Source of the DNA: Psychroflexus torquis ATCC 700755 | GTDB taxonomy: Bacteria > Bacteroidota > Bacteroidia > Flavobacteriales > Flavobacteriaceae | Reading direction: 5' to 3' | Length of the DNA stretch: 64,000 nucleotides | NCBI RefSeq assembly: GCF_000153485.2 | Contig: NC_018721.1 | Span: 1,674,001-1,738,000 of the forward strand | In this document: positions 1 through 64,000 of the stretch, one piece after another | Position numbering within the stretch: position 1 is the stretch's first letter | How the letters are laid out: every line of letters starts with the position of its first letter | Made by a program: the position numbers and the translations under genes | The notes under the pieces: generated by a model | Seen by the model: only the letters and a program-made list of their open reading frames with translations | The model's database searches: none | What the model was told of the DNA's origin: nothing

Positions 1-142
1 TTAGAGAATGTAGATTAGCAATAAATAGAAACGACTCATTCTTTGGAGAATTAGCCATTTCGATAGCAGGGATAATTGCCCCTAATAAATTTCCCAAATG
101 TGGAGTCCCAGTGCTCTGGACACCCGTTAATATTCTAGACAT
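1..142 (-). CDS. trpS: Tryptophan--tRNA ligase, N-terminal part (runs off the window)
   Basis: Reading the minus strand from an ATG at 142 gives MSRILTGVQSTGTPHLGN and continues with LLGAIIPAIEMA without a stop to the window edge (47 codons). Class I tryptophanyl-tRNA synthetases start this way: the TPHLGN stretch at about residues 13-18 is the HIGH-type ATP-binding signature. The enzyme charges tRNA-Trp in the cytoplasm. Only the N-terminal part of the Rossmann fold is present; the KMSKS motif must lie outside the window. The gene is divergent from plsC. Identification rests on the signature and overall wording of the N-terminus and is quite secure. Confidence 0.92.
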   Translation of the reverse strand, partial: MSRILTGVQSTGTPHLGNLLGAIIPAIEMANSPKNESFLFIANLHSL

Positions 143-167
143 AAAATGGATATATTACAAATTGAGT

Positions 168-175
168 CAAAGATA
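168..175 (-). promoter_or_regulatory. Possible -7 element for trpS
   Basis: On the minus strand this reads TATCTTTG, matching the Bacteroidota -7 consensus TAnnTTTG, 26 bases before the trpS ATG. I do not see a TTG at the usual 19-base spacing, so this is a weak candidate. Confidence 0.3.
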
Positions 176-222
176 AATGTTTTGTTCAACCGAACCCATT
201 CAATTTATTAAATTTGCCATCT

Positions 223-960
223 ATGACATGGATTAAGAATATTTTGATAGTTGTTTGGAGGATTTGGTTTTACGTCATTGTGTTTATAACCCTTGTAATT
301 CTATTGCCTTTTCTACTCGTCACCACATCAAAAGAAAAATGGTATCCTGGTACCTTCCGTATTGGTAAATTTTGGGCGACCATCGTATTATATGGCATGG
401 GCTTTTTTCCAAAAGTAACCTACAATACTCATCTCGATAAGCGAAAGAGCTATATGCTCACCGCTAACCACTCGAGTATGATCGATATTATGATGATGAT
501 CTATGTCTCCAAAACTCCTTTTGTATTCATCGGAAAGGGAGAATTAGCAAGACTTCCTGTTTTTGGATTGATCTTTAAACGCTCTTGTATCTTGGTCAAC
601 AGAGGAAATGCAAAAAGCAGAAAAAATGCTTTTGTTGAAGCCCAAAGACGCCTAAAAAATGGGGTTAGTATCTGTATTTTCCCTGAAGGTGGCGTCCCCG
701 ATGATATTACAAAGGTTCTAGATGAATTTAAAGACGGTGCCTTTCGACTCTCCATAGAGCATCAAATTCCTATTGTGCCCATCTCATTTCCCGATAGTAA
801 AAAAAGATTCCGCTATTGCTTTACCTCAGGAAGTCCAGGTGTTTTAAGAGCTGTTGTTCACCCTCTAATTCATACCAAAGGAGTTGAACTCACTTTTAAA
901 AACCGTAAGCGTCTTAAACAAGAAACTGCTGAAGCTATAGCCTCCAAACTTTACTGGTAA
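223..960 (+). CDS. plsC: 1-acyl-sn-glycerol-3-phosphate acyltransferase (PlsC)
   Basis: This membrane enzyme acylates lysophosphatidic acid to phosphatidic acid in phospholipid synthesis. The protein (245 residues from the ATG at 223; a TTG at 214 would add three) begins with a hydrophobic helix at about residues 5-35. It then shows the acyltransferase motif I NHSSMID (HX4D, catalytic His near residue 83) and motif III FPEGG near residue 150. Length and motif order are normal for the family. I prefer ATG 223 because TTG 214 is less common and gives no extra recognisable sequence. It stands alone, divergent from trpS, and is followed by a degenerate stretch and an insertion sequence. Confidence 0.9.
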   Translation: MTWIKNILIVVWRIWFYVIVFITLVILLPFLLVTTSKEKWYPGTFRIGKFWATIVLYGMGFFPKVTYNTHLDKRKSYMLTANHSSMIDIMMMIYVSKTPFVFIGKGELARLPVFGLIFKRSCILVNRGNAKSRKNAFVEAQRRLKNGVSICIFPEGGVPDDITKVLDEFKDGAFRLSIEHQIPIVPISFPDSKKRFRYCFTSGSPGVLRAVVHPLIHTKGVELTFKNRKRLKQETAEAIASKLYW

Positions 961-1178
961 CACTTACTTCCTATTATATTTACGCTAAGCTTTTGATATG
1001 GCATAATGCCAAGTTATCTTAGGAATAGTATACAAATTGAAAATGAAGATAGGTTTTATGTTGATTTATCCATTAATTATAGAACATCATAAGTAGAGTT
1101 TTTTAATAAAAATCAAACAATTGATTTAAATGAACCTGGGATCTTTAAGATGTTGCAAAACTCGAACTTTATCAATTC

Positions 1179-1316
1179 CATAGTGGCCCAAGCATCGGTT
1201 ATTCTATGTTTGCTTCTGATAATCATAAAGAATCTGTTAGATTTTAGATAAGTGACGACATAAACTCCTCCACTAATACCTGGGATCCTGACTATTTGAT
1301 AGTATGGAAAAACTGA
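1179..1316 (+). pseudogene. Short coding remnant, unrecognised
   Basis: The stretch 961-1342 carries no intact gene. Within it one frame reads HSGPSIGYSMFASDNHKE, then a stop, then NSSTNTWDPDYLIVWKN and a second stop. The amino-acid texture looks like a decayed gene rather than random sequence, but I cannot name a family. It lies immediately beside the left end of the ISL3-like element, which may have helped to destroy it. Confidence 0.3.
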
Positions 1317-1400
1317 AAACCACTTGAAATTTCAAGCAATCTTGGGTCAAGATTTATTTTAGGGGGATTCGTTTATCTTAGCCTTATAAAATAATAGAAT

Positions 1401-1742
1401 TTGAGTCTAGATTTAGTTAGTTATTTATTGCCAAAAGGCATCTTAGAGTACTTTGATATTATAAAACATGAGTCTACTGAGGATAAGATTCATTTCTATT
1501 TGGAAGAGAAGAATACACTACCCCAAGACTATGAATCGGAACTCTCTCATTCCAAAGGTTTCTCCCCTGAAATAATAATTGAGGATTTTCCACTCAGAGG
1601 AAAATCAGTATTACTTCACATAAAACGGAGGCGCTGGACGCTTGTTGATACAGGTAAGATTGTAAAAAGGGATTGGAATTTAATAGCAAAAGGCACTCGT
1701 ATCACCAGCGAGTTTGCCTCTTTTTTAAAAGGTATCGCTTGA
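1401..1742 (+). CDS. ISAon1-type transposase N-region protein
   Basis: A 113-residue protein preceding the DDE transposase in a different frame (start TTG at 1401, just after an in-frame stop at 1395). It resembles the separate N-region proteins that accompany ISAon1/ISL3-type transposases in Bacteroidota and presumably carries the DNA-binding part; it ends with a basic stretch around IKRRRW. Ten bases separate its stop from the GTG of the next frame, so the two may act as separate subunits or be joined by ribosomal frameshifting. Which of these holds cannot be told from the sequence. Confidence 0.7.
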   Translation: MSLDLVSYLLPKGILEYFDIIKHESTEDKIHFYLEEKNTLPQDYESELSHSKGFSPEIIIEDFPLRGKSVLLHIKRRRWTLVDTGKIVKRDWNLIAKGTRITSEFASFLKGIA

Positions 1743-1752
1743 TACCCATGCT

Positions 1753-2721
1753 GTGAGTGCCAAGCGTTTTGGAGATTATTATAAAATCAATGGTAGGATT
1801 CTTCAATATCATTACAAAAACCATCTTAGCGATTTTAAAGATTGGATACAAAAAGAACATGCACAAGATTGGCTACTCTACCCAGAGAATATCGGCACAT
1901 ATTTAAGTCTAGACGAAACCTCTTTATCTAATGGTGAGCTATACACCATCTTAACCAACAAGAATGCTCAGGGTAAAAAAGGGAGTATAGTTGCTATTGT
2001 AAAAGGAACCAGAGCCATTGATGTCATTAATATACTCAATAAGATCCCTCTAGAGAGACGAAATGTGGTAGAAGAAGTTACAGTTGATATGGCAGGTAGC
2101 ATGAATTTAATTGCTAAAAAATGTTTTCCTAAAACAGAACTAGTTACCGATAGATTTCATGTCCAAAAATTAGCCTCAGAAGCAGTACAAGAAGAGCGTA
2201 TACGATTAAGGTGGGAAATCATGGAGCAGGAAAACAGCGATATACTAGAGGCTCGTAAGAAAGGACGTACATATAAGTTTGAACTTCTGGGCAATGGAGA
2301 TACGCACAAACAACTACTCGCTAGAAGCAGATATTTATTGTTCAAATCCAAAACAAAATGGACAGTAAGACAGAGAGAAAGGGCTGAAATTCTATTTAAA
2401 TTATACCCAAGCATTGAAAAAGCATACAATTTAGCGCAAGGATTAACCTATATCTTTGAAAACAATACACATAAAGATGTTGCCAGATTAAAGTTAGCAC
2501 ATTGGTATGATAAAGTTGAAAAATCTCAGTTCAAATCATTTAGTACGATTGCCAGGTCTATCCAAATGCATTATGTACCCATATTGAACTACTTCAATAA
2601 TAGAAGCACAAACGCTTCAGCAGAATCTTTTAATGCCAAAATTAAAGAGTTCAGAGCACAGTTTAGAGGCGTTAGAGATGTGAAATTCTTTCTATATAGA
2701 TTAACTAAATTATTTGCTTAA
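1753..2721 (+). CDS. ISL3-type DDE transposase
   Basis: A 322-residue transposase that catalyses cut-and-paste movement of the surrounding element. The DDE triad is visible as YLSLDETSLS near residue 52, VTDRFHVQKL near residue 132 and the final E in NASAESFNAKIKEFR near residue 290, the arrangement of the DDE_Tnp_ISL3 family. The frame is open from a GTG at 1753 that follows the N-region gene with 10 bases between. It looks full length and intact, so the element may still be active. Confidence 0.85.
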   Translation: MSAKRFGDYYKINGRILQYHYKNHLSDFKDWIQKEHAQDWLLYPENIGTYLSLDETSLSNGELYTILTNKNAQGKKGSIVAIVKGTRAIDVINILNKIPLERRNVVEEVTVDMAGSMNLIAKKCFPKTELVTDRFHVQKLASEAVQEERIRLRWEIMEQENSDILEARKKGRTYKFELLGNGDTHKQLLARSRYLLFKSKTKWTVRQRERAEILFKLYPSIEKAYNLAQGLTYIFENNTHKDVARLKLAHWYDKVEKSQFKSFSTIARSIQMHYVPILNYFNNRSTNASAESFNAKIKEFRAQFRGVRDVKFFLYRLTKLFA

Positions 2722-2777
2722 TCGAGACTGCTCCCCTAAAATATTGTTTGATCCGCAATCTTTCCATTCTGGCTATA

Positions 2778-3257
2778 TCAAGGCTTTTTATTCTTTAGAA
2801 CTAACGCGATGATTGCCGAAAAGAAAACTCCAGATCCTAAGTTATTAAAAATCGCTTGACTGATATAGCTGTTGAGATTGTAAATTTGTTCTAAGCCTTC
2901 CCTCGGAATCCCTTGCGCTGCTCTTACCTCTACAATATTTGAAAAGAATTCTGGGGTCACAAGTTCTACCATGGTGTAAACAGATGCTGGAGACAAGCCT
3001 CCAATTACCGCTGAAAGGACTACACCTGAAATAAATGCCTTTTGCCAGGTAATTTCACCTTTGTAATAACGCTCTCGCTTTTCACGTATCGCTAACACAT
3101 ACACCAAAATTTGAGGAACCATCAGCCAGAACGAAAATATAGCTTGACTACTGACGTGTTCATCATGGTAGCCTAAGTATTTTTCTAAATAAACCCAAGC
3201 GATACTAATAGCCGTGTATACAGAAGCCCACTTTAATTCAATTTCAAATTTCTTCAT
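2778..3257 (-). CDS. DUF4199-type small membrane protein
   Basis: A 159-residue integral membrane protein. It has hydrophobic segments at about residues 10-28, 40-57, 74-92 and 133-155, with a charged cytoplasmic stretch REKRERYYKGE near residue 60. The pattern (FEIELKWASVYT start, KGEITWQKAF then a glycine-rich helix) is that of DUF4199 proteins of Bacteroidota, whose function is unknown. It sits 15 bases downstream of secA on the same strand and may share its transcript. Confidence 0.75.
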   Translation of the reverse strand: MKKFEIELKWASVYTAISIAWVYLEKYLGYHDEHVSSQAIFSFWLMVPQILVYVLAIREKRERYYKGEITWQKAFISGVVLSAVIGGLSPASVYTMVELVTPEFFSNIVEVRAAQGIPREGLEQIYNLNSYISQAIFNNLGSGVFFSAIIALVLKNKKP

Positions 3258-3272
3258 CCTTGAATCTTGACA

Positions 3273-6200
3273 TTAATGGTTCATCAATACCCACTCTCCT
3301 TTATCGATTAAAGGAATCGCTTGCTTATACTTCATGGATTTTTCTTCTCCAGAACCCACATGCTTTATAGTCACTTTATCATTTCTCCCAATTTTTGGCT
3401 GCTCTCTAACAATGGTTTCGACAACCTGCTGTTGTTGGCTAGCCTGAGCACCAGCCTTTCTAGATTGAGCTGCACGCTCGTCTAAATTTTGGATCTCTTC
3501 TTTTTCTGTCTGTAGCTGCTCTTTGGAATTTCGCTGCCTAGCCTCGGTGATTTGATCTGGTTCACGCTGCGGTAACTCTCCTTTCAACAAGAAAGAAATC
3601 ACCTCTTTATTCACCTCTTCAATCATGACTTTAAAAAGTTCAAAAGCTTCGAACTTATAGATCAATAAAGGGTCTTTTTGTTCGTGAACAGCCAATTGAA
3701 CACTTTGCTTTAACTCATCCATTTTACGAAGGTGGTTTTTCCAAGCTTCATCGATAATGGCTAAAGAAATATTCTTTTCAAAGTCTGTAATCAAGTCTTT
3801 ACCTTCAGTTTCGTAAGCTCTCTTTAAGTTTGTAACGACTTGAAGTGTCTTTTGGCCATCGGTAAATGGAACTGCAATACGTTCAAATTTTTCTCCCCGC
3901 TTCTCAAACACTTGTTTGATCACTGGAAAAGCCTCTTCAGCATTGTTTATCATCTTAGCTTTGTAGTTTTCATAAGCTTGTTTATAAACAATTCCAGCCG
4001 TTTTTTGAACAGGTTGTTTTTCAAATTCTGCTTTAGATACTGGAGAGTTCATCGAAAAGAAACGAATCAACTCAAACTCAAAGTTTTCAAAGTCAGTATT
4101 GGCATTATTGAAATCTGTGATCACCTCGGCAGTGTCGAAAATCATATTGGCAATATCGATTCTCAATCGCTCACCATAAAGTGCGTTATAACGTCTCTTA
4201 TAGATAACTTCTCTTTGAGCGTTCATCACATCATCATACTCCAGCAAACGCTTACGGATGCCGAAGTTGTTTTCTTCTACTTTTTTCTGAGCGCGTTCTA
4301 TAGATTTTGAGATCATAGAATGCTGGATCACTTCTCCCTCTTCCAAGCCCATTCTATCCATCAATTTGGCAATCTTCTCACTACCAAATAAACGCATCAA
4401 ATTATCTTCTAGGGATACATAAAACTGAGAGCTTCCTGGGTCTCCTTGACGACCAGCACGTCCTCTCAACTGTCTATCGACACGTCTAGAATCGTGGCGC
4501 TCTGTACCGATGATAGCTAAACCACCAGCATCTTTTACATCTTTAGACAATTTAATATCCGTACCACGGCCAGCCATATTGGTTGCTATAGTTACAATAC
4601 CTCCTTTACCAGCTTCCGCGACAATGTCTGCTTCGCGTTTGTGCAATTTAGCATTCAATACATTATGGGGAACCGAGCGTAATTTCAACATACGACTCAG
4701 TAATTCTGAAATTTCTACAGAAGTAGTTCCTATTAATATAGGTCTGCCTTTTGCCGAAAGTAATGCCACTTCGTCGATAATGGCATTGTATTTTTCACGC
4801 TTAGTCTTAAAGACTTTGTCTTGTTTATCGTCTCTAGAGATGGGCTTATTAGTTGGAATTTCCATGACATCCAACTTGTAGATCTCCCAGAATTCTCCAG
4901 CTTCCGTCATTGCTGTACCCGTCATCCCAGATAACTTGTTGTACATTCTAAAGTAATTCTGAAGTGTTACCGTAGCAAATGTTTGGGTTGCATCTTCAAT
5001 CTTTACATTTTCTTTGGCTTCAATCGCTTGATGAAGACCATCAGAATAACGACGCCCGTCCATAATCCTACCGGTTTGCTCATCCACAATTTTCACCTTG
5101 TTTTCCATCACCACATATTCGGTGTCTTTTTCAAACAAGGTATAGGCTTTCAGCAACTGTCTTAGCGTATGGATTCGTTCACTCTTAATGCTAAAATCTC
5201 TATATAACTCTTCTTTTTTCTCTGCTTCTTCTTCTTTAAGTAAACCTTGCTTTTCGATTTGAGCGATTTCCACCCCGATTTCAGGCATTACAAAGAAGTC
5301 TTTATTATCCTCTCCAGAAAGGAAATCGATTCCTTTATCGGTCAGGTCTATCTGGTTGCTTTTCTCTTCAATAGTAAAATACAGTTCGGCATCAACCTTA
5401 TGCATTTCCCTATTGTTGTCTTGCATATAAAAGTTTTCAGTTTTCTGGAGCAATTGCTTCACCCCTTCTTCACTTAAAAATTTAATTAAGGCCTTATTTT
5501 TTGGCAAACCACGAAATACTCTCAGCAGTTGTAGTCCACCTTCTTTGGTTTCGCCTTCTTTGATCTGTTTTTTGGCTATTGCTAAAACACCAGTTAAGTG
5601 TTTACGTTGAACTTCAACAATTTGAGCAATTTGCGGTTTTAAATTTTCAAACTCATGCACGTCTCCTTTTGGGACCGGTCCAGAAATAATTAAAGGTGTT
5701 CTAGCATCATCGATCAACACAGAATCCACCTCATCCACAATCGCATAATGGTGTGGACGCTGTACCAAATCATCTGGAGAATGACTCATGTTATCTCTCA
5801 GATAATCAAAACCAAATTCGTTGTTGGTGCCATAGGTGATATCAGCATTATAAGCTTTCCGTCTAGCTTCGGAATTAGGCTTATAGTAGTCTATACAATC
5901 CACGCTTAAACCATGAAATTCAAACATAGGGGCCATCCAAGCACTATCTCTTTTAGCCAAGTAATCATTCACTGTAACTAAGTGAACGCCATCACCACTT
6001 AAAGCGTTTAGGTACATCGGCAAGGTCGCCACTAAGGTTTTACCTTCTCCCGTTTGCATTTCAGCAATTATGCCTTGGTGCATAGCAATACCTCCTATCA
6101 ATTGAACATCATAATGAATCATGTCCCAAGTAATTGGCTTACCAGCGGCATCCCAAGAATTATTCCAAATGGCTTTGTCGCCGTCTAGGCTCACATAGCC

Positions 6201-6632
6201 TTTGGAAGCTGAAAGTGTTCTGTCAAATTCTGTAGCACTGGCTTCTAGACTTGTATTATGAAAAAAACGTTTGGCAGTTTCTTTCACCGTCGCAAAAGCT
6301 TCAGGAAGAATATCATTAAGAACCTCTTCAGTCGTTTTATAAATTTCAGCCTTTAAATCATCGATTTCACCATAAAAGTTTTCTTTCACATCAATATCTG
6401 GCTCATCTTCAGCCTTCTCCTCAAGCGCATCGATTTGAGACTGCAAGTCTGCTGTGGCTTCTTTAATAATCGTCTTAAAACGAGAGGTGTTTTGACGGAG
6501 TTCGTCTATGCTTAGCGCTTCAAACTGACTTTCGAAACTTTTGATTTGATCAACAATTGGAGTAATAGCTTTAAGATCTTTCTTGGTCTTATCGCCTACA
6601 AATACTTTTAATACAGAATCTAAAACACCCAT
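3273..6632 (-). CDS. secA: Protein translocase ATPase SecA
   Basis: SecA is the ATPase motor that pushes preproteins through SecYEG at the inner membrane. The 1119-residue protein has an insert-rich N-terminus, Walker A MQTGEGKTL at about residues 192-200, the DEAD-like VDEVDSVLIDDA, and the helicase motif VI region RQLRGRAGRQGDPGSS. Bacteroidota SecA proteins are longer than the E. coli protein (about 900), as here. The C-terminus ends in KGEWVLMNH with no cysteine cluster, so the zinc-binding SecB-interaction motif is absent, as usual in this phylum. Start ATG at 6632. It is separated from the upstream DUF2795 gene by a terminator, implying its own promoter. Confidence 0.97.
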   Translation of the reverse strand: MGVLDSVLKVFVGDKTKKDLKAITPIVDQIKSFESQFEALSIDELRQNTSRFKTIIKEATADLQSQIDALEEKAEDEPDIDVKENFYGEIDDLKAEIYKTTEEVLNDILPEAFATVKETAKRFFHNTSLEASATEFDRTLSASKGYVSLDGDKAIWNNSWDAAGKPITWDMIHYDVQLIGGIAMHQGIIAEMQTGEGKTLVATLPMYLNALSGDGVHLVTVNDYLAKRDSAWMAPMFEFHGLSVDCIDYYKPNSEARRKAYNADITYGTNNEFGFDYLRDNMSHSPDDLVQRPHHYAIVDEVDSVLIDDARTPLIISGPVPKGDVHEFENLKPQIAQIVEVQRKHLTGVLAIAKKQIKEGETKEGGLQLLRVFRGLPKNKALIKFLSEEGVKQLLQKTENFYMQDNNREMHKVDAELYFTIEEKSNQIDLTDKGIDFLSGEDNKDFFVMPEIGVEIAQIEKQGLLKEEEAEKKEELYRDFSIKSERIHTLRQLLKAYTLFEKDTEYVVMENKVKIVDEQTGRIMDGRRYSDGLHQAIEAKENVKIEDATQTFATVTLQNYFRMYNKLSGMTGTAMTEAGEFWEIYKLDVMEIPTNKPISRDDKQDKVFKTKREKYNAIIDEVALLSAKGRPILIGTTSVEISELLSRMLKLRSVPHNVLNAKLHKREADIVAEAGKGGIVTIATNMAGRGTDIKLSKDVKDAGGLAIIGTERHDSRRVDRQLRGRAGRQGDPGSSQFYVSLEDNLMRLFGSEKIAKLMDRMGLEEGEVIQHSMISKSIERAQKKVEENNFGIRKRLLEYDDVMNAQREVIYKRRYNALYGERLRIDIANMIFDTAEVITDFNNANTDFENFEFELIRFFSMNSPVSKAEFEKQPVQKTAGIVYKQAYENYKAKMINNAEEAFPVIKQVFEKRGEKFERIAVPFTDGQKTLQVVTNLKRAYETEGKDLITDFEKNISLAIIDEAWKNHLRKMDELKQSVQLAVHEQKDPLLIYKFEAFELFKVMIEEVNKEVISFLLKGELPQREPDQITEARQRNSKEQLQTEKEEIQNLDERAAQSRKAGAQASQQQQVVETIVREQPKIGRNDKVTIKHVGSGEEKSMKYKQAIPLIDKGEWVLMNH

Positions 6633-6657
6633 ATGTGGTTTTATTAATTTAGTAATC

Positions 6658-6665
6658 CAAAGGTA
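6658..6665 (-). promoter_or_regulatory. Possible -7 element for secA
   Basis: The minus strand reads TACCTTTG (fits TAnnTTTG) 25 bases before the secA ATG and just after the upstream terminator. No convincing TTG lies 19 bases upstream because that position is occupied by the terminator T-run. Confidence 0.35.
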
Positions 6666-6669
6666 ACGA

Positions 6670-6697
6670 AAAAAAAAAGTCTCTTTACGAGACTTTT
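6670..6697 (-). terminator. Rho-independent terminator after the DUF2795 gene
   Basis: A perfect 9-base stem AAAAGTCTC / GAGACTTTT with a 5-base loop, followed on the minus strand by a run of about ten T. It ends the DUF2795 transcript just before the secA leader. Confidence 0.8.
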
Positions 6698-6721
6698 AGT
6701 GTGAATTTGAGAAAAGGAAAG

Positions 6722-6943
6722 TTAATATTCGTCTTCGTTCCAAAGATAATCGTCATCTGTGGGATAATCTGGCCAGATTTCCTCTATAGAGTCGTACGTG
6801 TCGCCTTCATCTTCTATGGATTGTAAATTTTCTACAACCTCAAGTGGTGCACCAGTTCGTATGGCATAATCAATCAATTCATCTTTGGTTGCTGGCCAAG
6901 GGGCATCACTTAGGTAGGAAGCAAGTTCTAAAGTCCAATACAT
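6722..6943 (-). CDS. DUF2795 domain protein
   Basis: A 73-residue acidic protein starting MYWTLELASYLSDAPWPATK with a tail of Asp, Glu and Tyr. The fold predicted for DUF2795 is a small helical domain; its role is not known. Proteins of this size with the conserved LSDAPWPATKDELIDYA stretch are common close to secA in Bacteroidota. It is a monocistronic unit here: a good promoter lies directly upstream and a terminator directly downstream. Confidence 0.85.
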   Translation of the reverse strand: MYWTLELASYLSDAPWPATKDELIDYAIRTGAPLEVVENLQSIEDEGDTYDSIEEIWPDYPTDDDYLWNEDEY

Positions 6944-6965
6944 TGTAAGGATATTTTAATTTTTG

Positions 6966-6996
6966 CAAATGTAATTTTTTTAGCTAAACGGTCAAC
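6966..6996 (-). promoter_or_regulatory. Bacteroidota-type promoter for the DUF2795 gene
   Basis: On the minus strand a TTG (bases 6995-6993) is followed after 19 bases by TACATTTG (6973-6966), matching the TTG-N19-TAnnTTTG consensus of the phylum. It lies 23 bases before the start codon. Confidence 0.7.
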
Positions 6997-7260
6997 ATTT
7001 TTAAGAATTATTTCAACCTAAAATTTAGCTAAGCCTCTGATTTCAAAATGCTTTTGAATTTGATCATTTCAAATTTCAAATTTAGTAGTTAAAGGATTTT
7101 AAATTTAGTTGCTTCTGAATATACTGGATGGTAAACGGAATAATTAATGTCGAATACTGAACACTGAATAACGAATGATGAACAGTGAATAGTCTTGAGA
7201 GGTGAGTGGTGAGTTAAAATAATTTTGAATTCTTAATTAAAAATTATTAATTTAACGAAT

Positions 7261-8500
7261 GTCCGTTCGAGTGAATTTTGCTTTTGAAAAAAGTGGGATT
7301 TGTATCGAGAACTCTTTTTAGCTCATAACTTCAAAGCACTTCTCGATACAATTTTCTGTCGAAAATCACTCGAAGTGACAAGTGAGTCGTGAGTCTTGAG
7401 AGGTGAACTGGTAGACTAGTGGCTGAGATCTCTCGTCACTGCGTTTCCCTCGAGATGACAATTGCAGCCTCGAGGCTTAAAGTTTCTCGAAAGCTAGGAA
7501 ACGGCCTACTAAATTAAGCCGTAAAAATTGAAGCAAAAGCCTCGTAAAATTTTAGACTGTTTGAAGCTGTTTTTTACAGCTGAGTTTCTAAAATTTAGAG
7601 GGTGAGCGATAATTTTAGGAAGAATTTCGTAAGCCTAGATTTTTTTGGTTCGTTTTTTCATCAATGGAAAAAATGAATGAAAGCACTAATTTTATCTAGA
7701 ACTCGATAAAACTCATAACTTCAAAGCACTTCTCGATACAATTTTCTAACGAAAATCACTCGAAGTGACAAGTGAGTCATGAGTGGTGAGAGGTGAACTG
7801 GTAGACTAGTGGCTGAGATCTCTCGTCACTGCGTTTCTGTCGGAATGACAATTTCAGCCTCGAGGCTTAAAGTTCCACGATACAAAGAAAACCGGCCTAC
7901 TAAATTAAGCCGTAAAAATTGAAGCAAAAGCCTCGCAAAATTTTAGACTGTTTGAAGCTGTTTTTACAGCTGAGTTTCTAAAATTTAGAGGGTGAGCGAT
8001 AATTTTAGGAAGAATTTCGTGAGCCTAGATTTTTTTGGTTCGTTTTTTCATCAATGGAAAAAATGAATGAAAGCACTAATTTTATCTAGAGCTCGTCTAA
8101 TCTCAAGACTTCAAAGCACTTCTCGATAAAATTTTCTATCGAAAATCACTCGAAGTGACAAGTGAGTCGTGAGTGGTGAGTCTTGAGAGGTGAACTGGTA
8201 GACTAGTGGCTGAGATCTCTCGTCACTGCGTTTCCCTCGAGATGACAATTGCAGCCTCGAGGCTTAAAGTTTCTCGAAAGCTAGGAAACGGCCTACTAAA
8301 TTAAGCCGTAAAAATTGAAGCAAAAGCCTCGTAAAATTTTAGACTGTTTGAAGCTGTTTTTACAGCTGAGTTTCTAAAATTTAGAGGGTGAGCGATAATT
8401 TTAGGAAGAATTTCGTGAGCCTAGTCTTTTTTGTTTCTCCCGACCCTTCGGGATTGGGCGATGCAAAAAAGAAAAGGAAAGTAATTTTATCTAAAGCTTA
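7261..8500. repeat. Three tandem units (390-bp period) of an intergenic repeat
   Basis: There is no gene between 6997 and 8671. Landmark words recur at a constant 390-base spacing: CGAAGTGACA occurs at 7371, 7761 and 8151. Each unit contains the same modules: a CTCGATA...CACTCGAAGTGACA block, an ATCTCTCGTCACTGCGTTTC block, a block with CGGC/GCCG arms, and a long hairpin with arms AAATTTTAGA / TCTAAAATTT enclosing AGCTGT / ACAGCT. The copies differ by scattered substitutions and small gaps. A tail module with GATTCCGCATCGCGG follows at about 8540. Reading frames inside are short and broken. Confidence 0.9.
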
Positions 8501-8678
8501 AATAAGCAGTTACGCTTAAAGCCAAAATACATCACCTAAAAAGATTCCGCATCGCGGCTATCACCTTGCACGGAATAACAAGTTTCTCGAAAGTTAGAAA
8601 ACGACCTATTGAATAAAGATTGCTGAATACAGAATAACGAATAAAAAATAACGAATAATGAACAGTGAATAATGCGAA

Positions 8679-9668
8679 TCAAGAGTTAAACAATAGTGTT
8701 ATAAATGCTGCTGCCAGTCGACCATAAACATGTAGATTTAAGCCTTTAGTAGATCTTACTTTGCTAGCTTTTTGTATGTCTGATTTTTCAATAAGCCAAC
8801 TAAATAGCGCTTCAATTGGTTGTCTAATTTTGGATACAGCTCTTGAATATAAATCGTTTGCAGCGCGATCAAACTTTTTTAAAACATCGGGCATTCCTTT
8901 TACAGCCTTCACTGGTGTTAACATTTCCGAATTAAAATTAGCATACATATCTGTGAAAAAACTTTTAGATTGATATATTTTATCCCCAAAAAACGTTCGA
9001 TTTTCTTTTTCTGACCAAGCTTCTTTAAATAGCGCAAAGTCGTTTACAGAAGCCGCAGTAAATATAATTTGTTCTGGATGTGGTAATTTAGTTGGGTTAC
9101 AAAACCCTAAAGCATGCAATTTCATTCCATAATAATACATGCTTTTTGTGGAGCAAAATCCTTTATCTGTAATCTCGGGTGCAACTTTACCCGAGCGTTT
9201 TCCAGAGCAAGTGACAATAGGCATTGAATCTAATACGCTAAATTTTGTCGAACATTCCTTTGGTGTAAATTCGGTTAAAATCATACTTACAAGAGTATTC
9301 ATAACATTAGAAAGCCTATTTATTCTGCGGTTAAAAGCTTGATAGCTACCTAAATCTGGAAACCAACTCAATAAATACTCACTTGCAAATTGATGTATTT
9401 TATTCATTTTAAAAATCCCTTGATGCTCCATTACAAATAGATAAATCGTGACGATTTCTTGATCTGTAAGTTTTGGAGTATTATTATTGCTAAAACGCAT
9501 AGATTCGAATTGTAGCTGTTCATCAAACTTTTTACATACATAATCATATAATTTTACTAACTTATAATCCTTGTTATTGCTCTTTGTATTCAAAATAATC
9601 TCGTTGAAATTGACTATTAAGATACTGAAAATCAACCTCTTAAACAAGTTTAAGAGGTTGATTTTCAA
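8679..9668 (-). CDS. IS982-family transposase
   Basis: The protein catalyses movement of the enclosing element. It has the IS982 architecture: an N-terminal helical region followed by a DDE core with FSVLDSMPIVTCSGKRSG, FGDKIYQS and RQPIEALFSWLIE. The open frame reaches back to a TTG at 9668 (329 residues). The first 15 or so codons lie inside a perfect inverted repeat, so the natural start is probably a little further in, before LVKLYDYVCKKF. It appears intact. Confidence 0.88.
   Translation of the reverse strand: MKINLLNLFKRLIFSILIVNFNEIILNTKSNNKDYKLVKLYDYVCKKFDEQLQFESMRFSNNNTPKLTDQEIVTIYLFVMEHQGIFKMNKIHQFASEYLLSWFPDLGSYQAFNRRINRLSNVMNTLVSMILTEFTPKECSTKFSVLDSMPIVTCSGKRSGKVAPEITDKGFCSTKSMYYYGMKLHALGFCNPTKLPHPEQIIFTAASVNDFALFKEAWSEKENRTFFGDKIYQSKSFFTDMYANFNSEMLTPVKAVKGMPDVLKKFDRAANDLYSRAVSKIRQPIEALFSWLIEKSDIQKASKVRSTKGLNLHVYGRLAAAFITLLFNS
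9627..9666 (-). promoter_or_regulatory. Perfect 19-bp hairpin at the transposase 5' end
   Basis: GAAAATCAACCTCTTAAAC, two bases (AA), then the exact complement. It covers the first codons or leader of the IS982 transposase. In other insertion sequences such hairpins hide the transposase start from read-through transcripts; that role here is inference. Confidence 0.6.
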
Positions 9669-9714
9669 CTAATTAAACTTGTTTTTTATCTTTATTTCAA
9701 ACCTTGATTCGCAT

Positions 9715-10270
9715 GAATAGTCTTGAGAGGTGAGTTTGAATATATGTCAGTTCGAGTGAAATTTGTATCGAGAACTCGATAAAACTCATAACTTCAAAGC
9801 ACTTCTCGATACAATTTTCTGTCGAAAATCACTCGAAGTGACAAGTCAGTGGTGAGTCTTGAGAGGTGAACTGGTAGACTAGTGGCTGAGATCTCTCGTC
9901 ACTGCGTTTCCTTCGAGATGACAATTGCAGCTTCGAGGCTTAAAGTTTCTCGAAAGCTAGGAAACGGCCTACTAAATTAAGCCGTAAAAATTGAAGCAAA
10001 AGCCTCGTAAAATTTTAGACTGTTTGAAGCTGTTTTTTACAGCTGAGTTTCTAAAATTTAGAGGGTGAGCGATAATTTTAGGAAGAATTTCGTGAGCCTA
10101 GTCTTTTTTGTTTCTCCCGACCCTTCGGGATTGGGCGATTCAAAAAAGAAAAGGAAAGTAATTTTATCTAAAGCTTAAATAAGCAATTACGCTTAAAGCC
10201 AAAATACATCACCTAAAAAGATTCCGCATCGCGGCTATCACCTTGCACGGAATGACAATTCAAATTTTAA
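9715..10270. repeat. Fourth copy of the intergenic repeat
   Basis: Right of the IS982 element the same modules resume: CTCGATAAAACTCATAAC, CACTCGAAGTGACA (9830), the CTCGTCACTGCGTTTC block, the CGGC...GCCG block (9964), the AAATTTTAGA hairpin and the GATTCCGCATCGCGG tail (10222). The 8151 copy and this one probably were neighbours before the insertion. Confidence 0.85.
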
Positions 10271-10674
10271 TAAAAAAAGACAAAAGGATAGTTAGAAAAC
10301 GCCCTATTGAATAAAGATTGCTGAACACTGAACACAGAATAAAGAATATCGAATTAGAGACATTTAAAATTACACTTTCGTTTTATCATTCGACTATGCG
10401 GTTACTCGAATACACAAAACTCCTCAACTCGATAAAATAACGAATAGTGAATAATTAATATTGAAGTAAAGAAATTTAAAAGAATACTTCTATTTTATAA
10501 GAGTCAAAACAAAAACAAATACTGAATATCGAATAATTAATATTGAAGTAAAGAAGTTTAAGAAAACACTCCTGTTTTATAAGAGTCAAACACTTCAAAA
10601 TAATCAACTATGCAATTACTCGCTAACTCGAAACTTTTTAACTCGCAAACTCACCACTATTAAACCATCATCTC
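10271..10674. other. Non-coding spacer of degenerate short repeats
   Basis: No gene is seen. The stretch is built of variants of GAATA, TGAACACTGAA and TTAATATTGAAGTAAAGAA; the last word occurs twice (about 10458 and 10538). Confidence 0.6.
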
Positions 10675-11235
10675 CTACTTAGAAGTATCAGGAATCCACT
10701 TTACCTCATCGGCATTTTTCTGCTTAGCGATACATCTTGCTAAGACAAAAAGGTAATCTGAAAGTCGATTTAAATACTGAAGTACCTTATCATCGAAAGG
10801 CTCTAAATTGAACAAGGCCGTACAAACACGCTCTGCACGTCGACACACTGTTCTGGCAACATGGCAATGAGACACTGATGCATGTCCACCTGGCAAAACG
10901 AAATGAGTCATTTCTGGTAAATCTGCATTCATCCTGTCGATTTCATTCTCCAAAAAGAGAATGTCTTCTTCTTTAAGCTTTGGAATTTTATTTGCATTGG
11001 AGGCTTTCCCCGGATCTGAAGCCAAAATAGCACCAACGGTAAATAGCTTTTCTTGTATAATGATTAAACCCATTTTAGAGTCTGCATCTAGATCCTGATC
11101 ACGGACCAAGCCGAGGTTTGCATTTAACTCATCGACTGTTCCATAACTATCGATACGGATATTGTGTTTAGCAACACGTTTACCGCCAAACAGCGAAGTC
11201 GTCCCTTTATCTCCAGTTTTAGTATATATTTTCAT
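10675..11235 (-). CDS. PduO-type cob(I)alamin adenosyltransferase
   Basis: The enzyme transfers the adenosyl group of ATP to cob(I)alamin to make coenzyme B12. The N-terminal ATP site TKTGDKGTTSLFGG (residues 5-18), the HVARTVCRRAERV helix near residue 130 and the NRLSDYLFVLAR stretch near residue 158 are the conserved motifs of the PduO-type family, and about 187 residues is the normal length. I place the start at the ATG 11235 (MKIYTKTGD); a TTG at 11244 adds only MRA. It is a single gene between two blocks of intergenic repeats, with no other B12 genes in the window. Confidence 0.92.
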   Translation of the reverse strand: MKIYTKTGDKGTTSLFGGKRVAKHNIRIDSYGTVDELNANLGLVRDQDLDADSKMGLIIIQEKLFTVGAILASDPGKASNANKIPKLKEEDILFLENEIDRMNADLPEMTHFVLPGGHASVSHCHVARTVCRRAERVCTALFNLEPFDDKVLQYLNRLSDYLFVLARCIAKQKNADEVKWIPDTSK

Positions 11236-11319
11236 TGCTCTCAATTTTTCATCAAAGATAACGATATGAAGGGTATAAGAAGACCTCTAAACAAATTCAT
11301 AATTTTGAATTTTTAACTG

Positions 11320-12120
11320 GATAAATGTCAGTTCGAGTGAATTTTGCTTTTGAAAAAAGTGAAATTTGTATCGAGAACTCTTTTTAGCTAATAACTTAAA
11401 ACTACTTCTCGATACAATTTTCTATCGAAAATCACTCGAAGTGACAACCTTGAGGCGTCAAATTTCTAGATACAAAGAAAAACGGCCTACTAAATTCAGC
11501 TGTAAAAATTGAAGCAAGAGCCTCGTGAAATTTTAGACTGTTTGAGGCTGTTTTTCAGCCGAGTTTCTAAAATTTAGAGGGTGAGCGATAATTTTAGGAA
11601 GAATTTTGTAAGCCTAGATTTTTTTGGTTCTCCCGAACCTTCGGGATTCATCAATGGAAAAAATGAATGAAAGTAATAATTTTATCTAAATCTTAAATAA
11701 AGAGTTACACTTTAAACCTAAATACATCAATTATAAAGATTCCGCATCGCAGCTATCGCCTTGCACGGAATGACAGAAATTTCTCAATAGTTAGAAAACG
11801 GCCTACTTTTAATGGAGGTTAGAAAACAAAAAAGTGGTGAAGAAAGGATGAAGGAGCAAAGCACTAGTGAAACGGTTTGCTTTGCGTGGAGGAAACGCTT
11901 TTGTAGTTTTCTAAGACATAAAAATAAGCCTAGATTTTTTTGGTTCTCCCGACACCTCGGGATTCATCAATGGAAAAAATGAATAGAAGTACTAATTCTA
12001 TCTAAAGCTTAAATAAGCAGTTACACTTTAAGCCTAAATACATTAATTCCATCTAAATCTTAAATAAAGAGTTACACCTAAAAAGATTCCGTGTCGCGGC
12101 TATCACCTTGCACGGAATGG
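11320..12120. repeat. Dispersed intergenic repeat block
   Basis: There is no gene here. It contains the TTCGAGTGAATTTTGCTTTT and CACTCGAAGTGACA modules, the CGGCCTACTAAATT block (11483), the AAATTTTAGA hairpin in diverged form (stem AGGCTGT / AGCCGAG) and the GATTCCGCATCGC tail twice (11738, 12082). It also holds a separate module, GGAGGTTAGAAAACAAAAAA, at 11814 that recurs at 15246. Confidence 0.85.
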
Positions 12121-12126
12121 GAGAAA

Positions 12127-14394
12127 TTAAAACTCCTGCTTAGCTTCTTCGTAATACTCCCTGAACAATTCAAGTAAAGCAATAGAAGTTTTAGTCAAAT
12201 TTTTGGTCTCGAGTAAAATTCCAAAGTAAAGTTTAGAATTTTTGGGACTATTTTCAGTGTCCCGAATTCTTTCAATTTGCTTCTGTAACAGATTGGATAT
12301 TTTCTCTAAAACTTTACGTTCGTCTGCGATAAGCTGTTGAATACTGTCGAATTCTTGTGATTGAAAAGCTTTTACAAGATGACCGTAAACCTCATCAAGA
12401 TCCCTTTGTACACTTTTTAAATCCCGAATTTGATTGAATAACAGATTCTTGTGATTGTTGCTCACGTGAGTATGACTACTTCTTGTGATATGGGCCAAAG
12501 ACTGAACCATATCCTGAAGATAATCTAAAGTCAGCACATAAAACTTGGAGGCTTCTACGTTGGTCTCTTCTAAAGACTTGATGTAGTAAAAAACATTATC
12601 TTTCAATTCATCAATCACAACATCTAACTCATCCTGACTTTTCAAGCTCTTTTTAAGTCGACTTAAGTCATGATAGCCCAAGTTATTCACAACGTCTAAA
12701 AGCAAATTATTAATTCCTGAAATCACCTTTACAATGTTTTCAGAAGATTCTTTGGTGATTTCATTAATCGTAATGATATCAGTTTTATTGAATTTCTTAT
12801 GATCTCGTTCAAACTTGACCCGTTTAGAGTGTTTTAAAGCACTTTTAATGATGGACACTAAGGCAAAAACCAATAAAACTGCAATCGCATAGTAGGAACC
12901 AAACCAAATGATAAGCGATAAAACTCCTGCTGCGGTAAAGGCGATGGCCGCTGTGGCGATCCAACTTCCAATAACATTAAACACCCCTGAAACCCTATAG
13001 ACGGCGCTTTCTCTCCCCCAAGCTCGATCTCCAAAAGAAGTTCCCATAGCTACCATAAACGTGACGTAGGTGGTTGATAGAGGCAAAGTATAACTTGTCC
13101 CCAAAGAAATCAGAATACTCGCTAAAACTAAATTAACGGACGCTCTCAACAAATCAAATGCTGGCTTAGCAACTCCCTTTTTATAACCAAAAGCCTTTTC
13201 AGGATAGGTAAACCTACTGTTGATTTTATTTTGAACAGGTTCAGACAGCACTTGAGAAAACGTCTGACCAACAAAAACAGAATACCTTACCACGGTTCTA
13301 GATAAGAAGTTAGGTTTAAAGCGTTCCTGGCCCTCTCCTTGTCTACCTAAGTTGACTCCTGTTTGAATAACATACTGAGCTTTACTAGAGAACCAAAGGG
13401 TCACCACCATAATTGCTCCAGCAATCACCAACAAGAATACAGGCGTTTGGACTTCACCCGATAAGCCATCCATCAGAAACTCTGAAGGTAATACCCCCGA
13501 GGTTAAAAAAGCCTCTTGCCATAAGATAAAGGATTGCCAAGCGGCGATGCTCACTCCAATAAAGTTGACTAAATCGTTTCCTGCAAAAGCTAGGGCTAAA
13601 GCAAAAGTACCTATAACGACAATCACCTTCAGAATATGACAACGAAAAACTTGAATGAGAATTTGGGAGATTGCCACCCAGAACACAAAACTAAAGCCAA
13701 TAATTAAGAGCTTATTATCTAAGACACTCTCTATGATATTTTGGTCTAAAAAGGTGATAGAATTGGTTCCTTTCAGAAGTATAAAATAAGTAATCGCAGA
13801 CAGAGAAACGCCCCCGTAAAGAGCGCCAATGTATTTTAGTTTTCTATGGTAGTCAAAAGTAAAAATCAATCTGGAGACAAACTGAACCACAGCGCCAACC
13901 CCAAAAGCAACGAAGACCGAAATCAAGATGCCAAAGCTAATTTCAGAGGCTTTTTGGACATTTATAAACTGCTTAAGGCCTCCAAGGCCTTCGCCTGTTT
14001 CATATAGCTTAAGCAATGAAATCACTACGGCAGCGCCCAACAATTCGAACACCACGGAAACGGTTGTCGACGTAGGAATGCCAATAGAATTAAAAAAATC
14101 CAGCAAAAGAATATCGGTGATAAGGACCGCTAGAAAAATGATGATGATTTCATCAAAAAAGAAGAGTTCAGGATTAAAGATTCCCTTCCTAGCTACCTCC
14201 ATGAGACCTGAAGAAAAAACAGCCCCAACCAACACACCAAGACCTGCTACAATCAGAATCGTACGCATGGGAACTGCCTTGGAGCCAATCGCAGAATTTA
14301 GAAAATTTACCGCATCATTACTTACCCCTACCACCAAATCGGCGATAGCTAGTAAAAATAAGAGAACAATAAGGGAAATATATAGCGTTTGCAT
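12127..14394 (-). CDS. PiT-family inorganic phosphate transporter with PhoU-like tail
   Basis: This is a low-affinity phosphate permease of the inner membrane. The 755-residue protein has two PiT half-repeats, with the signatures VGVSNDAVNFLNSAIGSKAV near residue 23 and AGNDLVNFIGVSIAAW near residue 275, each later followed by a polar turn (IPTSTTVS; LPLSTTYV). About twelve hydrophobic segments reach residue 515. From about 530 to the end it is soluble and rich in helices (ITKESSENIVKVISGI onward), resembling PhoU. In many bacteria the PhoU-like regulator is a separate neighbour; a long fused form is common in Bacteroidota. It lies alone between repeat blocks. Confidence 0.92.
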   Translation of the reverse strand: MQTLYISLIVLLFLLAIADLVVGVSNDAVNFLNSAIGSKAVPMRTILIVAGLGVLVGAVFSSGLMEVARKGIFNPELFFFDEIIIIFLAVLITDILLLDFFNSIGIPTSTTVSVVFELLGAAVVISLLKLYETGEGLGGLKQFINVQKASEISFGILISVFVAFGVGAVVQFVSRLIFTFDYHRKLKYIGALYGGVSLSAITYFILLKGTNSITFLDQNIIESVLDNKLLIIGFSFVFWVAISQILIQVFRCHILKVIVVIGTFALALAFAGNDLVNFIGVSIAAWQSFILWQEAFLTSGVLPSEFLMDGLSGEVQTPVFLLVIAGAIMVVTLWFSSKAQYVIQTGVNLGRQGEGQERFKPNFLSRTVVRYSVFVGQTFSQVLSEPVQNKINSRFTYPEKAFGYKKGVAKPAFDLLRASVNLVLASILISLGTSYTLPLSTTYVTFMVAMGTSFGDRAWGRESAVYRVSGVFNVIGSWIATAAIAFTAAGVLSLIIWFGSYYAIAVLLVFALVSIIKSALKHSKRVKFERDHKKFNKTDIITINEITKESSENIVKVISGINNLLLDVVNNLGYHDLSRLKKSLKSQDELDVVIDELKDNVFYYIKSLEETNVEASKFYVLTLDYLQDMVQSLAHITRSSHTHVSNNHKNLLFNQIRDLKSVQRDLDEVYGHLVKAFQSQEFDSIQQLIADERKVLEKISNLLQKQIERIRDTENSPKNSKLYFGILLETKNLTKTSIALLELFREYYEEAKQEF

Positions 14395-14464
14395 TCCAAA
14401 AAATCAACCGCAAAAGTGCTGCTTTTCTTCGATCTAAGTCATGTATTTACTGTTATGAAATGAT

Positions 14465-15672
14465 TAAGTTAATGGGACGCAAAATAATTTCGAATTCATA
14501 ATTAAGAATTTTTAATTAAATGAATGTCAGTTCGAGCCTGCCTGCGTTCCTTGGTAGGCAGGTGAATTTTACTTTTGAAAAAAGTGAAATTTGTATCGAG
14601 AACTCGGTTAAGTAGCCAACTTCAAAGCACTTCTCGATACGATTTTCTATCAAAAATCACTCGAAGTGACAAGTTTCTCGAAAGTTAGAAAACGGCCTAT
14701 TGAAAAAAAGTTAAAAATCAAGGAAGCAGCTTGGGAAAAGAGATGAAAATCTGTTTGAATTACGCTTTTGCGTGATGAGTTATTTTTCATCTGTGGCTGG
14801 GGGTTCCGTAGGATTTTCTAGTTTTTTTCAAACAGCCTAGTCTTTTTTGTTTCTTTTTTGGGCGATGCAAAAAAGAAAGAGAACATAAATGATATAGAGA
14901 GCTTAAATAAGAAATTACACTTAAAAAGATTCCGTATCGCGGCTACCGCCTTGCACGGAATGGGAGAATGACAATAGTGAATTGGTGGCTGAGTGACCCG
15001 CTTTTTTTGTAGCGGGGTGCATCGAAGCCACGTTGAGAAACGTCATTTCGATACATTCTGTTTGTCAACAGAACACTCAATGACCAGATTTCATATTTAA
15101 AATTTCAAAATTGACAATTCAAATTTAATAATGACTTATTATTCAAATACACGACTTGTGACAAAGATCTCTCGTCACTGCGTTTCCATCGAGATGACAA
15201 TGCTGGCTTCAAGTTTCACGAAAGTTAGAAAACGGCCTACTTTTTATGGAGGTTAGAAAACAAAAAAGTGGTGAAGAAAGGATGAAGGATTAAAGCACTA
15301 GTGAAACGGTTTGCTTTGCGTGGGGGAACCGCTTTTGTAGTTTTCAAAGACATAAAAATAAGCCTAGTCTTTTTTGGTTCTCCCGACCCTTCGGGATTCA
15401 TCAATGGAAAAAATGAATGAGAATATAAATGATATAGAGACCTCAATTAAGCTAATAACTTAAAACCACTTCTCGATACAATTTTCTAACGAAAATCACT
15501 CGAAGTGACAACCTCGAACTGGTAGACGACCTATATTTAAAAATTGACAATTCAAATTTTAATAAAAACAACAAAAAGGTAGCTATAGCTTAAATAAGAA
15601 ATTACATCACCTAAAAAGATTCCGTATCGCGGCTATCGCCTTGCACGGAATGGGAGAGATTCCGCATCGCGA
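14465..15672. repeat. Dispersed intergenic repeat block
   Basis: There is no gene here. The stretch holds fragments of the same repeat modules: TTCGAG...TGAATTTTAC, CACTCGAAGTGACA (14658, 15496), CTCTCGTCACTGCGTTTCC (15168), GATTCCGTATCGCGGCTA (14928, 15618) and the GGAGGTTAGAAAACAAAAAA module (15246) shared with 11814. The order of modules differs from the 390-bp array, so modules have been shuffled or partly lost. A 70-codon frame on the minus strand at 15237-15446 is only the repeat read through. Confidence 0.8.
14537..14562. repeat. Small palindromic insert after TTCGAG
   Basis: A 26-base sequence with arms CCTGCCT / AGGCAGG interrupts the repeat word TTCGAG|TGAATTTT, which is uninterrupted at 7266 and 11333. 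A near copy, also directly next to TTCGAG, is at 35956-35980 in the opposite orientation. Confidence 0.7.
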
Positions 15673-16434
15673 CTATTGTCTTGCACGGAATGCCAAATAA
15701 TAGCCTTGCTTTAAAACTGTCCTAAAAATCCGATTACTCAGCTGAAAAGATTGGTAGCTAGGCATGCTAAGTCCATTATAAGCTTTTGGACCGAAGTGAA
15801 CCTGAAAATTGGTTGGGGCAGCAATTGGCTCGTAGCCCAGATCGCGATAAATATCCATAGCACGTGACATATGCATAGCATCTGTGGCAATGATGACTTG
15901 AGCAGAGGTTCCAAATCTCGATTTGAAAGCTTGGGCTTCTTCCAAAGTAGTGGACGGGTTTTCTAACATTCTGATATGTTGCGAGGAAACACCCAGTTCA
16001 ATTGCTGCTTTTCGAGTGACTGAAGCCTGACTTTCTAAACCATATTTAGAATAGGCTGAAGTTACTAATACAGGCTTGTCTAGTAAGCGAAAGACACGTA
16101 TCCCTTCACTTAAACGAGAAAGACTTGTGGATCCTAGCTGTGTTAGTGCCGGTAAATCTGGGTTTAGATTATATCCTGCACCGAGAACATGAATAAAGTA
16201 GGTTTTATTTTGATCTAAAGCTTGAGGGTCAAGCACTGAATAGTGCTTTTCGATAGTTGTGACTATCAATTTCGGGACATAACTTGTTATGCAAATCAAA
16301 AGACATATAGACCCAGTAATCAAGACTAATCGCTGAAACTTATATGTTCTGAATCGAAGCCACAAATACAATAACACCCAGATAACGAATAGATTACTGA
16401 GTGTAGGTAAGGATTTAATAAATTCCATCATCAA
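15673..16434 (-). CDS. YdcF/SanA-type DUF218 protein
   Basis: A 253-residue protein with two N-terminal membrane helices (about residues 10-27 and 36-56) and a DUF218 domain facing the periplasm. Seen motifs are HVLGAGYN near residue 88, RLSEGIRVFR near 109, PSTTLEEA near 160 and ATDAMHMSRAMDIY near 183, the usual DUF218 pattern. Relatives (ElyC, SanA, YdcF) affect envelope integrity, but the reaction is unknown. The last five codons (FRARQ and the stop) are read from the GATTCCGCATCGC repeat module, so the original C-terminus was replaced by the repeat. Confidence 0.82.
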   Translation of the reverse strand: MMMEFIKSLPTLSNLFVIWVLLYLWLRFRTYKFQRLVLITGSICLLICITSYVPKLIVTTIEKHYSVLDPQALDQNKTYFIHVLGAGYNLNPDLPALTQLGSTSLSRLSEGIRVFRLLDKPVLVTSAYSKYGLESQASVTRKAAIELGVSSQHIRMLENPSTTLEEAQAFKSRFGTSAQVIIATDAMHMSRAMDIYRDLGYEPIAAPTNFQVHFGPKAYNGLSMPSYQSFQLSNRIFRTVLKQGYYLAFRARQ

Positions 16435-16639
16435 CTTTGATTTAGCAGTTAAATTTATGTAAAAGTCTCACTAAACCTCGCTGTTTTAGTAGCCAAAATT
16501 GAATATAAAACAGGTTGGATGAGGTCTATAAGAGTGTCATCTTTCATTTTAATAAAAAATTTAAGTTTGCAAGAAAGCGATTATATTTTAACTTGCACTT
16601 TCATAAAATGATGCAAAATTAAATTTATAATATCCTGCG

Positions 16640-16794
16640 AATAAATTGAATCATACTACGACGTAGCTCATCACAGGTTTTTTGATTGGTTGAAATTAAA
16701 AATAATTATCATAGCCTTAGTTATTGAAATTATTTGTGATTAAAAAGCAGATAAGAAAGAAACGATTTATTGCGACATTATAGGTTTAATTTGG
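16640..16794 (+). repeat. Duplicated leader segment, left copy
   Basis: This segment upstream of the UpxY gene is duplicated at 21966-22119. Shared words include ACTACGACGT and TTATAGGTTTAATTTGG. In the left copy it leads into the UpxY gene; in the right copy that gene is missing. It probably holds the UpxY promoter, although no clear TAnnTTTG box is seen. Confidence 0.75.
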
Positions 16795-16821
16795 AAAAAA
16801 AACTTCAATCCTAAATTAATA

Positions 16822-17301
16822 ATGCAAAAAGACGCTAAAAAAAAATGGTTTGTACTTTACACAAAACCACGTGGAGAAAAAAAGCTATCAGAGCAATTAA
16901 ATAGGTCAGGTATTGAAGCTTACTGCCCAACTCGAACTGAAGTTAGAGTTTGGAGTGATCGGAAGAAAAAAGTAGAAATGCCTGTTTTGCCATCAATGCT
17001 ATTGGTGAAAATTGAAAATAAGCAAAGAGCAAAGGCTTTAGAATCGCCTTTGGCTATCCGTTACTTATTCTGGAACGGCAAACCTTCTGTAGTCACGCAA
17101 GTGGAAGTTGATACTTTAAGGTCAATTTTAGGAGATAGCAAATTCGAGTCTCACGAACTAGACCAGTTGCGTCCGGGTCAAAAATTAGACATGACTGAAT
17201 TAGGCTTTGAAAACATAGAAGGGACTGTCCAATATGTAAATAAAAAAGAATGTTGGGTGGTACTTCAAGGAATTGGATATGTGGTCAAGTTTAAACGGTG
17301 A
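16822..17301 (+). CDS. UpxY/NusG-like transcription antiterminator
   Basis: A 159-residue NusG paralog. It opens with WFVLYTKPRGEKKLSEQLNR (residues 9-28), the NGN domain that binds the RNA polymerase clamp, continues through CPTRTEVRVWSDRKKKVEMP and PSMLLVKI, and ends in a short KOW-like domain (GFENIEGTVQYVNKKECWVV). UpxY/RfaH-type factors let polymerase read long polysaccharide operons. Usually the gene is the first of its operon; here it lies at the downstream end on the opposite strand, converging on the locus, so it would have to act in trans. Start ATG at 16822 is supported by the good NGN start. Confidence 0.85.
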   Translation: MQKDAKKKWFVLYTKPRGEKKLSEQLNRSGIEAYCPTRTEVRVWSDRKKKVEMPVLPSMLLVKIENKQRAKALESPLAIRYLFWNGKPSVVTQVEVDTLRSILGDSKFESHELDQLRPGQKLDMTELGFENIEGTVQYVNKKECWVVLQGIGYVVKFKR

Positions 17302-17467
17302 CTTTAAAGATTAGTAACTTTGAATTTTCTAAATCTGGTATTTTGATTTTTGATCATAAGCTAGTTATTGATCACTTCTCTAATATTCTACTATTTTCGC
17401 TTATCTGCAATGTTCAAAAAACTACTGACTTTTACTTTAAATTTGGAGTGATAAATACTAAAACAGA

Positions 17468-17501
17468 AAAACCCCACACAATATGAAAAACTGTAGGGTT
17501 T
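17468..17501 (-). terminator. Terminator at the end of the polysaccharide locus
   Basis: The minus strand shows arms AAACCCTACA / TGTGGGGTTT with a central A/C mismatch, followed by GTTTTTCTGTTTT. It lies just after the truncated pglD copy. It could also stop the convergent UpxY transcript. A near copy follows the intact pglD at 22157-22188. Confidence 0.6.
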
Positions 17502-17526
17502 GAAGTTCGAGAATCTTGAAAAGTAT

Positions 17527-17841
17527 TTATTCTTTCTTTACAATCAATCTTTCCTTATGTCTAAATAAAACGGTGCTATCATTTTCAATAGGTTTATAAA
17601 TGACCATTCCAGCCGCAATTTTATTATTATTTCCTATTTTCATTCCTGGAATTGTACAGGCATTTGTCCCGATTAAATTCCCATTTCCAATACTAGTATT
17701 ACCAGAGATCGCTACTTGTGGACTGATGAAATTGTAATCTCCCATTTTCGTATCATGCCCTATTGTACATCTTGAATTTAGCATGTTATAGGCACCTATT
17801 TCAGCTTTAGCACAAACAGAAGCATTATGAGAGATAACAGT
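17527..17841 (-). pseudogene. Truncated second copy of the pglD/neuD-type acetyltransferase
   Basis: From the stop at 17527 up to 17841 the sequence is nearly identical to the 3' half of the acetyltransferase gene at 22214-22864. The last 85 residues, from MLNSRCTIGHDTKMGDYN to the C-terminus, are the same. It keeps only left-handed helix hexapeptide repeats and lacks the N-terminal Rossmann-like domain. Upstream of 17841 the similarity stops abruptly. An internal ATG at 17784 could yield an 85-residue fragment, but a functional trimeric enzyme is doubtful. Confidence 0.85.
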
Positions 17842-17913
17842 GAAGGGGTAAATTGATGCAGATTTTAAAAAAATAATTTTATGAAAAAATAACAGTTTTA
17901 TTATTGTAGACCA

Positions 17914-18727
17914 TCACTTTACTTTTCTATCTGCATGTAATTTAACCGCGTTTGAAAGGACAATTTTTTCTAAATCTCGACCTTTTGCTATTAGATCTTC
18001 TATAGCAAAAGTGTGGGAGACATGTGCAACATCTTGAGCAATAATGGGACCAGCGTCTAGCTCTTCTGTAACATAATGACTCGTAGCCCCTATTATTTTT
18101 ACTCCACGTTTAAAAGCAGAGTGATAAGGTTTAGCACCAACGAAAGCGGGTAAAAAGGAATGGTGTATGTTAATAATATTATAGGGATATTCACTTATTA
18201 TTTTATTGGTAATAATTTGCATATATCTAGCCAAAACAATAAAATCTACTTTATACTTTGAAAGTAGTTCAAGCTGCTTTTCTTCAGCTATTGCTTTTGT
18301 ATCCTTAGTTACAGGAATATGATAGAATGGTATATTGAACTTTTCTGCTATATGTTTTAAATCTGTATGATTACTTACAATAAATGAAATTTCTAAATTA
18401 AGCTCTTTAGAATTATAACGACCAAGTAAATCATATAAGCAGTGGTCATATTTTGAAACAAATAGGCCCATTTTAGGCTTTTCTTCGCTCGTAAATAACC
18501 GCCACATCATATTAAACTTTTGTGCCAATTTATTTTTAAAATTCAACTTGAAATTTTCTGGAGAAAAATTTATTTCATCAAATTCGAACTCAATCCTCAT
18601 AAAAAATATATTTTGTTCTCTATCAACATGTTGATCTAGATAAACAATATTTCCCTTTTTATTGACTATAAAATTTGTTACCGAAGCAATGATGTTGAAA
18701 CTATCTTTGCAATGTATTAAAAGTGTT
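17914..18727 (-). pseudogene. purU: Formyltetrahydrofolate deformylase (PurU), 5' end split off by an IS
   Basis: PurU hydrolyses 10-formyl-THF to formate and THF, supplying formate for purine synthesis. The ORF from 18765 starts with IS-derived residues (MILIYFVFCHVLRT), but from LLIHCKDSFNIIASVTNF the sequence is PurU: an ACT-like N-domain, then the formyltransferase fold with NIHHSFLPAFVGAKPY and TEELDAGPII. The missing start is at 20913-20932. Joining it across the 9-base duplication AAAAGTGTT restores MKKITLLIHCKDSFN in frame. The fragment may be expressed from an IS-provided start, but the N-terminal strand is altered. Confidence 0.88.
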
Positions 18728-19753
18728 CTAAGTACATGACAAAAAACGAAATATATCAGTATCATCTTGATTTTCAGAGTTTAGTAGAACATTAGCTAAA
18801 AAAGTTAGTCCATATTTAAAAATACTTTTAGCCCTTCTACCATGTTTCTTAATTTTAATTGGATTTATTTGATGCAGATATATGCCAATTTTATAACACC
18901 ACACAAAGGCTATCATAACAAGTAAAATTAATTTTTCTATTCTTTGAATATCTTGTAGATGTGTTTTTTCAATATCAAATCCACTAGACTTCATTGCTTT
19001 AAAACACATCTCAATTTGCCATCGTTTTTGATAATCTTGTTGTGCATTTTTAGGTTTATTAAAGGATACGATGATTAAAAATTCTTGTTTTAAGGTCTTT
19101 GGATTGAGTTTACAGCCTGACAAATAGCAAAGTTCTCCATTTACTCGTACAATCTTATGATAATACACAAACTCATTGGTTTTAAATCTATTAAACAAGT
19201 GAGATGCTTTAATTTCTTTGTTTTTGTGCGGTAGAAACACCTTGAAATTATTGCGAATACGAATGTAATATCTAATCTCATTTCTGTTTAAAAATGCTAA
19301 CCAGTCTTTACCTACAAATTCTCTATCTGCAACAACAGATTCAATAACATGCTTACCAAAAAGGCGTATAAATCTATTGAGTAAATCAATCCGTTCCTGA
19401 CTATTAGAATTCCCTCTTTTATCAAGCATCGTAAACAATAACGGAAAGGCAACACCTTTATAAACAACACCAAGCATGAAAATATTAATGTTCGTTTGTC
19501 CAAACTTCCAGTTCGTTCTATCAATACTTAAAATGAGTTTATCTCGAGAGGGAAGTAGATTAAAAACAAGGAGCGCAATGAGATCAGAATCCAAACTATA
19601 GCTTGCTATAAAGCGCTGTATGCGTCTCAAGGACGACCCTGAATCTGATTGGCTGTTAAAAGCATTCGCAAGCTTTTCAAAAGTAACTGTTTGCACTTTA
19701 CACAAAGCAATGACAAAGTGTGAAATGAGTTTGAGTCTTGCTAAATTAATTTT
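18728..19753 (-). pseudogene. IS4-type transposase, interrupted near its 5' end
   Basis: The body of an IS4-family transposase: ILSIDRTNWKFG, VVADREFVGKDWL and the YQKRWQIEMCFKAMK stretch, which is the Y-(2)-R-(3)-E-(6)-K signature. The frame as it stands starts inside the gene (MCKVQTVTFEKL at 19705). The real beginning lies beyond the nested element: from an ATG at 20800 the frame reads MKKTNAFTKNSELTSV and continues through the 8-base duplication TTAATTTT into LARLKLISHFVIALCKVQ without a gap. The gene is therefore split into 20800-20723 and 19753-18728. The stop codon coincides with the end of the element. Confidence 0.85.
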
Positions 19754-20722
19754 TAGAGGTAGCTACTTAAGTACATATTAATTTGGATTGATATAATTTC
19801 GGTTTTTGCATCATTCTAGAAACAAGGTTATGAAAGATGGTTTTCTTACTTCTAGACCTATTCAATCGATAACAAAATTCATCAAAATATCCACTAATAT
19901 GGAAAGAACTTACATATGAATAGGTAGTTCTAATCCACGATTTGATTTGATGAATCATAGTGTGTAAGATTTTGAAGTTTTTCCCAGAATTACTAGGTAT
20001 CTGTTCGATATTAAATTCTTTAGCTATAGGTCTATATCCGCGCCACAAATCCGTGTTGATACTTGCCGTTTTTGAGATATGCTTATCAAATATTGGACGC
20101 AATTCTTTAGCAGAAAAGTCATTTATTTGATTCACGTACATTCTTTTCACTTTTCCATTTTCTGTTAGTTCAAGGGCTACTACAGCTTTTTATTTCTTGG
20201 TATTATAGCTTCTCCCAACCTTACCATCTTCTTTTCCACCTACCACAAATTCATCTACCTCAACGCGATTCATCATTGGAAAGTTCTCACTAGACTTCAT
20301 AGCATCACGAACCTTGTACATGAACATTCGGGCAGTATAAGGTGTAACTCCTACTCGTTTTGCCAAATAACTTGCTGATAAACTACGAGTAGTCGTTGCC
20401 ATTTCAAAACAGATGATAAAAGCCTTATCTAATCCAAATTTTACTTTATGAAAAAGCGTGTTTGCAGATGCTGATTCTGTATGACTACATTTATTACAGG
20501 TACGATCATAATTGGAACGAATTTGACAAGCACTATGACTACATTTTACACATTTGAAACCATTTTCCCATTTTATTTCTGATAGGTATTCCTTACAAGA
20601 AAGCACAGAATTGAACCGAACATAAAACTCTTGGGCATTTTGCCCTTCAAAATTAATCATACAACTCTTATTTTATTCACATTCAAGATACAAAAAACTA
20701 TGAAACTAAATAGCTACCTCTA
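19754..20722 (-). mobile_element. IS1595-type element (nested copy)
   Basis: A 969-bp element with ends TAGAGGTAGCTACTTA (19754) and, on the other side, the complement of TAGAGGTAGCTATTTA (20722): 15 of 16 bases match. The exact 8-base target duplication TTAATTTT (19746-19753 and 20723-20730) is the size expected for IS1595. It is inserted in the N-terminal part of the IS4-type transposase gene. Confidence 0.9.
19767..20660 (-). pseudogene. IS1595-type (ISXO2-like) transposase with one nonsense codon
   Basis: A zinc-ribbon transposase (CVKCSHSACQIR, then CNKCSHTESA) with an ISXO2-like DDE core (VEVDEFVVGGKEDGK; SINTDLWRGYRP; Asn/His instead of Glu in the third position region). The frame is continuous from 20660 to 19767 except for a TAA at 20192-20190 after SYNTKK, where the intact relative at 21003-21896 has a lysine. 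One A-to-T change in an A-run explains it. Two shorter frames result, so the element is probably immobile unless helped by the second copy. Confidence 0.85.
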
Positions 20723-20912
20723 TTAATTTTTCCTTGTAAATGAGTGTTCAGGACTGAAGTTAATTCACTATTTTTAGTGAATGCATTGGTTTTCTTCATT
20801 AGAAAATAAGTGAGATTATTCATCTAATATACTGAAAATCAATGCTTTATTCTAATTTCTTGGCACCTAATTTGTTGGTTTTCAATGAATTATATTTTTG
20901 TCATGTACTAAA

Positions 20913-20932
20913 AAAAGTGTTATTTTTTTCAT
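20913..20932 (-). pseudogene. purU: 5' end of purU, cut off by the IS4-type element
   Basis: The first six to seven codons of purU (ATG at 20932-20930, MKKITLL) up to and including the 9-base duplication at the element's right end. The rest of the gene continues at 18718. Confidence 0.85.
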
Positions 20933-20990
20933 TGTTATGAAATGTTAGGATAAAACATCTTGAATTTGACTATTACTAAATTAAATTTAT

Positions 20991-21947
20991 AGAGGTCAGT
21001 AGTTAGTTACTTATTAATTCTGATTGATATATTTTGTCTCCTTCCACCATTTTGACAATTAGATTATTGAATATAGTTGCTTTACTCCGTGATCGATTTA
21101 TTCTAAAACAAAATTCACTGAAATATCTATTTAGATTATTATCACTTACCCAAGAATAGGTCGTTCTGATCCAAGATTTAACTTGATGTATCATTATATG
21201 GAGCGCTTTAAAATTCGATCCTCTGTTACTCTCAATCTGTGTTATGTCATAAGCTTTTGAAATGGGTCTATATCCTCTCCATTTATCTGTTGTGACCATC
21301 GCTTCTCTGCTAATATGATTGACAAAAATATATTGCAATGATCGGGCTGAAAAATCATCTATTTTCATAGCATACATCCTCTTTACCTTACCCTCCTTTG
21401 TAAGCTGGATGGCCGTTATCGCCTTCTTTTTCTTGCTATCATAGCTTCTTCCTGTTTTCCCTGCTTCTCGGCCCCCAAGGACAAACTCATCAACGTGAAC
21501 ATCGCCATCCATAGGGTTTTTCCCACTAGAAGCCATAGCCTCTCTGACTTTCAACATAAATAGTCGAGCAGTTTTTTCAGTCACACCATAACGCACACCC
21601 ATATAACTTGCTGATAAACTTTTAGTGCTAGTAGCCATTTCGAAGCAGATAAAAAATGCCTTTCTGACTCCAAACTTAACTTTGTGAAAAAGAGTGTTGG
21701 CAGTAGTAGATTCTATGTGCCCGCAGATGTTGCACTGCCTTGCAAAATCAGTACGAACTTGACAAGCAGTGTGATTACACCTGAGACATTTATATCGAAT
21801 TTCTGACTTCACTGAAGCTAAATATTTCTTGCAATCTTCGTCTGTTTTGAACCGATCAGAGAACTCTAAAAGATTTTGACCCTTAAATACGTCCATAATT
21901 ATATATATTTACTAACACTAAAATAGGTATTTATATACTTACCTCTA
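20991..21947 (-). mobile_element. IS1595-type element (second copy, intact transposase)
   Basis: The ends read TAGAGGTCAGTA (20991) and, as complement, TAGAGGTAAGTA (21947). They resemble the ends of the nested copy. No 8-base target duplication is visible (flanks TAAATTTA and CTATTTTA), so an end may have been rearranged after insertion. It sits between purU and the right copy of the duplicated leader. Confidence 0.75.
21003..21896 (-). CDS. IS1595-family (ISXO2-like) transposase
   Basis: An intact 297-residue transposase. The N-terminus has a zinc ribbon (CLRCNHTACQ, then CNICGHIEST) and a helix-turn-helix (SLSASYMGVRYGVTEKTAR). The DDE-type nuclease core shows VHVDEFVLGGREAGKTGRSY, VTTDKWRGYRP and HIMIHQVKSWIRTTYSWV. 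It is closely related to the broken copy at 19767-20660 and to remnants at 44596-45479, and it could mobilise them in trans. Confidence 0.88.
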   Translation of the reverse strand: MDVFKGQNLLEFSDRFKTDEDCKKYLASVKSEIRYKCLRCNHTACQVRTDFARQCNICGHIESTTANTLFHKVKFGVRKAFFICFEMATSTKSLSASYMGVRYGVTEKTARLFMLKVREAMASSGKNPMDGDVHVDEFVLGGREAGKTGRSYDSKKKKAITAIQLTKEGKVKRMYAMKIDDFSARSLQYIFVNHISREAMVTTDKWRGYRPISKAYDITQIESNRGSNFKALHIMIHQVKSWIRTTYSWVSDNNLNRYFSEFCFRINRSRSKATIFNNLIVKMVEGDKIYQSELISN

Positions 21948-21965
21948 CTATTTTAATTTCATATA

Positions 21966-22528
21966 AATAAATTTAATTATACTACGACGTGGCTCAGCAC
22001 AGGTTTTTTAATTGATTGAAATTAAAAATAATTAGAATAGTCTTAGTTACGGTAATTATTTTTGATAAAAAGCAAGCGAAAAAGAAACGATTTATTGCGT
22101 CATTATAGGTTTAATTTGGTATTACTTTGAATTTGAAATAATAAATTTTAAAACAAAAACCCATACAATATTAAAAACTGTAGGGTTTGAAGTTTGAGAA
22201 TCTTGAAAAGTATTTATTCTTTCTTTACAATCAATCTTTCCTTATGTCTAAATAAAACGGTGCTATCATTTTCAATAGGTTTATAAATGACCATTCCAGC
22301 TGCAATTTTATTATTATTTCCTATTTTCATTCCTGGAATTGTACAGGCATTTGTCCCGATTAAATTCCCATTTCCAATACTCGTATTACCAGAGATCGCT
22401 ACTTGTGGACTGATGAAATTATAATCTCCCATTTTCGTGTCATGCCCTATTGTACATCTTGAATTTAGCATGTTATAGGCACCTATTTCAGCTTTAGCAC
22501 CAACAGAAGCGTTATGAGAAATAACAGT
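21966..22528. repeat. Duplicated leader plus pglD 3' half, right copy
   Basis: Bases 21966-22119 repeat the UpxY leader (16640-16794), and bases 22120-22528 repeat the terminator and acetyltransferase end (17428-17841). In the right copy the two parts are directly joined, and the UpxY gene that separates them on the left is absent. The join lies near the shared word TTTAATTTGG / TTTAAATTTGG. Confidence 0.8.
22157..22188 (-). terminator. Terminator after pglD-type gene
   Basis: Minus-strand arms AAACCCTACA / TGTATGGGTTT (one bulge), followed by TTTTTGTTTT. It lies 26 bases past the stop of the acetyltransferase gene; same structure as at 17468-17501. Confidence 0.6.
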
Positions 22529-22864
22529 CGTAGGATGGATAACACACGAAGGTGATATTATAGCTGTGGGATGAATAAGTCCTCTAAATCTCGCACCCTC
22601 AGACACTAATGTTTCAATGATTTTTTTTCTATACTCTAAGTTTGCAATGCCCATTAGGTATTTGGCATTCTCTAGGACTTTGTGATCCTTAATCCCTCCC
22701 AAGTAAGGTTCTGAAAATCCATAATGTTCGTAGGTTGATTTGTCATCATCAATATAACCTATGACTTCAATGCGATCTGCTGGCCTTGCATTATTGTTAT
22801 GGTTAATATAGTCCCTTAATTCTGCGGCATGTCCACCTGAGCCTACAATGATTATTCTGTCCAT
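22214..22864 (-). CDS. PglD/NeuD-type sugar acyltransferase
   Basis: These trimeric enzymes transfer an acyl group (usually acetyl from acetyl-CoA) to a 4-amino or O position of a nucleotide sugar. The 216-residue protein has the N-terminal sugar-nucleotide domain (IIIVGSGGHAAELRDYI) and, from about residue 95, hexapeptide repeats (LIHPTAIISPSCVIHPTTVI... NTSIGNGNLIGTN). The His of NASVGAKAEIGAY lies in the expected region. It is the last intact gene of the acyl-sugar operon. Hairpin array 1 separates it from the ketoreductase upstream. Its 3' half is duplicated at 17527-17841. Confidence 0.88.
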   Translation of the reverse strand: MDRIIIVGSGGHAAELRDYINHNNNARPADRIEVIGYIDDDKSTYEHYGFSEPYLGGIKDHKVLENAKYLMGIANLEYRKKIIETLVSEGARFRGLIHPTAIISPSCVIHPTTVISHNASVGAKAEIGAYNMLNSRCTIGHDTKMGDYNFISPQVAISGNTSIGNGNLIGTNACTIPGMKIGNNNKIAAGMVIYKPIENDSTVLFRHKERLIVKKE

Positions 22865-22904
22865 ATTTTTTATATTTTTAAAGTTAATTTTTTGTATTGT
22901 GAGT

Positions 22905-23540
22905 TAGCAACGGGTAATTGGTTTAGGGTGAGCAAGCTCACTGGTTTAGTTGAAGACTACGTCTTCTGTTTAGAGCGAACGATTTTGCTAGTTTAGGAGT
23001 TGGTTTTGGAGCAAGCTCCTTGTTTAGTTAAGGACTACGTCCTCTGTTTAGAGCGAACGAGTTCGCTAGTTTACTTGTGCATTTTATTATTTAAATACTA
23101 GCCTATGGCTAAATTCATGAACCAACAAAGTAAGCTGTGCCTAAACAAGTAGCGCAAGCTACCTACTAAACTCCTAAACTAACAACGAAGACATGTTTAA
23201 ACAAACAACGCCAGTTGCTGACTAAACATTTTGCGATGGCAACGAGTAACTGATTTAGGAGTTTTGTCGTCAACAAGTTGGCTGTTGAGTTGAAGACTAC
23301 GTCTTCTGTTTAGAGCGGACTAGTTCGCTAGTTCAGGAGTTGATTTTGGGCGAACATTCTCTAAAGCGTAAGCTATACTAAACTCCTAAACCAACAACGA
23401 AGTTGTGCCTAAACAACTAACATAAGCTACTCACTAAACTCCTAAACTAAGAACTAAGATATGTCTAAACAAACAACGCTAGTTGCTAATTAAACAATTT
23501 ACGATAGCAAAACGCTAAACAAACAGCGCAGCTGTTAACT
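22905..23540 (-). repeat. Hairpin array 1 (intercistronic)
   Basis: No gene. A chain of short inverted repeats separated by the word GTTTAG, then, past a centre at about 23080-23140, by its complement CTAAAC. Perfect stems include GTGAGC/GCTCAC (22928), GAAGAC/GTCTTC around TAC (22952), GGAGC/GCTCC (23008), AGGAC/GTCCT around TAC (23031), AGCGAAC/GTTCGCT (23052) and GTAGC/GCTAC around GCAA (23149). The second half is more worn and the pattern restarts near 23250, suggesting one and a half units. It begins at the stop codon of the ketoreductase and ends about 40 bases before the pglD-type start. Confidence 0.9.
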
Positions 23541-23543
23541 AAA

Positions 23544-24299
23544 CTACTGCGCAGTATATCCACCATCCAGAACCATTTCAGTTCCAGTCACCCATCTTGA
23601 TGCATCAGAAAGCAAATAGGCGCAGGCATTAGCTACATCTTCTGGCTCACCAAAGCCTAGCGGATATTTGCTTAAAGTTAATTTTAGTAATTCTTCATTC
23701 TTTTTATAGGTTGCAGAGGCCGTCATCGGCGTATTTACGATTCCTGGTGCAACAGAGTTAACTCTAATTCCTTTTGCTGCCAATTCAATAGCCATAGATT
23801 TTACTCCAGCAGAGACAGCACCTTTACTAATAGCATAAAGTGTTTTTGCTTTTTCGCCATGTGTTGCCATGATAGAGCTTATAAAAACGATACTCCCCCC
23901 TGATTTACTCATCTTTTTAAGCATCAATTTGCTTAAATAAAACGCCGCATGAACATTGATTTTTAAAAGTCCCTCAAGTTTTTCTGGTTTAAACAATTTA
24001 AATGGGAAAGTAGATGTAACACCAGCAGCATTGACTAAACCATGAATTGCCCCTGTGCTTTCTAAAAAAGGTTTTAATACCTGTTCTAGAACTTCAAAAT
24101 CTGACAAGTCAACAACTAAAGATTTATGCGCACCCAAAGATAATTTGGATTTAACCTCTTCTAAACGCACCTCATTACGACCCAATAAAAGCAAAGTTGC
24201 GCCTAATTGATCACAAACAATCGCCGTTGCTTCACCAATTCCAGATGAAGCACCGCTGATTAAAATTGTTCGTCCTTTAAGTGTAAATGGGTTATTCAT
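23544..24299 (-). CDS. SDR-family ketoreductase (FabG-like)
   Basis: A 251-residue short-chain dehydrogenase. It shows the NADP-binding GASSGIG at residues 16-22, NAAG at 90-93, a catalytic Ser at about 142 (SSIMATHG) and YAISK with Tyr155 and Lys159, then PGIVNTPM. The family includes FabG, which reduces 3-oxoacyl-ACP to 3-hydroxyacyl-ACP. Its start overlaps the ketosynthase stop by four bases, and an acyl carrier protein gene comes before that, so reduction of an ACP-bound 3-oxoacyl chain is the likely job. The TAG stop directly adjoins hairpin array 1. Confidence 0.85.
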   Translation of the reverse strand: MNNPFTLKGRTILISGASSGIGEATAIVCDQLGATLLLLGRNEVRLEEVKSKLSLGAHKSLVVDLSDFEVLEQVLKPFLESTGAIHGLVNAAGVTSTFPFKLFKPEKLEGLLKINVHAAFYLSKLMLKKMSKSGGSIVFISSIMATHGEKAKTLYAISKGAVSAGVKSMAIELAAKGIRVNSVAPGIVNTPMTASATYKKNEELLKLTLSKYPLGFGEPEDVANACAYLLSDASRWVTGTEMVLDGGYTAQ

Positions 24300-25357
24300 T
24301 CAACTTCTATAATCTCTGAAATTTTTATATTACTTACAGGCAAACATGCTGATGCCCATGACATTCCTACGCCAAATCCACATAAAAATAGTTGTTTTTC
24401 ACCTTCCAACTTATGTCTCAGTTGATCGACAATAGTAATGGGTATAGATACAGAAGAGGTGTTACCATATTTAGCTATTGTTGAAGGAACTTTTATTACA
24501 TCTAATTTTAGTTTCTTAGCTAGGTAATCATTCATGAATTTATTGGCTTGATGAAAGATTAAATAATCAAAATCATCTATGCTTTTGTCTGCAAACTTTA
24601 AAGTCTCTTTAATGTTCTTGGGGATTTCTCTCAGCACAAAATTAAACACATCTGCACCATTCATATATCCATGCTCATCTGTCCGGATATTACCATGTTC
24701 ATCAACTACTTTTTCCTTAATTGTTTCAGCCGAACTCGGATTTCTGTAGCCACCAGCATCTATTTTTATCAGATCTGCTTTTGACCCATCAGAATTCAAT
24801 GAAAAATAACTTTCTCCTATTCCTGTCTGTTTTTCAATAATGGCAGCCACTGCAGCATCTCCAAAAATAAAACCAGTTTTTCTGTCTTTAGGATGATAAA
24901 CCTTGGAACGGGTTTCGCCATCCAATAAAAGCACTTTTCTTACGCCTGGCATTTGAGCATAAGCATAAGCAGTAGATAGACCGTATATAAAGCCTGAGCA
25001 GCCTAAACTAATGTCAAATGCCGCTGTAGATTTTGGTAAACCCAACCGATGTTGCAAATTTATAGAGGTTGCAGGCATTCTGTAATCAGGGGTTTGAGAA
25101 ACAAATAAAAGTATATCAATTTCAGATTTATCTATTTTCAAATCATCCATTAATTTCGTTGCAGCTGCAAAGCAAAGGTCTGAAGATGTCATGCCGTCTG
25201 GTGCAAAGCGCCTCTCTTCTACACCTGTTTTGTCAACAATCTCACCAACAGTATCTTTATCGAAATGGGCTGTATAGTTTCTATTCACTATGGTGTGCTT
25301 TGGCACAGCCCCCGACATCCCTAGTATGGATACATCCTTAAATTGTAAATTAGCCAT
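24296..25357 (-). CDS. 3-oxoacyl-ACP synthase III family protein (ketosynthase)
   Basis: A 353-residue FabH-like condensing enzyme. The catalytic triad is in place: Cys120 in SLGCSGFIYG, His269 in FHQAN and Asn299 in YGNTSS. FabH-type enzymes join an acyl-CoA or acyl-ACP with malonyl-ACP. An insert around DEHGNIRTDEHGYMNG (residues 219-234) is longer than in housekeeping FabH. The gene overlaps both the ACP gene upstream (8 bases) and the SDR gene downstream (4 bases), a tight three-gene unit for making a short 3-hydroxyacyl chain. Presence in a sugar locus argues against a role in bulk fatty-acid synthesis. Confidence 0.88.
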   Translation of the reverse strand: MANLQFKDVSILGMSGAVPKHTIVNRNYTAHFDKDTVGEIVDKTGVEERRFAPDGMTSSDLCFAAATKLMDDLKIDKSEIDILLFVSQTPDYRMPATSINLQHRLGLPKSTAAFDISLGCSGFIYGLSTAYAYAQMPGVRKVLLLDGETRSKVYHPKDRKTGFIFGDAAVAAIIEKQTGIGESYFSLNSDGSKADLIKIDAGGYRNPSSAETIKEKVVDEHGNIRTDEHGYMNGADVFNFVLREIPKNIKETLKFADKSIDDFDYLIFHQANKFMNDYLAKKLKLDVIKVPSTIAKYGNTSSVSIPITIVDQLRHKLEGEKQLFLCGFGVGMSWASACLPVSNIKISEIIEVE

Positions 25358-25586
25358 CAGCTTGAACTTTGGTTTGAACTTTATCGTATAAATCTTGAAC
25401 TGTGGTCATGTTCTCAAATTCATCATCACTAATTTCTATTTCAAAATGTTCATCGAGTAATGCAATAAGAGACAATCTAGACATAGAGTCCCAAGTGTCA
25501 AAATCTGACATAACATCACTCATTTCAACTTTGTCTTCTTCAATTTCTAAGGCTTCTTTAAATGCATTGAGGAATTTTTCTTTCAT
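25350..25586 (-). CDS. Acyl carrier protein
   Basis: A 78-residue acidic protein with the phosphopantetheine attachment motif DTWDSMSRLSL (Ser34), where ordinary AcpP has DSLD. It carries acyl intermediates as thioesters in the cytoplasm. Tight overlap with the ketosynthase gene shows it is dedicated to that enzyme. The non-standard residues around Ser34 resemble ACPs of specialised pathways (the DS-M form) more than housekeeping AcpP. Its leader (25587-25630) is followed upstream by hairpin array 2. Confidence 0.9.
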   Translation of the reverse strand: MKEKFLNAFKEALEIEEDKVEMSDVMSDFDTWDSMSRLSLIALLDEHFEIEISDDEFENMTTVQDLYDKVQTKVQADG

Positions 25587-25629
25587 AATCTAAGATTTAT
25601 AATTGTAAATTTAATGGTTTTTTTGGAGT

Positions 25630-26211
25630 TGAGTAGTTTGTGGTTTATTTAGTTGCAAATTCGTGTTTGCTGGTTTAGTTTGGGCAGCAAGCTACCTGTT
25701 TAATTGAGGACTGCGTCCTCTGTTTAGACGCAAACGAGTCCGCTGGTTTAGTTTGGGCAGCAAGCTGCCTGTTTAGTTGAAGACTTCGTCTTCTGTTTAG
25801 ACGCGAACTAGTTCGCTAGTTTAATTGTGTATTCAATTATTTTATTCTTTAACCATTAACCTGTGGCTAATTTCTCAAAAAAAAGTATAAAACACTTACT
25901 AAATTCATGAACCAACAGCATAATTTGTACCTAAACAAGTAGCGAAAGCTACTCACTAAACTCCTAAACCAACGACGAAACTGAGTCCAAAAAAGTAGCG
26001 AAAGCTACTCACTGAACTCCCAAACCGACAAAGTAAGTTGTGCCTAAACAAGTAGCGTAAGCTACTGACTAAACTCCTAAACTAACAACAAAACTGTGTC
26101 CAAACAAGTAGCGTAAGCTACTGACTAAACTTATAAACCAACAGCGTAAGCTGTGTCTAAACAAGCAACGCCAGTTGCTGACTAAACAATTTGCAGCAGC
26201 AAACCACTAAA
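25630..26211 (-). repeat. Hairpin array 2 (intercistronic)
   Basis: No gene. The first half uses GTTTAG spacers with stems such as GAGGAC/GTCCTC around TGC (25706), GGCAGC/GCTGCC (25756) and GAAGAC/GTCTTC around TTC (25779). The centre contains TAACCTGTGGCTAA (about 25858). The second half uses CTAAAC spacers with repeated stems GTAGC/GCTAC around GAAA (25939) and GTAA (26052, again near 26108). It begins at the stop codon of the four-helix-bundle gene and ends about 45 bases before the ACP start. Confidence 0.9.
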
Positions 26212-26571
26212 CTATATCCTTAAACTTTTCGTTAAGGCGTCCAACATGGCTAATATTTCATCGATTCTTACTCTGCTTTTTTGGAGGTCTTTGTTTTTGA
26301 TGTAACCTAATTCTTCAGCTATTAAAAGTTGGTTCAACACTTCAATCATTGAACTATAAGATATGATATAGAAACGTCTTTGGTCTTTTGGTGTTTTCCT
26401 CGAAGATCCTTCTGCAATATTTGAACTCACTGAGACACTTGCTCTTCTTAATTGTGAGACCAAACCATACTTTTCTTCTCTAGGGAATGCTTCAGTCAAT
26501 TTGTAGAGGTGAATTATCCATTGTTTAGATTTTTGCCACACTTTGAGCTTCTCGAAACTGTAGGTTTTCAT
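26212..26571 (-). CDS. Four-helix-bundle protein (S23 / 23S rRNA IVP type)
   Basis: A 119-residue, all-helical protein beginning MKTYSFEKLKVWQKSKQWII, with LVSQLRRASVSVSSNIAEGS in the middle; both are hallmarks of the S23/IVP (TIGR02436-like) family. Relatives are encoded in 23S rRNA intervening sequences of spirochaetes and, as bAvd, next to diversity-generating retroelements; they bind nucleic acid, but no catalytic role is known. Here there is no rRNA, reverse transcriptase or variable repeat. The gene fits exactly between hairpin arrays 2 and 3: its ATG is 6 bases from array 3 and its TAG begins array 2. A partner role with the hairpins is inference. Confidence 0.88.
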   Translation of the reverse strand: MKTYSFEKLKVWQKSKQWIIHLYKLTEAFPREEKYGLVSQLRRASVSVSSNIAEGSSRKTPKDQRRFYIISYSSMIEVLNQLLIAEELGYIKNKDLQKSRVRIDEILAMLDALTKSLRI

Positions 26572-26576
26572 TTATG

Positions 26577-26915
26577 TTGAGTTGGCAACAAGTTGCTGGT
26601 TTAGTTGAATACTTCGTCTTCTGTTTAGACGCGAACGGGTTCGCTAGTTTAGTTTGGGCAGCAAGCTGCCTGTTTAGTTGAAGACTGCGTCTTCTGTTTA
26701 GACGCGAACGGGTTCGCTAGTTTAATTGTGTATTCAATTATTTTATTCTTCAACCGCTAGCCTGTGGCTAATTTCTCAAAAAGGCAATATAAGACACTTA
26801 CTAAATTCATGAATCAGCAGCATAAGACACAAACTAAACTCCTAAACCAACAGCGAAGCTGTTAACCAAACAAGTAGCGTAAGCTACTGACTAAACAGTT
26901 TGCAGAAGCAAACCA
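26577..26915 (-). repeat. Hairpin array 3 (intercistronic)
   Basis: No gene. Stems GGCAAC/GTTGC (26584), GCGAAC/GTTCGC (26632 and 26704), GGCAGC/GCTGCC (26657) and GAAGAC/GTCTTC around TGC (26680) are separated by GTTTAG. The centre again contains CTAGCCTGTGGCTAA (26757). The second half has CTAAAC with AACAGC/GCTGTT (26849), GTAGC/GCTAC around GTAA (26873) and TTTGC/GCAAA (26899). It runs from the stop codon of the broken sugar transferase to the four-helix-bundle start. Confidence 0.9.
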
Positions 26916-27422
26916 CTAAACTTTAGTTCCAATAAAAGGCTTGGTCGTTGCTTGTCCTTTGGTATTGATACCTTCAGATTTTATAACTTTGAACACCGTG
27001 CTAAAAAGAATCTTTAGATCCAGAGCGAAGTTTTGGTGTTATACATACCAAACATCAAGATTAAATTTTTGTTCCCAAGAAATGGCGTTTCTACCATTGA
27101 TTTGTGCCCAGCCTGTAATTCCTGGTTTTACCAAATGCCTTTGCTTTTGAAAATCTGTATATAAGGGTAAATAATTCACCAATAATGGACGTGGCCCAAC
27201 TAAACTCATATCCCCTATGATGACATTTATCAATTGTGGAATTTCATCCAAAGACGTTTTCCGAATGAAACTTCCGATTCTAGTATTAATATTTTATTTG
27301 GAAATAAATTACCTTTAACATCTTTCATGGCCCTTAATTTAATCACTTTAAATAATCTATCGTTTTTTCCAATCCTAGAATCAAAACAAGGAGATCTATT
27401 AAAAAACCAACTAAATGTTTAA
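26916..27422 (-). pseudogene. Broken initiating sugar transferase (bacterial sugar transferase family)
   Basis: The pieces read RIGKNDRLFKVIKLRAMKD, then after a one-base shift [20 protein letters not shown] followed by [12 protein letters not shown]...[13 protein letters not shown], and after an in-frame TAA NFALDLKILFSTVFKVIK and GTKV. This is the C-terminal catalytic domain of a polyprenol-phosphate sugar-1-phosphate transferase (PglC/WcaJ type). It has one frameshift (near 27255), one nonsense codon (near 27038) and no N-terminal membrane helix: an IS1595-type element lies at 27431. A related intact gene at 31417-32013 presumably does the work now. Confidence 0.85.
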
Positions 27423-27430
27423 ATATTTTG

Positions 27431-28511
27431 GGCTCTAGTTTAGGTCTGCGTTGATATTAAGTTTTCATATCTAGATTCGATTTGATTATACCGTTTCAAT
27501 GTACCTAGAGCAATTGTTTCTTCCACAAAGGCGTTGGCTCTATCGCTTCTAGACTTTATATTTTCCTTTATTCGATACCAATTCATATATTGTTGTAGAT
27601 ATTTTGTTGATACTCCCCAAAAGGTATTTTCAATCCATTTTTTAACTCTATTGTGAGTAGAATTAACGTGTTGTATGTGATACTTTCCTTTTACTCTTTC
27701 TCCTTTTGATGCATTTACGATGTGGAACTCTGTTTCGCTATCTTTGGCAAACCCTTTATAACTGTGATGGGCATCGCTACACAATATGGTTATATCCTTT
27801 ATAACACGTTTACCGATAGCATTTTCTATATCTACTTTTCCTATTCGACCGAGTTTAGCCACGCTAAGGTCTAATGTTGATTTTCTATCCTGTGTTACAA
27901 TTACCGCAACTTGATCTTTACTTATACCTCTCTTTTTAGACTTACCGCCTCTTTTTCTTGATTCCCTATCTTTTACCTCCATACCTTTTTCTGATCTTAG
28001 GAAAAAGGTTTCGTCACTCTCTGTAATACCTGTAAAGTTGTCTTGGTCATCGTCATTTTTAGTATCGAATGAAGCTAATATCTTATGACGCCAATCAAAG
28101 GCTGTCTTTTTATTGATGCCTAATTCTGAACTTATTTTATCTAAACTTTTTTCTTGAACCATAAGACTTAAATAAGATGAAATCATATCCTTTCTTTGAA
28201 GTCCCGCCATCCAAGTGCCAGTATATTCAGTAAAGCTTCTATTGCAAGACTTGCACTTATAGCGCTGCGAGCCTTTGTCAACTCCAAAACGAACATATTT
28301 TTCATGTAAACAATGTGGGCATCCGCCCATTTTATTATCTAAAATATGGCGACGGGAAGCCCGCTCAACCAATTGATTATGCTCAAGTGAATCTGTAATA
28401 TCCTTTAACAGATTATCACGATCTAGAGTGGATAGTGATAGTATTTCCTCTTTTAGATTATCTATGTTCATAATCTAAATATACATATAATAGCTGTATT
28501 AAACTAGAGCC
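27431..28511 (-). mobile_element. IS1595-family element with zinc-ribbon transposase
   Basis: A 1081-bp element with 12-base inverted repeats GGCTCTAGTTTA (27431-27442) and its complement (28500-28511). The exact 8-base target duplication ATATTTTG lies at 27423-27430 and 28512-28519. It is not closely related to the other IS1595-type copies in the window. Confidence 0.93.
27440..28471 (-). CDS. IS1595-family transposase
   Basis: An intact 343-residue transposase. It has an N-terminal zinc ribbon (CPHCLHEKYVRFG, then YKCKSCNRSF), a helix-turn-helix (KISSELGINKKTAFDWRHK) and an ISXO2-like catalytic domain (ITESDETFFLRSEKG, ILCSDAHHSYKGF, HVNSTHNRVKKWIENTFWG). It belongs to the longer IS1595 subgroup. 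Downstream it ends nine bases from the element's left repeat. Confidence 0.9.
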   Translation of the reverse strand: MNIDNLKEEILSLSTLDRDNLLKDITDSLEHNQLVERASRRHILDNKMGGCPHCLHEKYVRFGVDKGSQRYKCKSCNRSFTEYTGTWMAGLQRKDMISSYLSLMVQEKSLDKISSELGINKKTAFDWRHKILASFDTKNDDDQDNFTGITESDETFFLRSEKGMEVKDRESRKRGGKSKKRGISKDQVAVIVTQDRKSTLDLSVAKLGRIGKVDIENAIGKRVIKDITILCSDAHHSYKGFAKDSETEFHIVNASKGERVKGKYHIQHVNSTHNRVKKWIENTFWGVSTKYLQQYMNWYRIKENIKSRSDRANAFVEETIALGTLKRYNQIESRYENLISTQT

Positions 28512-28659
28512 ATATTTTGTAATAAATAATCAAGTTTAATATTATTTATTATTGAATACGTGTTCGCTTTAAATCAAGTTGAAATAATTAGTGTAAGGTC
28601 GAAAACAGACACTAATTATATTATTGTTAAAAACTAAACAATATATTGTTTTTCGTATA

Positions 28660-29610
28660 TTATTGGAATTTGTATAATGCAGAACCCCAAGCCATACCTG
28701 AACCTACTGCAGCCAATAGTATATATTTAGCATCCTTCAAAAGGCCTTTTTGTAAAGCATCGTGATATGCAAGAGACACAGTAGCACCAGATGTATTTGC
28801 ATATTTATCCATGTTAGTGAATACTTTTTCAAAGGGTAAGCCTATATCTTTAGCTATCGATTTTAAAATACTAATACTAGGTTGATGAGGTATTAACAAA
28901 TCAATTTCATCAATAGAAAAATTATTTTTAACTAATAATTTATTTATAGCTTTTGGGACTGCAGTTGTAGCCCCTTGATAAATTCCTTTTCCATCCATGT
29001 GAAAATAAGATTTAGATTCAGAATTTTGTGGTTCTTTATTTTCTATAGTAAATATTTCTGCACCTCTACCATCAGAAAATAGATTAAAATCTATAAAACC
29101 TTTATTCTCCTCTGTTTGACTTAAAACTATAGCGCCAGCACCGTCACCAAAAAAAACTGAATCTCTTCTTTTCCAATCTGTAACTTTTGAAAAAGTGTCA
29201 GCACCAATTACTAAGACATTCTTATAAGTACCAGTTTTAATAAATTGATAAGCAACTGACAAAGCATATAAAGCACCTGTACAAACTGCCGAAATATCAA
29301 AAGCACCAGCATTAAAAGCTTTTATTTTATTTTGAACATAAGACGCACAAGATGGCGCTTGTTTGTCTGGAGTCGAAGTTGCTACTATAATTAATTCTAT
29401 ATCATCTGGTGTAAGACCCGCATTAGAAATTGCTTCAATACCAGCCATAGATGCTAAATCGCTTGTGGATTCATTTACTGTGATTCTCCTTTCTTTTATT
29501 CCTAAGTTATTAAATATCCAATTATCTGAGGAGCCTACTTTTTCAAAATATAAATTTGAAATAATTTTTTTTGGAACACACATCCCAGTACCATTTATAA
29601 ATACATTCAT
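28660..29610 (-). CDS. Second 3-oxoacyl-ACP synthase III family protein
   Basis: A 316-residue FabH-like ketosynthase starting MNVFINGTGMCVPKK at 29610; a longer frame to 29676 adds 22 unlikely residues. The catalytic residues are Cys110 (SAVCTGALY), His242 (PHQPS) and Asn272 (YANTSGA), with GDGAGA at 155-160. It differs clearly from the first ketosynthase (24296-25357), so the two probably catalyse successive or alternative condensations on the dedicated ACP. It lies in the same operon, now separated from that trio by an IS, the broken sugar transferase, hairpin arrays and the four-helix-bundle gene. Confidence 0.88.
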   Translation of the reverse strand: MNVFINGTGMCVPKKIISNLYFEKVGSSDNWIFNNLGIKERRITVNESTSDLASMAGIEAISNAGLTPDDIELIIVATSTPDKQAPSCASYVQNKIKAFNAGAFDISAVCTGALYALSVAYQFIKTGTYKNVLVIGADTFSKVTDWKRRDSVFFGDGAGAIVLSQTEENKGFIDFNLFSDGRGAEIFTIENKEPQNSESKSYFHMDGKGIYQGATTAVPKAINKLLVKNNFSIDEIDLLIPHQPSISILKSIAKDIGLPFEKVFTNMDKYANTSGATVSLAYHDALQKGLLKDAKYILLAAVGSGMAWGSALYKFQ

Positions 29611-29785
29611 ATGTAAATTTTGAAACAATTTTATAACATATATTTGATCTAAACAAGAATATGTAATAAAAATCAAACTAAAAAACTTTGTTTTTATTAC
29701 ATCAAAAATAACTTACTTACGAATGAGAAGTCAACATGTAGATTAAATTTTACTACTTTTTTAAGAGTAATTAACTATTGAATAA

Positions 29786-30454
29786 TTAACTTTTGATTGT
29801 TCTAATTGTCATAAAGGCTTCAGCTCTATTAAAACCGACTGTTGAACCTCTGAACTTGGCTAGTGACTCTATAGTTTCCAAAGATCTTGTACTTGGAAAA
29901 TCTCTTATCTGACTTTTGAAACATTGCATCGCTTCAAATTTATAAGACATCGTTTCAGAAATGTTTACGAAATGATTTGGAATAAAAGCATCATCACTAA
30001 ATGGTGCTGCCCACTCTGTTTCGGAAAGGGTTTCATATGCATAAATAGCTTTTACCGTAAAATTTCCAACTGGTCTAGCCGCTACTAAAGAAGCCTCAAA
30101 TACTTTTCTATGATCATTGTGTATATCTCCTCTGTGTGGGATAAATAAGTCTGTTATTTTCCATTTTGAAATGTACTCTGAAATAGCTTTAGAAATTTCT
30201 GCATTGCTAGTCATATCTAGTTCAGGTGCATGAAAATCTAAAAAAACAGTTTGCCTAACACCTAGAATTTTATGTGCCTCTAAGGCTTCATTACGAACAT
30301 TTTGTATTTTTTCGTCAGAATAATACTTTGGTGTGCCTCTTGTTATTACCAAAACATAAACTTCATGGCCTTCTTTACTAAATTTTTTAATAACTCCGCC
30401 AGCACCCAACACTTCGTCATCTGGATGAGGTGCAATAATTAACTTTTTTTTCAT
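29786..30454 (-). CDS. PIG-L family LmbE-like deacetylase
   Basis: A 222-residue zinc-dependent deacetylase. The N-terminal motif APHPDDE (residues 8-14) provides the metal ligands and catalytic Asp, and HRGDIHNDH near residue 107 gives the third ligand. PIG-L proteins remove N-acetyl groups from GlcNAc-type sugars in glycolipids or glycans. Next to a GNAT enzyme, two ketosynthases and an ACP, the likely sequence is removal of N-acetyl followed by transfer of another acyl group to the free amine; that link is inference. Ten bases separate it from the GNAT gene. Confidence 0.87.
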   Translation of the reverse strand: MKKKLIIAPHPDDEVLGAGGVIKKFSKEGHEVYVLVITRGTPKYYSDEKIQNVRNEALEAHKILGVRQTVFLDFHAPELDMTSNAEISKAISEYISKWKITDLFIPHRGDIHNDHRKVFEASLVAARPVGNFTVKAIYAYETLSETEWAAPFSDDAFIPNHFVNISETMSYKFEAMQCFKSQIRDFPSTRSLETIESLAKFRGSTVGFNRAEAFMTIRTIKS

Positions 30455-30463
30455 TTTTTTTGT

Positions 30464-31414
30464 TTAAAATACATCTGAATCACTCATTGATATGTACCAA
30501 TTTTTATAATTAGTAAATAGTTCTGGCATAGAATGATGTATTCTAGCTGCTAAATATGTTTGAGGTAAAACAGGAACAAATCCCTGTCTTTCTAAAAGTA
30601 AATGATTTGGATCAAATAAATTTGTCCACATAGATACCCTATCAAATTCGAGTTTTGATTCCTTAATAATAAAATCAATATAATCGTGTATTTCTTCATA
30701 ATTATCCATGTAGCAATCCACTATATTTAAATCGTATTTATTGTTATTCCCTGTTGGATAAAATTTAGTTATAATCACTGCTTTTCCGGAGTCAGATTCA
30801 AACTCATAACACCAATATTTCGTAGTTGGTTTATCTGTAAATCGCCAATTTAAGTATGCTACATCTTTTTTTACATAAACACTAGCGAATGAAGTAATCT
30901 TTTCATTTATAAAGTTCGCGTGAGGTTCATCAAATTTATCAATTATTTTTACTTTAAATTTAACATCTTTTTTTTGAATTTTTTTTATGTCTAAACCTAA
31001 GGTGTGTAAAACAGATAAATTGGACCACTTTAAACTTTTTACAAAGCCGTAATGGGAATTGTTATTTGGAAAACCCCATACAGCTTTACAATTCAAATTG
31101 TTTTCTAATTCATCATATAGCGATGTTGATAATTGTTTAAAAATACCTCTACCTCCATATTCTGGATGGGTCATGGTAGATAGTGAATGAGTTGTTAATA
31201 CATCTTCGCCGTCAACTTTCATAATGATTGGAGATACAGCATATTGGCCGATTAATTCATCTCCATCCCACATCAATTTAATCAAATGTTTACCTGCTGG
31301 GTTATACCTAAAGCGCCACATCCAATTTTCAATACTGAATTTTTGTTTAAATACTAATTCGAATAACTCTAGTATTTTGACTTCATCTCCTTCAACATAA
31401 TTTCTGATTTCCAT
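30464..31414 (-). CDS. GNAT-family acyltransferase
   Basis: A 316-residue protein with a GNAT N-acyltransferase domain in the first half: the CoA/pantetheine-binding motif THPEYGGRGIFKQLST near residues 88-103 fits the (Q/R)xxGxG/A consensus. The second half looks like a degenerate second GNAT domain (YLNWRFTDKPTTKYWCYEFE near residue 185). GNAT enzymes move acyl groups from CoA or ACP to amines. It is placed between a sugar transferase (2 bases away) and a PIG-L deacetylase, so N-acylation of an amino sugar is plausible; the acyl donor may be the locus ACP. Confidence 0.8.
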   Translation of the reverse strand: MEIRNYVEGDEVKILELFELVFKQKFSIENWMWRFRYNPAGKHLIKLMWDGDELIGQYAVSPIIMKVDGEDVLTTHSLSTMTHPEYGGRGIFKQLSTSLYDELENNLNCKAVWGFPNNNSHYGFVKSLKWSNLSVLHTLGLDIKKIQKKDVKFKVKIIDKFDEPHANFINEKITSFASVYVKKDVAYLNWRFTDKPTTKYWCYEFESDSGKAVIITKFYPTGNNNKYDLNIVDCYMDNYEEIHDYIDFIIKESKLEFDRVSMWTNLFDPNHLLLERQGFVPVLPQTYLAARIHHSMPELFTNYKNWYISMSDSDVF

Positions 31415-31416
31415 AT

Positions 31417-32013
31417 TTATAATTTTGGCTTGTTAATAAATTTATCTTCACCTTGAAATATGATTAAAAATGTTTTTAGAAAAATCTTTAAATCTAATAG
31501 AAAGTTTAAATTCTCTACATAGTATTTGTCATACCACCATTTTTCTTTCCAACTCAAATAAATACTCCCGTTAACACCAGCAATACTGCTTAAACCTGGC
31601 CTAACTTTAAACCTATAATCATCTAAATTATACTTTTCTAATACATTTGGAAGACATGGTCGAGGCCCTATGATAGCCATATCCCCTAAAAATATATTAA
31701 TAACTTGAGGCATCTCATCTATTTTAAATCTACGTAAATAATAACCAACGCCTGTAATTTCTGCATCATTCTTATACACCTGTTCAATTTTTCTTTTCTT
31801 ATGTGACATTGTTCTTAATTTATAAACATTGAAAGGTATCTTGTTTTTGCCTAGTCTTTCTTGCATAAAGAAAATAGATCCTTTAGAATCAATTTTAATT
31901 AATATTGAAACGATTATAAAAGGAATAAATAATATTAGGATCATGAAAAATGAAAAAAGCCAATCAAATAATCTTTTAAAATATAATTCGTACATATAAT
32001 GATTTGTTAACAT
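31417..32013 (-). CDS. Initiating sugar transferase (PglC-type)
   Basis: A 198-residue monotopic phosphoglycosyl transferase that moves a sugar-1-phosphate from a nucleotide sugar to undecaprenyl phosphate, the first membrane step of glycan assembly. It has one N-terminal re-entrant hydrophobic helix (residues 15-42), then QERLGKNKIPFNVYKLRTM, the catalytic Asp-Glu pair in RRFKIDEMPQ and IGPRPCLP near residue 115. The small size is that of PglC-type enzymes. With an ABC flippase and pglD-type gene in the same locus, the layout recalls Pgl-type glycosylation systems. Confidence 0.9.
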   Translation of the reverse strand: MLTNHYMYELYFKRLFDWLFSFFMILILFIPFIIVSILIKIDSKGSIFFMQERLGKNKIPFNVYKLRTMSHKKRKIEQVYKNDAEITGVGYYLRRFKIDEMPQVINIFLGDMAIIGPRPCLPNVLEKYNLDDYRFKVRPGLSSIAGVNGSIYLSWKEKWWYDKYYVENLNFLLDLKIFLKTFLIIFQGEDKFINKPKL

Positions 32014-32170
32014 TATTTATATTAAATAATATTAGTTCTTGTGGCAATTTTATAAAATTAAAGACCGGACTAACTTAAACCATTTGTTTTATTTAGAATA
32101 CATCAGGCTTATTTTTTCGGTTTTAATTGCGAGCATCAAAAGTAAAGCGATGAAGTCAAATCAAGATTTA

Positions 32171-33238
32171 TTAAAGAAAAGATTTTGCATTTTCTTTAGT
32201 AAAGCTAAACGATGCCTTTTTTGCATTTTCTGCATAATCATTATACTTTTTTTGATTTATACTTAATTCAATTAAAAAGTCTTTAATCAATAATAAATCT
32301 CTAGACTTGAAAGATTTTCCGCACGCTCGGGTATCAATTAATTTTGCTAAAGCAGATTCTTCTGAACAAATTGCAAGAATAGGTTTCCCAACGGAAAGTA
32401 AATTATAAGTTTTACTCGGTATGCTGAGATGCGATGCATAATCCTCTAGGGTTACCACATTTACATCGCCTGCTTGCATATTGTGAGGTAATAATTCTAT
32501 CGGTTGCCATGGAAGTAGTGTAATATTTGAGATATTTTTTTCTGCAATTAAAGATTTAATTAATTCAAATTTATGCCCCCCCCCAATAATGATAAAGTAG
32601 AAATTTTCTTCAATGCAGACTTCTGCTAATGCCACAATTAATTCTACTGGATGGGTTTTACCTAAGTTTCCGGAATAAGTGACTACAAATTTGGATTTAT
32701 CGATTTGTAGCTTATCAATAATTAAATTTTCATCTTTATTAATAATTTTAAAGAAGTCATTGTTGGTCCATATCGGTACTATTTTAATGTCTTTATCTGT
32801 ATAGTTTCGGACTTGTTCGGCAAGTTCAGGTGTAAGAGTATAAATATTTTGAGCATTCTTAAACATTTTTTTTGAGAGACTTTCGGCTCGTTCAACAATC
32901 CAACTTTTCTTTTTAACATATGAAAAATTGACCAAAGCATCTAAAATTAAATCATAGACAAGTACGTCATAATTCAGTTTTAACATATAAGGAACAAAGG
33001 GCGCAAAAGGTGGATTAGTAATCGCAATAACCCTTGCTGCTCTATATTTAAAAAGCAACAAACAAAACATTTGTAGAGAAGCTAGCACCCATGTATAAAT
33101 TCTACGTACAGGTGTTTTTTTATCATATTTAACTATTTTATGCCAAACATAATCTTCTGATAGTTTTGTTTCTCTCTCTACGATTGTTCCTGCAATAATA
33201 ACACACTTTTTGTATTTTTTAGACAGCGCATCTAGCAT
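32171..33238 (-). CDS. Glycosyltransferase family 4 (GT-B)
   Basis: A 355-residue cytoplasmic glycosyltransferase. The C-terminal donor-binding half is clear: FVVTYSGNLGKTHPVELIV near residue 180, FIIIGGGHKFE, LLPWQP and the SIPSKTYNLLSVGKPILA loop near residue 280 that corresponds to the E-X7-E region of WbuB-like enzymes. The frame starts MLDALSKKY, lacking the usual first beta strand and glycine-rich loop. Upstream in another frame lies DTVVILDQHLAIFN, so the true N-terminus may have been separated by a frameshift. It starts just after the epimerase stop. Confidence 0.82.
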   Translation of the reverse strand: MLDALSKKYKKCVIIAGTIVERETKLSEDYVWHKIVKYDKKTPVRRIYTWVLASLQMFCLLLFKYRAARVIAITNPPFAPFVPYMLKLNYDVLVYDLILDALVNFSYVKKKSWIVERAESLSKKMFKNAQNIYTLTPELAEQVRNYTDKDIKIVPIWTNNDFFKIINKDENLIIDKLQIDKSKFVVTYSGNLGKTHPVELIVALAEVCIEENFYFIIIGGGHKFELIKSLIAEKNISNITLLPWQPIELLPHNMQAGDVNVVTLEDYASHLSIPSKTYNLLSVGKPILAICSEESALAKLIDTRACGKSFKSRDLLLIKDFLIELSINQKKYNDYAENAKKASFSFTKENAKSFL

Positions 33239-33240
33239 AT

Positions 33241-34320
33241 CTATTGAAGATAGCCAGATGCTGATCTAAAATTACAACAGTATCGTCTTTGCCATTTATT
33301 TGTTTGAAGTTTTACCTGTTCGTCAATCCATTCAAAAGTAGTCTTCATGCCTTCAATTAAGGTAAGATTTGCTTCCCAACCCATTTTTTCCTTGAAAAGT
33401 TTGTTGTCACTATTACGCCCTTTCACACCAACAGGACAAGAGAAACCATATTTTTCTATGAATTCTTCACCTTCAAGATTATCAATTGAAATATTTTTAC
33501 CTGATAATTTAATAGCCATTTCTGCCAATTGATTAATCGTAACCATCTCTTCCGAGCCAATATTTACAGGCCCATTGAAGTGGTCTTGTCTCATAAATCT
33601 CAGAACAGCTTCAACGCACTCATCAACATGTAAAAATGATCTTGTTTGTTTTCCATCACCCCAAACTTCAATTGAACTACCATCGGCTGTTTCTGCAGCC
33701 TTACGACACATGGCAGCTGGTGCTTTTTCTTTACCTCCAATCCAGGTTCCCATTGGGCCAAAAATATTATGAAATCTTGCTACTCTCACGCTTAATTTAT
33801 AGTTCCTGCTAAAAGCTAAGAATAAACGCTCTGAAAAAAGTTTTTCCCAACCGTATTCAGAATCAGGGTTGGCAGGATAGGCCGAACTTTCTTCACAGTT
33901 TGGATTATCTGCATCCAATTGGTTGTGTTCTGGATACATACAAGCAGAAGATGAGTAAAAGACCCTTCCAATTTTATTTTTAACACATTCATGGGCAACA
34001 TTTAGATTGATTAATGCTGAATTATGCATCACATTGGCATCATTCTCACCCGTAAAAATATAAAGTGCTCCACCCATATCAGCAGCTAGCTGGTACACCT
34101 CATCATAGGACACATTTTGTTTGTTTTCAAAAGCTTTTTCAACTATGCGAGGGTCTCTTAAATCCCCTTCCATATATTCATCACAAATCAATTGGTGATC
34201 CCAAAACTCATGATTTGGCTTTATATCGACTATTTTAACATAGAACCCTTCTTTTTTTAATCTCTTCGCTAAATGGCCACCAATAAAACCGCCACCTCCT
34301 AGAACTAGTGCATTTTTCAT
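33241..34320 (-). CDS. GDP-mannose 3,5-epimerase-like SDR protein
   Basis: A 359-residue extended SDR epimerase: LGGGGFIGGHL (residues 7-17) binds NAD, and YGWEK supplies Tyr156 and Lys160. The stretches SSSACMYPE, RVARFHNIFGPMGTW and GGKEKAPAAMCRKAA correspond to conserved blocks of plant GDP-mannose 3,5-epimerase, which makes GDP-L-galactose and GDP-L-gulose. manC, encoding the GDP-mannose enzyme, is close upstream, which supports this assignment. The last 20 or so residues (NKWQRRYCCNFRSASGYLQ) look non-homologous and may come from a frame change near 33300. Confidence 0.82.
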   Translation of the reverse strand: MKNALVLGGGGFIGGHLAKRLKKEGFYVKIVDIKPNHEFWDHQLICDEYMEGDLRDPRIVEKAFENKQNVSYDEVYQLAADMGGALYIFTGENDANVMHNSALINLNVAHECVKNKIGRVFYSSSACMYPEHNQLDADNPNCEESSAYPANPDSEYGWEKLFSERLFLAFSRNYKLSVRVARFHNIFGPMGTWIGGKEKAPAAMCRKAAETADGSSIEVWGDGKQTRSFLHVDECVEAVLRFMRQDHFNGPVNIGSEEMVTINQLAEMAIKLSGKNISIDNLEGEEFIEKYGFSCPVGVKGRNSDNKLFKEKMGWEANLTLIEGMKTTFEWIDEQVKLQTNKWQRRYCCNFRSASGYLQ

Positions 34321-34453
34321 AAAATTTCAATTATATAATTATTTGATTATGTATCTCTTATTTAATTTGTAATTCAAACAAAGGTCTAAACCTTATTATA
34401 ACATTTTGTCAAAATTAACATTTTACAGTATAAAAATTCAGCTTTTACAATTT

Positions 34454-34804
34454 TTATTCTCTGTTGTAATCATCTTCTATTCTAACAATATCATCCTCGC
34501 CAAAGTAGGTTCCCAGTTGTACTTCTACAAAAACAAGAGTTTCTTCACCAATGTTCATAATACGATGTTTTGCATCTAATGGAATTTCAATGACATTTCC
34601 TGCTGCATGATCCGTATCCACATCATTTAGTGTGATTCTCGCTTTACCTTGAACAATTGTCCATACTTCAGAACGTTTGTGGTGGTATTGATAAGAAAGT
34701 CTCCCACCTGGTTTTACTTCAATTCGTTTTACTTTATGTGTTGGTGCATCTTCAAGCACAAAATACTTTCCCCAAGGACGCTCTTCGTGTTCCATATTAT
34801 TCAA
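34454..34804 (-). CDS. Mannose-6-phosphate isomerase-type cupin (PMI II domain)
   Basis: A 116-residue cupin equal to the C-terminal half of bifunctional ManC/AlgA: ERPWGKYFVLEDA, KPGGRLSYQYHHKRSEVWTIV with metal-binding His residues, and KHRIMNIGEETLVFVEVQ. Type II phosphomannose isomerases interconvert fructose-6-P and mannose-6-P, feeding GDP-mannose synthesis. It is encoded as a separate protein overlapping the nucleotidyltransferase stop by eight bases, so the usual fusion is split into two genes here. Confidence 0.9.
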   Translation of the reverse strand: MNNMEHEERPWGKYFVLEDAPTHKVKRIEVKPGGRLSYQYHHKRSEVWTIVQGKARITLNDVDTDHAAGNVIEIPLDAKHRIMNIGEETLVFVEVQLGTYFGEDDIVRIEDDYNRE

Positions 34805-35795
34805 TTAGTTTAGTATTTGTTTTCAATAATCTTTGATAAATCTTTTTCACTTCTTGCGATTGCTCAATAGGCATTACTAAGATAGCTTCTCCGCTTTGAA
34901 TAACCATCGTGTTTTCTAACCCATGTAACTCAACATGAGCTGTTTCTGCAATGACGAGGTTTGAATCTTGGACATAAGCATTTTTTGAAGAAAAATAGTC
35001 GAACAATGCTTCAAAAGAACCTAAATCAGACCATTCAAAAGTACCTTTAACCACCTTTATCTTTTTGGAGTGTTCCATCACTGCATAATCAATACTTTCT
35101 GATGGAATTTTTTTTGATTCAACAGCATCTAAAAAATCTGTCTGCTTCAAATTCATCACGCTTTTACAGGCCTCTAGAATATCGGGGCGGAATGCACTTA
35201 ATTCCTCAAGGTATGTTTTGGCTTTAAAACAAAAAATACCACTGTTCCATAGGTAATTCCCAGCCTCCACAAATGATTTTGCTGTGTCTTTATTAGGTTT
35301 TTCATGAAATGCAACCACATTGGAACCCTCACTTTGAATGTAGCCATAACCTGTTTCTGGTTTTGTAGGTTGAATTCCAAAAGTTACTAAGTAGTCTTTT
35401 TCTGCAAAATCAAAAGCTTCGTTTAGGGCTTTTTCATAGGCTTTTTCATCTTCTATAACATGGTCAGAGGGCGTCACGAGCATAAAATCATCTTCTTCTA
35501 AAGATAGTGCTGCAAAAGCAATGGCTGCCGCTGTGTTTTTAGACAATGCCTCTACAATAACTTGGTACGTATTGGTGACGTTTTCTTGTAAAGCACTTAA
35601 CGACAATTCGTAGTTATCGATATTGCCTACCACCAAGATTTCATCGCAAAACTTTTGGTTATTGTCTAAGGTAATTTCAAATAAGTTTTTCTTATCGAAA
35701 AGTGGTATGTACTGTTTGGTTCTAGACTTTTTTGACAAAGGCCATAAACGACTTCCTGAGCCCCCTGATAGTATGACATGAACTTTATTTGACAT
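34797..35795 (-). CDS. manC: Mannose-1-phosphate guanylyltransferase
   Basis: This enzyme makes GDP-mannose from GTP and mannose-1-phosphate. The N-terminal signature HVILSGGSGSRLWPLSKKSR (residues 6-25) and the FVEAGNYLWNSGIFCFKAKT and FEWSDLGSFEALFDYF blocks are those of the ManC family. The 332-residue length covers only the nucleotidyltransferase and linker; the isomerase cupin is the next gene. GDP-mannose is the precursor for the GME-like and fcl products of this locus. No gmd gene was found in the window, though fcl would need it. Confidence 0.93.
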   Translation of the reverse strand: MSNKVHVILSGGSGSRLWPLSKKSRTKQYIPLFDKKNLFEITLDNNQKFCDEILVVGNIDNYELSLSALQENVTNTYQVIVEALSKNTAAAIAFAALSLEEDDFMLVTPSDHVIEDEKAYEKALNEAFDFAEKDYLVTFGIQPTKPETGYGYIQSEGSNVVAFHEKPNKDTAKSFVEAGNYLWNSGIFCFKAKTYLEELSAFRPDILEACKSVMNLKQTDFLDAVESKKIPSESIDYAVMEHSKKIKVVKGTFEWSDLGSFEALFDYFSSKNAYVQDSNLVIAETAHVELHGLENTMVIQSGEAILVMPIEQSQEVKKIYQRLLKTNTKLIE

Positions 35796-35955
35796 TTTTT
35801 GTTTGTTTAATCGTTTATGCGCTTTACTGCATTGTTTTTTTAAGCTTAGGTTTTATAGGTTTTCTTTGTAAAATGTACTTCAACTATACTCAAAAGAGCT
35901 ATCGATGACTTCTCGATACGTTTTCAATAGATTTCTGCGAATCTCTTCAAACCAA

Positions 35956-35980
35956 CTGCCTACCAAGGAACTCAGGCAGG
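35956..35980. repeat. Second copy of the small palindromic insert
   Basis: A 25-base sequence with arms CTGCCTA / CAGGCAG directly adjoining CTCGAA. On the minus strand it follows TTCGAG exactly as the copy at 14537-14562 does, with one base difference and one base shorter. Confidence 0.65.
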
Positions 35981-36005
35981 CTCGAAATGATAAGTCTTCT
36001 GACAT

Positions 36006-36260
36006 CTATTTGGTTACCTTAATGTCCTTAATAGTGTCAATATGACTTTGAAACCAATCGTATCTACTTTGAATACCTACATCTAGATTGATTTGATGAC
36101 GCCACCCTTCTTGATGCAGTTTAGAGACATCTAATAATTTTCGTGGTGTCCCGTCTGGTTTGCTAGAATCCCATTGAATTTCACCTTTGTGTTTAACGAT
36201 ATGTTGTATGGTTAGCGCTAATTCTTTAATACTTAAGTCAGTTTCAGTACCTGCGTTATA
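36006..36260 (-). pseudogene. 3' fragment of a second fcl (GDP-L-fucose synthase)
   Basis: The frame reads YNAGTETDLSIKELALTIQH, then GEIQWDSSKPDGTPRKLLDV and ends IKDIKVTK and a stop. It matches the C-terminal 85 residues of the fcl gene at 37433-38391 (GTGTDLSIKDLAEKIQKIVG...KPDGTPRKLLDVSRL) without being identical. The rest of the gene is missing; at 36261 it runs into an IS30-type remnant. It therefore marks an older or second fucose gene lost by IS-related rearrangement. Confidence 0.85.
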
Positions 36261-36427
36261 TGATATATGACGACGATACTCTTCATTTCGGCCATTAGCA
36301 TTACCCTTTATTCCCCTACTAATAACAGACTTGCTCTTGTTGATGGCTTTAGCAATTTCTTTTGTGAAAAGCTAGCTTAAAGCATACTTGAAATTGTATA
36401 TCTCTGTTTATTGTTAAGTTGTTTCAT
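36261..36427 (-). pseudogene. IS30-type transposase N-terminal remnant
   Basis: From an ATG at 36427 the minus strand reads MKQLNNKQRYTISSML, then after a stop and a frame change FTKEIAKAINKSKSVISRGI followed by KGNANGRNEEYR. This is the N-terminal helix-turn-helix region of IS30-family transposases. It ends exactly where the fcl fragment begins. The flanking stretch 36428-36572 shows nothing else. Confidence 0.7.
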
Positions 36428-36572
36428 TGCAACTTTATTTTAGCGATTTGAAGCAGTAAACATAGCCTCACTTTCAAAATACGAATGAGAGATTTTCTTC
36501 TCTTTTTCTATTTTGAAAAATATTTTAACTCAAATCTGAAAATTGCATTTATTAGTTGAATTCAAGTTTTAT

Positions 36573-37421
36573 TTAAAACCATCTTTTGTAAAACCGCATA
36601 AGATTCTTCCTACTTAATTTTGTTTTATTAAAATTTAATTGATTATCAATATGGAAAGCCAATGTGTTATATTGCTTTATTAATGGACTAGATTTCAAGC
36701 TCATCTCCCTTTTAGGCTCTATACTTTTAAATCTTGGCCAAATATTTTTTTTAACGTAATCATACAATATTTTATCCTCTTTATTCATGTCCATAATAAA
36801 ACCAGCATATTTAGCTTTCATTAATTCTTTATCTTCCTTATTTGCTATACTTTGATTGGTGATTATGTTTTTATAATCTAAATCTTCTATATCAAAATAG
36901 GTTTTAAATGAATTAATACCGCTTTCAAATTCTTCTGTAATGCCAACCCATTCAAATTTATTTTCAATAATATCTATAGCTTTTTGAGCATTAGCTTCAC
37001 CGGAGATGAATTTACATTGGTAATTGGAATTTTGGTCTATTTTTTCCCACTCTTCAATATTTAATTCACTCATCCCATTATAACGTTTGTTTTTAAAGTT
37101 ATTAGACGTAAAGTGGTAAGAATGATAATAATGTGATAAATACCGTTTGTTAGGTTCTCTTAAAAAAGTTGACCACCGAAAGTTATAACCAGATACATTA
37201 AAATTAATATGAGGCCTTATACAATGTCCAAATAAAACCTTTGTTATACCTTTTTTCTTATCAAGATCTCTCTCTAGATAATCAGTACTATATCTTGTAT
37301 CTTCTATACGAGATCCTTTATTAATATATAAAACTTTAGGTCCATAATATTGTGCCAAAGATCCTAACAATGCACTACCCGCTGTTTTCATTAAATGAGA
37401 AAATACTATTACATCTTTCAT
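36573..37421 (-). CDS. Sulfotransferase-family protein
   Basis: A 282-residue cytoplasmic protein. The 5'-phosphosulfate loop is seen as SHLMKTAGSALLGSL (residues 8-22), and the 3'-phosphate site as FLREPNKRYLSHYYH near residue 87. Such proteins transfer sulfate from PAPS to sugar hydroxyls, so the polysaccharide may be sulfated, as is common in marine bacteria. No PAPS-making genes are in the window. It lies 11 bases downstream of fcl. A second, decayed sulfotransferase is at 45593-46242. Confidence 0.8.
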   Translation of the reverse strand: MKDVIVFSHLMKTAGSALLGSLAQYYGPKVLYINKGSRIEDTRYSTDYLERDLDKKKGITKVLFGHCIRPHINFNVSGYNFRWSTFLREPNKRYLSHYYHSYHFTSNNFKNKRYNGMSELNIEEWEKIDQNSNYQCKFISGEANAQKAIDIIENKFEWVGITEEFESGINSFKTYFDIEDLDYKNIITNQSIANKEDKELMKAKYAGFIMDMNKEDKILYDYVKKNIWPRFKSIEPKREMSLKSSPLIKQYNTLAFHIDNQLNFNKTKLSRKNLMRFYKRWF

Positions 37422-37432
37422 ATAGAGAATAT

Positions 37433-38391
37433 TTATTTTATTTTAACTTCCTTAAATTCATTTTCTAAAAACCAATTATAAGTCATTTTTATACTTCCTT
37501 CTAAATCAATTTCATGTATCCAACCTTGTTCATTTAATCTTGAAACATCTAATAGTTTTCGTGGTGTCCCATCTGGCTTACTAGAATTCCATTGAATTTC
37601 ACCTTGGTGACCAACAATTTTTTGTATTTTTTCAGCTAGGTCTTTAATACTCAGGTCTGTACCTGTCCCTACATTATAAAGATGTTCTTCTAGAGGATTT
37701 TCTAAAGCATAGTAAACCGCTTGCGCTGAGTCATCTACATGTAGAAATTCTCTTTTTGGACTTCCTGTCCCCCAGAGTTCGACAGGCTCACTCATCCCTG
37801 TTTTTCCTTCTTTGATTTTTGCATCGTGGAACTTTCGTAACATGGCTGGTAAAACGTGGGACTTTTGCAAATCAAAATTATCGTGCGATCCGTATAGATT
37901 CGTCGGCATTAAACTCACATACTCTTTTCCATATTGTTGACGTATGGCCTGACATGCTTTTACCCCAGCAATTTTGCTATCGCGTACCATTCATTTGTTG
38001 GCTCTAGTGCACCTGTAAGCAAATATTCTTCTTTAAGCGGTTGTGGTGCCAATTTGGGATAAATACATGAAGATCCTAAAAAAATAAACTTTTCAACTTT
38101 TGTTTGATGTGCTGTTACAATCAGGTTGTTTTGAATTTGCAGATTCTCCATCAAAAATTGATAAGGATACTCTTTATTGGCTAAAATTCCACCCACACGA
38201 GCCGCTGCATCAATCACAATCTTTGGTTTTTCAGTTTCAAAAAAAACAGTTACTGCTTGTTGATTTTTTAAATCTAATTCCTTACTTGTTCTTCCTATAA
38301 GATTGGTAAAGCCTTTACCCTCTAATGCCCTCCAAATAGCAGAGCCTACCATACTGCGATGACCTGCGATGTATATTTTAGTGTTTTTCAT
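37433..38391 (-). pseudogene. fcl: GDP-L-fucose synthase, split by a one-base deletion
   Basis: Fcl converts GDP-4-keto-6-deoxymannose into GDP-L-fucose. The first frame (38391-37960) carries [18 protein letters not shown] and ends [11 protein letters not shown]; the second (to 37433) carries [20 protein letters not shown] through the C-terminus. The catalytic YAIAK lies exactly at the break. The minus strand there has GCAAAATTGC; adding one A to the A-run restores YAIAKIAGVK in one 318-residue protein. Either the gene is off because of slippage in the A-run, or the base was lost in sequencing. All other motifs are normal. Confidence 0.88.
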
Positions 38392-38463
38392 TAAAAACTA
38401 AGGTTATTGTTTGAACAATAGATTGATTTATGTGTCTTGAATCTTCTTGAAATTAAAAAGATA

Positions 38464-38607
38464 TTATTTAATCGTACCTAAATAATGTGCTAGGTCACCA
38501 TGTTGTACCAACTTATTTTTTAAATGTCTTATATAACCAATGACAATGAGTGCAGTAAAACGTTTAAAAAATGCATATTGATATTCTTGCAAAATTTTAG
38601 TCTTAAC
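38464..38607 (-). pseudogene. C-terminal fragment of a family 2 glycosyltransferase
   Basis: A frame open to the stop at 38464 reads VKTKILQEYQYAFFKRFTAL, IVIGYIRHLKNKLVQHGDLA and HYLGTIK. This resembles the amphipathic C-terminal tail of GT2 enzymes. No start or GT-A core precedes it, since a stop lies just upstream. It fills the gap between fcl and the polysaccharide-deacetylase-like gene. Confidence 0.55.
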
Positions 38608-38684
38608 TCAACAAAACATAAAACGAATCATTTTTATTATTTAGATTTGTCGTTAGTAAAACCTTCTAATTTTTGTCTTCGCTA

Positions 38685-39782
38685 CTACATAGCATCTCCT
38701 AATTGGGTTGAGGTTACAAACCTGACCTCTGGCCAGCGCTTTAATACTTCTTTTAAAAGTTTTTCTAGAGCTTTTAATCCGTGCTCTCTATTATTTTGAA
38801 TTAGTGAGCCTATGTAATTTGTTCTGTGAGAGCTAATTACTGCTGGTTTGTTCCATTTAAAAGCATAGTATATGTTGTTAAGACAGTCATTGTGCCAATC
38901 TTTATTTGGGGCGTTGGGTTCAAAAAAAGCATTCCTAGTTAAATAAATTTGTCCATGTTTATTTTTTTGTCCGAGCCAATGAAAGTGCTTTTTGAATTTG
39001 TTATTACCTCGAGATTCACTTTGTACTTTTGATGCACCCATAAATTTGATGCCTTTCTGCGCTGAAATTTCCTCTAATTGGTTGTTGAACTTTCCATTTG
39101 GTGGTACAAAAAATACTGATTTGTAACCATGAATTTGTTCGAATAAATCTAATCCTGTGCTTATAATTTCCTTTTGATTCTGGATATCTTCTACTTTCTC
39201 GACATCAAATGCCGCTTGGTAATTGATATTATAGGGTGTTTTTGTATTGATTGCCCAACAGCCTTCATCAAAAGCTAATCGAGTTGCTTTGTCGTTGGCC
39301 TGTAATTGTCTTAACCAAACATTAGCATTTAAATGTTCTCGTCCATGAAATTCAGGATAAAATAAGTTTTCATCTATTCCTTGCTTCCACATAGATATGG
39401 CATTGCTTTGTCCATAACGTTCTAGAGTAGTTGTGAATGGCTCAAATTCAAATTTTTCGAAATTATTTTCTTTTATTTTGTCAAAATCTGGATTTGCCAC
39501 TACGCTGACCGCTGTGAATACTGGTGAGTTGCCATCGTTATCTTTAAATTTTGAGAGCGTATCATATAGATGCTCAAAATCTTGCTTAGACGCTAATGTA
39601 TCTGTATTATTATACCTTTTGCTTTCACCCTTTTCAAGCGAAAGTCCTTTAGATTTTAGTCGTTCTAATGCTGCTAGTGAAGGCATCCTAATACTTCCCC
39701 AATCGTCACTTTCAATTACTAAATATTTTTGTTTGACAGATTTGCCAATTATATTTTTGAGGTTATTTACAACTTTAGACAT
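38685..39782 (-). CDS. Polysaccharide-deacetylase-like protein
   Basis: A 365-residue protein of a family common in Bacteroidota glycan loci. The YLVIESDDWGSIRMP stretch (residues 20-34) resembles the NodB-type metal and catalytic Asp motif, and YPEFHGREHLNANVWL near residue 143 the paired-His motif. The C-terminal KPAVISSHRTNYIGSL and a final stretch VRFVTSTQL complete the pattern. I expect an O- or N-deacetylase or related hydrolase acting on a lipid-linked sugar, but the substrate is unknown. There are two relatives, at 42979-44130 and, broken, at 50580-51690. Confidence 0.65.
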   Translation of the reverse strand: MSKVVNNLKNIIGKSVKQKYLVIESDDWGSIRMPSLAALERLKSKGLSLEKGESKRYNNTDTLASKQDFEHLYDTLSKFKDNDGNSPVFTAVSVVANPDFDKIKENNFEKFEFEPFTTTLERYGQSNAISMWKQGIDENLFYPEFHGREHLNANVWLRQLQANDKATRLAFDEGCWAINTKTPYNINYQAAFDVEKVEDIQNQKEIISTGLDLFEQIHGYKSVFFVPPNGKFNNQLEEISAQKGIKFMGASKVQSESRGNNKFKKHFHWLGQKNKHGQIYLTRNAFFEPNAPNKDWHNDCLNNIYYAFKWNKPAVISSHRTNYIGSLIQNNREHGLKALEKLLKEVLKRWPEVRFVTSTQLGDAM

Positions 39783-39853
39783 TTTATACTATTTTAAAAT
39801 TATATTGGAAATAGTTCTTAACTTTTTTATTAAATAAGAGGCTTGCTTTCAAT

Positions 39854-40981
39854 TTAGGCAAGCCTATCTGAAACTTTATAACGCTCACACAATTCAAGGT
39901 ATTTTCTTGCTCTCATCTTTGGAGAATCAAATTTATTAAGCTGTTCTCTGCCCTCTTGAATAAGTTGATTATGTAGGCTTTCATCTTCAAGTAATTGGAT
40001 AATACACTTTGCTGCGGAAGTAGCCTCTTTAGGCTTAAAATAAAGTGCTGCATTTCCACAAATACTTTTAGCAAAACCCAAATCGGTCGTAATAATTGGT
40101 TTCTCCATCATCATCGCTTCTGGATAAGAAGCTGAGAAACATTCTGCTAATGTTGGTAAAAACAAAGCATCACACTCATTGTATAATGAAGGACAAACCT
40201 CAGGAGACACTGGTCCAATATTATAGATTTGCTTATGTTGTCCGATATTTGTTTTAAAATCATTCTCTTTAAGCGTCACTACAAACTCAACATTGTTAAT
40301 CTCTTTTTGTGCTAAAATTTCAAGTATTTTAGGAATCAATTCTAAATTCTTATGTGGATAATAGGAGGATATACAAATAAATCGAAAGACTTTAGCTTTC
40401 TTTTCGGGCAATAGATTAGGATAAATCTTCCAATTTTTATAGTAATTACTTGCAGTATTGGTTACGGTAAACACTTTATCTGTGTGTAATACTTTACGAA
40501 CCTTTTGGTTTACATCATCAGTTTGGGTGACATAAGCGATGGCATCCCTCTTAAAATAATGAAAATGCACTTTCCTTTTTAAAGCTAATTTCAACTTGGC
40601 TTTCCAAGACATCTCTTGAATGTAAGGTGATTCTGGATAAATATACAAGGGCAAATTAAAACCTATGATCTGAGGGGCTTTGGAGTGAAAATAAGTTGGT
40701 CCAGTGGTTGAGATGATTACTTCTGGATTGATTTTTAGTTCTAATACACTTAAGGTATTTTGAATTTCTCTAATTTTTTTAAAATTGATAGGTCCAAAAT
40801 CAAATTCATAAAAGTAAAAATTACTAGGGAAATCTTCTGTTCTTAAGGACTTTCCCACACCATGGCCAATCCATACATGGTAATCATGTTCAGGGAAATT
40901 TTTGCACTCGGTAATAAATGATAGCGCCACTTGTATTGCTCCCCCAAAACGTTGGTGCGAAGTATTAATAACGAGTCTCAT
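39854..40981 (-). CDS. Glycosyltransferase family 4
   Basis: A 375-residue GT-B glycosyltransferase. The N-terminal half contains the loop RFGGAIQVALSFI (residues 11-23). The C-terminal nucleotide-sugar-binding half has ISSYYPHKNLELIPKILEIL and the E-X7-E motif region SASYPEAMMMEKPIITTD near residue 275. It adds a sugar to the lipid-linked repeat in the cytoplasm; donor and linkage cannot be told. Its start overlaps the stop of the next upstream glycosyltransferase by four bases, so the two are translationally coupled. Confidence 0.87.
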   Translation of the reverse strand: MRLVINTSHQRFGGAIQVALSFITECKNFPEHDYHVWIGHGVGKSLRTEDFPSNFYFYEFDFGPINFKKIREIQNTLSVLELKINPEVIISTTGPTYFHSKAPQIIGFNLPLYIYPESPYIQEMSWKAKLKLALKRKVHFHYFKRDAIAYVTQTDDVNQKVRKVLHTDKVFTVTNTASNYYKNWKIYPNLLPEKKAKVFRFICISSYYPHKNLELIPKILEILAQKEINNVEFVVTLKENDFKTNIGQHKQIYNIGPVSPEVCPSLYNECDALFLPTLAECFSASYPEAMMMEKPIITTDLGFAKSICGNAALYFKPKEATSAAKCIIQLLEDESLHNQLIQEGREQLNKFDSPKMRARKYLELCERYKVSDRLA

Positions 40982-42051
40982 AAAGTAATAGTTTTATAAA
41001 ATTCTAGTGCTATTTTATCTGCTTGAAATATTTTCATTTTTTCCTTAGCCTTAAGGCTAAATTCTTCTCTTAGAACTTGATTTTGCATTAAAATTTTTAG
41101 TTTTTGTTGAAATAAATCTTTATTACCTATAGGAATTAAAAAACCATTCTCACCATCATCTATCATATCTGATGGTCCTGCCACGCAATCATAAGCGATA
41201 CAAGCACAACCAGCTGCCATGGCTTCTCCTAAGGCATTGGGAAAACCTTCGGAAGTAGACATGAATGCAAATATTTTGCTCTTGGCTAAATAATATTCAA
41301 CATCTTTTTGTTGACCTAATAATTTTATTTGTTCGGTTTTCCCCAAGATTTTTACTTGAGTTATGTATTGGCCTAACAAATTTAATTGTTTGGCGTTGCC
41401 CCCAACCACTTGTAATTGCCAGTCCTGATTATTAATATTTGAAAAAATGTTTATGAGTTGATCAACATTTTTAGTAGGAATAAGACGTCCTACGGTCAAT
41501 ACTAAATTTTCTTTCTCAACATCAGGTAAATCTAAAACTCTTATGGGGTTCCCAATAATCGCTATATTCTTATTCCAATTGTTATTTTTGGCAATTGTTT
41601 CTGCCTGTGATGTCTGGGCAATAAATCCGCTGGCATTGGGGTAAAGTTGATTTCTTAAGGTATTATGAAGTCTTCCCAAATTTTTATTGGGTTGGCTACG
41701 GTCAGAAATATAGACTTTATTTTTTTTACCTTTTAGTGACATCAACACTAAATTATTCCACATTTCACCAAAAGATAAGATACAATCAGGTTGAATCCGC
41801 TGAATGTTTGTTCTAATAAACCACATAGTCTTTAAAGTAGACCAGTTTCTTTTGGTGTGATCAAACGTAAATTTTGGTCTGAATATTTTTATGTTTTTGT
41901 CCAAATCGAATTCTACCACTCTATCTCTACCTATCAATAAAAGAGTAACTTCAATATGTTCCCTTTGCACAAAATCATTGAGCAAAATGGACATTACCCG
42001 TTCCATACCGCCAATACCTAGTGAATGAATAATACAAGTTATTTTATACAT
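40978..42051 (-). CDS. Glycosyltransferase family 4
   Basis: A 357-residue GT-B glycosyltransferase starting MYKITCIIHSLGIGGMERVM, the classic glycine-rich acceptor loop. The donor domain shows VLTVGRLIPTKNVDQLINIF near residue 185, FMSTSEGFPNALGEAMAAGC (E-X7-E) near residue 265 and GPSDMIDDGENGFLIP. This subgroup often uses UDP-GalNAc or UDP-Gal (GalNAc-alpha transferases of capsule loci). It overlaps the next gene by four bases. Confidence 0.88.
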   Translation of the reverse strand: MYKITCIIHSLGIGGMERVMSILLNDFVQREHIEVTLLLIGRDRVVEFDLDKNIKIFRPKFTFDHTKRNWSTLKTMWFIRTNIQRIQPDCILSFGEMWNNLVLMSLKGKKNKVYISDRSQPNKNLGRLHNTLRNQLYPNASGFIAQTSQAETIAKNNNWNKNIAIIGNPIRVLDLPDVEKENLVLTVGRLIPTKNVDQLINIFSNINNQDWQLQVVGGNAKQLNLLGQYITQVKILGKTEQIKLLGQQKDVEYYLAKSKIFAFMSTSEGFPNALGEAMAAGCACIAYDCVAGPSDMIDDGENGFLIPIGNKDLFQQKLKILMQNQVLREEFSLKAKEKMKIFQADKIALEFYKTITL

Positions 42052-42345
42052 TTATTTAAAGAATATCATATTTTAATTTCCTAGCCTTTGTTAATATTCG
42101 ATACTCAATTTTAGTCTTAAGCGTTAAGGATTTTGAACTAGGTGGTATAAAAGTTCAAGTTCTTCTTTATAAGTCTGTTAAGGTTTAGTGTATGAAATTA
42201 TCCATCGTATCAATTCCAAATAGTCAAAAATATATTTAGGAAAACGTCTTATTTCTTTCATTATTATTCTAAAAACATCAATATTTACATATGATAAATA
42301 GGCTTTGTTTGAATCGACGCAAGATAAAATTTAATCATGCGGTTC

Positions 42346-42780
42346 TTAAACTGTACAATGTCTGTTTAGTTGTGCAACTTTTTTCTTCTGTTGTTCTGGT
42401 ATATCTTTATTATACATAAACCGCTTGCCTGTTCTTGCCTAGGAGACTTCAGGAATTTTATTTGAAAAATTTTTAACATATTAATACACTTTATCATTCC
42501 GTACACTTACCTCTAAAGATCGCATGTAAGCAATAACGTTAGGGCTCGTAAAAATTTTAAAAAGTGGTGCTTTGTCATTAATTACCTCCATACAAAGGTT
42601 AAGCATCCGACGCATGTAATGTAATTAATTGTCAATTTCATCCTCTTGATAAGCTTTTTCTTTTTTAAAAATAGTATGATATTTATTGATATCTTCTAAA
42701 ATTAACGCTTTGGATGCTTTGAATACTTTTGAATTTAATGAGCCAACTTTGTTATTTAATTTATTTTTTTTGGCGAAAGC
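42346..42780 (-). pseudogene. Decayed gene, family not recognised
   Basis: The 927-bp gap 42052-42978 has no intact gene. One minus-strand frame can be followed from 42780 to 42346 across several stops: AFAKKNKLNNKVGSLNSKVF, KASKALILEDINKYHTIFKK, EKAYQEDEIDN, stop, RRMLNLCMEVINDKAPLFKI, FTSPNVIAYMRSLEVSVRND, two more stops, then ARTGKRFMYNKDIPEQQKKK. It is charged and helical. The remainder of the gap is AT-rich with no further signal. Confidence 0.45.
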
Positions 42781-42978
42781 TTATAAATTTTAATTCCTGA
42801 GTATTTTGCACTCCCTAGACTATCACTATAACCCAAACATCATTAATTTCACCAATTTGTGGCATAGCATGAAGATGAAGTCTTGAGTATTTGAAGTCTC
42901 TAATAAATAAGGTTATAACAATTAGATATTTTTTCTAATTAGGATGTTATATTTTGGTTAAACTCTAAGTGATAAGCT

Positions 42979-44130
42979 TTACATTAAGTGTTCCTTTTTT
43001 TCTTCGTTTTTATTATCATCAATAAGTTTAATTAGCTCATTGCTACTCATAAATTCAACATTAGGCCATCTTTTAAGGATTTTTTGAATTAGTTCTTCTA
43101 ATAATTTTAAGTTATGTGTTCTGTTATCCTCTTCAATAGAGCCAATAAAGTTTAACCTGTGACTTGTTAATATTGCAGGTTTTTTCCAAAAGAAAGAATT
43201 ACTGATTTCATTTAAACAATTTCCTATATTATCATAATTAATAGGCATTTGTGACGGCTCAAAAACACAATTCCGAACTGTATAAGTTTGTTTTAAGCTA
43301 TTTTTCTTTCCGGTATAAACAGGTTTTAAAGTTGGATTACCCTTTTTATTAGGAATTTTGTGATATCTCATACTTTGAATTCCTCTAATACCAGAATCAT
43401 GTAATACTCTATAAAGCGATTTTGGAAAGGTATAATTATTAGCGATAAAAGTATCAGATTTAAATCCAAATATGTTTTCAAACATTTTAGTTCCTACCAT
43501 AATATTGTTTTTGTAAAAATCTAGATGCTCTTCATCCGCTGAGCTAAATGCTGCTTGAATATTTATTCTATTTTCGCCATATAATTCTTTTGGTATACCC
43601 CAGAAATGTAAATCAAAAGCAGCGTTCAAAGCTGGATTACTATTTTTTAATTGATTTAGCCAAATAGGTACATTTACGTGTTCTCTTCCATGAAATTGGG
43701 GATACATTAGACCATCACCTATCGCTTGTTTCCAAAGATTAAATACATTTTCTTTAGGGTAATAATCCTCGATTGTTTTTGTAAAAGGTTCATAAAAGTA
43801 TTCATTAAATCCTGTTGCCTTAATTTTGTCAAATTCAGGATTTACCATTACTGTGTTAAAAGTAAATTTTGGATGTGTTCCCTTTTCATCTTTATAGCGA
43901 CGTAACACTTCAAAAAGTGAACTTAAATCGGCTGAATCTGCTAGTGTATCATACCTGCAATATGGATTTTTATTCAGATTATACCCTAGAGAGATGAATT
44001 GTTGCATCGCATTGTTATTGGGCATTCGAATACTACCCCAATCGTCACTTTCAAATACAATTATTTTCCTATTGGTTTTCCAACCAGGAATATTGATTAT
44101 ATTTTTTTTAAATTTGGTTAAGATTTGCAT
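42979..44130 (-). CDS. Polysaccharide-deacetylase-like protein
   Basis: A 383-residue paralog of the protein at 38685-39782, with the same landmarks: IIVFESDDWGSIRMPNNNAM near residue 23, YPQFHGREHVNVPIWLNQL near residue 142, and a C-terminal KPAILTSHRLNFIGSI. The acid pair and the paired His suggest a metal-dependent (de)acylase of the carbohydrate esterase 4 type. Divergence between the paralogs is high, so they probably act on different sugars. It stands between two decayed stretches. Confidence 0.65.
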   Translation of the reverse strand: MQILTKFKKNIINIPGWKTNRKIIVFESDDWGSIRMPNNNAMQQFISLGYNLNKNPYCRYDTLADSADLSSLFEVLRRYKDEKGTHPKFTFNTVMVNPEFDKIKATGFNEYFYEPFTKTIEDYYPKENVFNLWKQAIGDGLMYPQFHGREHVNVPIWLNQLKNSNPALNAAFDLHFWGIPKELYGENRINIQAAFSSADEEHLDFYKNNIMVGTKMFENIFGFKSDTFIANNYTFPKSLYRVLHDSGIRGIQSMRYHKIPNKKGNPTLKPVYTGKKNSLKQTYTVRNCVFEPSQMPINYDNIGNCLNEISNSFFWKKPAILTSHRLNFIGSIEEDNRTHNLKLLEELIQKILKRWPNVEFMSSNELIKLIDDNKNEEKKEHLM

Positions 44131-44220
44131 TTCTGTGTTTTAATAATAATTCAACTTAAGCAGATCTCGGTTAAGTAATTCCTCTAATTGTATATTCGAT
44201 TTTTTATAATGATTCCACAG

Positions 44221-44427
44221 CTACAATTTTAAGATAGCAATGAGCAAAATTTTATTACCTCGGTTTAAATTCAGAGATTTATTTGCATAAAACTTACATA
44301 ATAAATTTCTGATTCTTAAACTTACGGGCAATTTTAGGCCAGCAGCTATTGTATGTTGACATAATAAACCTAGATAGTTGTTAACTTGAATTTTTGCTTT
44401 TTCAGAAGGGTCATACTCCTGAAATTT
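44221..44427 (-). pseudogene. C-terminal fragment of a glycosyltransferase
   Basis: The minus-strand frame reads EYDPSEKAKIQVNNYLGLLC, QHTIAAGLKLPVSLRIRNLL and CKFYANKSLNLNRGNKILLI up to the stop at 44221. It looks like the tail of a family 2 glycosyltransferase; a stop lies directly upstream, and the rest is lost. Confidence 0.5.
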
Positions 44428-44575
44428 TCAACTATTCTTAGATCACTTTTTTGAGTATAGAAAAGCATCGTTTGTATATTTAAGTTTTTCAGGCTAAAAA
44501 ACTTTTAGCATCATACTTTTAAACTCATAGAATAACAAAATTAATTAAAATTTATGTATGATAGATTTAATTTTT

Positions 44576-45524
44576 TTGAGTTACACACTTGGACTCTATT
44601 TTATATCTTTATGATAAATCGGTTTAGCTATTCCCATTCCTTCAATAGTCTTATGAAAAATACTTTGTTTGAATTGAGATCGATTAATTATAAAACAGAA
44701 TTCGTCGAAATAGCTTTGCACATGCCATTTGCTAACATAAGTTGGTATAGCCCTTAACCAAGATTTCAACTGCATAATTACCACATGTAGTTCTTTAAAG
44801 TTTCTCCCTTTATTACTTAGTTTTTGCTCTATATCGTAGCTTTTATTAAGCGGAGCATAACCTCTCCATTTATCGGTAACGATTTTTGCTGAAAGACTTA
44901 TATATTCTTTAAGTATTGAAATTAATGATTTCGCTGAATTATCATCTAAAGACTTAACGTACACTATTTTTATTTGATGTTTTACGTTTAATTTTACTAC
45001 TATTACTGCCTTTTTCTTTTTAGAACCATAGCTTCTGCTTTGCTTTTTTTCCCTCCTACAATAAATTCATCAACATGAACTATTTCATTTAGAGAATATT
45101 TTTGACTACTCTTCATTGATTTTCAAACTTTCTGCATAATATACAAAGCTGTGACTTGTCAAATATCATATCTCTTCCCATTTGAATACTAGAAACACTT
45201 TTAGTTCTCGTACTTATCTCAAATACGACACAAAATACCTTTTGCAAACCAAATTTTACTTTATGAAATAAGGTGTTTGCTGTGGCATTTTCGACATGAT
45301 TGCAACCGTAGCAATGATATATAACCCGCTTTTTCACAGCCTTTGGTATGATCACATTTCATACATTTAAAACCATCTTGCCATTTAATTTTAGCTAAAT
45401 ATGTTTTACAAGCATCATCATTTGGTAGTTCATTTACAAAACTAGGTATATTTTGAACTTTGAATACTTTCATAACCATTGTTTTTATTGAGAATAAGAT
45501 ATGGAAACTAAATGACTAACTCAA
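44576..45524 (-). mobile_element. Decayed IS1595-type element
   Basis: The ends TTGAGTTACACA (44576) and, as complement, TTGAGTTAGTCA (45524) are degenerate inverted repeats. Between them the transposase is in pieces: 45479-45261 (FKCMKCDHTKGCEKAG), 45355-45113 (CYGCNHVENATANTLFHKVK) and 44964-44596 (IVTDKWRGYAPLNKSYDIEQ). At least three frame changes are needed to join them, and part of the nuclease core is damaged. It is related to the element at 20991-21947 but much older. No clear target duplication remains. Confidence 0.8.
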
Positions 45525-45592
45525 TAAATTGATTTTTTTGAGTTGGGGTTTTTAACCAATACTTCAATAGTATATAGCTTGAAAACAAATCA

Positions 45593-46242
45593 TTAATGTA
45601 AATCTTCAATTAAACTATAATATATTTTATCATAATGAATTAATTCTATAGAGTCAGAAGATGTTTCTATTTTCTTTTCTTTTCTAATTCTGATATTGGG
45701 TATGTTTTTTATTAAAATCTTACTATACCATAAACCTTTAAGAGATTTTGAAAATGGGATTTTATGAATGATTATTGAAATTTTTTGTTTTAAAGTCATT
45801 TCCTTAGAATATCGCTGTCTATTTTTGTTTTTTGAAATATTTGCTTTTTCAGGATTAACTTTAATAATATTATCCTCCTTAAGATTATTGATTATTTCAT
45901 TTAATCTATAATAACCTGTGATTAACTTGTTGTAATCTATTAAAATTATTATGACTATTTAAAGCATCTACTACCAGTTCGAATTTATATATTTCACAAG
46001 TTTAAATAATTATTTCCTCAGAAATTGGAACATTAACATTTTTATTGAGATCTCTAATTATTAACTTTAAAATATAGTCTTGACATCAGAAACTAGCTTT
46101 TGAGTAAATCCATTTTCTTTTCATTTCTAGGTAGAAAGGCACCATAATATTTAATTTTTTGATGTTTTAAGTCTTGAAAGAAAATCTGTAAAGAGGATGT
46201 TGTTGTTTTTGGAGAACCCAAATACAAAAATAAATTAGCCAT
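45593..46242 (-). pseudogene. Decayed sulfotransferase
   Basis: From an ATG at 46242 the frame reads MANLFLYLGSPKTTTSSLQI, FFQDLKHQKIKYYGAFLPRN and then stops. The GSPKTTTSSLQ stretch is the PAPS-binding loop (usually GSPKTGTTSLQ). Further down, in other frames, ITGYYRLNEIINNLKEDNII and, at 45799-45593, LKGLWYSKILIKNIPNIRIR remain of the middle and C-terminus. It is not functional as it stands. Confidence 0.65.
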
Positions 46243-46260
46243 CTTAACGTTTTTTAAAAA

Positions 46261-47157
46261 TTATTTATTTCGTTTATTATAATAGATTGCAATAGGATAA
46301 AACAGCAAACAAATTAGTTTATTTGAGTTTTTTTCTATTTTAGGTAATATCTGCCAAATGGACTTTCCTGATAAAATACCATGAGAAACACAAGCACCAA
46401 CCCCTCTATATCTTCTCTTTTTATTTTTAATATGATATTGAAATTCATTCACCCAAGTTACATGATAATTAAAAGTCATATTTGGGTTAGACTCTCTATT
46501 TGAAGTTGCTGTTATTGAAGTTTCAACGTTTGTATAATATGTCCTTAATACTTTGTTTATAAATATACTTTGGTATTTCATACCAAATTTCCCCCACAAC
46601 CATGAGCTTGATTGGCCATTTGGTTTTTTTGTTGGTAATGGATAAAATTCCCTTAAATAGTCTGTTTTCCAACATTGAAACTTTTCAGCCTCATTTCCGA
46701 GGTCAAAAAATTGTACCCAATAATTAGAAATAAACTCATCTTTAGGATATTTTTTTCCTACGAGTTTACCAGTCTGATCTTTAGCTAAGGCATATATAGA
46801 ACCAATATTTGGACTATTATATTTGGTAAAAAGAGAATCAAATGTTTCTAGAGCATCTTTGCTTATTTCATCATCATGCCCATAAAGAATAAAAAATTCA
46901 CCATTAGCATCACTTATAGCTTGATTAATATTATTATACAAACCTTGATTTTTTTCTAAATCATGAAAAATCACAGGGAAATCTACTGTTTCTGAGAATT
47001 TCTTAATTTCATGACTAGTTTTATCAGTTGATGCATCATTTATCACATACCATTCAAAATTCTTAAAAGTTTGCTTTTTAAGACTATCAAAAACCCTCTT
47101 TATAAATTTTTCTGAGTTATAACAAGGAGTAACAACTGTAAAACGATATTTTTTCAT
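46261..47157 (-). CDS. Glycosyltransferase family 2
   Basis: A 298-residue inverting GT-A enzyme: RFTVVTPCYNSEKFIKRVFD at residues 5-24, YVINDASTDKT near residue 37, and the metal-binding acidic motif in YGHDDEISKDAL near residue 92, which replaces the usual DxD. An ERED-like or acceptor region with SSSWLWGKFG follows near residue 185. It transfers one sugar to the growing lipid-linked unit. Nineteen bases separate its stop from the start of the decayed sulfotransferase. Confidence 0.87.
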   Translation of the reverse strand: MKKYRFTVVTPCYNSEKFIKRVFDSLKKQTFKNFEWYVINDASTDKTSHEIKKFSETVDFPVIFHDLEKNQGLYNNINQAISDANGEFFILYGHDDEISKDALETFDSLFTKYNSPNIGSIYALAKDQTGKLVGKKYPKDEFISNYWVQFFDLGNEAEKFQCWKTDYLREFYPLPTKKPNGQSSSWLWGKFGMKYQSIFINKVLRTYYTNVETSITATSNRESNPNMTFNYHVTWVNEFQYHIKNKKRRYRGVGACVSHGILSGKSIWQILPKIEKNSNKLICLLFYPIAIYYNKRNK

Positions 47158-47228
47158 TTATAATGTATTTAAATTTCATAGAAATTTATGCTTAAACTTC
47201 TATTTTCAATATTTCCTATTTTTTGATT

Positions 47229-47936
47229 TTATTCTGTCAATCTATCCAATTTAATGGATAGCTTCTTTACTCCAATTTCTGACAAATGATTGGAATATTC
47301 AGCACAATTATCAGCAATTACTACTTTTTTAAATAACCCTAAAAGTATTTGTCTTAGTCCGTCTGCTGCTAAGTTAGAGTCAAATTTTCTTTTTTTATAG
47401 AACTGAGGAAGTAAATGTGTCGCCCATTCAATTGGCCCTGCAACTAATAAAGGAAAAAAACTAACAAAAGCAGAAAATGCAATAAGATCTTTTGTTGGTT
47501 CTAAGTTTTTTTTGTAAACATCTATGTTATAACTTAAGGTTTGAAATGTATGGAAACTTATTCCTACAGGTAGTATTATATTTAATCTATTTGGACTTAT
47601 TTCTTGACCAAAAAATCAAAATACTGTGATAAAATTATCTAGAAAAAATATTATAATATTTGAAAAGTCCAAAAAAAAATTAATTAAAATACTAATGCAT
47701 AATAAAAATTTTCATCTCTTTATATATTCATTTTTTAATAATCTTCCTACAGTATAATCAACTAATGTACTGGAGACGATTAAAGACAGGGATTTCCAAT
47801 CCCTCCAGCCGTAAAACAGATAGCTTGCAAATACAATTAGTAAGTTCTGCAGTTTTAAATTTTTATTAGTTACAAACCAATAAAGTACAAAAACAATAGG
47901 TAGAAAAAACGCAAAGTCAATCGAGTTAAAAAACAT
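47229..47936 (-). pseudogene. Truncated MBOAT (AlgI-like) O-acetyltransferase
   Basis: The N-terminal part at 47936-47712 (FFNSIDFAFFLPIVFVLYWF, NLLIVFASYLFYGWRDWKSL) is the normal start of AlgI-like MBOAT proteins. After a decayed stretch the family continues in another frame with LPVGISFHTFQTLSYNIDVY, FFPLLVAGPIEWATHLLPQF and GLFKKVVIADNCAEY, ending at a stop at 47229. The C-terminal half with the catalytic His is missing. Intact proteins have about 480 residues and O-acetylate exported polysaccharides. Confidence 0.85.
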
Positions 47937-48168
47937 ACAAATCTTGTTTTTTTATATTTGAAACTAGCTATTGGAGTTTAGTTCGGTGTAAAAAAGTTTA
48001 AGATGAACAGAAGCTTAAGTTATAATCTAACGACAATTAGTTCATTTTAAAAAATAGTGGTTTTTACAGAAATAATTGTAAAAATGATTTAATATTAATA
48101 AGATAGCCTTTTACAAACCCTTCTAAGCAGTAAATAATTTGTTGATACAATTAAAATATGCACTTAAC

Positions 48169-49266
48169 TTAAAAATCATTTAAAACTTTTATTACTTGAT
48201 CTTGTTCTTCTCTAGTAATTACTGGACTTAATGGAATACTTAATACTTCCCGGTGTATTTGCTCCGTAATTGGGAAACTAAAACTATTCCAAGCTTTATA
48301 AGCTTGTTGTTTATGTGGTGGTATGGGGTAATGTATAACCGTCTGAATACCATTTACAGTTAAGTAGTCTTGAAGCTGATCTCTTTGTTCACAGCGAATA
48401 ACGAATAAATGAAAAACATGATTGACGGTCTCTTTGTCCCATTTTGCTAAATTGATTTTGGGATTGGTAATGTGTTTAGAATAATAAGTCGCTGCTTTGC
48501 GACGCTTTATAATATCCTCATCTATATATTTCAGTTTAACATCAAGTATTGCAGCCTGTAATTCATCTAAGCGACTGTTAATACCTGGCAACGAATTATG
48601 ATATTTTTTTTCACTCCCATAATTTCCTAATTGACCTATGAGTTTTGCAAGTTCCTTATCATTAGTGGTAACTGCACCCGCATCTCCTAAGGCCCCTAAA
48701 TTTTTACCAGGATAAAATGAAAAACCGGCTGCTATGCCGAAACTACCTGCTTTTTTTCCATGCTCAGTCCGAGCACCATGTGCTTGTGCAGCGTCCTCTA
48801 TTAATAATAAGTGGTTTTCTTCACAAAAGCTACTTATATCCTCAGCCAGTTGTCCATACAAATGAACACTTAAAATAGCTTTGGTACTATGTGTTATTTT
48901 TGATTTAACTCTATCTAAGCTTAAATTAAAACTAGTCTCATCAGGCTCTACTAAAACAGGTATTAAGCCGTTTTGAGTTAAAGCTAAAATACTTGCTATA
49001 TAGGTATTTGCTGGCACAATGACTTCGTCACCTTCTTCTAGCTTTCCTTGTAAAATTAAGCCTCGAAAAATTAGAATTAAGGCATCCAATCCATTGGCAA
49101 CACCTATACAATGATTGACACCGCAGTAGTTTGCGAAGTTAATTTCAAAGTCTTCAACTGCTTTACCTTTAATGTACCAACCTGAATCAATTACTTTCTT
49201 AATAGCTGCTTCTATTTCAGATTGGTATTGTAAATTAATGGCTTTTAAATCAAGAAATTTTATCAT
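48169..49266 (-). CDS. DegT-family sugar aminotransferase (FdtB/QdtB-like)
   Basis: A 365-residue PLP-dependent transaminase. PLP lysine is Lys188 in [16 protein letters not shown], Asp158 in [12 protein letters not shown] pairs with the pyridine nitrogen, and the start [13 protein letters not shown] is typical. FdtB/QdtB-type enzymes add an amino group at C3 of dTDP-3-keto-6-deoxyhexose. The neighbours are a ketoisomerase and an acetyltransferase in the order isomerase, acetyltransferase, aminotransferase, forming a complete route to dTDP-Fuc3NAc or Qui3NAc from dTDP-4-keto-6-deoxyglucose. rmlA and rmlB are not in the window. Confidence 0.88.
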
Positions 49267-49808
49267 TATTTAAGTTTAATTAAATTTTCACTTTCATATT
49301 TATAATTGAAACCATCTTCACCAAGCAAAGCAACACTTACTCTAATACTATCAGGAGTGATATAACCAATTAACTTAGCTGGATTTCCTATGACAACTTG
49401 ATGTGCTAAAACATTTTTAGTTACTACTGCGCCAGCACCTATCATTGCGTATTTACCTACGTTTATACTCGGTAAAATAGTAGCGTTTGCTCCAATTGAA
49501 GCAAACTGTTCAATGATGATATGTGGAAATTCTACTGGATAAACTTTTGATCTTGGTTTTTTGTCATTTGTAAAAGTTACGTTTGGTCCAATAAAAACAT
49601 TGTCTTTAATTCTTAAGCCATCCCATAGTTGCACACCAGACTTAACGGTTACATTATTACCAATTTCAACATCATTTTCCACGAACACATTACAATTTAT
49701 ATTGCAATTTGAACCTATTATAGCCCCTTTCAAAACTACCGAAAATTGCCAGATATCTGTATTTTCACCTATCGATTTGGATTGCACATCTGCTAGATTA
49801 TGTATCAT
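49266..49808 (-). CDS. Hexapeptide N-acetyltransferase (FdtC/QdtC-like)
   Basis: A 180-residue left-handed beta-helix acetyltransferase ([60 protein letters not shown]). It most likely N-acetylates the 3-amino group made by the aminotransferase; both family and context fit. Its stop overlaps the aminotransferase start by one base, and its start overlaps the ketoisomerase stop by four bases, so the three are coupled. Confidence 0.88.
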
Positions 49809-50221
49809 TTGAATTTGTAATTTATAAATTCATCAAAGTCTCTTATATAATCATCTTCAACATAAATTTCAGATGCCAAACAAAGTAAAACAGCGTTATG
49901 AGAAAATTTAATTGTCCTCCAATACATTTTCGGTATGTACAATCCTTTTTCAGGTGAATCTAAAATAAAATTTAGTTTTTCTCCATTTGGATTAATTAAC
50001 TCGAACTCAATTTTACCACTTACAGCAAAAATACACTGCTGCAAAACTTTATGGGCATGATGTCCTCTTGTAACTTGGTTAGGTGTATAATACGTCCAGT
50101 ATACTCGTTTAATTTCAAAAGAAATTTGATTTTGATACTCAGCAACGGTTATATAACCTAAGTCAGAACTACCTATTGACTTTAAGTTAAATACATGCGG
50201 TTTGTTTGATTCTTGTATCAC
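49805..50221 (-). CDS. dTDP-4-keto-6-deoxyglucose 3,4-ketoisomerase (FdtA/QdtA-like)
   Basis: A 138-residue cupin (WxcM-like). It contains the active-site His pair in [12 protein letters not shown] (residues 51-62), IKRVYWTYY and [13 protein letters not shown]. FdtA and QdtA differ in which C4 epimer they make; the sequence alone does not decide here. It is the first gene of the three-gene set. The 358 bases upstream (50222-50579) show no gene and may hold a promoter, although no clear consensus is seen. Confidence 0.88.
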
Positions 50222-50579
50222 TTAGTTATTGTTTTTAATATTATTGTGAAATGTAATCTAGATTAATTTACAGCAACTCAAGTAAATTTTACAGCTGTTT
50301 TTTTATTAATTTAAATACTTTGCAAAAATGCTTTGATATATTTATTTCTTTTACTATTTTAATGTATATATCTATGTGATTGGATATGTCTTTGCTGTTT
50401 GATCATCATATTTAATTTAAACAATTGACTTTAAGAATATGATTTGATTTATATTAAACTTTAAATTGAGAATTTGTAAATACTGTAGTTTTTAGTGAAT
50501 TTATTTAAAGCAGCTAAAAAATTGCGTCCTTTTCATCTACACTAAACCAAATTAACGTTTAAGAAATTATATCAGCTAA

Positions 50580-51690
50580 TCATCCACTATCTATAAACTC
50601 AACGACTGGGTATTTCTTAACCAATTGTTGTAAAACCTCTCTCAGCATTGCTAGGTTTTATCTTTGTGATTTTGGTCTAGCCTGCCTGCATAATTAATAC
50701 GATGACTTCCAATAATGGCAGGTTTTTTTTGTCAAAAGCAGTTTGTATTTCTTTTAATGTTGAATTAACTCAGTCTTTATGCGGAGCTAAATAAGGTTCG
50801 AAAAAGCCATTCCTAGGCGCATGGATGATACCACTAGATTTATCTCTTTCACCTATATAATGAGGTTTCCTGTTATAATTGGTTTTTTTATAATGCCTTG
50901 GCTCATATTGTAACTTGATGCCTTGCAGTGTCTTTATTTCTGCTAGCATTAAGTTAGGATGAATATCTGAATGCCATGTATAGGCTAGAATAATAAAGCT
51001 TTTTGTTTTAAAACTAAATTGGTTTTAAAATTTTTTCGCACTGTCTAACACCTACTTTTTATGGTAATCGATTTCAGCTTCCACATTATAAATATCTAAA
51101 GATGCTTGTAAATTTAAACGGTTTTGTTTTACGAGCGCTTGATAAGGAATTCCCCAAGTTTCCAAATCAAAAGCTTTTAGCAATTCTTTATTTCCTGCTC
51201 TTAGTTCAGCTAACCACGCCAAGGCATGAAGATGTTCTCTACCATGTAATTGAGGTATAAATAGTTTTTTTTGTACCCCGTTTTGCCAAAGACCAAATAA
51301 ATCTTCTTCTTGGCTATATTCCTTTAAGGTCTCTGTAAACTGTAAACGGTTTGTAATAAAATTCCTCAAAATTTGAAGCTTTATTTACCTCGAAAGCGGG
51401 TTTGAAACCCATAGGCAGTTAAAAGCAGGATTTCTTTTAGCATCTTTAGCCGAAACAAGCACATCAAATAAAGCTGTTATATCCTCAGCTTTTAAACTAC
51501 TGTCTAATTGAGTGTATAGAACACTGGTTACCACACTTATTATCTCATTTAATTTATCTGGTGTTTTTTTATCTTTAGTTCTTATACTTCCCCAATCGTC
51601 TGATTCAATGATTAGAATTTTACTTTGGATTCGCCAACTTGGAATATTAGATAGGTTTCTGATTATATTTTTTAACCTTAAAATCTACTA
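50580..51690 (-). pseudogene. Decayed third polysaccharide-deacetylase-like gene
   Basis: The N-terminal part in one frame reads WRIQSKILIIESDDWGSIRT near 51600. An open piece at 51369-51052 holds FIPQLHGREHLHALAWLAEL. The C-terminal part near 50720 reads KPAIIGSHRINYAGRLDQNH. These are the three landmark blocks of the family at 38685 and 42979, in order, with several frameshifts, deletions and stops. A piece of the CCTGCCTGC word lies at 50690, perhaps a partial small palindromic insert. Confidence 0.85.
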
Positions 51691-51722
51691 ATTTTTAATT
51701 CTTTTTCAATCAAAAGCTGGAT

Positions 51723-52874
51723 TCAAGTCTTAAATATACGATCCCATTTTTTATAAGACTCTTCGTAAGAGAACTTAGTTACGTGTTCATAACCGTTGAC
51801 GGCTAATTGATTCAACTTAGAAGAGTTCATTATCAAATCTTTGGTTTCCTCTACATATTTATCGATATTAAAAGGAGTAACTAAGATGCCATTTTCATTA
51901 TGTATCACAATGTCTAGAGCCGCTGCATACGAGTTAAAGAGCACTGGCACGCAACCAAAGCTTTGGGCTTCGACCAAGACATTTCCAAAACCTTCATACG
52001 CAGAAGTCATGTGAAAAATTTTAGCTCTTTTATAATATTCGTTGGGGTTATCTTTACCAAAGAAAATTACTCTGTCTAGCTTATGTGCTTTGCAAAAGGC
52101 TTCCATTTTGTTCCTTTCTTCACCATGCCCAACTACCCAGAATTTCCAATCTGGAATTTCACCATGTAGCTTTTTCCAAATTTGTAGCAAAAGGTCCACT
52201 CTTTTCTGAGGAACATTTAGACGTCCCACGAATAACACGATATTTTCTTTATCTAAAGTAGCAATATCTAATTTCGGCCTTTGGAAAGGATTTCCTATAC
52301 CGAAGATTTTAGCATCAAATTTTTTAAGTGAAGGTGCTAGAAAAAAGAGTTCAGGCTTAAATCTTTCAGATAGCATCACGAAAGCATCAGTGTTTTTAAC
52401 AATAAAACGCAGTTCAATATTTTGTTTTAAAATATGGTATCCTAAAATAAATTTTCTGGTAAGGAAGATATTTAAAAAATCTATTTTTTTACTTTTAAAC
52501 AGTTCTTTTATAATGTCTTTATGGTTGCCATAGAAATTGAGCGGGTTGATCCGCAAGGTATTGATCATCTTTGTTTTTAATGGTTTATTTTTAAGTAGTA
52601 ACTTGGTTAAACTCAAAGAATATCCCTTTTGATTTATAATAAAATCAACAGCCTCTTTTTCTAAAATAATTTTTAATTGATTTTCATCTTTTATATTAAT
52701 ATAATAAAGTGTGATCCCTTCAAAATCTTCTTGTGCAGTGGCGTGGTTTCCAACAGAAATAATAATGGAATAGTGTTGGTTTGATTGAAAAATCTTAGCT
52801 AACTTAGATGAGCTCCTTTGAACCCCACCAGCATTTGGATCCAATTTTTGAGTTAAAAATAGTGCAATATTCAT
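51723..52874 (-). CDS. Glycosyltransferase family 4
   Basis: A 383-residue GT-B enzyme: MNIALFLTQKLDPNAGGVQR at the start with the acceptor-site loop, LFVGRLNVPQKRVDLLLQIW near residue 218, and the E-X7-E region MTSAYEGFGNVLVEAQSFGC near residue 292, then NGILVTPFN. A normal length and all domains indicate function. It lies 12 bases downstream of the polymerase-like gene. Confidence 0.88.
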   Translation of the reverse strand: MNIALFLTQKLDPNAGGVQRSSSKLAKIFQSNQHYSIIISVGNHATAQEDFEGITLYYINIKDENQLKIILEKEAVDFIINQKGYSLSLTKLLLKNKPLKTKMINTLRINPLNFYGNHKDIIKELFKSKKIDFLNIFLTRKFILGYHILKQNIELRFIVKNTDAFVMLSERFKPELFFLAPSLKKFDAKIFGIGNPFQRPKLDIATLDKENIVLFVGRLNVPQKRVDLLLQIWKKLHGEIPDWKFWVVGHGEERNKMEAFCKAHKLDRVIFFGKDNPNEYYKRAKIFHMTSAYEGFGNVLVEAQSFGCVPVLFNSYAAALDIVIHNENGILVTPFNIDKYVEETKDLIMNSSKLNQLAVNGYEHVTKFSYEESYKKWDRIFKT

Positions 52875-52886
52875 AGTCGATTAGTT

Positions 52887-54179
52887 TTATAAAAATATTC
52901 CTATAGCCGTTCGTATTGAAAAGTCGTCATCTCCCAAAAACCAAGACACCTGTGGAAGAAAGACAGAAAATAGACTAAAATTTTCGAGTAAATAAGAAAC
53001 TTGAAACAAAAACATCGGGATAGAGAAAATTAAAAACAAACTCAAGCCTTTGTTTAGGCAACTTATACTCTTTCTACTCCAATTGCAACTTTTTAGAGTT
53101 AACTGTAAATGAATGGCTGCAGCCAAAATAAAAAGAGAGGCTATCATTTTTGCTCTACCTTGTATTGATGGTGAGAAGTCTAAAAAATTGGCGAGAGTAT
53201 ATATACCAATTCCTACTGAAATAAGAGAAATTAAATTAGGATCTGCTCGTTTATTCAAATAAAAAAAGAGTAATATTAAAGTTAAACCTACAATATTAAA
53301 AGTCTGATAGAAACCTGGCCCATACCTTTTATAAAAATTTTGACTCCCTGTTTCTTGCTTATCATTTCTTTCACTATATCTTTCAGCATCTGCTTCCGAA
53401 GCTATAACATTTGACTGTGTCTGATTTTCAACTAACGATGTTTGAGGCAAATAAGACTCTATGCTAGTAAAACTAAGGGAGGCAAAAAATGATATTATGT
53501 ATACTGATATTAAGATATACTTTCTATATCTTAATAAATAGGCAAAGGCAGCGGGGATTATAAAAACCACATAAGAAAAGTGTACAATTATTGAAAACAG
53601 GATAATGAAAAGATATTTTTTCTCTTTTGTTAAGGCAAAGCTGTAGGTTCCATAAAAGAAAACCCACATCCCTGTCCACATACGTATGGAATTTAAAGCA
53701 CCAACACTCCTTATAAATAAAAACAAAACTATAAAACCAATTAGAATAGCCCCTTTTTTTGTGGTTAAGTGGTTCTTCAAAACCAACAAGACCGATTTAG
53801 TGAAAAAATAACCCAATACAAAACCAGAAAATACATGAATTAATTCTGGGGCTTGTAAAACGGATGCGGACAGATAGGAAATGCTATGCATGTAAATATC
53901 TTTTGCTCCTTCCACTTGCTGAAGTGCTAATAACTGAAAGGTTTGAATAAAAAAGTCTGCTAATGAAAGATTGAGGTATTCCTCTTTCGCATTCATAAGG
54001 TGAGAATGCCCATCTGAACCTGGTCTGTAAACATATACACTTCCTACAATTCCCATAAATAAGGTCCCAAAAAATGTAATAAATTTTTCGCTTTTACTTT
54101 TTAATAAGATGATGATACCAAAAAGAGGGGACACTAAAAAAAGTAATATTAAATTACCTTTTTGAAAATTATTCGTCAT
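52887..54179 (-). CDS. EpsG-like membrane protein (probable repeat-unit polymerase)
   Basis: A 430-residue polytopic membrane protein with about ten hydrophobic segments. The large loop RPGSDGHSHLMNAKEEYLNL (residues 53-72), and LNSIRMWTGMWVFFYGTYSF near residue 163 with a following HFSYVVFIIPAAFAYLL, match the EpsG/Wzy-like family, which is thought to polymerise repeat units at the periplasmic face. It is the only polymerase candidate in the window. The assignment is by family pattern; Wzy proteins are poorly conserved. Confidence 0.8.
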   Translation of the reverse strand: MTNNFQKGNLILLFLVSPLFGIIILLKSKSEKFITFFGTLFMGIVGSVYVYRPGSDGHSHLMNAKEEYLNLSLADFFIQTFQLLALQQVEGAKDIYMHSISYLSASVLQAPELIHVFSGFVLGYFFTKSVLLVLKNHLTTKKGAILIGFIVLFLFIRSVGALNSIRMWTGMWVFFYGTYSFALTKEKKYLFIILFSIIVHFSYVVFIIPAAFAYLLRYRKYILISVYIISFFASLSFTSIESYLPQTSLVENQTQSNVIASEADAERYSERNDKQETGSQNFYKRYGPGFYQTFNIVGLTLILLFFYLNKRADPNLISLISVGIGIYTLANFLDFSPSIQGRAKMIASLFILAAAIHLQLTLKSCNWSRKSISCLNKGLSLFLIFSIPMFLFQVSYLLENFSLFSVFLPQVSWFLGDDDFSIRTAIGIFL

Positions 54180-54206
54180 TCTAAATTTTAATTTGTGTGC
54201 TATATT

Positions 54207-55079
54207 TTATTTATCTGGCAAGATACTCAATAGCTTTTCTTGGATGCTAAAATAGTCAATAGCCATTTGGAAACGTTCTAAAATTACTTCAGTTCCGGGT
54301 TGGTCTTTAGGTTTAGTCTCGTTGTTTTGAGGTATGGCTATTCCTAAATTATAGGAAGTAGGTACTCCCAAGCAGAGCTGTTTTGTATCAACTGCATGTG
54401 CTGCCGCCCAGAACCAAAAATCAGAGCCTCTACCTGGCACAATACGATGGACAGCTTCCATATGGAGTACACGTTCATCTAGACTCTTTGGCGGATAATA
54501 AATGCCTCCCCATCCTATTAAATATACCTGCTCTGATGGGGTTGTTTTTGAAGCGGGAAGTTTTTCCCTGTAATACATGTGTACTTTGCTATCTTTTTTA
54601 AGCATTGCCTTACCTACATAGCCAATAACTGAATTTGGTGATTTCTTAGCTTCTGTAATTAATCCTTCTAGTAAATTTGGATGATAAATAATATCATCAT
54701 CTAAAGTGATAATACTAAAGTGTGGATATTTCTCGATGACTGGAATCAATTTTTTAACGGCATAGGGATTGTCTTTTACCCATAAAATTTCTAGTCCTAA
54801 ATTTTCAAGCTTTATTAAGTGCTTTGGCAAACCTTGTGGGTAATCCTCTTCAGATAAGACCAAGATCCATTTTTTAGGCAATGAATTTTGCCTTTTTAAG
54901 GCTTCATATACGGCAGTTAATAAAGGGTCTCTTTTCGGGTAACTCGCGATGGAGACCACAAAATTAGCTTCAGGATTTACGCGAAAAGGAGTTTTGTTCA
55001 CTTTGGCTAAAAAATCATATTTTTTAAAAATTAAGAAGTTTCTTATCGTAACTAATTTTTGTTTTAAAGTTTTTACCAC
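54207..55079 (-). CDS. Glycosyltransferase, GT2-like with DDD motif
   Basis: A 290-residue protein. VSIASYPKRDPLLTAVYEAL near residue 43 forms the start of a GT-A fold, and FSIITLDDDIIYHPNLLEGL near residue 115 contains the metal-binding acidic triad. A C-terminal acceptor region with GRGSDFWFWAAAHAVDTKQL near residue 220 is characteristic of a small group of capsule glycosyltransferases. The gene is 27 bases upstream of the EpsG-like gene. Confidence 0.78.
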   Translation of the reverse strand: MVKTLKQKLVTIRNFLIFKKYDFLAKVNKTPFRVNPEANFVVSIASYPKRDPLLTAVYEALKRQNSLPKKWILVLSEEDYPQGLPKHLIKLENLGLEILWVKDNPYAVKKLIPVIEKYPHFSIITLDDDIIYHPNLLEGLITEAKKSPNSVIGYVGKAMLKKDSKVHMYYREKLPASKTTPSEQVYLIGWGGIYYPPKSLDERVLHMEAVHRIVPGRGSDFWFWAAAHAVDTKQLCLGVPTSYNLGIAIPQNNETKPKDQPGTEVILERFQMAIDYFSIQEKLLSILPDK

Positions 55080-55082
55080 TTT

Positions 55083-55208
55083 TTAAATTATTTGTAGATT
55101 ATTATTCTCTAAAGTCTTTACAAAAGCATGAAGGGATTCTTGATTCTCAATTTCTATGACTTTTTTAAAATAATTTTGACATTTATTGCTGTAGACATCC
55201 GCGAAAAT
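55083..55208 (-). pseudogene. Short C-terminal coding remnant
   Basis: The frame reads IFADVYSNKCQNYFKKVIEI, ENQESLHAFVKTLENNNLQI and ends at a stop at 55083. It probably is the tail of a lost glycosyltransferase-type gene; the remaining gap to 55336 has no recognisable sequence. Confidence 0.35.
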
Positions 55209-55336
55209 ATTCAGCAAATATTTTGAATATTATGTTGTTTACCATTATTAATAGGATCAAAATAAAATATTTTGTTTTAAAGAATACTCTCTCTAGCAGT
55301 GCCTTAGAATTGTCTGTAATTATAAAATAAAAATTA

Positions 55337-56386
55337 TTATTTTATAATATTTATAACTAATTTATCAAAACCATTAATTGAGTCAAATCTTGTTTTTTTT
55401 TTGTTTTTCATTAAATGGATCATGGAATAACCATCATGACCAAATATGCTGGCATACATGAGTAAGGATGAAACAAAGCCTACCACTTTCAAGTTTTGAG
55501 AGTTTAAAAAAAGCCCTTCTGCTAAAGTGTTATTAGGAATAATATTAAATTTAAAACCTAACTCATCTAGCAAGCCTGTTAACCTTGAATCCAGATCTTT
55601 TTTAGATGGTCTCAACTTTAGGTATATTTCACTATTATCTTTCGCAATAACAAGCCTCTTGAAAGTGAGTCCAAGAATTCTCTTATACTCTTCATCAGTT
55701 ATTCCATATTTATCGGGATAGGTTTCCTCAACTATTACAATAGCATTATTTAATTGAATTGATGATGATAGTATATTTAGTTCTTCCTTGTCGAAATTGG
55801 GCTTAACCTGAATCTTTTGGGCAGAATTGATTTCTGGGTAGCAATAATTGCTTAAACAATAATAACTTCTAGTTTTTTCATATTGATAGGACTGCGAATG
55901 GTATGGTAGTGAATGCAAGGCTGAGGTATAGCCACGAAGTAACCTAAGGACTTCTCTTAAAGTGTTAGGATATGTTTTGTTTCTGAATTGATCTGAAACA
56001 GCAGTTCTTGTAAAATCCTCTAAGGATTGGGGTAACATATAGCTGTCGGTTCCTTCTTCAAAAAAATGAAAAGCTTTACAATTTTCATGAGTCACCAATA
56101 ACTTTTGGTAAGTATGCATGATATCAACATAGGCTGTAAACTTACTTGAACCAATTATATCTTTAACGTAAAAATCAAATGCTTTTCCAACATTAAAACT
56201 AGCGAATTTAGACCACCAAGACTGGTTAATCTCTGAAAATGCCGGTATCACCATACCAAAGGGGATAGGTAAGGTATAGTTTGATGAAATAACCACCACA
56301 TCTTCTTGATTCAATTTTTCCTGACTTACGATAGAAAAGGCCATTAGAAAAGTGATGGGTGAATGTATAGTGAATATGTGCTTCAT
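55337..56386 (-). CDS. Sialyltransferase/polysialyltransferase-like glycosyltransferase
   Basis: A 349-residue soluble protein with no signal peptide. KAFHFFEEGTDSYMLPQ near residue 105 resembles the (D/E)(D/E)G acidic motif of bacterial sialyltransferases (GT52 and polysialyltransferase types). YLKLRPSKKDLDS near residue 262 resembles the His/Pro-type motif, and VGFVSSLLMYASIFGHDGYS near residue 308 the serine-rich CMP-binding stretch. The gene lies directly downstream of a CMP-sugar synthetase set, which supports use of a CMP-activated donor. The exact family is uncertain. Confidence 0.55.
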   Translation of the reverse strand: MKHIFTIHSPITFLMAFSIVSQEKLNQEDVVVISSNYTLPIPFGMVIPAFSEINQSWWSKFASFNVGKAFDFYVKDIIGSSKFTAYVDIMHTYQKLLVTHENCKAFHFFEEGTDSYMLPQSLEDFTRTAVSDQFRNKTYPNTLREVLRLLRGYTSALHSLPYHSQSYQYEKTRSYYCLSNYCYPEINSAQKIQVKPNFDKEELNILSSSIQLNNAIVIVEETYPDKYGITDEEYKRILGLTFKRLVIAKDNSEIYLKLRPSKKDLDSRLTGLLDELGFKFNIIPNNTLAEGLFLNSQNLKVVGFVSSLLMYASIFGHDGYSMIHLMKNKKKTRFDSINGFDKLVINIIK

Positions 56387-56405
56387 ATTATAGTGTTCAG
56401 GAATC

Positions 56406-57032
56406 TTAATTGCGAAACTTTAACTCTACATCGCTCTTAGCCATTAAGCTGCGGTTAGTATTGTACGCCATAAAATATATATTATTAGCACGTGCCGCTT
56501 CATAATCATTTATTGCATCTCCAATTAAAAGAGTCTTAGATAAATCATAAGCCATCGCTTTGAGTAAATCTTTAACAATTTCATTTTTAGGCTTTGGAGA
56601 ACCATGAATACTGATGAAATTGTCGGATATGCCTAATTTAGAACATAAAAATCTTAATTCTTCTTGGTCTGAACCTGAAGCAATATGGAAGTTATATTTT
56701 TCTACATTACTTTTTATGAAGGAAACTGTTTCTTCAATAAGTATCTCTTTATTCGTCATCAGTTCTTTCATTATTCTACTGAACTTTTCTGCATAAATTT
56801 TAATTGTTTTGTCATTTACATTTTCTTTTCTAATTTCTTCAAAAAAGTAATGAAATTTCACATACCTAGAGAGTCCCCCATTTTCCCTGTGGAACTCAAG
56901 CAATGCTTTTACTTCATCTTTAGGAAAAGTCGCAAGAACCGCTCTAAATCCTTTTTCTCTAATGGAGTTTGATTCAACAATTACGCCATCAAAATCCCAG
57001 ATGATATTTTCTATCTTTGGTTTTGCGCCCAT
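56406..57032 (-). CDS. HAD-superfamily phosphatase
   Basis: A 208-residue HAD hydrolase: catalytic Asp13 and Asp15 in IIWDFDGVIVES, motif II Ser in IASGSDQEE near residue 121, a Lys in SPKPKNEIVKDLL and the acidic motif LLIGDAINDYEAA near residue 166. These enzymes dephosphorylate small sugar phosphates. In a CMP-sugar-acid pathway it could act like the phosphatases of the Kdn and Kdo routes. It overlaps the epimerase gene upstream by 22 bases. Confidence 0.82.
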   Translation of the reverse strand: MGAKPKIENIIWDFDGVIVESNSIREKGFRAVLATFPKDEVKALLEFHRENGGLSRYVKFHYFFEEIRKENVNDKTIKIYAEKFSRIMKELMTNKEILIEETVSFIKSNVEKYNFHIASGSDQEELRFLCSKLGISDNFISIHGSPKPKNEIVKDLLKAMAYDLSKTLLIGDAINDYEAARANNIYFMAYNTNRSLMAKSDVELKFRN

Positions 57033-57931
57033 GCTATCATTTTTTTTATACCTGTAATGTGTTTGATTTTAGGTTTCCACCCAAAATCTTTCATCAAACT
57101 ATAATTAGAACCAAATATGCCGAATTGATCGCCCTGTGTCCCTTCAATTTCCTTTACCGATATATTACCTAAAACAGCTTTAATAGAAGTAATCATCTCC
57201 TTAACCTTCACGGGATATGCATTTGCCACATTGTATACACTGTAGGGATTTGATAAGTCTGTAGTTACTAATAGGGAAACCACTTCCACTACATCATCAA
57301 TGTAAACTAAGTCTCTAAAGCGTTCTAGGCTTCCTTTTACTTTTATTTGGCCGTCTTTGAGGGCCTGTGCTAGATATATACTAAGCATACCTTGCTTTAG
57401 ATTAGCGAGGTTCTGCCCGGGTCCATAAACATTAAACAGCCGCAATGAAACCACTTTTAAATCACTATTGCTATAAATGTTTAAATAGTGTTCACTAGCT
57501 AGTTTTCCAACGGCATATAAGGATTTAGGCATTGTAACGGATTCTTCTGTTACTGGCAAATTTTCATGGTCTCCATAAACAGACATACTGCTAGCATAAA
57601 TAAATTTTCTTATGCCCTTAAGTTTGGCATAATTCAATAGAAGTAAGGTAGATGTGGTATTACTTTTTTGATCAGCTAATGGATCATTAAAACTCACTTC
57701 TCCTGAACTTTGACCAGCAAAATGAAGAATTGTGTCAACATTATAGTTTTGAAGTTGACTTATGGTTTCGGGATCACCACAATCTCCTTCAATTAAAATA
57801 GTATTCTTAGGTAAATTAGACCTGTAACCCGTAGAAAAATTATCTATAGTTAATGTCTTGAAACCCAAATTATTCAAGCTATGGGCTATTGCTGAACCGA
57901 TAAAACCGGCTGCTCCAGTTATTAAAATCAT
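57011..57931 (-). CDS. NAD-dependent sugar epimerase/dehydratase
   Basis: A 306-residue extended SDR enzyme: ILITGAAGFIGSAIA (residues 2-16) binds NAD, YASSMSVYGD near residue 113 and YAVGK near residue 138 form the active site, and RLFNVYGPGQNLANLKQGML is the substrate loop. It resembles UDP-glucose 4-epimerase-like and related dehydratases. Position inside the CMP-sugar set suggests it changes the sugar precursor of the keto-acid. It overlaps its neighbours on both sides (4 bases with the cytidylyltransferase). Confidence 0.85.
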   Translation of the reverse strand: MILITGAAGFIGSAIAHSLNNLGFKTLTIDNFSTGYRSNLPKNTILIEGDCGDPETISQLQNYNVDTILHFAGQSSGEVSFNDPLADQKSNTTSTLLLLNYAKLKGIRKFIYASSMSVYGDHENLPVTEESVTMPKSLYAVGKLASEHYLNIYSNSDLKVVSLRLFNVYGPGQNLANLKQGMLSIYLAQALKDGQIKVKGSLERFRDLVYIDDVVEVVSLLVTTDLSNPYSVYNVANAYPVKVKEMITSIKAVLGNISVKEIEGTQGDQFGIFGSNYSLMKDFGWKPKIKHITGIKKMIAWAQNQR

Positions 57932-58638
57932 ACTATATTATTTTTTATTAACCACTCTTCAGATTTTTGAATATCTTCTAAGGAGTGAACATCAAAAGCT
58001 TCTTCCACTTCAAAATGTTTAATTTTATCTCCCATAAATGTCCATGGTTTTTGTCCTTTAGCTCGATCAATGGTATCTAGGTTTAATACCCAAAAATTAT
58101 GGGAGAGAAAGTAAGCGGGTGTTAAATCTTGTCTATTAGTACTTATAAATTGATTTGAAAAATCAAAAAACGGTTCTAGATATCCATCCTTATTAAGTCT
58201 TTTACACCTAAAAGGGTGATGGTCCATTTCCTGATATACAGGGACTGCTGCCGTAGCATGATTATCATTTAAAAGTAACTCAATACAAGCATCTATCCAC
58301 TCTGTTTTGATAGTTACAGAATTAGCAAGCATTACGACCAATATTTTGGGTTGAGCGCCATTTTCAGTCATTACTTTTAAGGCATGGTCTATGGCATCAA
58401 TATGTTGAGAAGTAGGAAGAGCTAGTTCTTCAGGTCTTTTTATGCGCTTATATTCGTAAGTTTCTGCTGCATTTAAAATTTTCTCACAATCACTAGATAC
58501 CCAAAGTGAATTAATGAATTTTGAACTTTTAGCGGCATTAGCTGGATATGAAAGCAAGGGTCTTTCCAAAACTGGAAGAACATTTTTATCAGTTAACGTA
58601 TTGTTGCCCCTACCTGTCAGTAAAGCTGCTATTTGCAT
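57928..58638 (-). CDS. CMP-sugar synthetase (acylneuraminate cytidylyltransferase family)
   Basis: A 236-residue nucleotidyltransferase of the NeuA/KdsB type. ALLTGRGNNTLTDKNVLPVL (residues 4-23) is a variant of the P-loop-like LxARxxSKRxxxKN motif, with GN replacing the usual Ser-Lys. HIDAIDHALKVM near residue 79 and AVPVYQEMDHHPFRCKRL near residue 135 follow the family. It should activate a ulosonic-type acid or an unusual sugar with CTP. No neuB or neuC gene is near; two aldolases take their place. It overlaps the aldolase gene by ten bases. Confidence 0.82.
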   Translation of the reverse strand: MQIAALLTGRGNNTLTDKNVLPVLERPLLSYPANAAKSSKFINSLWVSSDCEKILNAAETYEYKRIKRPEELALPTSQHIDAIDHALKVMTENGAQPKILVVMLANSVTIKTEWIDACIELLLNDNHATAAVPVYQEMDHHPFRCKRLNKDGYLEPFFDFSNQFISTNRQDLTPAYFLSHNFWVLNLDTIDRAKGQKPWTFMGDKIKHFEVEEAFDVHSLEDIQKSEEWLIKNNIV

Positions 58639-59345
58639 AATTCTGATTTTAGATTTTTTAACCCATTTATAAACAAATTGATATCTACTGAATAAGCAAT
58701 GTAATCGAAACCATTATTCACTAAAAATTGATAAGTCTCTATAGTATCTGCAAAGGAACCTAATCTGATATTTTTAGATTTTGCCATATCCTTGATTTTC
58801 ATTATTTCTTTTTTAACTTTTGGGTGCGAAATTTGGCCTGGAAAACCCAAAGATTGTGATAGATCATAGGGACCTATAAACAAAATATCGAATCCTTTTA
58901 AGGATAAGATCTCCTTCAAATTTTCAACCCCTTCTTTACCTTCAACTTGTAAAATTAAAAGATTTTTATTTGATTCTGTGAAATATTCTGCTTTGTTTTT
59001 TTCACCATAAGAAGCTGCAGAAACAAATCTACAAACCCCTCTATTTCCAATTGGATAAAAGCGAGAAGCATCAATTGCTGTTTTTGCTTCTTCAGCTGAA
59101 GAAATATTAGGGACTTGAACACCAAGAGCTCCTGCATCAAGAGCTGAACCTATCAAATTATGATTATTTCCACTCACTCTTACTATTGGGTTGATTTGAC
59201 CTGCTTTAGCAGCTCTTATATGATCATAAAGCCTTTCGCGTTGGACTGGTCCATGCTCTTGATCAATAATGACAAAATCTAAACCAGACAAACCAATTGC
59301 TTCAATAAAAGAACTGTCTGTTGTTTTTGAGAATATCCCTAGCAT
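58629..59345 (-). CDS. HpcH/HpaI-type aldolase
   Basis: A 238-residue class II (metal-dependent) aldolase of the HpcH/HpaI family: FVIIDQEHGPVQRERLYDHI near residue 24, IVRVSGNNHNLIGSALDAGA near residue 53 with the catalytic Arg, QVEGKEGVENL near residue 125 and FIGPYDLSQSLGF near residue 148. Members add pyruvate to aldehydes or reverse the reaction, giving 2-keto-4-hydroxy acids. It overlaps the CMP-sugar synthetase, so it probably makes (or shortens) the keto-acid that is then activated. Start ATG at 59345. Confidence 0.82.
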   Translation of the reverse strand: MLGIFSKTTDSSFIEAIGLSGLDFVIIDQEHGPVQRERLYDHIRAAKAGQINPIVRVSGNNHNLIGSALDAGALGVQVPNISSAEEAKTAIDASRFYPIGNRGVCRFVSAASYGEKNKAEYFTESNKNLLILQVEGKEGVENLKEILSLKGFDILFIGPYDLSQSLGFPGQISHPKVKKEIMKIKDMAKSKNIRLGSFADTIETYQFLVNNGFDYIAYSVDINLFINGLKNLKSELCK

Positions 59346-59756
59346 ATTTTTAAATTTAAAATCGAATGTAATTATTCTTAAGCATCATAAAGCAAACCAC
59401 CTGTTTGACTAAACAAAAAAACTTGTTTTGGCAGCAATAATTTATAGTTAGTGTCTGGTTGGAAACTTAACAATATTAAAATAGACTTAAAAAAATCTGT
59501 TTTAATATTGTTCTTGTCAGCTTATGTTGCATTTTAACTGGTTCAATACTACTGGCAAGCTTTGTGCAGCGTAATGACATGTGGCACATCTCCTATATAA
59601 ATAGAATTAAAATATTTCTGATCCTGAAAACAATATGGAATTAAAATTTTCTATTTAAGACCCAACAATAGATATTTAATTCTGCATTAATTTTAATGCT
59701 CAGATCTTCAAATAAATATCTTGACCCAACATGTTTAAACTAGATTATGTATATAT
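59346..59756. other. Non-coding spacer
   Basis: A 411-bp AT-rich gap with no recognisable gene. A short word CTGTTTGACTAAAC at about 59408 resembles the spacer of the hairpin arrays but stands alone without stems. It may hold a promoter for the aldolase to glycosyltransferase genes; no clear box is seen. Confidence 0.5.
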
Positions 59757-59781
59757 GTATATTCTAAATTTTAGAATATAC
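59757..59781 (-). terminator. Perfect palindrome across the stop codon of the aldolase-fusion gene
   Basis: Two 12-base arms, GTATATTCTAAA and its complement, around a single T. The TAG stop (59766-59764) lies inside. It may be a terminator-like or stabilising mRNA hairpin; a T-run is lacking, so the role is open. Confidence 0.5.
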
Positions 59782-61302
59782 AGAATCTCCCTTAAGCTCA
59801 GTATATTTTGTTGGAGTAAGGCTTACTAATTGAATGTTAAAATGATCTTTAATCTTAGAAAATAAGTGCTGGTTTTCTAAAAACAACTCTTGTTCTTTTT
59901 CACCTATATGATTTCCACTATACCCATCATATCCTGTTATGAACACCTTTTCAATTTTTAATGCCAATATACTTTGTAAAGCTAATGCTGTATGAGAATC
60001 TCTGTATAAGTCTGTAAACTCAACGCTTTCCAATTCAAAAGCATTATCTGTTAAGGATTTTGGAATATATGTCCCCATTTCTCTAGGATATGGAGGTAAA
60101 ATACACTTCCCTTTGATATTACTACCTTGAAAAACTTCTTCCAAACGATGACCTTCATTACCCACTAAGCAAAAATATTGGTCATTAGGTACATTCTCAA
60201 AGGACAAGGCATTTTTAGAACTTGCATGAATTACTATGATATTTGGATTGTTTATTAAAAAACGATCTATGGATTGTGTGTGGCTTGTGGCACTAGGACC
60301 ACCTCCAACAATTAGTGCTCCCGCATAGGTTTTTTCTTTACCAAAGTCTAATTCAGGCAATTTAGTGTTGTCAACCTTACCTTGACTTTGGTTATTCAAT
60401 GCACGTATGATCGAATTAAATGAGTAGTACCGCTTGCTTACCCATTCCATGACTTGCTTTTGCGGAAGGGAATTGGCTCCAGAAACCATATAGGGTAAAT
60501 TTGTACCCCATTCATAGTGTTTTTGTAATTTTGTAAAATCATCTACTGTTTTACTTAATTCATTGTATGGAAAATCCAGTAGACCTTTTGCATTTAAAAC
60601 CGTTAGCAACAATTCTGTTTTAAGATTACCAGCACCGCGACCCATTCCAGTTACAGTGGCGTCTACTATATCTATCCCTTCATGAATAGCCGTTAACGTA
60701 TTGGCCAATGCCATTTCTAAGTTATTATGACCATGGAATCCTAGTTTCACTTTGGTCTTAGAACGCACTAATGCAATAGTGTCTTTTACGTCTTGAGGAT
60801 ATACTCCTCCAAATGAATCCACCATATAAAAGTAATCTGCAACTTCGTCTACTTTTGGAATTAATTCTAAAAATTCTTTTTCATCTGCCCAAGTGGACAT
60901 ATACATCACATTGAACGCTACTTCAAAACCCAAACGTTTTACCTCCGCCGCTAAACTTAGAGCACGCTTAAAGTTTTTAGGATCAATTGCCATTCGCACC
61001 ATTGTAACTAAACCTGTTATAGGACTCAGTAAAGATTCTGCATCTGCTGCACGCACATCTTTTTCGTTCAATATAATCACAAGCTTTTTCTGACTAATGC
61101 TTTTTAAGCGCTGAAGTGTTTCTACAGGACAATAGAAATATTCTCCCAAATATTCTCCCATGGGTTGAGAACGATAACCAACTTCTAAGTATTCTACTGG
61201 TAGTTGATTAAAACTTTCTAAATAGGTTTTAACGATGTCTTGGTCAAAATCCCAATTGGTATAATAACCACCATCTCGGATGGTACAGTCAAGTATTTTC
61301 AT
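59764..61302 (-). CDS. HMGL-type aldolase fused to an MptE/DUF115-like domain
   Basis: A 512-residue two-domain protein. Residues 1-300 form a DRE-TIM (HMGL-like) barrel: LDCTIRDGGYYTNWDFD (4-20) with the metal-binding Asp, and GFHGHNNLEMALAN (188-201) with the two metal His, as in 4-hydroxy-2-oxovalerate aldolases. Residues 325-512 begin GALIVGGGPSATSH, a Rossmann-like nucleotide-binding domain resembling MptE/DUF115 proteins, which are related to Maf-type and sialyltransferase-like folds. The fusion suggests aldol chemistry linked to binding of a nucleotide or nucleotide sugar. It is the first gene of the CMP-sugar set. Confidence 0.8.
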   Translation of the reverse strand: MKILDCTIRDGGYYTNWDFDQDIVKTYLESFNQLPVEYLEVGYRSQPMGEYLGEYFYCPVETLQRLKSISQKKLVIILNEKDVRAADAESLLSPITGLVTMVRMAIDPKNFKRALSLAAEVKRLGFEVAFNVMYMSTWADEKEFLELIPKVDEVADYFYMVDSFGGVYPQDVKDTIALVRSKTKVKLGFHGHNNLEMALANTLTAIHEGIDIVDATVTGMGRGAGNLKTELLLTVLNAKGLLDFPYNELSKTVDDFTKLQKHYEWGTNLPYMVSGANSLPQKQVMEWVSKRYYSFNSIIRALNNQSQGKVDNTKLPELDFGKEKTYAGALIVGGGPSATSHTQSIDRFLINNPNIIVIHASSKNALSFENVPNDQYFCLVGNEGHRLEEVFQGSNIKGKCILPPYPREMGTYIPKSLTDNAFELESVEFTDLYRDSHTALALQSILALKIEKVFITGYDGYSGNHIGEKEQELFLENQHLFSKIKDHFNIQLVSLTPTKYTELKGDSVYSKI

Positions 61303-61899
61303 ATTAATTTAGTCTTGAATTTTTATTCCTTGAATTTTTAACTATAAGATTTAAAATTTTATCAAAAAATTTATCACGTAATTTTTATGCTCATCTTATT
61401 TCTTAATGAATTAAAACTAGTGTTCTATTTTAATATTTTCTTATGAAAAATAAAGGCTCTTTTTTTATTTTTTGATTTGTTTATGAGTATTAAAAATATC
61501 CACATCAATCATATGCATTAGAGTTTAAGGATTTTTTTTAATTCTAACATATTTTAGAGCAGAAAGGTTAAGTATATAATCATACTTTTTATCTGATTTT
61601 ATAAAAGCATTATACTCTAATGATCTAATGTGGAAGTTTGAAAATCAGCTTCTATATAACCAAAAGAGTTGTGGATATTTTTTACTAGCCTTACTAGATT
61701 TTCTTTTTAATATTTACTTTATATAATTTAAATGGATTTTTTTTGAATATTTATTTAGTTACAGCTTGTTTAATATAATCGGCTTTACTAAGTATGAGAA
61801 AAAATTACTAACAAATTTTAATCTTCGTTAATAATGTTTTGAAATATCATTTTCAAACAGTTCTTTATTTCGACCTGCAAAAGCTATAGTTTCATTTTT
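61303..61899. other. Non-coding spacer
   Basis: About 600 bp of very AT-rich sequence between the ABC transporter and the aldolase-fusion gene. I see no gene remnant and no clear promoter consensus. Confidence 0.5.
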
Positions 61900-63699
61900 T
61901 TATAATTGTTGACTACTAATCATTGTCGCAAACTCAGATGAATTTTCAATTAGTGTTTTATAGTCACCTTTTGCTTTAATCTCACCTTTATCTAATAAAA
62001 CTATTTGATCACAAGTTTTGACAGTACTTAGTCGATGGGCGATCATAATTATGGTATATTCTCCTTTTAAATCATCAATACTTTTTTGGATATTTTTCTC
62101 TGTTTTGGTGTCCAAAGCAGAAGTAGCTTCGTCCATAAGCAATATATCTACGTCCTTGTATAATTCTCGGGCGATGGATATACGTTGCTTTTGGCCACCA
62201 CTTAAAGTCACCCCATTATTACCTATCCTCTCCTCTTCCTTATCGGATAGATCACTTATAAAGCTACTCAGTTGTGATTTTTTTATAGCTTCTTGAAACC
62301 TTATTAAGTTTTCTTCATTCTTTTGGTCCCATAAGGTGACATTATTAAACAAAGTATCATCAAATATAATAGGTTCCTGAGTGATATAGCCAATGCGTCT
62401 TCTATAATTTACTAGCTCTATGCTGTGTATTGATTTTTGATTGATCAATAAATCTCCGTTGCTTGGTTTTAACAAACCTGCGAGAAGGTTGATTAAAGTA
62501 GTCTTCCCCGAACCACTTTCTCCAATAAACGCGATACTTTGTTTTGGTTTAATATTTAAATTTATGTTTCTTAAGACGGTGTTCTTTTTATTATAAGAGA
62601 AGCTAAGGTTTTTAAATTCAATGTTTTGAATTGAACTTACTTTATCATCACCATTTACTTCAGGGGAAGCTTGTAAACTTTTAGTAAAACTTTTCATATT
62701 ATCTATAGAACCTGAAAAGCTTAAAAACTTGTTGTAAGACGTTTGTATGCTTGATAGTGCTGTTAACCCCCTGTAAAAAAATAATAAACTCAACATAATT
62801 GTAGCTAAGCTTCCCTCTAATAATTCAACTTGTATTAAAATAACAGCTACAACAACTCCAATCATAAGAGGTTCTCTCATTCCTAACATAATACTGCTAA
62901 GTATGCCCATTTTTCTAGTAATAAACTCTATTTCATTAACTTTTTCTTTTAAAAAACGTTTGTAATCTATAATACTGGCAGTCGCTTTTAAATATTTATA
63001 AAAAGCTACGGATTGAATAATAAAACCCTGGAATAAATTATTGCTTTTCACTAAATCAAAAGATAAGAGTTTTGTCTTTTTGTACATAGAACTAAATAAC
63101 AGGTTTGTTAAAAAACCTCCCATAACTATTAACATCGCAAATTGTGGACTAGATATAACTGCTAAAGCGGCATAAGTCAACAACATGACAGATTGCTGAA
63201 GCATATCACTATAGGTTCTAAAACTTTGCATTACTCTTTCCACTTCGCCACTTAATGTATTTTGAATTTTACCAGCATCAGCACTGGTAAAAGCTTCATA
63301 ATTGTAATTGACTAATGCATCAATGTTTTCAAATCGTATTCTTGAAATAAAATATTGTTGGTATACCACTCTTAGATACCGTTCAAAGAATTTAGCAAAC
63401 CCTTTGCCTACAAAAAAGACAAGCATCGTCATCAGCACTACAACTAAATTTAATTCCAATCCAATGTTGTTTAAACCCTCTACAATAAATCCAAAATTCC
63501 CTAAAGCACTTGAACTTGCCTCTGCTTGATCTGAGGCAATCATACTTAATAAAGGTATAAACATAGTTAGCCCTAAACCATCTAGAAGACCTACCAAAAT
63601 ACTGGTGATTAATAAAAACCACATTCTGTATCCTAGATAAGAATAATAGTATGCGAAAGAACCCATGTACTTTTTAATAATATTTTTAATTAATTTCAT
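61900..63699 (-). CDS. ABC transporter, fused permease/ATPase (PglK/MsbA-like flippase)
   Basis: A 599-residue half-transporter. Six membrane helices span residues about 25-320, and the nucleotide-binding domain has Walker A GESGSGKTT (393-401), the signature TLSGGQKQRIS near residue 500, Walker B DILLMDEATSALD near residue 520 and the H-loop AHRLST. Homodimers of this type flip lipid-linked oligosaccharides or export glycans. No Wzx flippase was found, so this is the best candidate for moving the undecaprenyl-linked unit across the inner membrane. It is the most upstream gene of the locus in the window. Confidence 0.9.
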   Translation of the reverse strand: MKLIKNIIKKYMGSFAYYYSYLGYRMWFLLITSILVGLLDGLGLTMFIPLLSMIASDQAEASSSALGNFGFIVEGLNNIGLELNLVVVLMTMLVFFVGKGFAKFFERYLRVVYQQYFISRIRFENIDALVNYNYEAFTSADAGKIQNTLSGEVERVMQSFRTYSDMLQQSVMLLTYAALAVISSPQFAMLIVMGGFLTNLLFSSMYKKTKLLSFDLVKSNNLFQGFIIQSVAFYKYLKATASIIDYKRFLKEKVNEIEFITRKMGILSSIMLGMREPLMIGVVVAVILIQVELLEGSLATIMLSLLFFYRGLTALSSIQTSYNKFLSFSGSIDNMKSFTKSLQASPEVNGDDKVSSIQNIEFKNLSFSYNKKNTVLRNINLNIKPKQSIAFIGESGSGKTTLINLLAGLLKPSNGDLLINQKSIHSIELVNYRRRIGYITQEPIIFDDTLFNNVTLWDQKNEENLIRFQEAIKKSQLSSFISDLSDKEEERIGNNGVTLSGGQKQRISIARELYKDVDILLMDEATSALDTKTEKNIQKSIDDLKGEYTIIMIAHRLSTVKTCDQIVLLDKGEIKAKGDYKTLIENSSEFATMISSQQL

Positions 63700-63772
63700 T
63701 AAAGTTCTTGCTTAAAGAATTGTAGTATGTTATACTTATATAGCTTCATATATTTTAAGCTTGAAGATTGGC

Positions 63773-63874
63773 TTATATCTCGTGCATTTTTTTTCTTAGA
63801 TTTCGACTTGTTTGCCAAACTTTGAGATCTTCAAAGGTCTTGATAGCTTTTTGAAGCGAGATAACCGCAAACAT
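63773..63874 (-). pseudogene. Remnant of a four-helix-bundle (S23/IVP) protein gene
   Basis: From an ATG at 63874 the frame reads MFAVISLQKAIKTFEDLKVW, then QTSRNLRKKMHEI and a stop. TFEDLKVWQxxRxLRKK is the first helix of the S23/IVP family, as in the intact gene at 26212. The remaining helices are missing. The sequence from 63880 to the window end has no clear gene and no hairpin array. Confidence 0.65.
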
Positions 63875-64000
63875 CCAGCAGCTAACTATTCAAAAAAATC
63901 ACTGCTTCGCCTTACTGGATCCCATAAATGGGTCAGATGAGGCTTTTCATGTTTTACTCTAGAGCTTCTTGGTTACTCAGCTTTAGAATTGGCTAAAATA

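Follow-up and report, generated by a model that had tools for sequence, protein, structure and literature searches.

Intervening sequences (IVSs) of 23S rRNA genes, as in Coxiella and Leptospira, carry an open reading frame of protein family PF05635 in a loop with complementary borders. The Coxiella IVS has a terminal stem of 28 bp and, directly ahead of the ORF, tandem GACAGAT heptamers, and the S23/IVP proteins are stated to have had no known function (PMC4990558); a resemblance of PF05635 to Avd has been noted (PMC10053308). The descriptions of such elements found in the literature searched all lie inside 23S rRNA. To our knowledge no catalytic activity has been assigned to these four-helix-bundle (fhb) proteins. 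Two other systems invite comparison: REP/BIME elements are intergenic short hairpins with a guide word, arranged in inverted pairs, and MITE-like non-autonomous elements are gene-less copies whose ends are common to a gene-bearing relative.

In a 64,000-nt stretch of the Psychroflexus torquis ATCC 700755 genome (the window), an operon on the minus strand contains three repeat arrays, A1, A2, and A3, and one fhb gene, which is flanked by A3 and A2 (Table 1). Judged by domain scores, the gene is a member of the fhb/23S rRNA IVP family (PF05635, TIGR02436), with 122 bits against a curated cut-off of 33.8 in the Pfam scan and 118.3 against 24 in the NCBIfam scan. A profile built from 30 fhb proteins has 2gsc and 2rld as PDB relatives, and the crystallised Xanthomonas relative is a homopentamer. 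The likeness to Avd of diversity-generating retroelements is weak (NCBIfam DivGenRetAVD, 4.5e-6, 26.9 bits, below the cut-off of 80), and PADLOC run on two fhb gave no match. The fhb locus of the window resembles a 23S IVS in having an IVP ORF with complementary borders, here palindromic arrays on both sides. It differs in that arrays and fhb sit behind stop codons within a protein-coding operon instead of a 23S rRNA gene, that the repeated word varies by fhb subfamily and is shared by spacers without fhb, and that extra hairpins lie between the words. Two or more of a set of four 23S motifs, used without a positive control, were found at 0 of 160 other loci.

Table 1. Repeat arrays and operon genes in the window (positions in the window).
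Feature	Position	Strand	Basis
PglD-like hexapeptide acyltransferase, operon gene after A1	22214..22864	-	domain scan
Array A1, double unit W-W'-W-centre-W'; ketoreductase/PglD-like acyltransferase junction	22905..23544	-	
Short-chain dehydrogenase/ketoreductase; TAG stop overlapped by first word of A1	23544..24299	-	domain scan
KAS III-like synthase, operon gene	24296..25357	-	domain scan
Acyl carrier protein (PP-binding), operon gene	25350..25586	-	domain scan of 25362-25586
Array A2; fhb/acyl carrier protein junction	25628..26212	-	
Centre of A2	25824..25872	-	
fhb, four helix bundle protein, 119 aa	26212..26571	-	Pfam PF05635 23S_rRNA_IVP, NCBIfam TIGR02436
Array A3, GTTTAG-hairpin words, centre, CTAAAC-hairpin words; transferase remnant/fhb junction	26580..26921	-	
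Centre of A3, conserved in A2	26724..26772	-	
Sugar transferase remnant (putative, named by reading)	26916..27400	-	no intact ORF listed

Each array is made of GTTTAG words with mostly small hairpins between them, and on the coding strand the word flips to CTAAAC beyond a common centre, which in A3 and A2 reads ATTAGCCACAGG...AATAAAATAATTGAATACACAATT and is still recognisable in A1. The exact words of both orientations number 9, 15, and 19 in A3, A2, and A1, far above 500 Markov shuffles of each (means 0.46, 1.09, and 1.14; maxima 4, 5, and 5). The arrays and their switch of orientation, as given in a preliminary description, are borne out. That description took each array to be one inverted structure, which holds for A3 and A2, while A1 is a double unit. 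Where consecutive exact words of one orientation lie 8-40 nt apart, 21 of 23 intervening segments measure 17-19 nt, and 20 of 23 can form a stem of 4-7 bp with G:U allowed, the remaining three reaching at most 3 bp. RNA folding is better than in shuffles at z -3.1 for A3 (1 of 100 shuffles equally good), -6.5 for A2, and -7.9 for A1. Across most of its length A3 is 80% identical to A2 and 74% to A1, so the three are copies, beyond mere likeness, and their paralogous and intercistronic nature was correctly recognised. As also proposed, all three begin at a stop codon, which their first word overlaps: that of fhb in A2, of the ketoreductase in A1, and of the transferase remnant, whose frame extends into the word, in A3. 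With the ends set here, some 8 to 41 nt separate each array from the following start codon, which corrects the earlier figure of 6-45 bases and keeps the closeness to the start. Since nothing but the 6-nt word is constant, the units are mostly hairpins and the arrays are mutual copies, they are not CRISPR, in agreement with the earlier view; on reading of the sequence the plan also differs from integron attC. Rfam returned no family above the gathering threshold, the one chance-level match (E 0.75) lying outside the arrays.

Searches of the genome sequence found the arrays nowhere else in their own genome. Used as a query against 26 further genomes from the genus, the array DNA matched three, in each case within the fhb gene, and the arrays themselves had no match in the 26. 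The triple-GTTTAG pattern occurs in at least 62 of 397 family genomes, the own genome included, and only 1 of 30 such loci examined has fhb within about 3 kb; word tracts therefore exist without fhb too. Under a strict stem test (at least 5 Watson-Crick pairs including two G/C), none of these 30 loci of other genomes passes in either segment, and 5 of 9 window triples pass in both. A loose test that allows G:U is passed by 10 of the 30; these passes are mostly a simple word tract pairing with itself. The form with hairpins between words was absent from the genus genomes searched and from the 30 family loci.

Elsewhere, fhb genes often have an upstream spacer built of a short word, W, and a downstream spacer built of W', the reverse complement of W. 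The first set comprised 60 family, 20 genus, and 5 own loci; the family loci were taken in E-value order, excluding those with internal stops, near contig ends, or in stretches already used, and six of the 20 genus stretches were picked for a split-looking fhb. When upstream spacers were compared with the complement of downstream spacers, the 80 testable of 95 fhb ORFs gave a median z of 2.90, and z exceeded 3 at 39 of 80 fhb compared with 9 of 162 controls (p 9e-22), or at 39 of 78 (p 2e-22) once the window and one fhb fragment were removed. Exchanging partners among loci lowered the mean score from 25.9 to 14.2. A second, independent set, the best 80 of 581 confirmed stretches from named loci with the protein as sole query, covers Bacteroidota, Acidobacteria, Geobacter, Nitrospirae, Patescibacteria, Clostridia, Thiohalocapsa, and others; here the 58 testable loci gave a median z of 5.17, with z above 3 at 44 of 58 fhb vs 4 of 68 controls (p 9e-17). 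A z of 3 or less was obtained for roughly half of the fhb in the first set (39/78) and for a quarter in the second (14/58). In the first set, matches of the two spacers in direct orientation are also slightly more frequent (20/78 vs 15/162, p 0.03). Self-inversion at z>3 is not enriched in spacers adjoining fhb (10/80 vs 25/215 other co-directional spacers, p 0.44), so the W...W' spacer beside the window fhb is a minority layout. The conservation in relatives raised in the preliminary description applies to the underlying plan, which is widespread, and not to the hairpin form, which was seen in its own genome only.

As far as sequence comparison can tell, fhb of one subfamily tend to have the same word. 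In different operons the upstream words agree at z>3 for 10 of 16 pairs with at least 70% fhb identity, 11 of 38 at 60-70%, 14 of 112 at 50-60%, and 12 of 450 sampled pairs below 50%, the pairs being mutually non-independent. Two or more GTTTA words lie upstream of 20 of the 29 nearest relatives fetched for the window fhb vs 4 of 166 other fhb, and two or more TAAAC downstream, with the stop codon excluded, of 10 of 29 vs 5 of 166. Because inverted word arrays often flank fhb and their word tends to vary with its subfamily, the four-helix-bundle protein looks like the key to the arrays. Neutral expansion, in which slippage and template-switch foldback build inverted arrays at junctions and the protein is a mere hitchhiker, would fit the degenerate words, their variable copy number, and the word tracts that lack fhb, as well as the 22 of 215 other co-directional spacers with a repeat excess >0.2. 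We consider it distinctly improbable, given that control genes in the same loci are seldom inverted-matched (9/162 and 4/68), fhb that are related tend to have the same word even when their operons differ, and the GTTTA prediction was borne out.

A transposase of the IS200-like, REP-associated tyrosine type (RAYT) could also have moved the hairpins as REPs and arranged them as BIMEs; the short intergenic hairpins with a word in inverted pairs are alike, the own genome has 13 Y1_Tnp matches, and in one other locus (L136) the fadB/fadA junction harbours a RAYT-like gene accompanied by hairpins of its own. The latter scores 53.7 bits for NCBIfam REP_Tyr_transpos, below the cut-off of 80, and has no Pfam match. 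The window arrays occur in this one operon by the own-genome search, adjoin fhb, and have diverse stems with a constant word, which is that of the fhb subfamily, so that we regard such an origin as very unlikely indeed. Eight of the 13 Y1_Tnp loci were examined over about 1.5 kb on each side, and these have neither GTTTAG/CTAAAC runs nor a hairpin series like that of the window; among these eight, no Y1 transposase flanked by the array repeats was found.

The arrays are probably copies of a palindromic W...W' word-array element of the fhb family, for which we infer mobility and recognition. In this family, comparison of loci places a small fhb gene of the 23S intervening-sequence type at the junction of two operon genes, following the stop codon of the first, often with W repeats upstream of it and W' repeats downstream. 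As the word tends to go with the subfamily of fhb, the protein probably recognises it, in DNA or RNA, and spacers at other junctions that have the word of the operon's fhb without the gene were probably copied or moved with its help. In the window, units beside an fhb of the GTTTAG subfamily would have multiplied across three junctions and acquired a hairpin between one word and the next. In the transcript the units may fold into stem-loops cleavable by RNase III, like those of 23S IVSs, so that the operon could tolerate the insertion. Our best reading is that arrays and fhb are intercistronic relatives of 23S IVSs, mobile or once mobile, and that the window arrays are fhb-less copies elaborated with hairpins. 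Fhb-less units resemble MITEs in sharing end sequences with an fhb-bearing relative, and differ in that no transposase is known here and that arrays of words take the place of fixed terminal repeats at their ends. We lean slightly toward the broader proposal of a mobile, intercistronic class in many phyla, consisting of a roughly 120-aa fhb encoded between inverted arrays whose short word it specifically recognises, with fhb-less units as non-autonomous members, the 23S IVS as the branch that entered rRNA, and the window units grown into hairpin arrays that fill an operon. The preliminary description knew of no element with such a plan; nothing in Rfam contradicts this, and the arrays nevertheless look like kin of the fhb/IVS elements. 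Inverted word arrays around fhb genes were not found described in the literature searched, which covered few subscription papers, so that this is weak evidence of novelty. Word recognition by fhb, if true, would also account for many degenerate word tracts between operon genes. The tendency of each subfamily to its own flanking word makes word-specific nucleic-acid recognition a testable hypothesis, with natural protein-word pairs as a source for reading the recognition code, and the elements, if mobile, would be tiny and gene-sparing, settling directly behind stop codons.

The W/W' stems might instead be kept for folding of the mRNA (RNase III processing or translation coupling, to separate, insulate, or attenuate the genes), with fhb an RNA-binding autoregulator and mobility incidental. 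Consistent with this, the arrays fold better than shuffles, duplexes between upstream and downstream RNA average -33.8 vs -22.0 kcal/mol in shuffles (n=138, p 3e-23), fhb is co-directional with both neighbours, hence sense-oriented, in 86 of 92 cases (control genes 273/396), and RNase III cuts 23S IVS stems that carry the S23p ORF (PMC4990558). Selection for RNA pairing predicts more G:U than A:C mismatches, and the reverse was counted (105 vs 148, p 0.008, 87 of 138 loci used); nor are sense duplexes stronger than antisense ones (55 vs 82 loci, p 0.14). The insulation or attenuation suggested earlier gains no support from these two comparisons. Such a function alone would leave the word following the protein across operons unexplained, and we hold it to be unlikely. 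Mutation bias could also produce the A:C excess over G:U.

Spacers away from fhb match the word of their own locus's fhb in 18 of 243 cases vs 3 of 243 in the null; three of the 18 hold interrupted or decayed fhb pieces, and one is A1. The preliminary description had offered a mobile hairpin family as one possibility and saw the four-helix-bundle protein merely as a neighbour; the intercistronic family stands, with the protein moved to its centre and mobility as a suggestion. No insertion between near-identical strains was seen, and neither a target duplication nor an integrase has come to light. As a rule fhb is inherited in place: for 42 of 52 the nearest fhb relative occupies the same junction. 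The element reading is favoured by the lower median identity of fhb at the same junction (54%, against 79% for the flanks), by the excess of co-directional fhb over control genes given above, and by turnover of junctions, with fhb present at the fadB/fadA junction in 15 of 20 loci and at the fadA/acyl-CoA dehydrogenase junction in 10 of 20. The four fadB/fadA spacers that lack fhb look palindromic, with self-inversion that is weak when each is taken singly (z 1.6, 2.8, 1.0, and 2.1).

The arrays lie in a minus-strand operon with the order sugar-transferase remnant, A3, four-helix-bundle protein gene (fhb; PF05635, TIGR02436), A2, acyl carrier protein, KAS III-like synthase, ketoreductase, A1 and PglD-like acyltransferase, A1 to A3 being the three paralogous arrays in which GTTTAG words give way to CTAAAC past a shared centre. 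The preliminary description had them beginning at upstream stop codons, and on the sequence the stop does overlap the first word in all three: the first GTTTAG of A3 ends as the TAG stop of the transferase-remnant frame, and in A2 and A1 the G of the TAG stop (of fhb and ketoreductase, respectively) opens it. Exact words number 9, 15 and 19 in A3, A2 and A1, whereas shuffles average 0.46-1.14 and never exceed 5. The segments between words are 17-19 nt long in 21 of 23 cases and contain stems of 4-7 bp in 20 (for example GTAGCTTACGCTAC; the other 3 reach 3 bp); the word is constant across units and the stems vary from unit to unit. A3 shares 80% identity with A2 and 74% with A1, and a half of 199 nt is common to A2 and A3 at 89% identity. 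RNA folding z is -3.1 for A3, -6.5 for A2 and -7.9 for A1. On the strength of word counts, segment lengths, stems, inter-array identity and folding, we concluded that the hairpin-word arrays first described in these operon spacers are genuine and beyond chance. IS1595-type (DDE_Tnp_IS1595) transposase genes at window positions 21003-21896 and 27440-28471 bracket the array-bearing segment, and a long repeat-rich spacer at 11236-12126 (8-mer excess 0.34) has no adjoining fhb gene.

The structure is unusual as well as genuine; its hairpin form is local and the underlying principle is general. A3 DNA and the triple-GTTTAG pattern match nowhere in the own genome (4.32 Mb) beyond this operon, and array DNA was not found in 26 other genomes of the genus; three match, solely inside the fhb gene. 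Searched across the Flavobacteriaceae as had been suggested, the pattern held up as words, with triple GTTTAG in 62 of 397 genomes (own included), and not as hairpins: among the matches listed, none of 30 fetched loci from other genomes had strict hairpins (G+C-containing, Watson-Crick, at least 5 pairs) between words, whereas five of nine word triples in the window pass this test in both segments. A loose stem test is passed by 10 of the 30, mostly plain word tracts such as GTTTAGAGTTTAGAG. Since these searches give it nowhere else, the hairpin form seems private to the window's lineage.

Next to fhb genes in general, we observed that repeats of a short word (W) often make up the upstream spacer and its reverse complement (W') the downstream spacer. 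The first set comprised 85 loci, namely 60 from 29 genomes, 20 genus stretches (six picked because fhb appeared split) and 5 own loci, with 95 fhb ORFs, 92 of which had both neighbours and 80 of which were testable (both spacers at least 25 nt). A profile built from 30 fhb recovers the solved structures 2gsc and 2rld. The upstream spacer was compared with the complement of the downstream spacer by Smith-Waterman z. The median was 2.90, with 39/80 above 3, vs 0.02 and 9 for 162 control genes of the same loci (p 9e-22); after removal of the window and one fhb fragment it was 3.03 (39/78 above 3, p 2e-22). The mean score of 25.9 falls to 14.2 once downstream partners are exchanged among loci, with no more than 15.2 in any of 20 permutations. 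Direct similarity was slightly raised (20/78 vs 15/162, p 0.03), which is to be expected where window-like loci (L127 and L187, by reading) hold W and W' in one spacer. Repeated 8-mers (excess >0.2) occur in 33/80 fhb-adjoining vs 22/215 other co-directional spacers; self-inversion is not enriched (10/80 vs 25/215, p 0.44), which puts the window's layout in a minority. For an independent set, named genomes were scanned by means of seven aligned fhb proteins alone and the best 80 of 581 confirmed stretches were taken. These carry 86 fhb ORFs; both neighbours are present for 77, and 58 could be tested. Here the median was 5.17, with 44/58 above 3 vs 4/68 control genes (p 9e-17), and direct similarity was not raised (p 0.21). 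Loci above 3 come from Bacteroidota, Acidobacteria, Geobacter, Nitrospirae, Patescibacteria, clostridial bins, Thiohalocapsa and others, many being MAGs whose labels are possibly wrong. Four further full fhb genes were found in the own genome; by reading, three sit in tracts of separate short words (TAACTCGATAACACCATAAC; GAGAATAGAACAAAGA; GAATGCTGAATAACGAATGC) and the fourth has short A/T-rich spacers only.

The word tends to follow the protein. Among fhb pairs from different operons (no homologous direct neighbour), which share members and are hence non-independent, upstream words match at z>3 in 10/16 pairs at 70% identity or above, 11/38 at 60-70%, 14/112 at 50-60%, and, in three lower classes sampled at 150 pairs each, in 0, 6 and 6. 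Relatives of the window fhb should therefore bear GTTTA-like words. At least two GTTTA lie upstream in 20 of the 29 nearest fetched relatives (49-58% identity) vs 4/166 other fhb. On the downstream side, not counting the stop codon, at least two TAAAC occur in 10/29 vs 5/166 and at least one in 19/29 vs 28/166. The TAA stop of fhb opens TAAAC in 20/29. One locus (L303) bears GTTTAGGAGTTTAG, like the window, and another (L126, fhb 48% identical) has GTTTAG upstream and CTAAAC words at both sides.

Words also occur without fhb. Of 243 co-directional spacers not adjoining fhb, 18 match the fhb word of their own locus (z>3), vs 3/243 for a random other locus; three of the 18 contain interrupted or decayed fhb pieces (L186 twice, L190), and the strongest is A1. 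In a fadB-fadA-acyl-CoA dehydrogenase operon, identified in L097, the fadB/fadA junction (20 loci) holds fhb in 15, a RAYT-like gene (REP-associated tyrosine transposase) in 1 and neither in 4, and is a landing site common to both. The four fhb-less spacers look W...W' by eye, with weak individual self-inversion (z 2.8, 1.0 and 2.1 for L120, L129 and L143; 1.6 for L117), and in the former three the spacer bears the word belonging to the second-junction fhb. That junction (fadA/acyl-CoA dehydrogenase) has fhb in 10/20 loci and none in 10/20 (gaps 5-271 nt). At the own genome's L037 (G000:C1:3834791-3834973), a below-cut-off fhb-like match with three in-frame stops lies inside a long spacer whose neighbours read like thiolase and acyl-CoA dehydrogenase, so that it would occupy this second junction. 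Over 174 pairs, fhb sharing a junction show 54% median identity, vs 79% for flanking proteins; 42/52 have their nearest relative at the corresponding junction and 10/52 have it elsewhere, and fhb of L035 (own genome) is 23% identical to the same-junction L148 copy and 57% to one in another operon. Inheritance in place, with occasional replacement, fits these comparisons best. The RAYT-like gene (L136:3119-3673; below the NCBIfam cut-off, no Pfam match) lies between hairpins such as GGCGCAA..TTGCGCC. Four matches to the Y1_Tnp domain cluster in 9 kb at G000:C1:3303353-3311887, one (L008) with hairpin CGAGCGAGACGCTCG repeated at both sides.

Position, inverted words, word-protein association, same-word spacers lacking fhb, and turnover are direct observations; beyond them, the fhb protein would bind its own word, and this binding would drive unit copying or insertion. 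A Xanthomonas relative is a homopentamer (PMC4990558), and PF05635 resembles Avd (PMC10053308). Upstream/downstream duplexes are strong for RNA and DNA readings alike. Selection on sense RNA pairing is disfavoured because sense-strand A:C mismatches outnumber G:U (148 vs 105, p 0.008), to which mutation bias may contribute, and sense duplexes are not stronger than antisense (p 0.14); inverted repeats at the DNA level are slightly favoured. fhb is co-directional with its neighbours in 86/92 cases vs 273/396 control genes, a bias that could stem from selection against insertions in antisense or from a route through RNA. The 23S rRNA intervening sequence (IVS) carries the same protein family inside an RNase III-cut stem-loop, in Coxiella with a 28-bp terminal stem and tandem GACAGAT heptamers ahead of the ORF (PMC4990558). 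Given this similar anatomy, fhb elements may work like an IVS within mRNA, although they lack its defining location inside a 23S rRNA gene. We rate the window's structure as a variant of IVS-like fhb elements; a bolder reading, still tenable, is a class of word-guided elements lying between operon genes in many phyla. In two Flavobacterium columnare strains fhb lies between guanylate kinase and adenylyltransferase genes in a predicted phage region, and the accessible part of that report makes no remark on repeats near it (PMC5524665). Searches of open-access literature gave no description of word arrays around fhb, which says little about whether one exists.

In four genomes of the genus, fhb is interrupted at one identical place (N^IAEG region) by the element listed in the table. 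An 11-bp inverted repeat (CCTGTGAAATA/TATTTCACAGG, at most 1 mismatch) bounds it, and its length measured from the outer edges of this repeat is 284 bp in all four.

Element interrupting fhb genes in four genus genomes
Locus	Coordinates
L186	7074-7357
L187	1055-1338
L188	4953-5236
L191	4498-4781

An ORF of 87-91 aa passes the ORF filter in 3/4 elements, and those of L188 and L191 score 1.2e-16 and 6e-18 for GIY-YIG (PF01541). Judged from these features, the insert resembles a homing element that targets fhb genes specifically. Remnants of it are present in L189 and L190.
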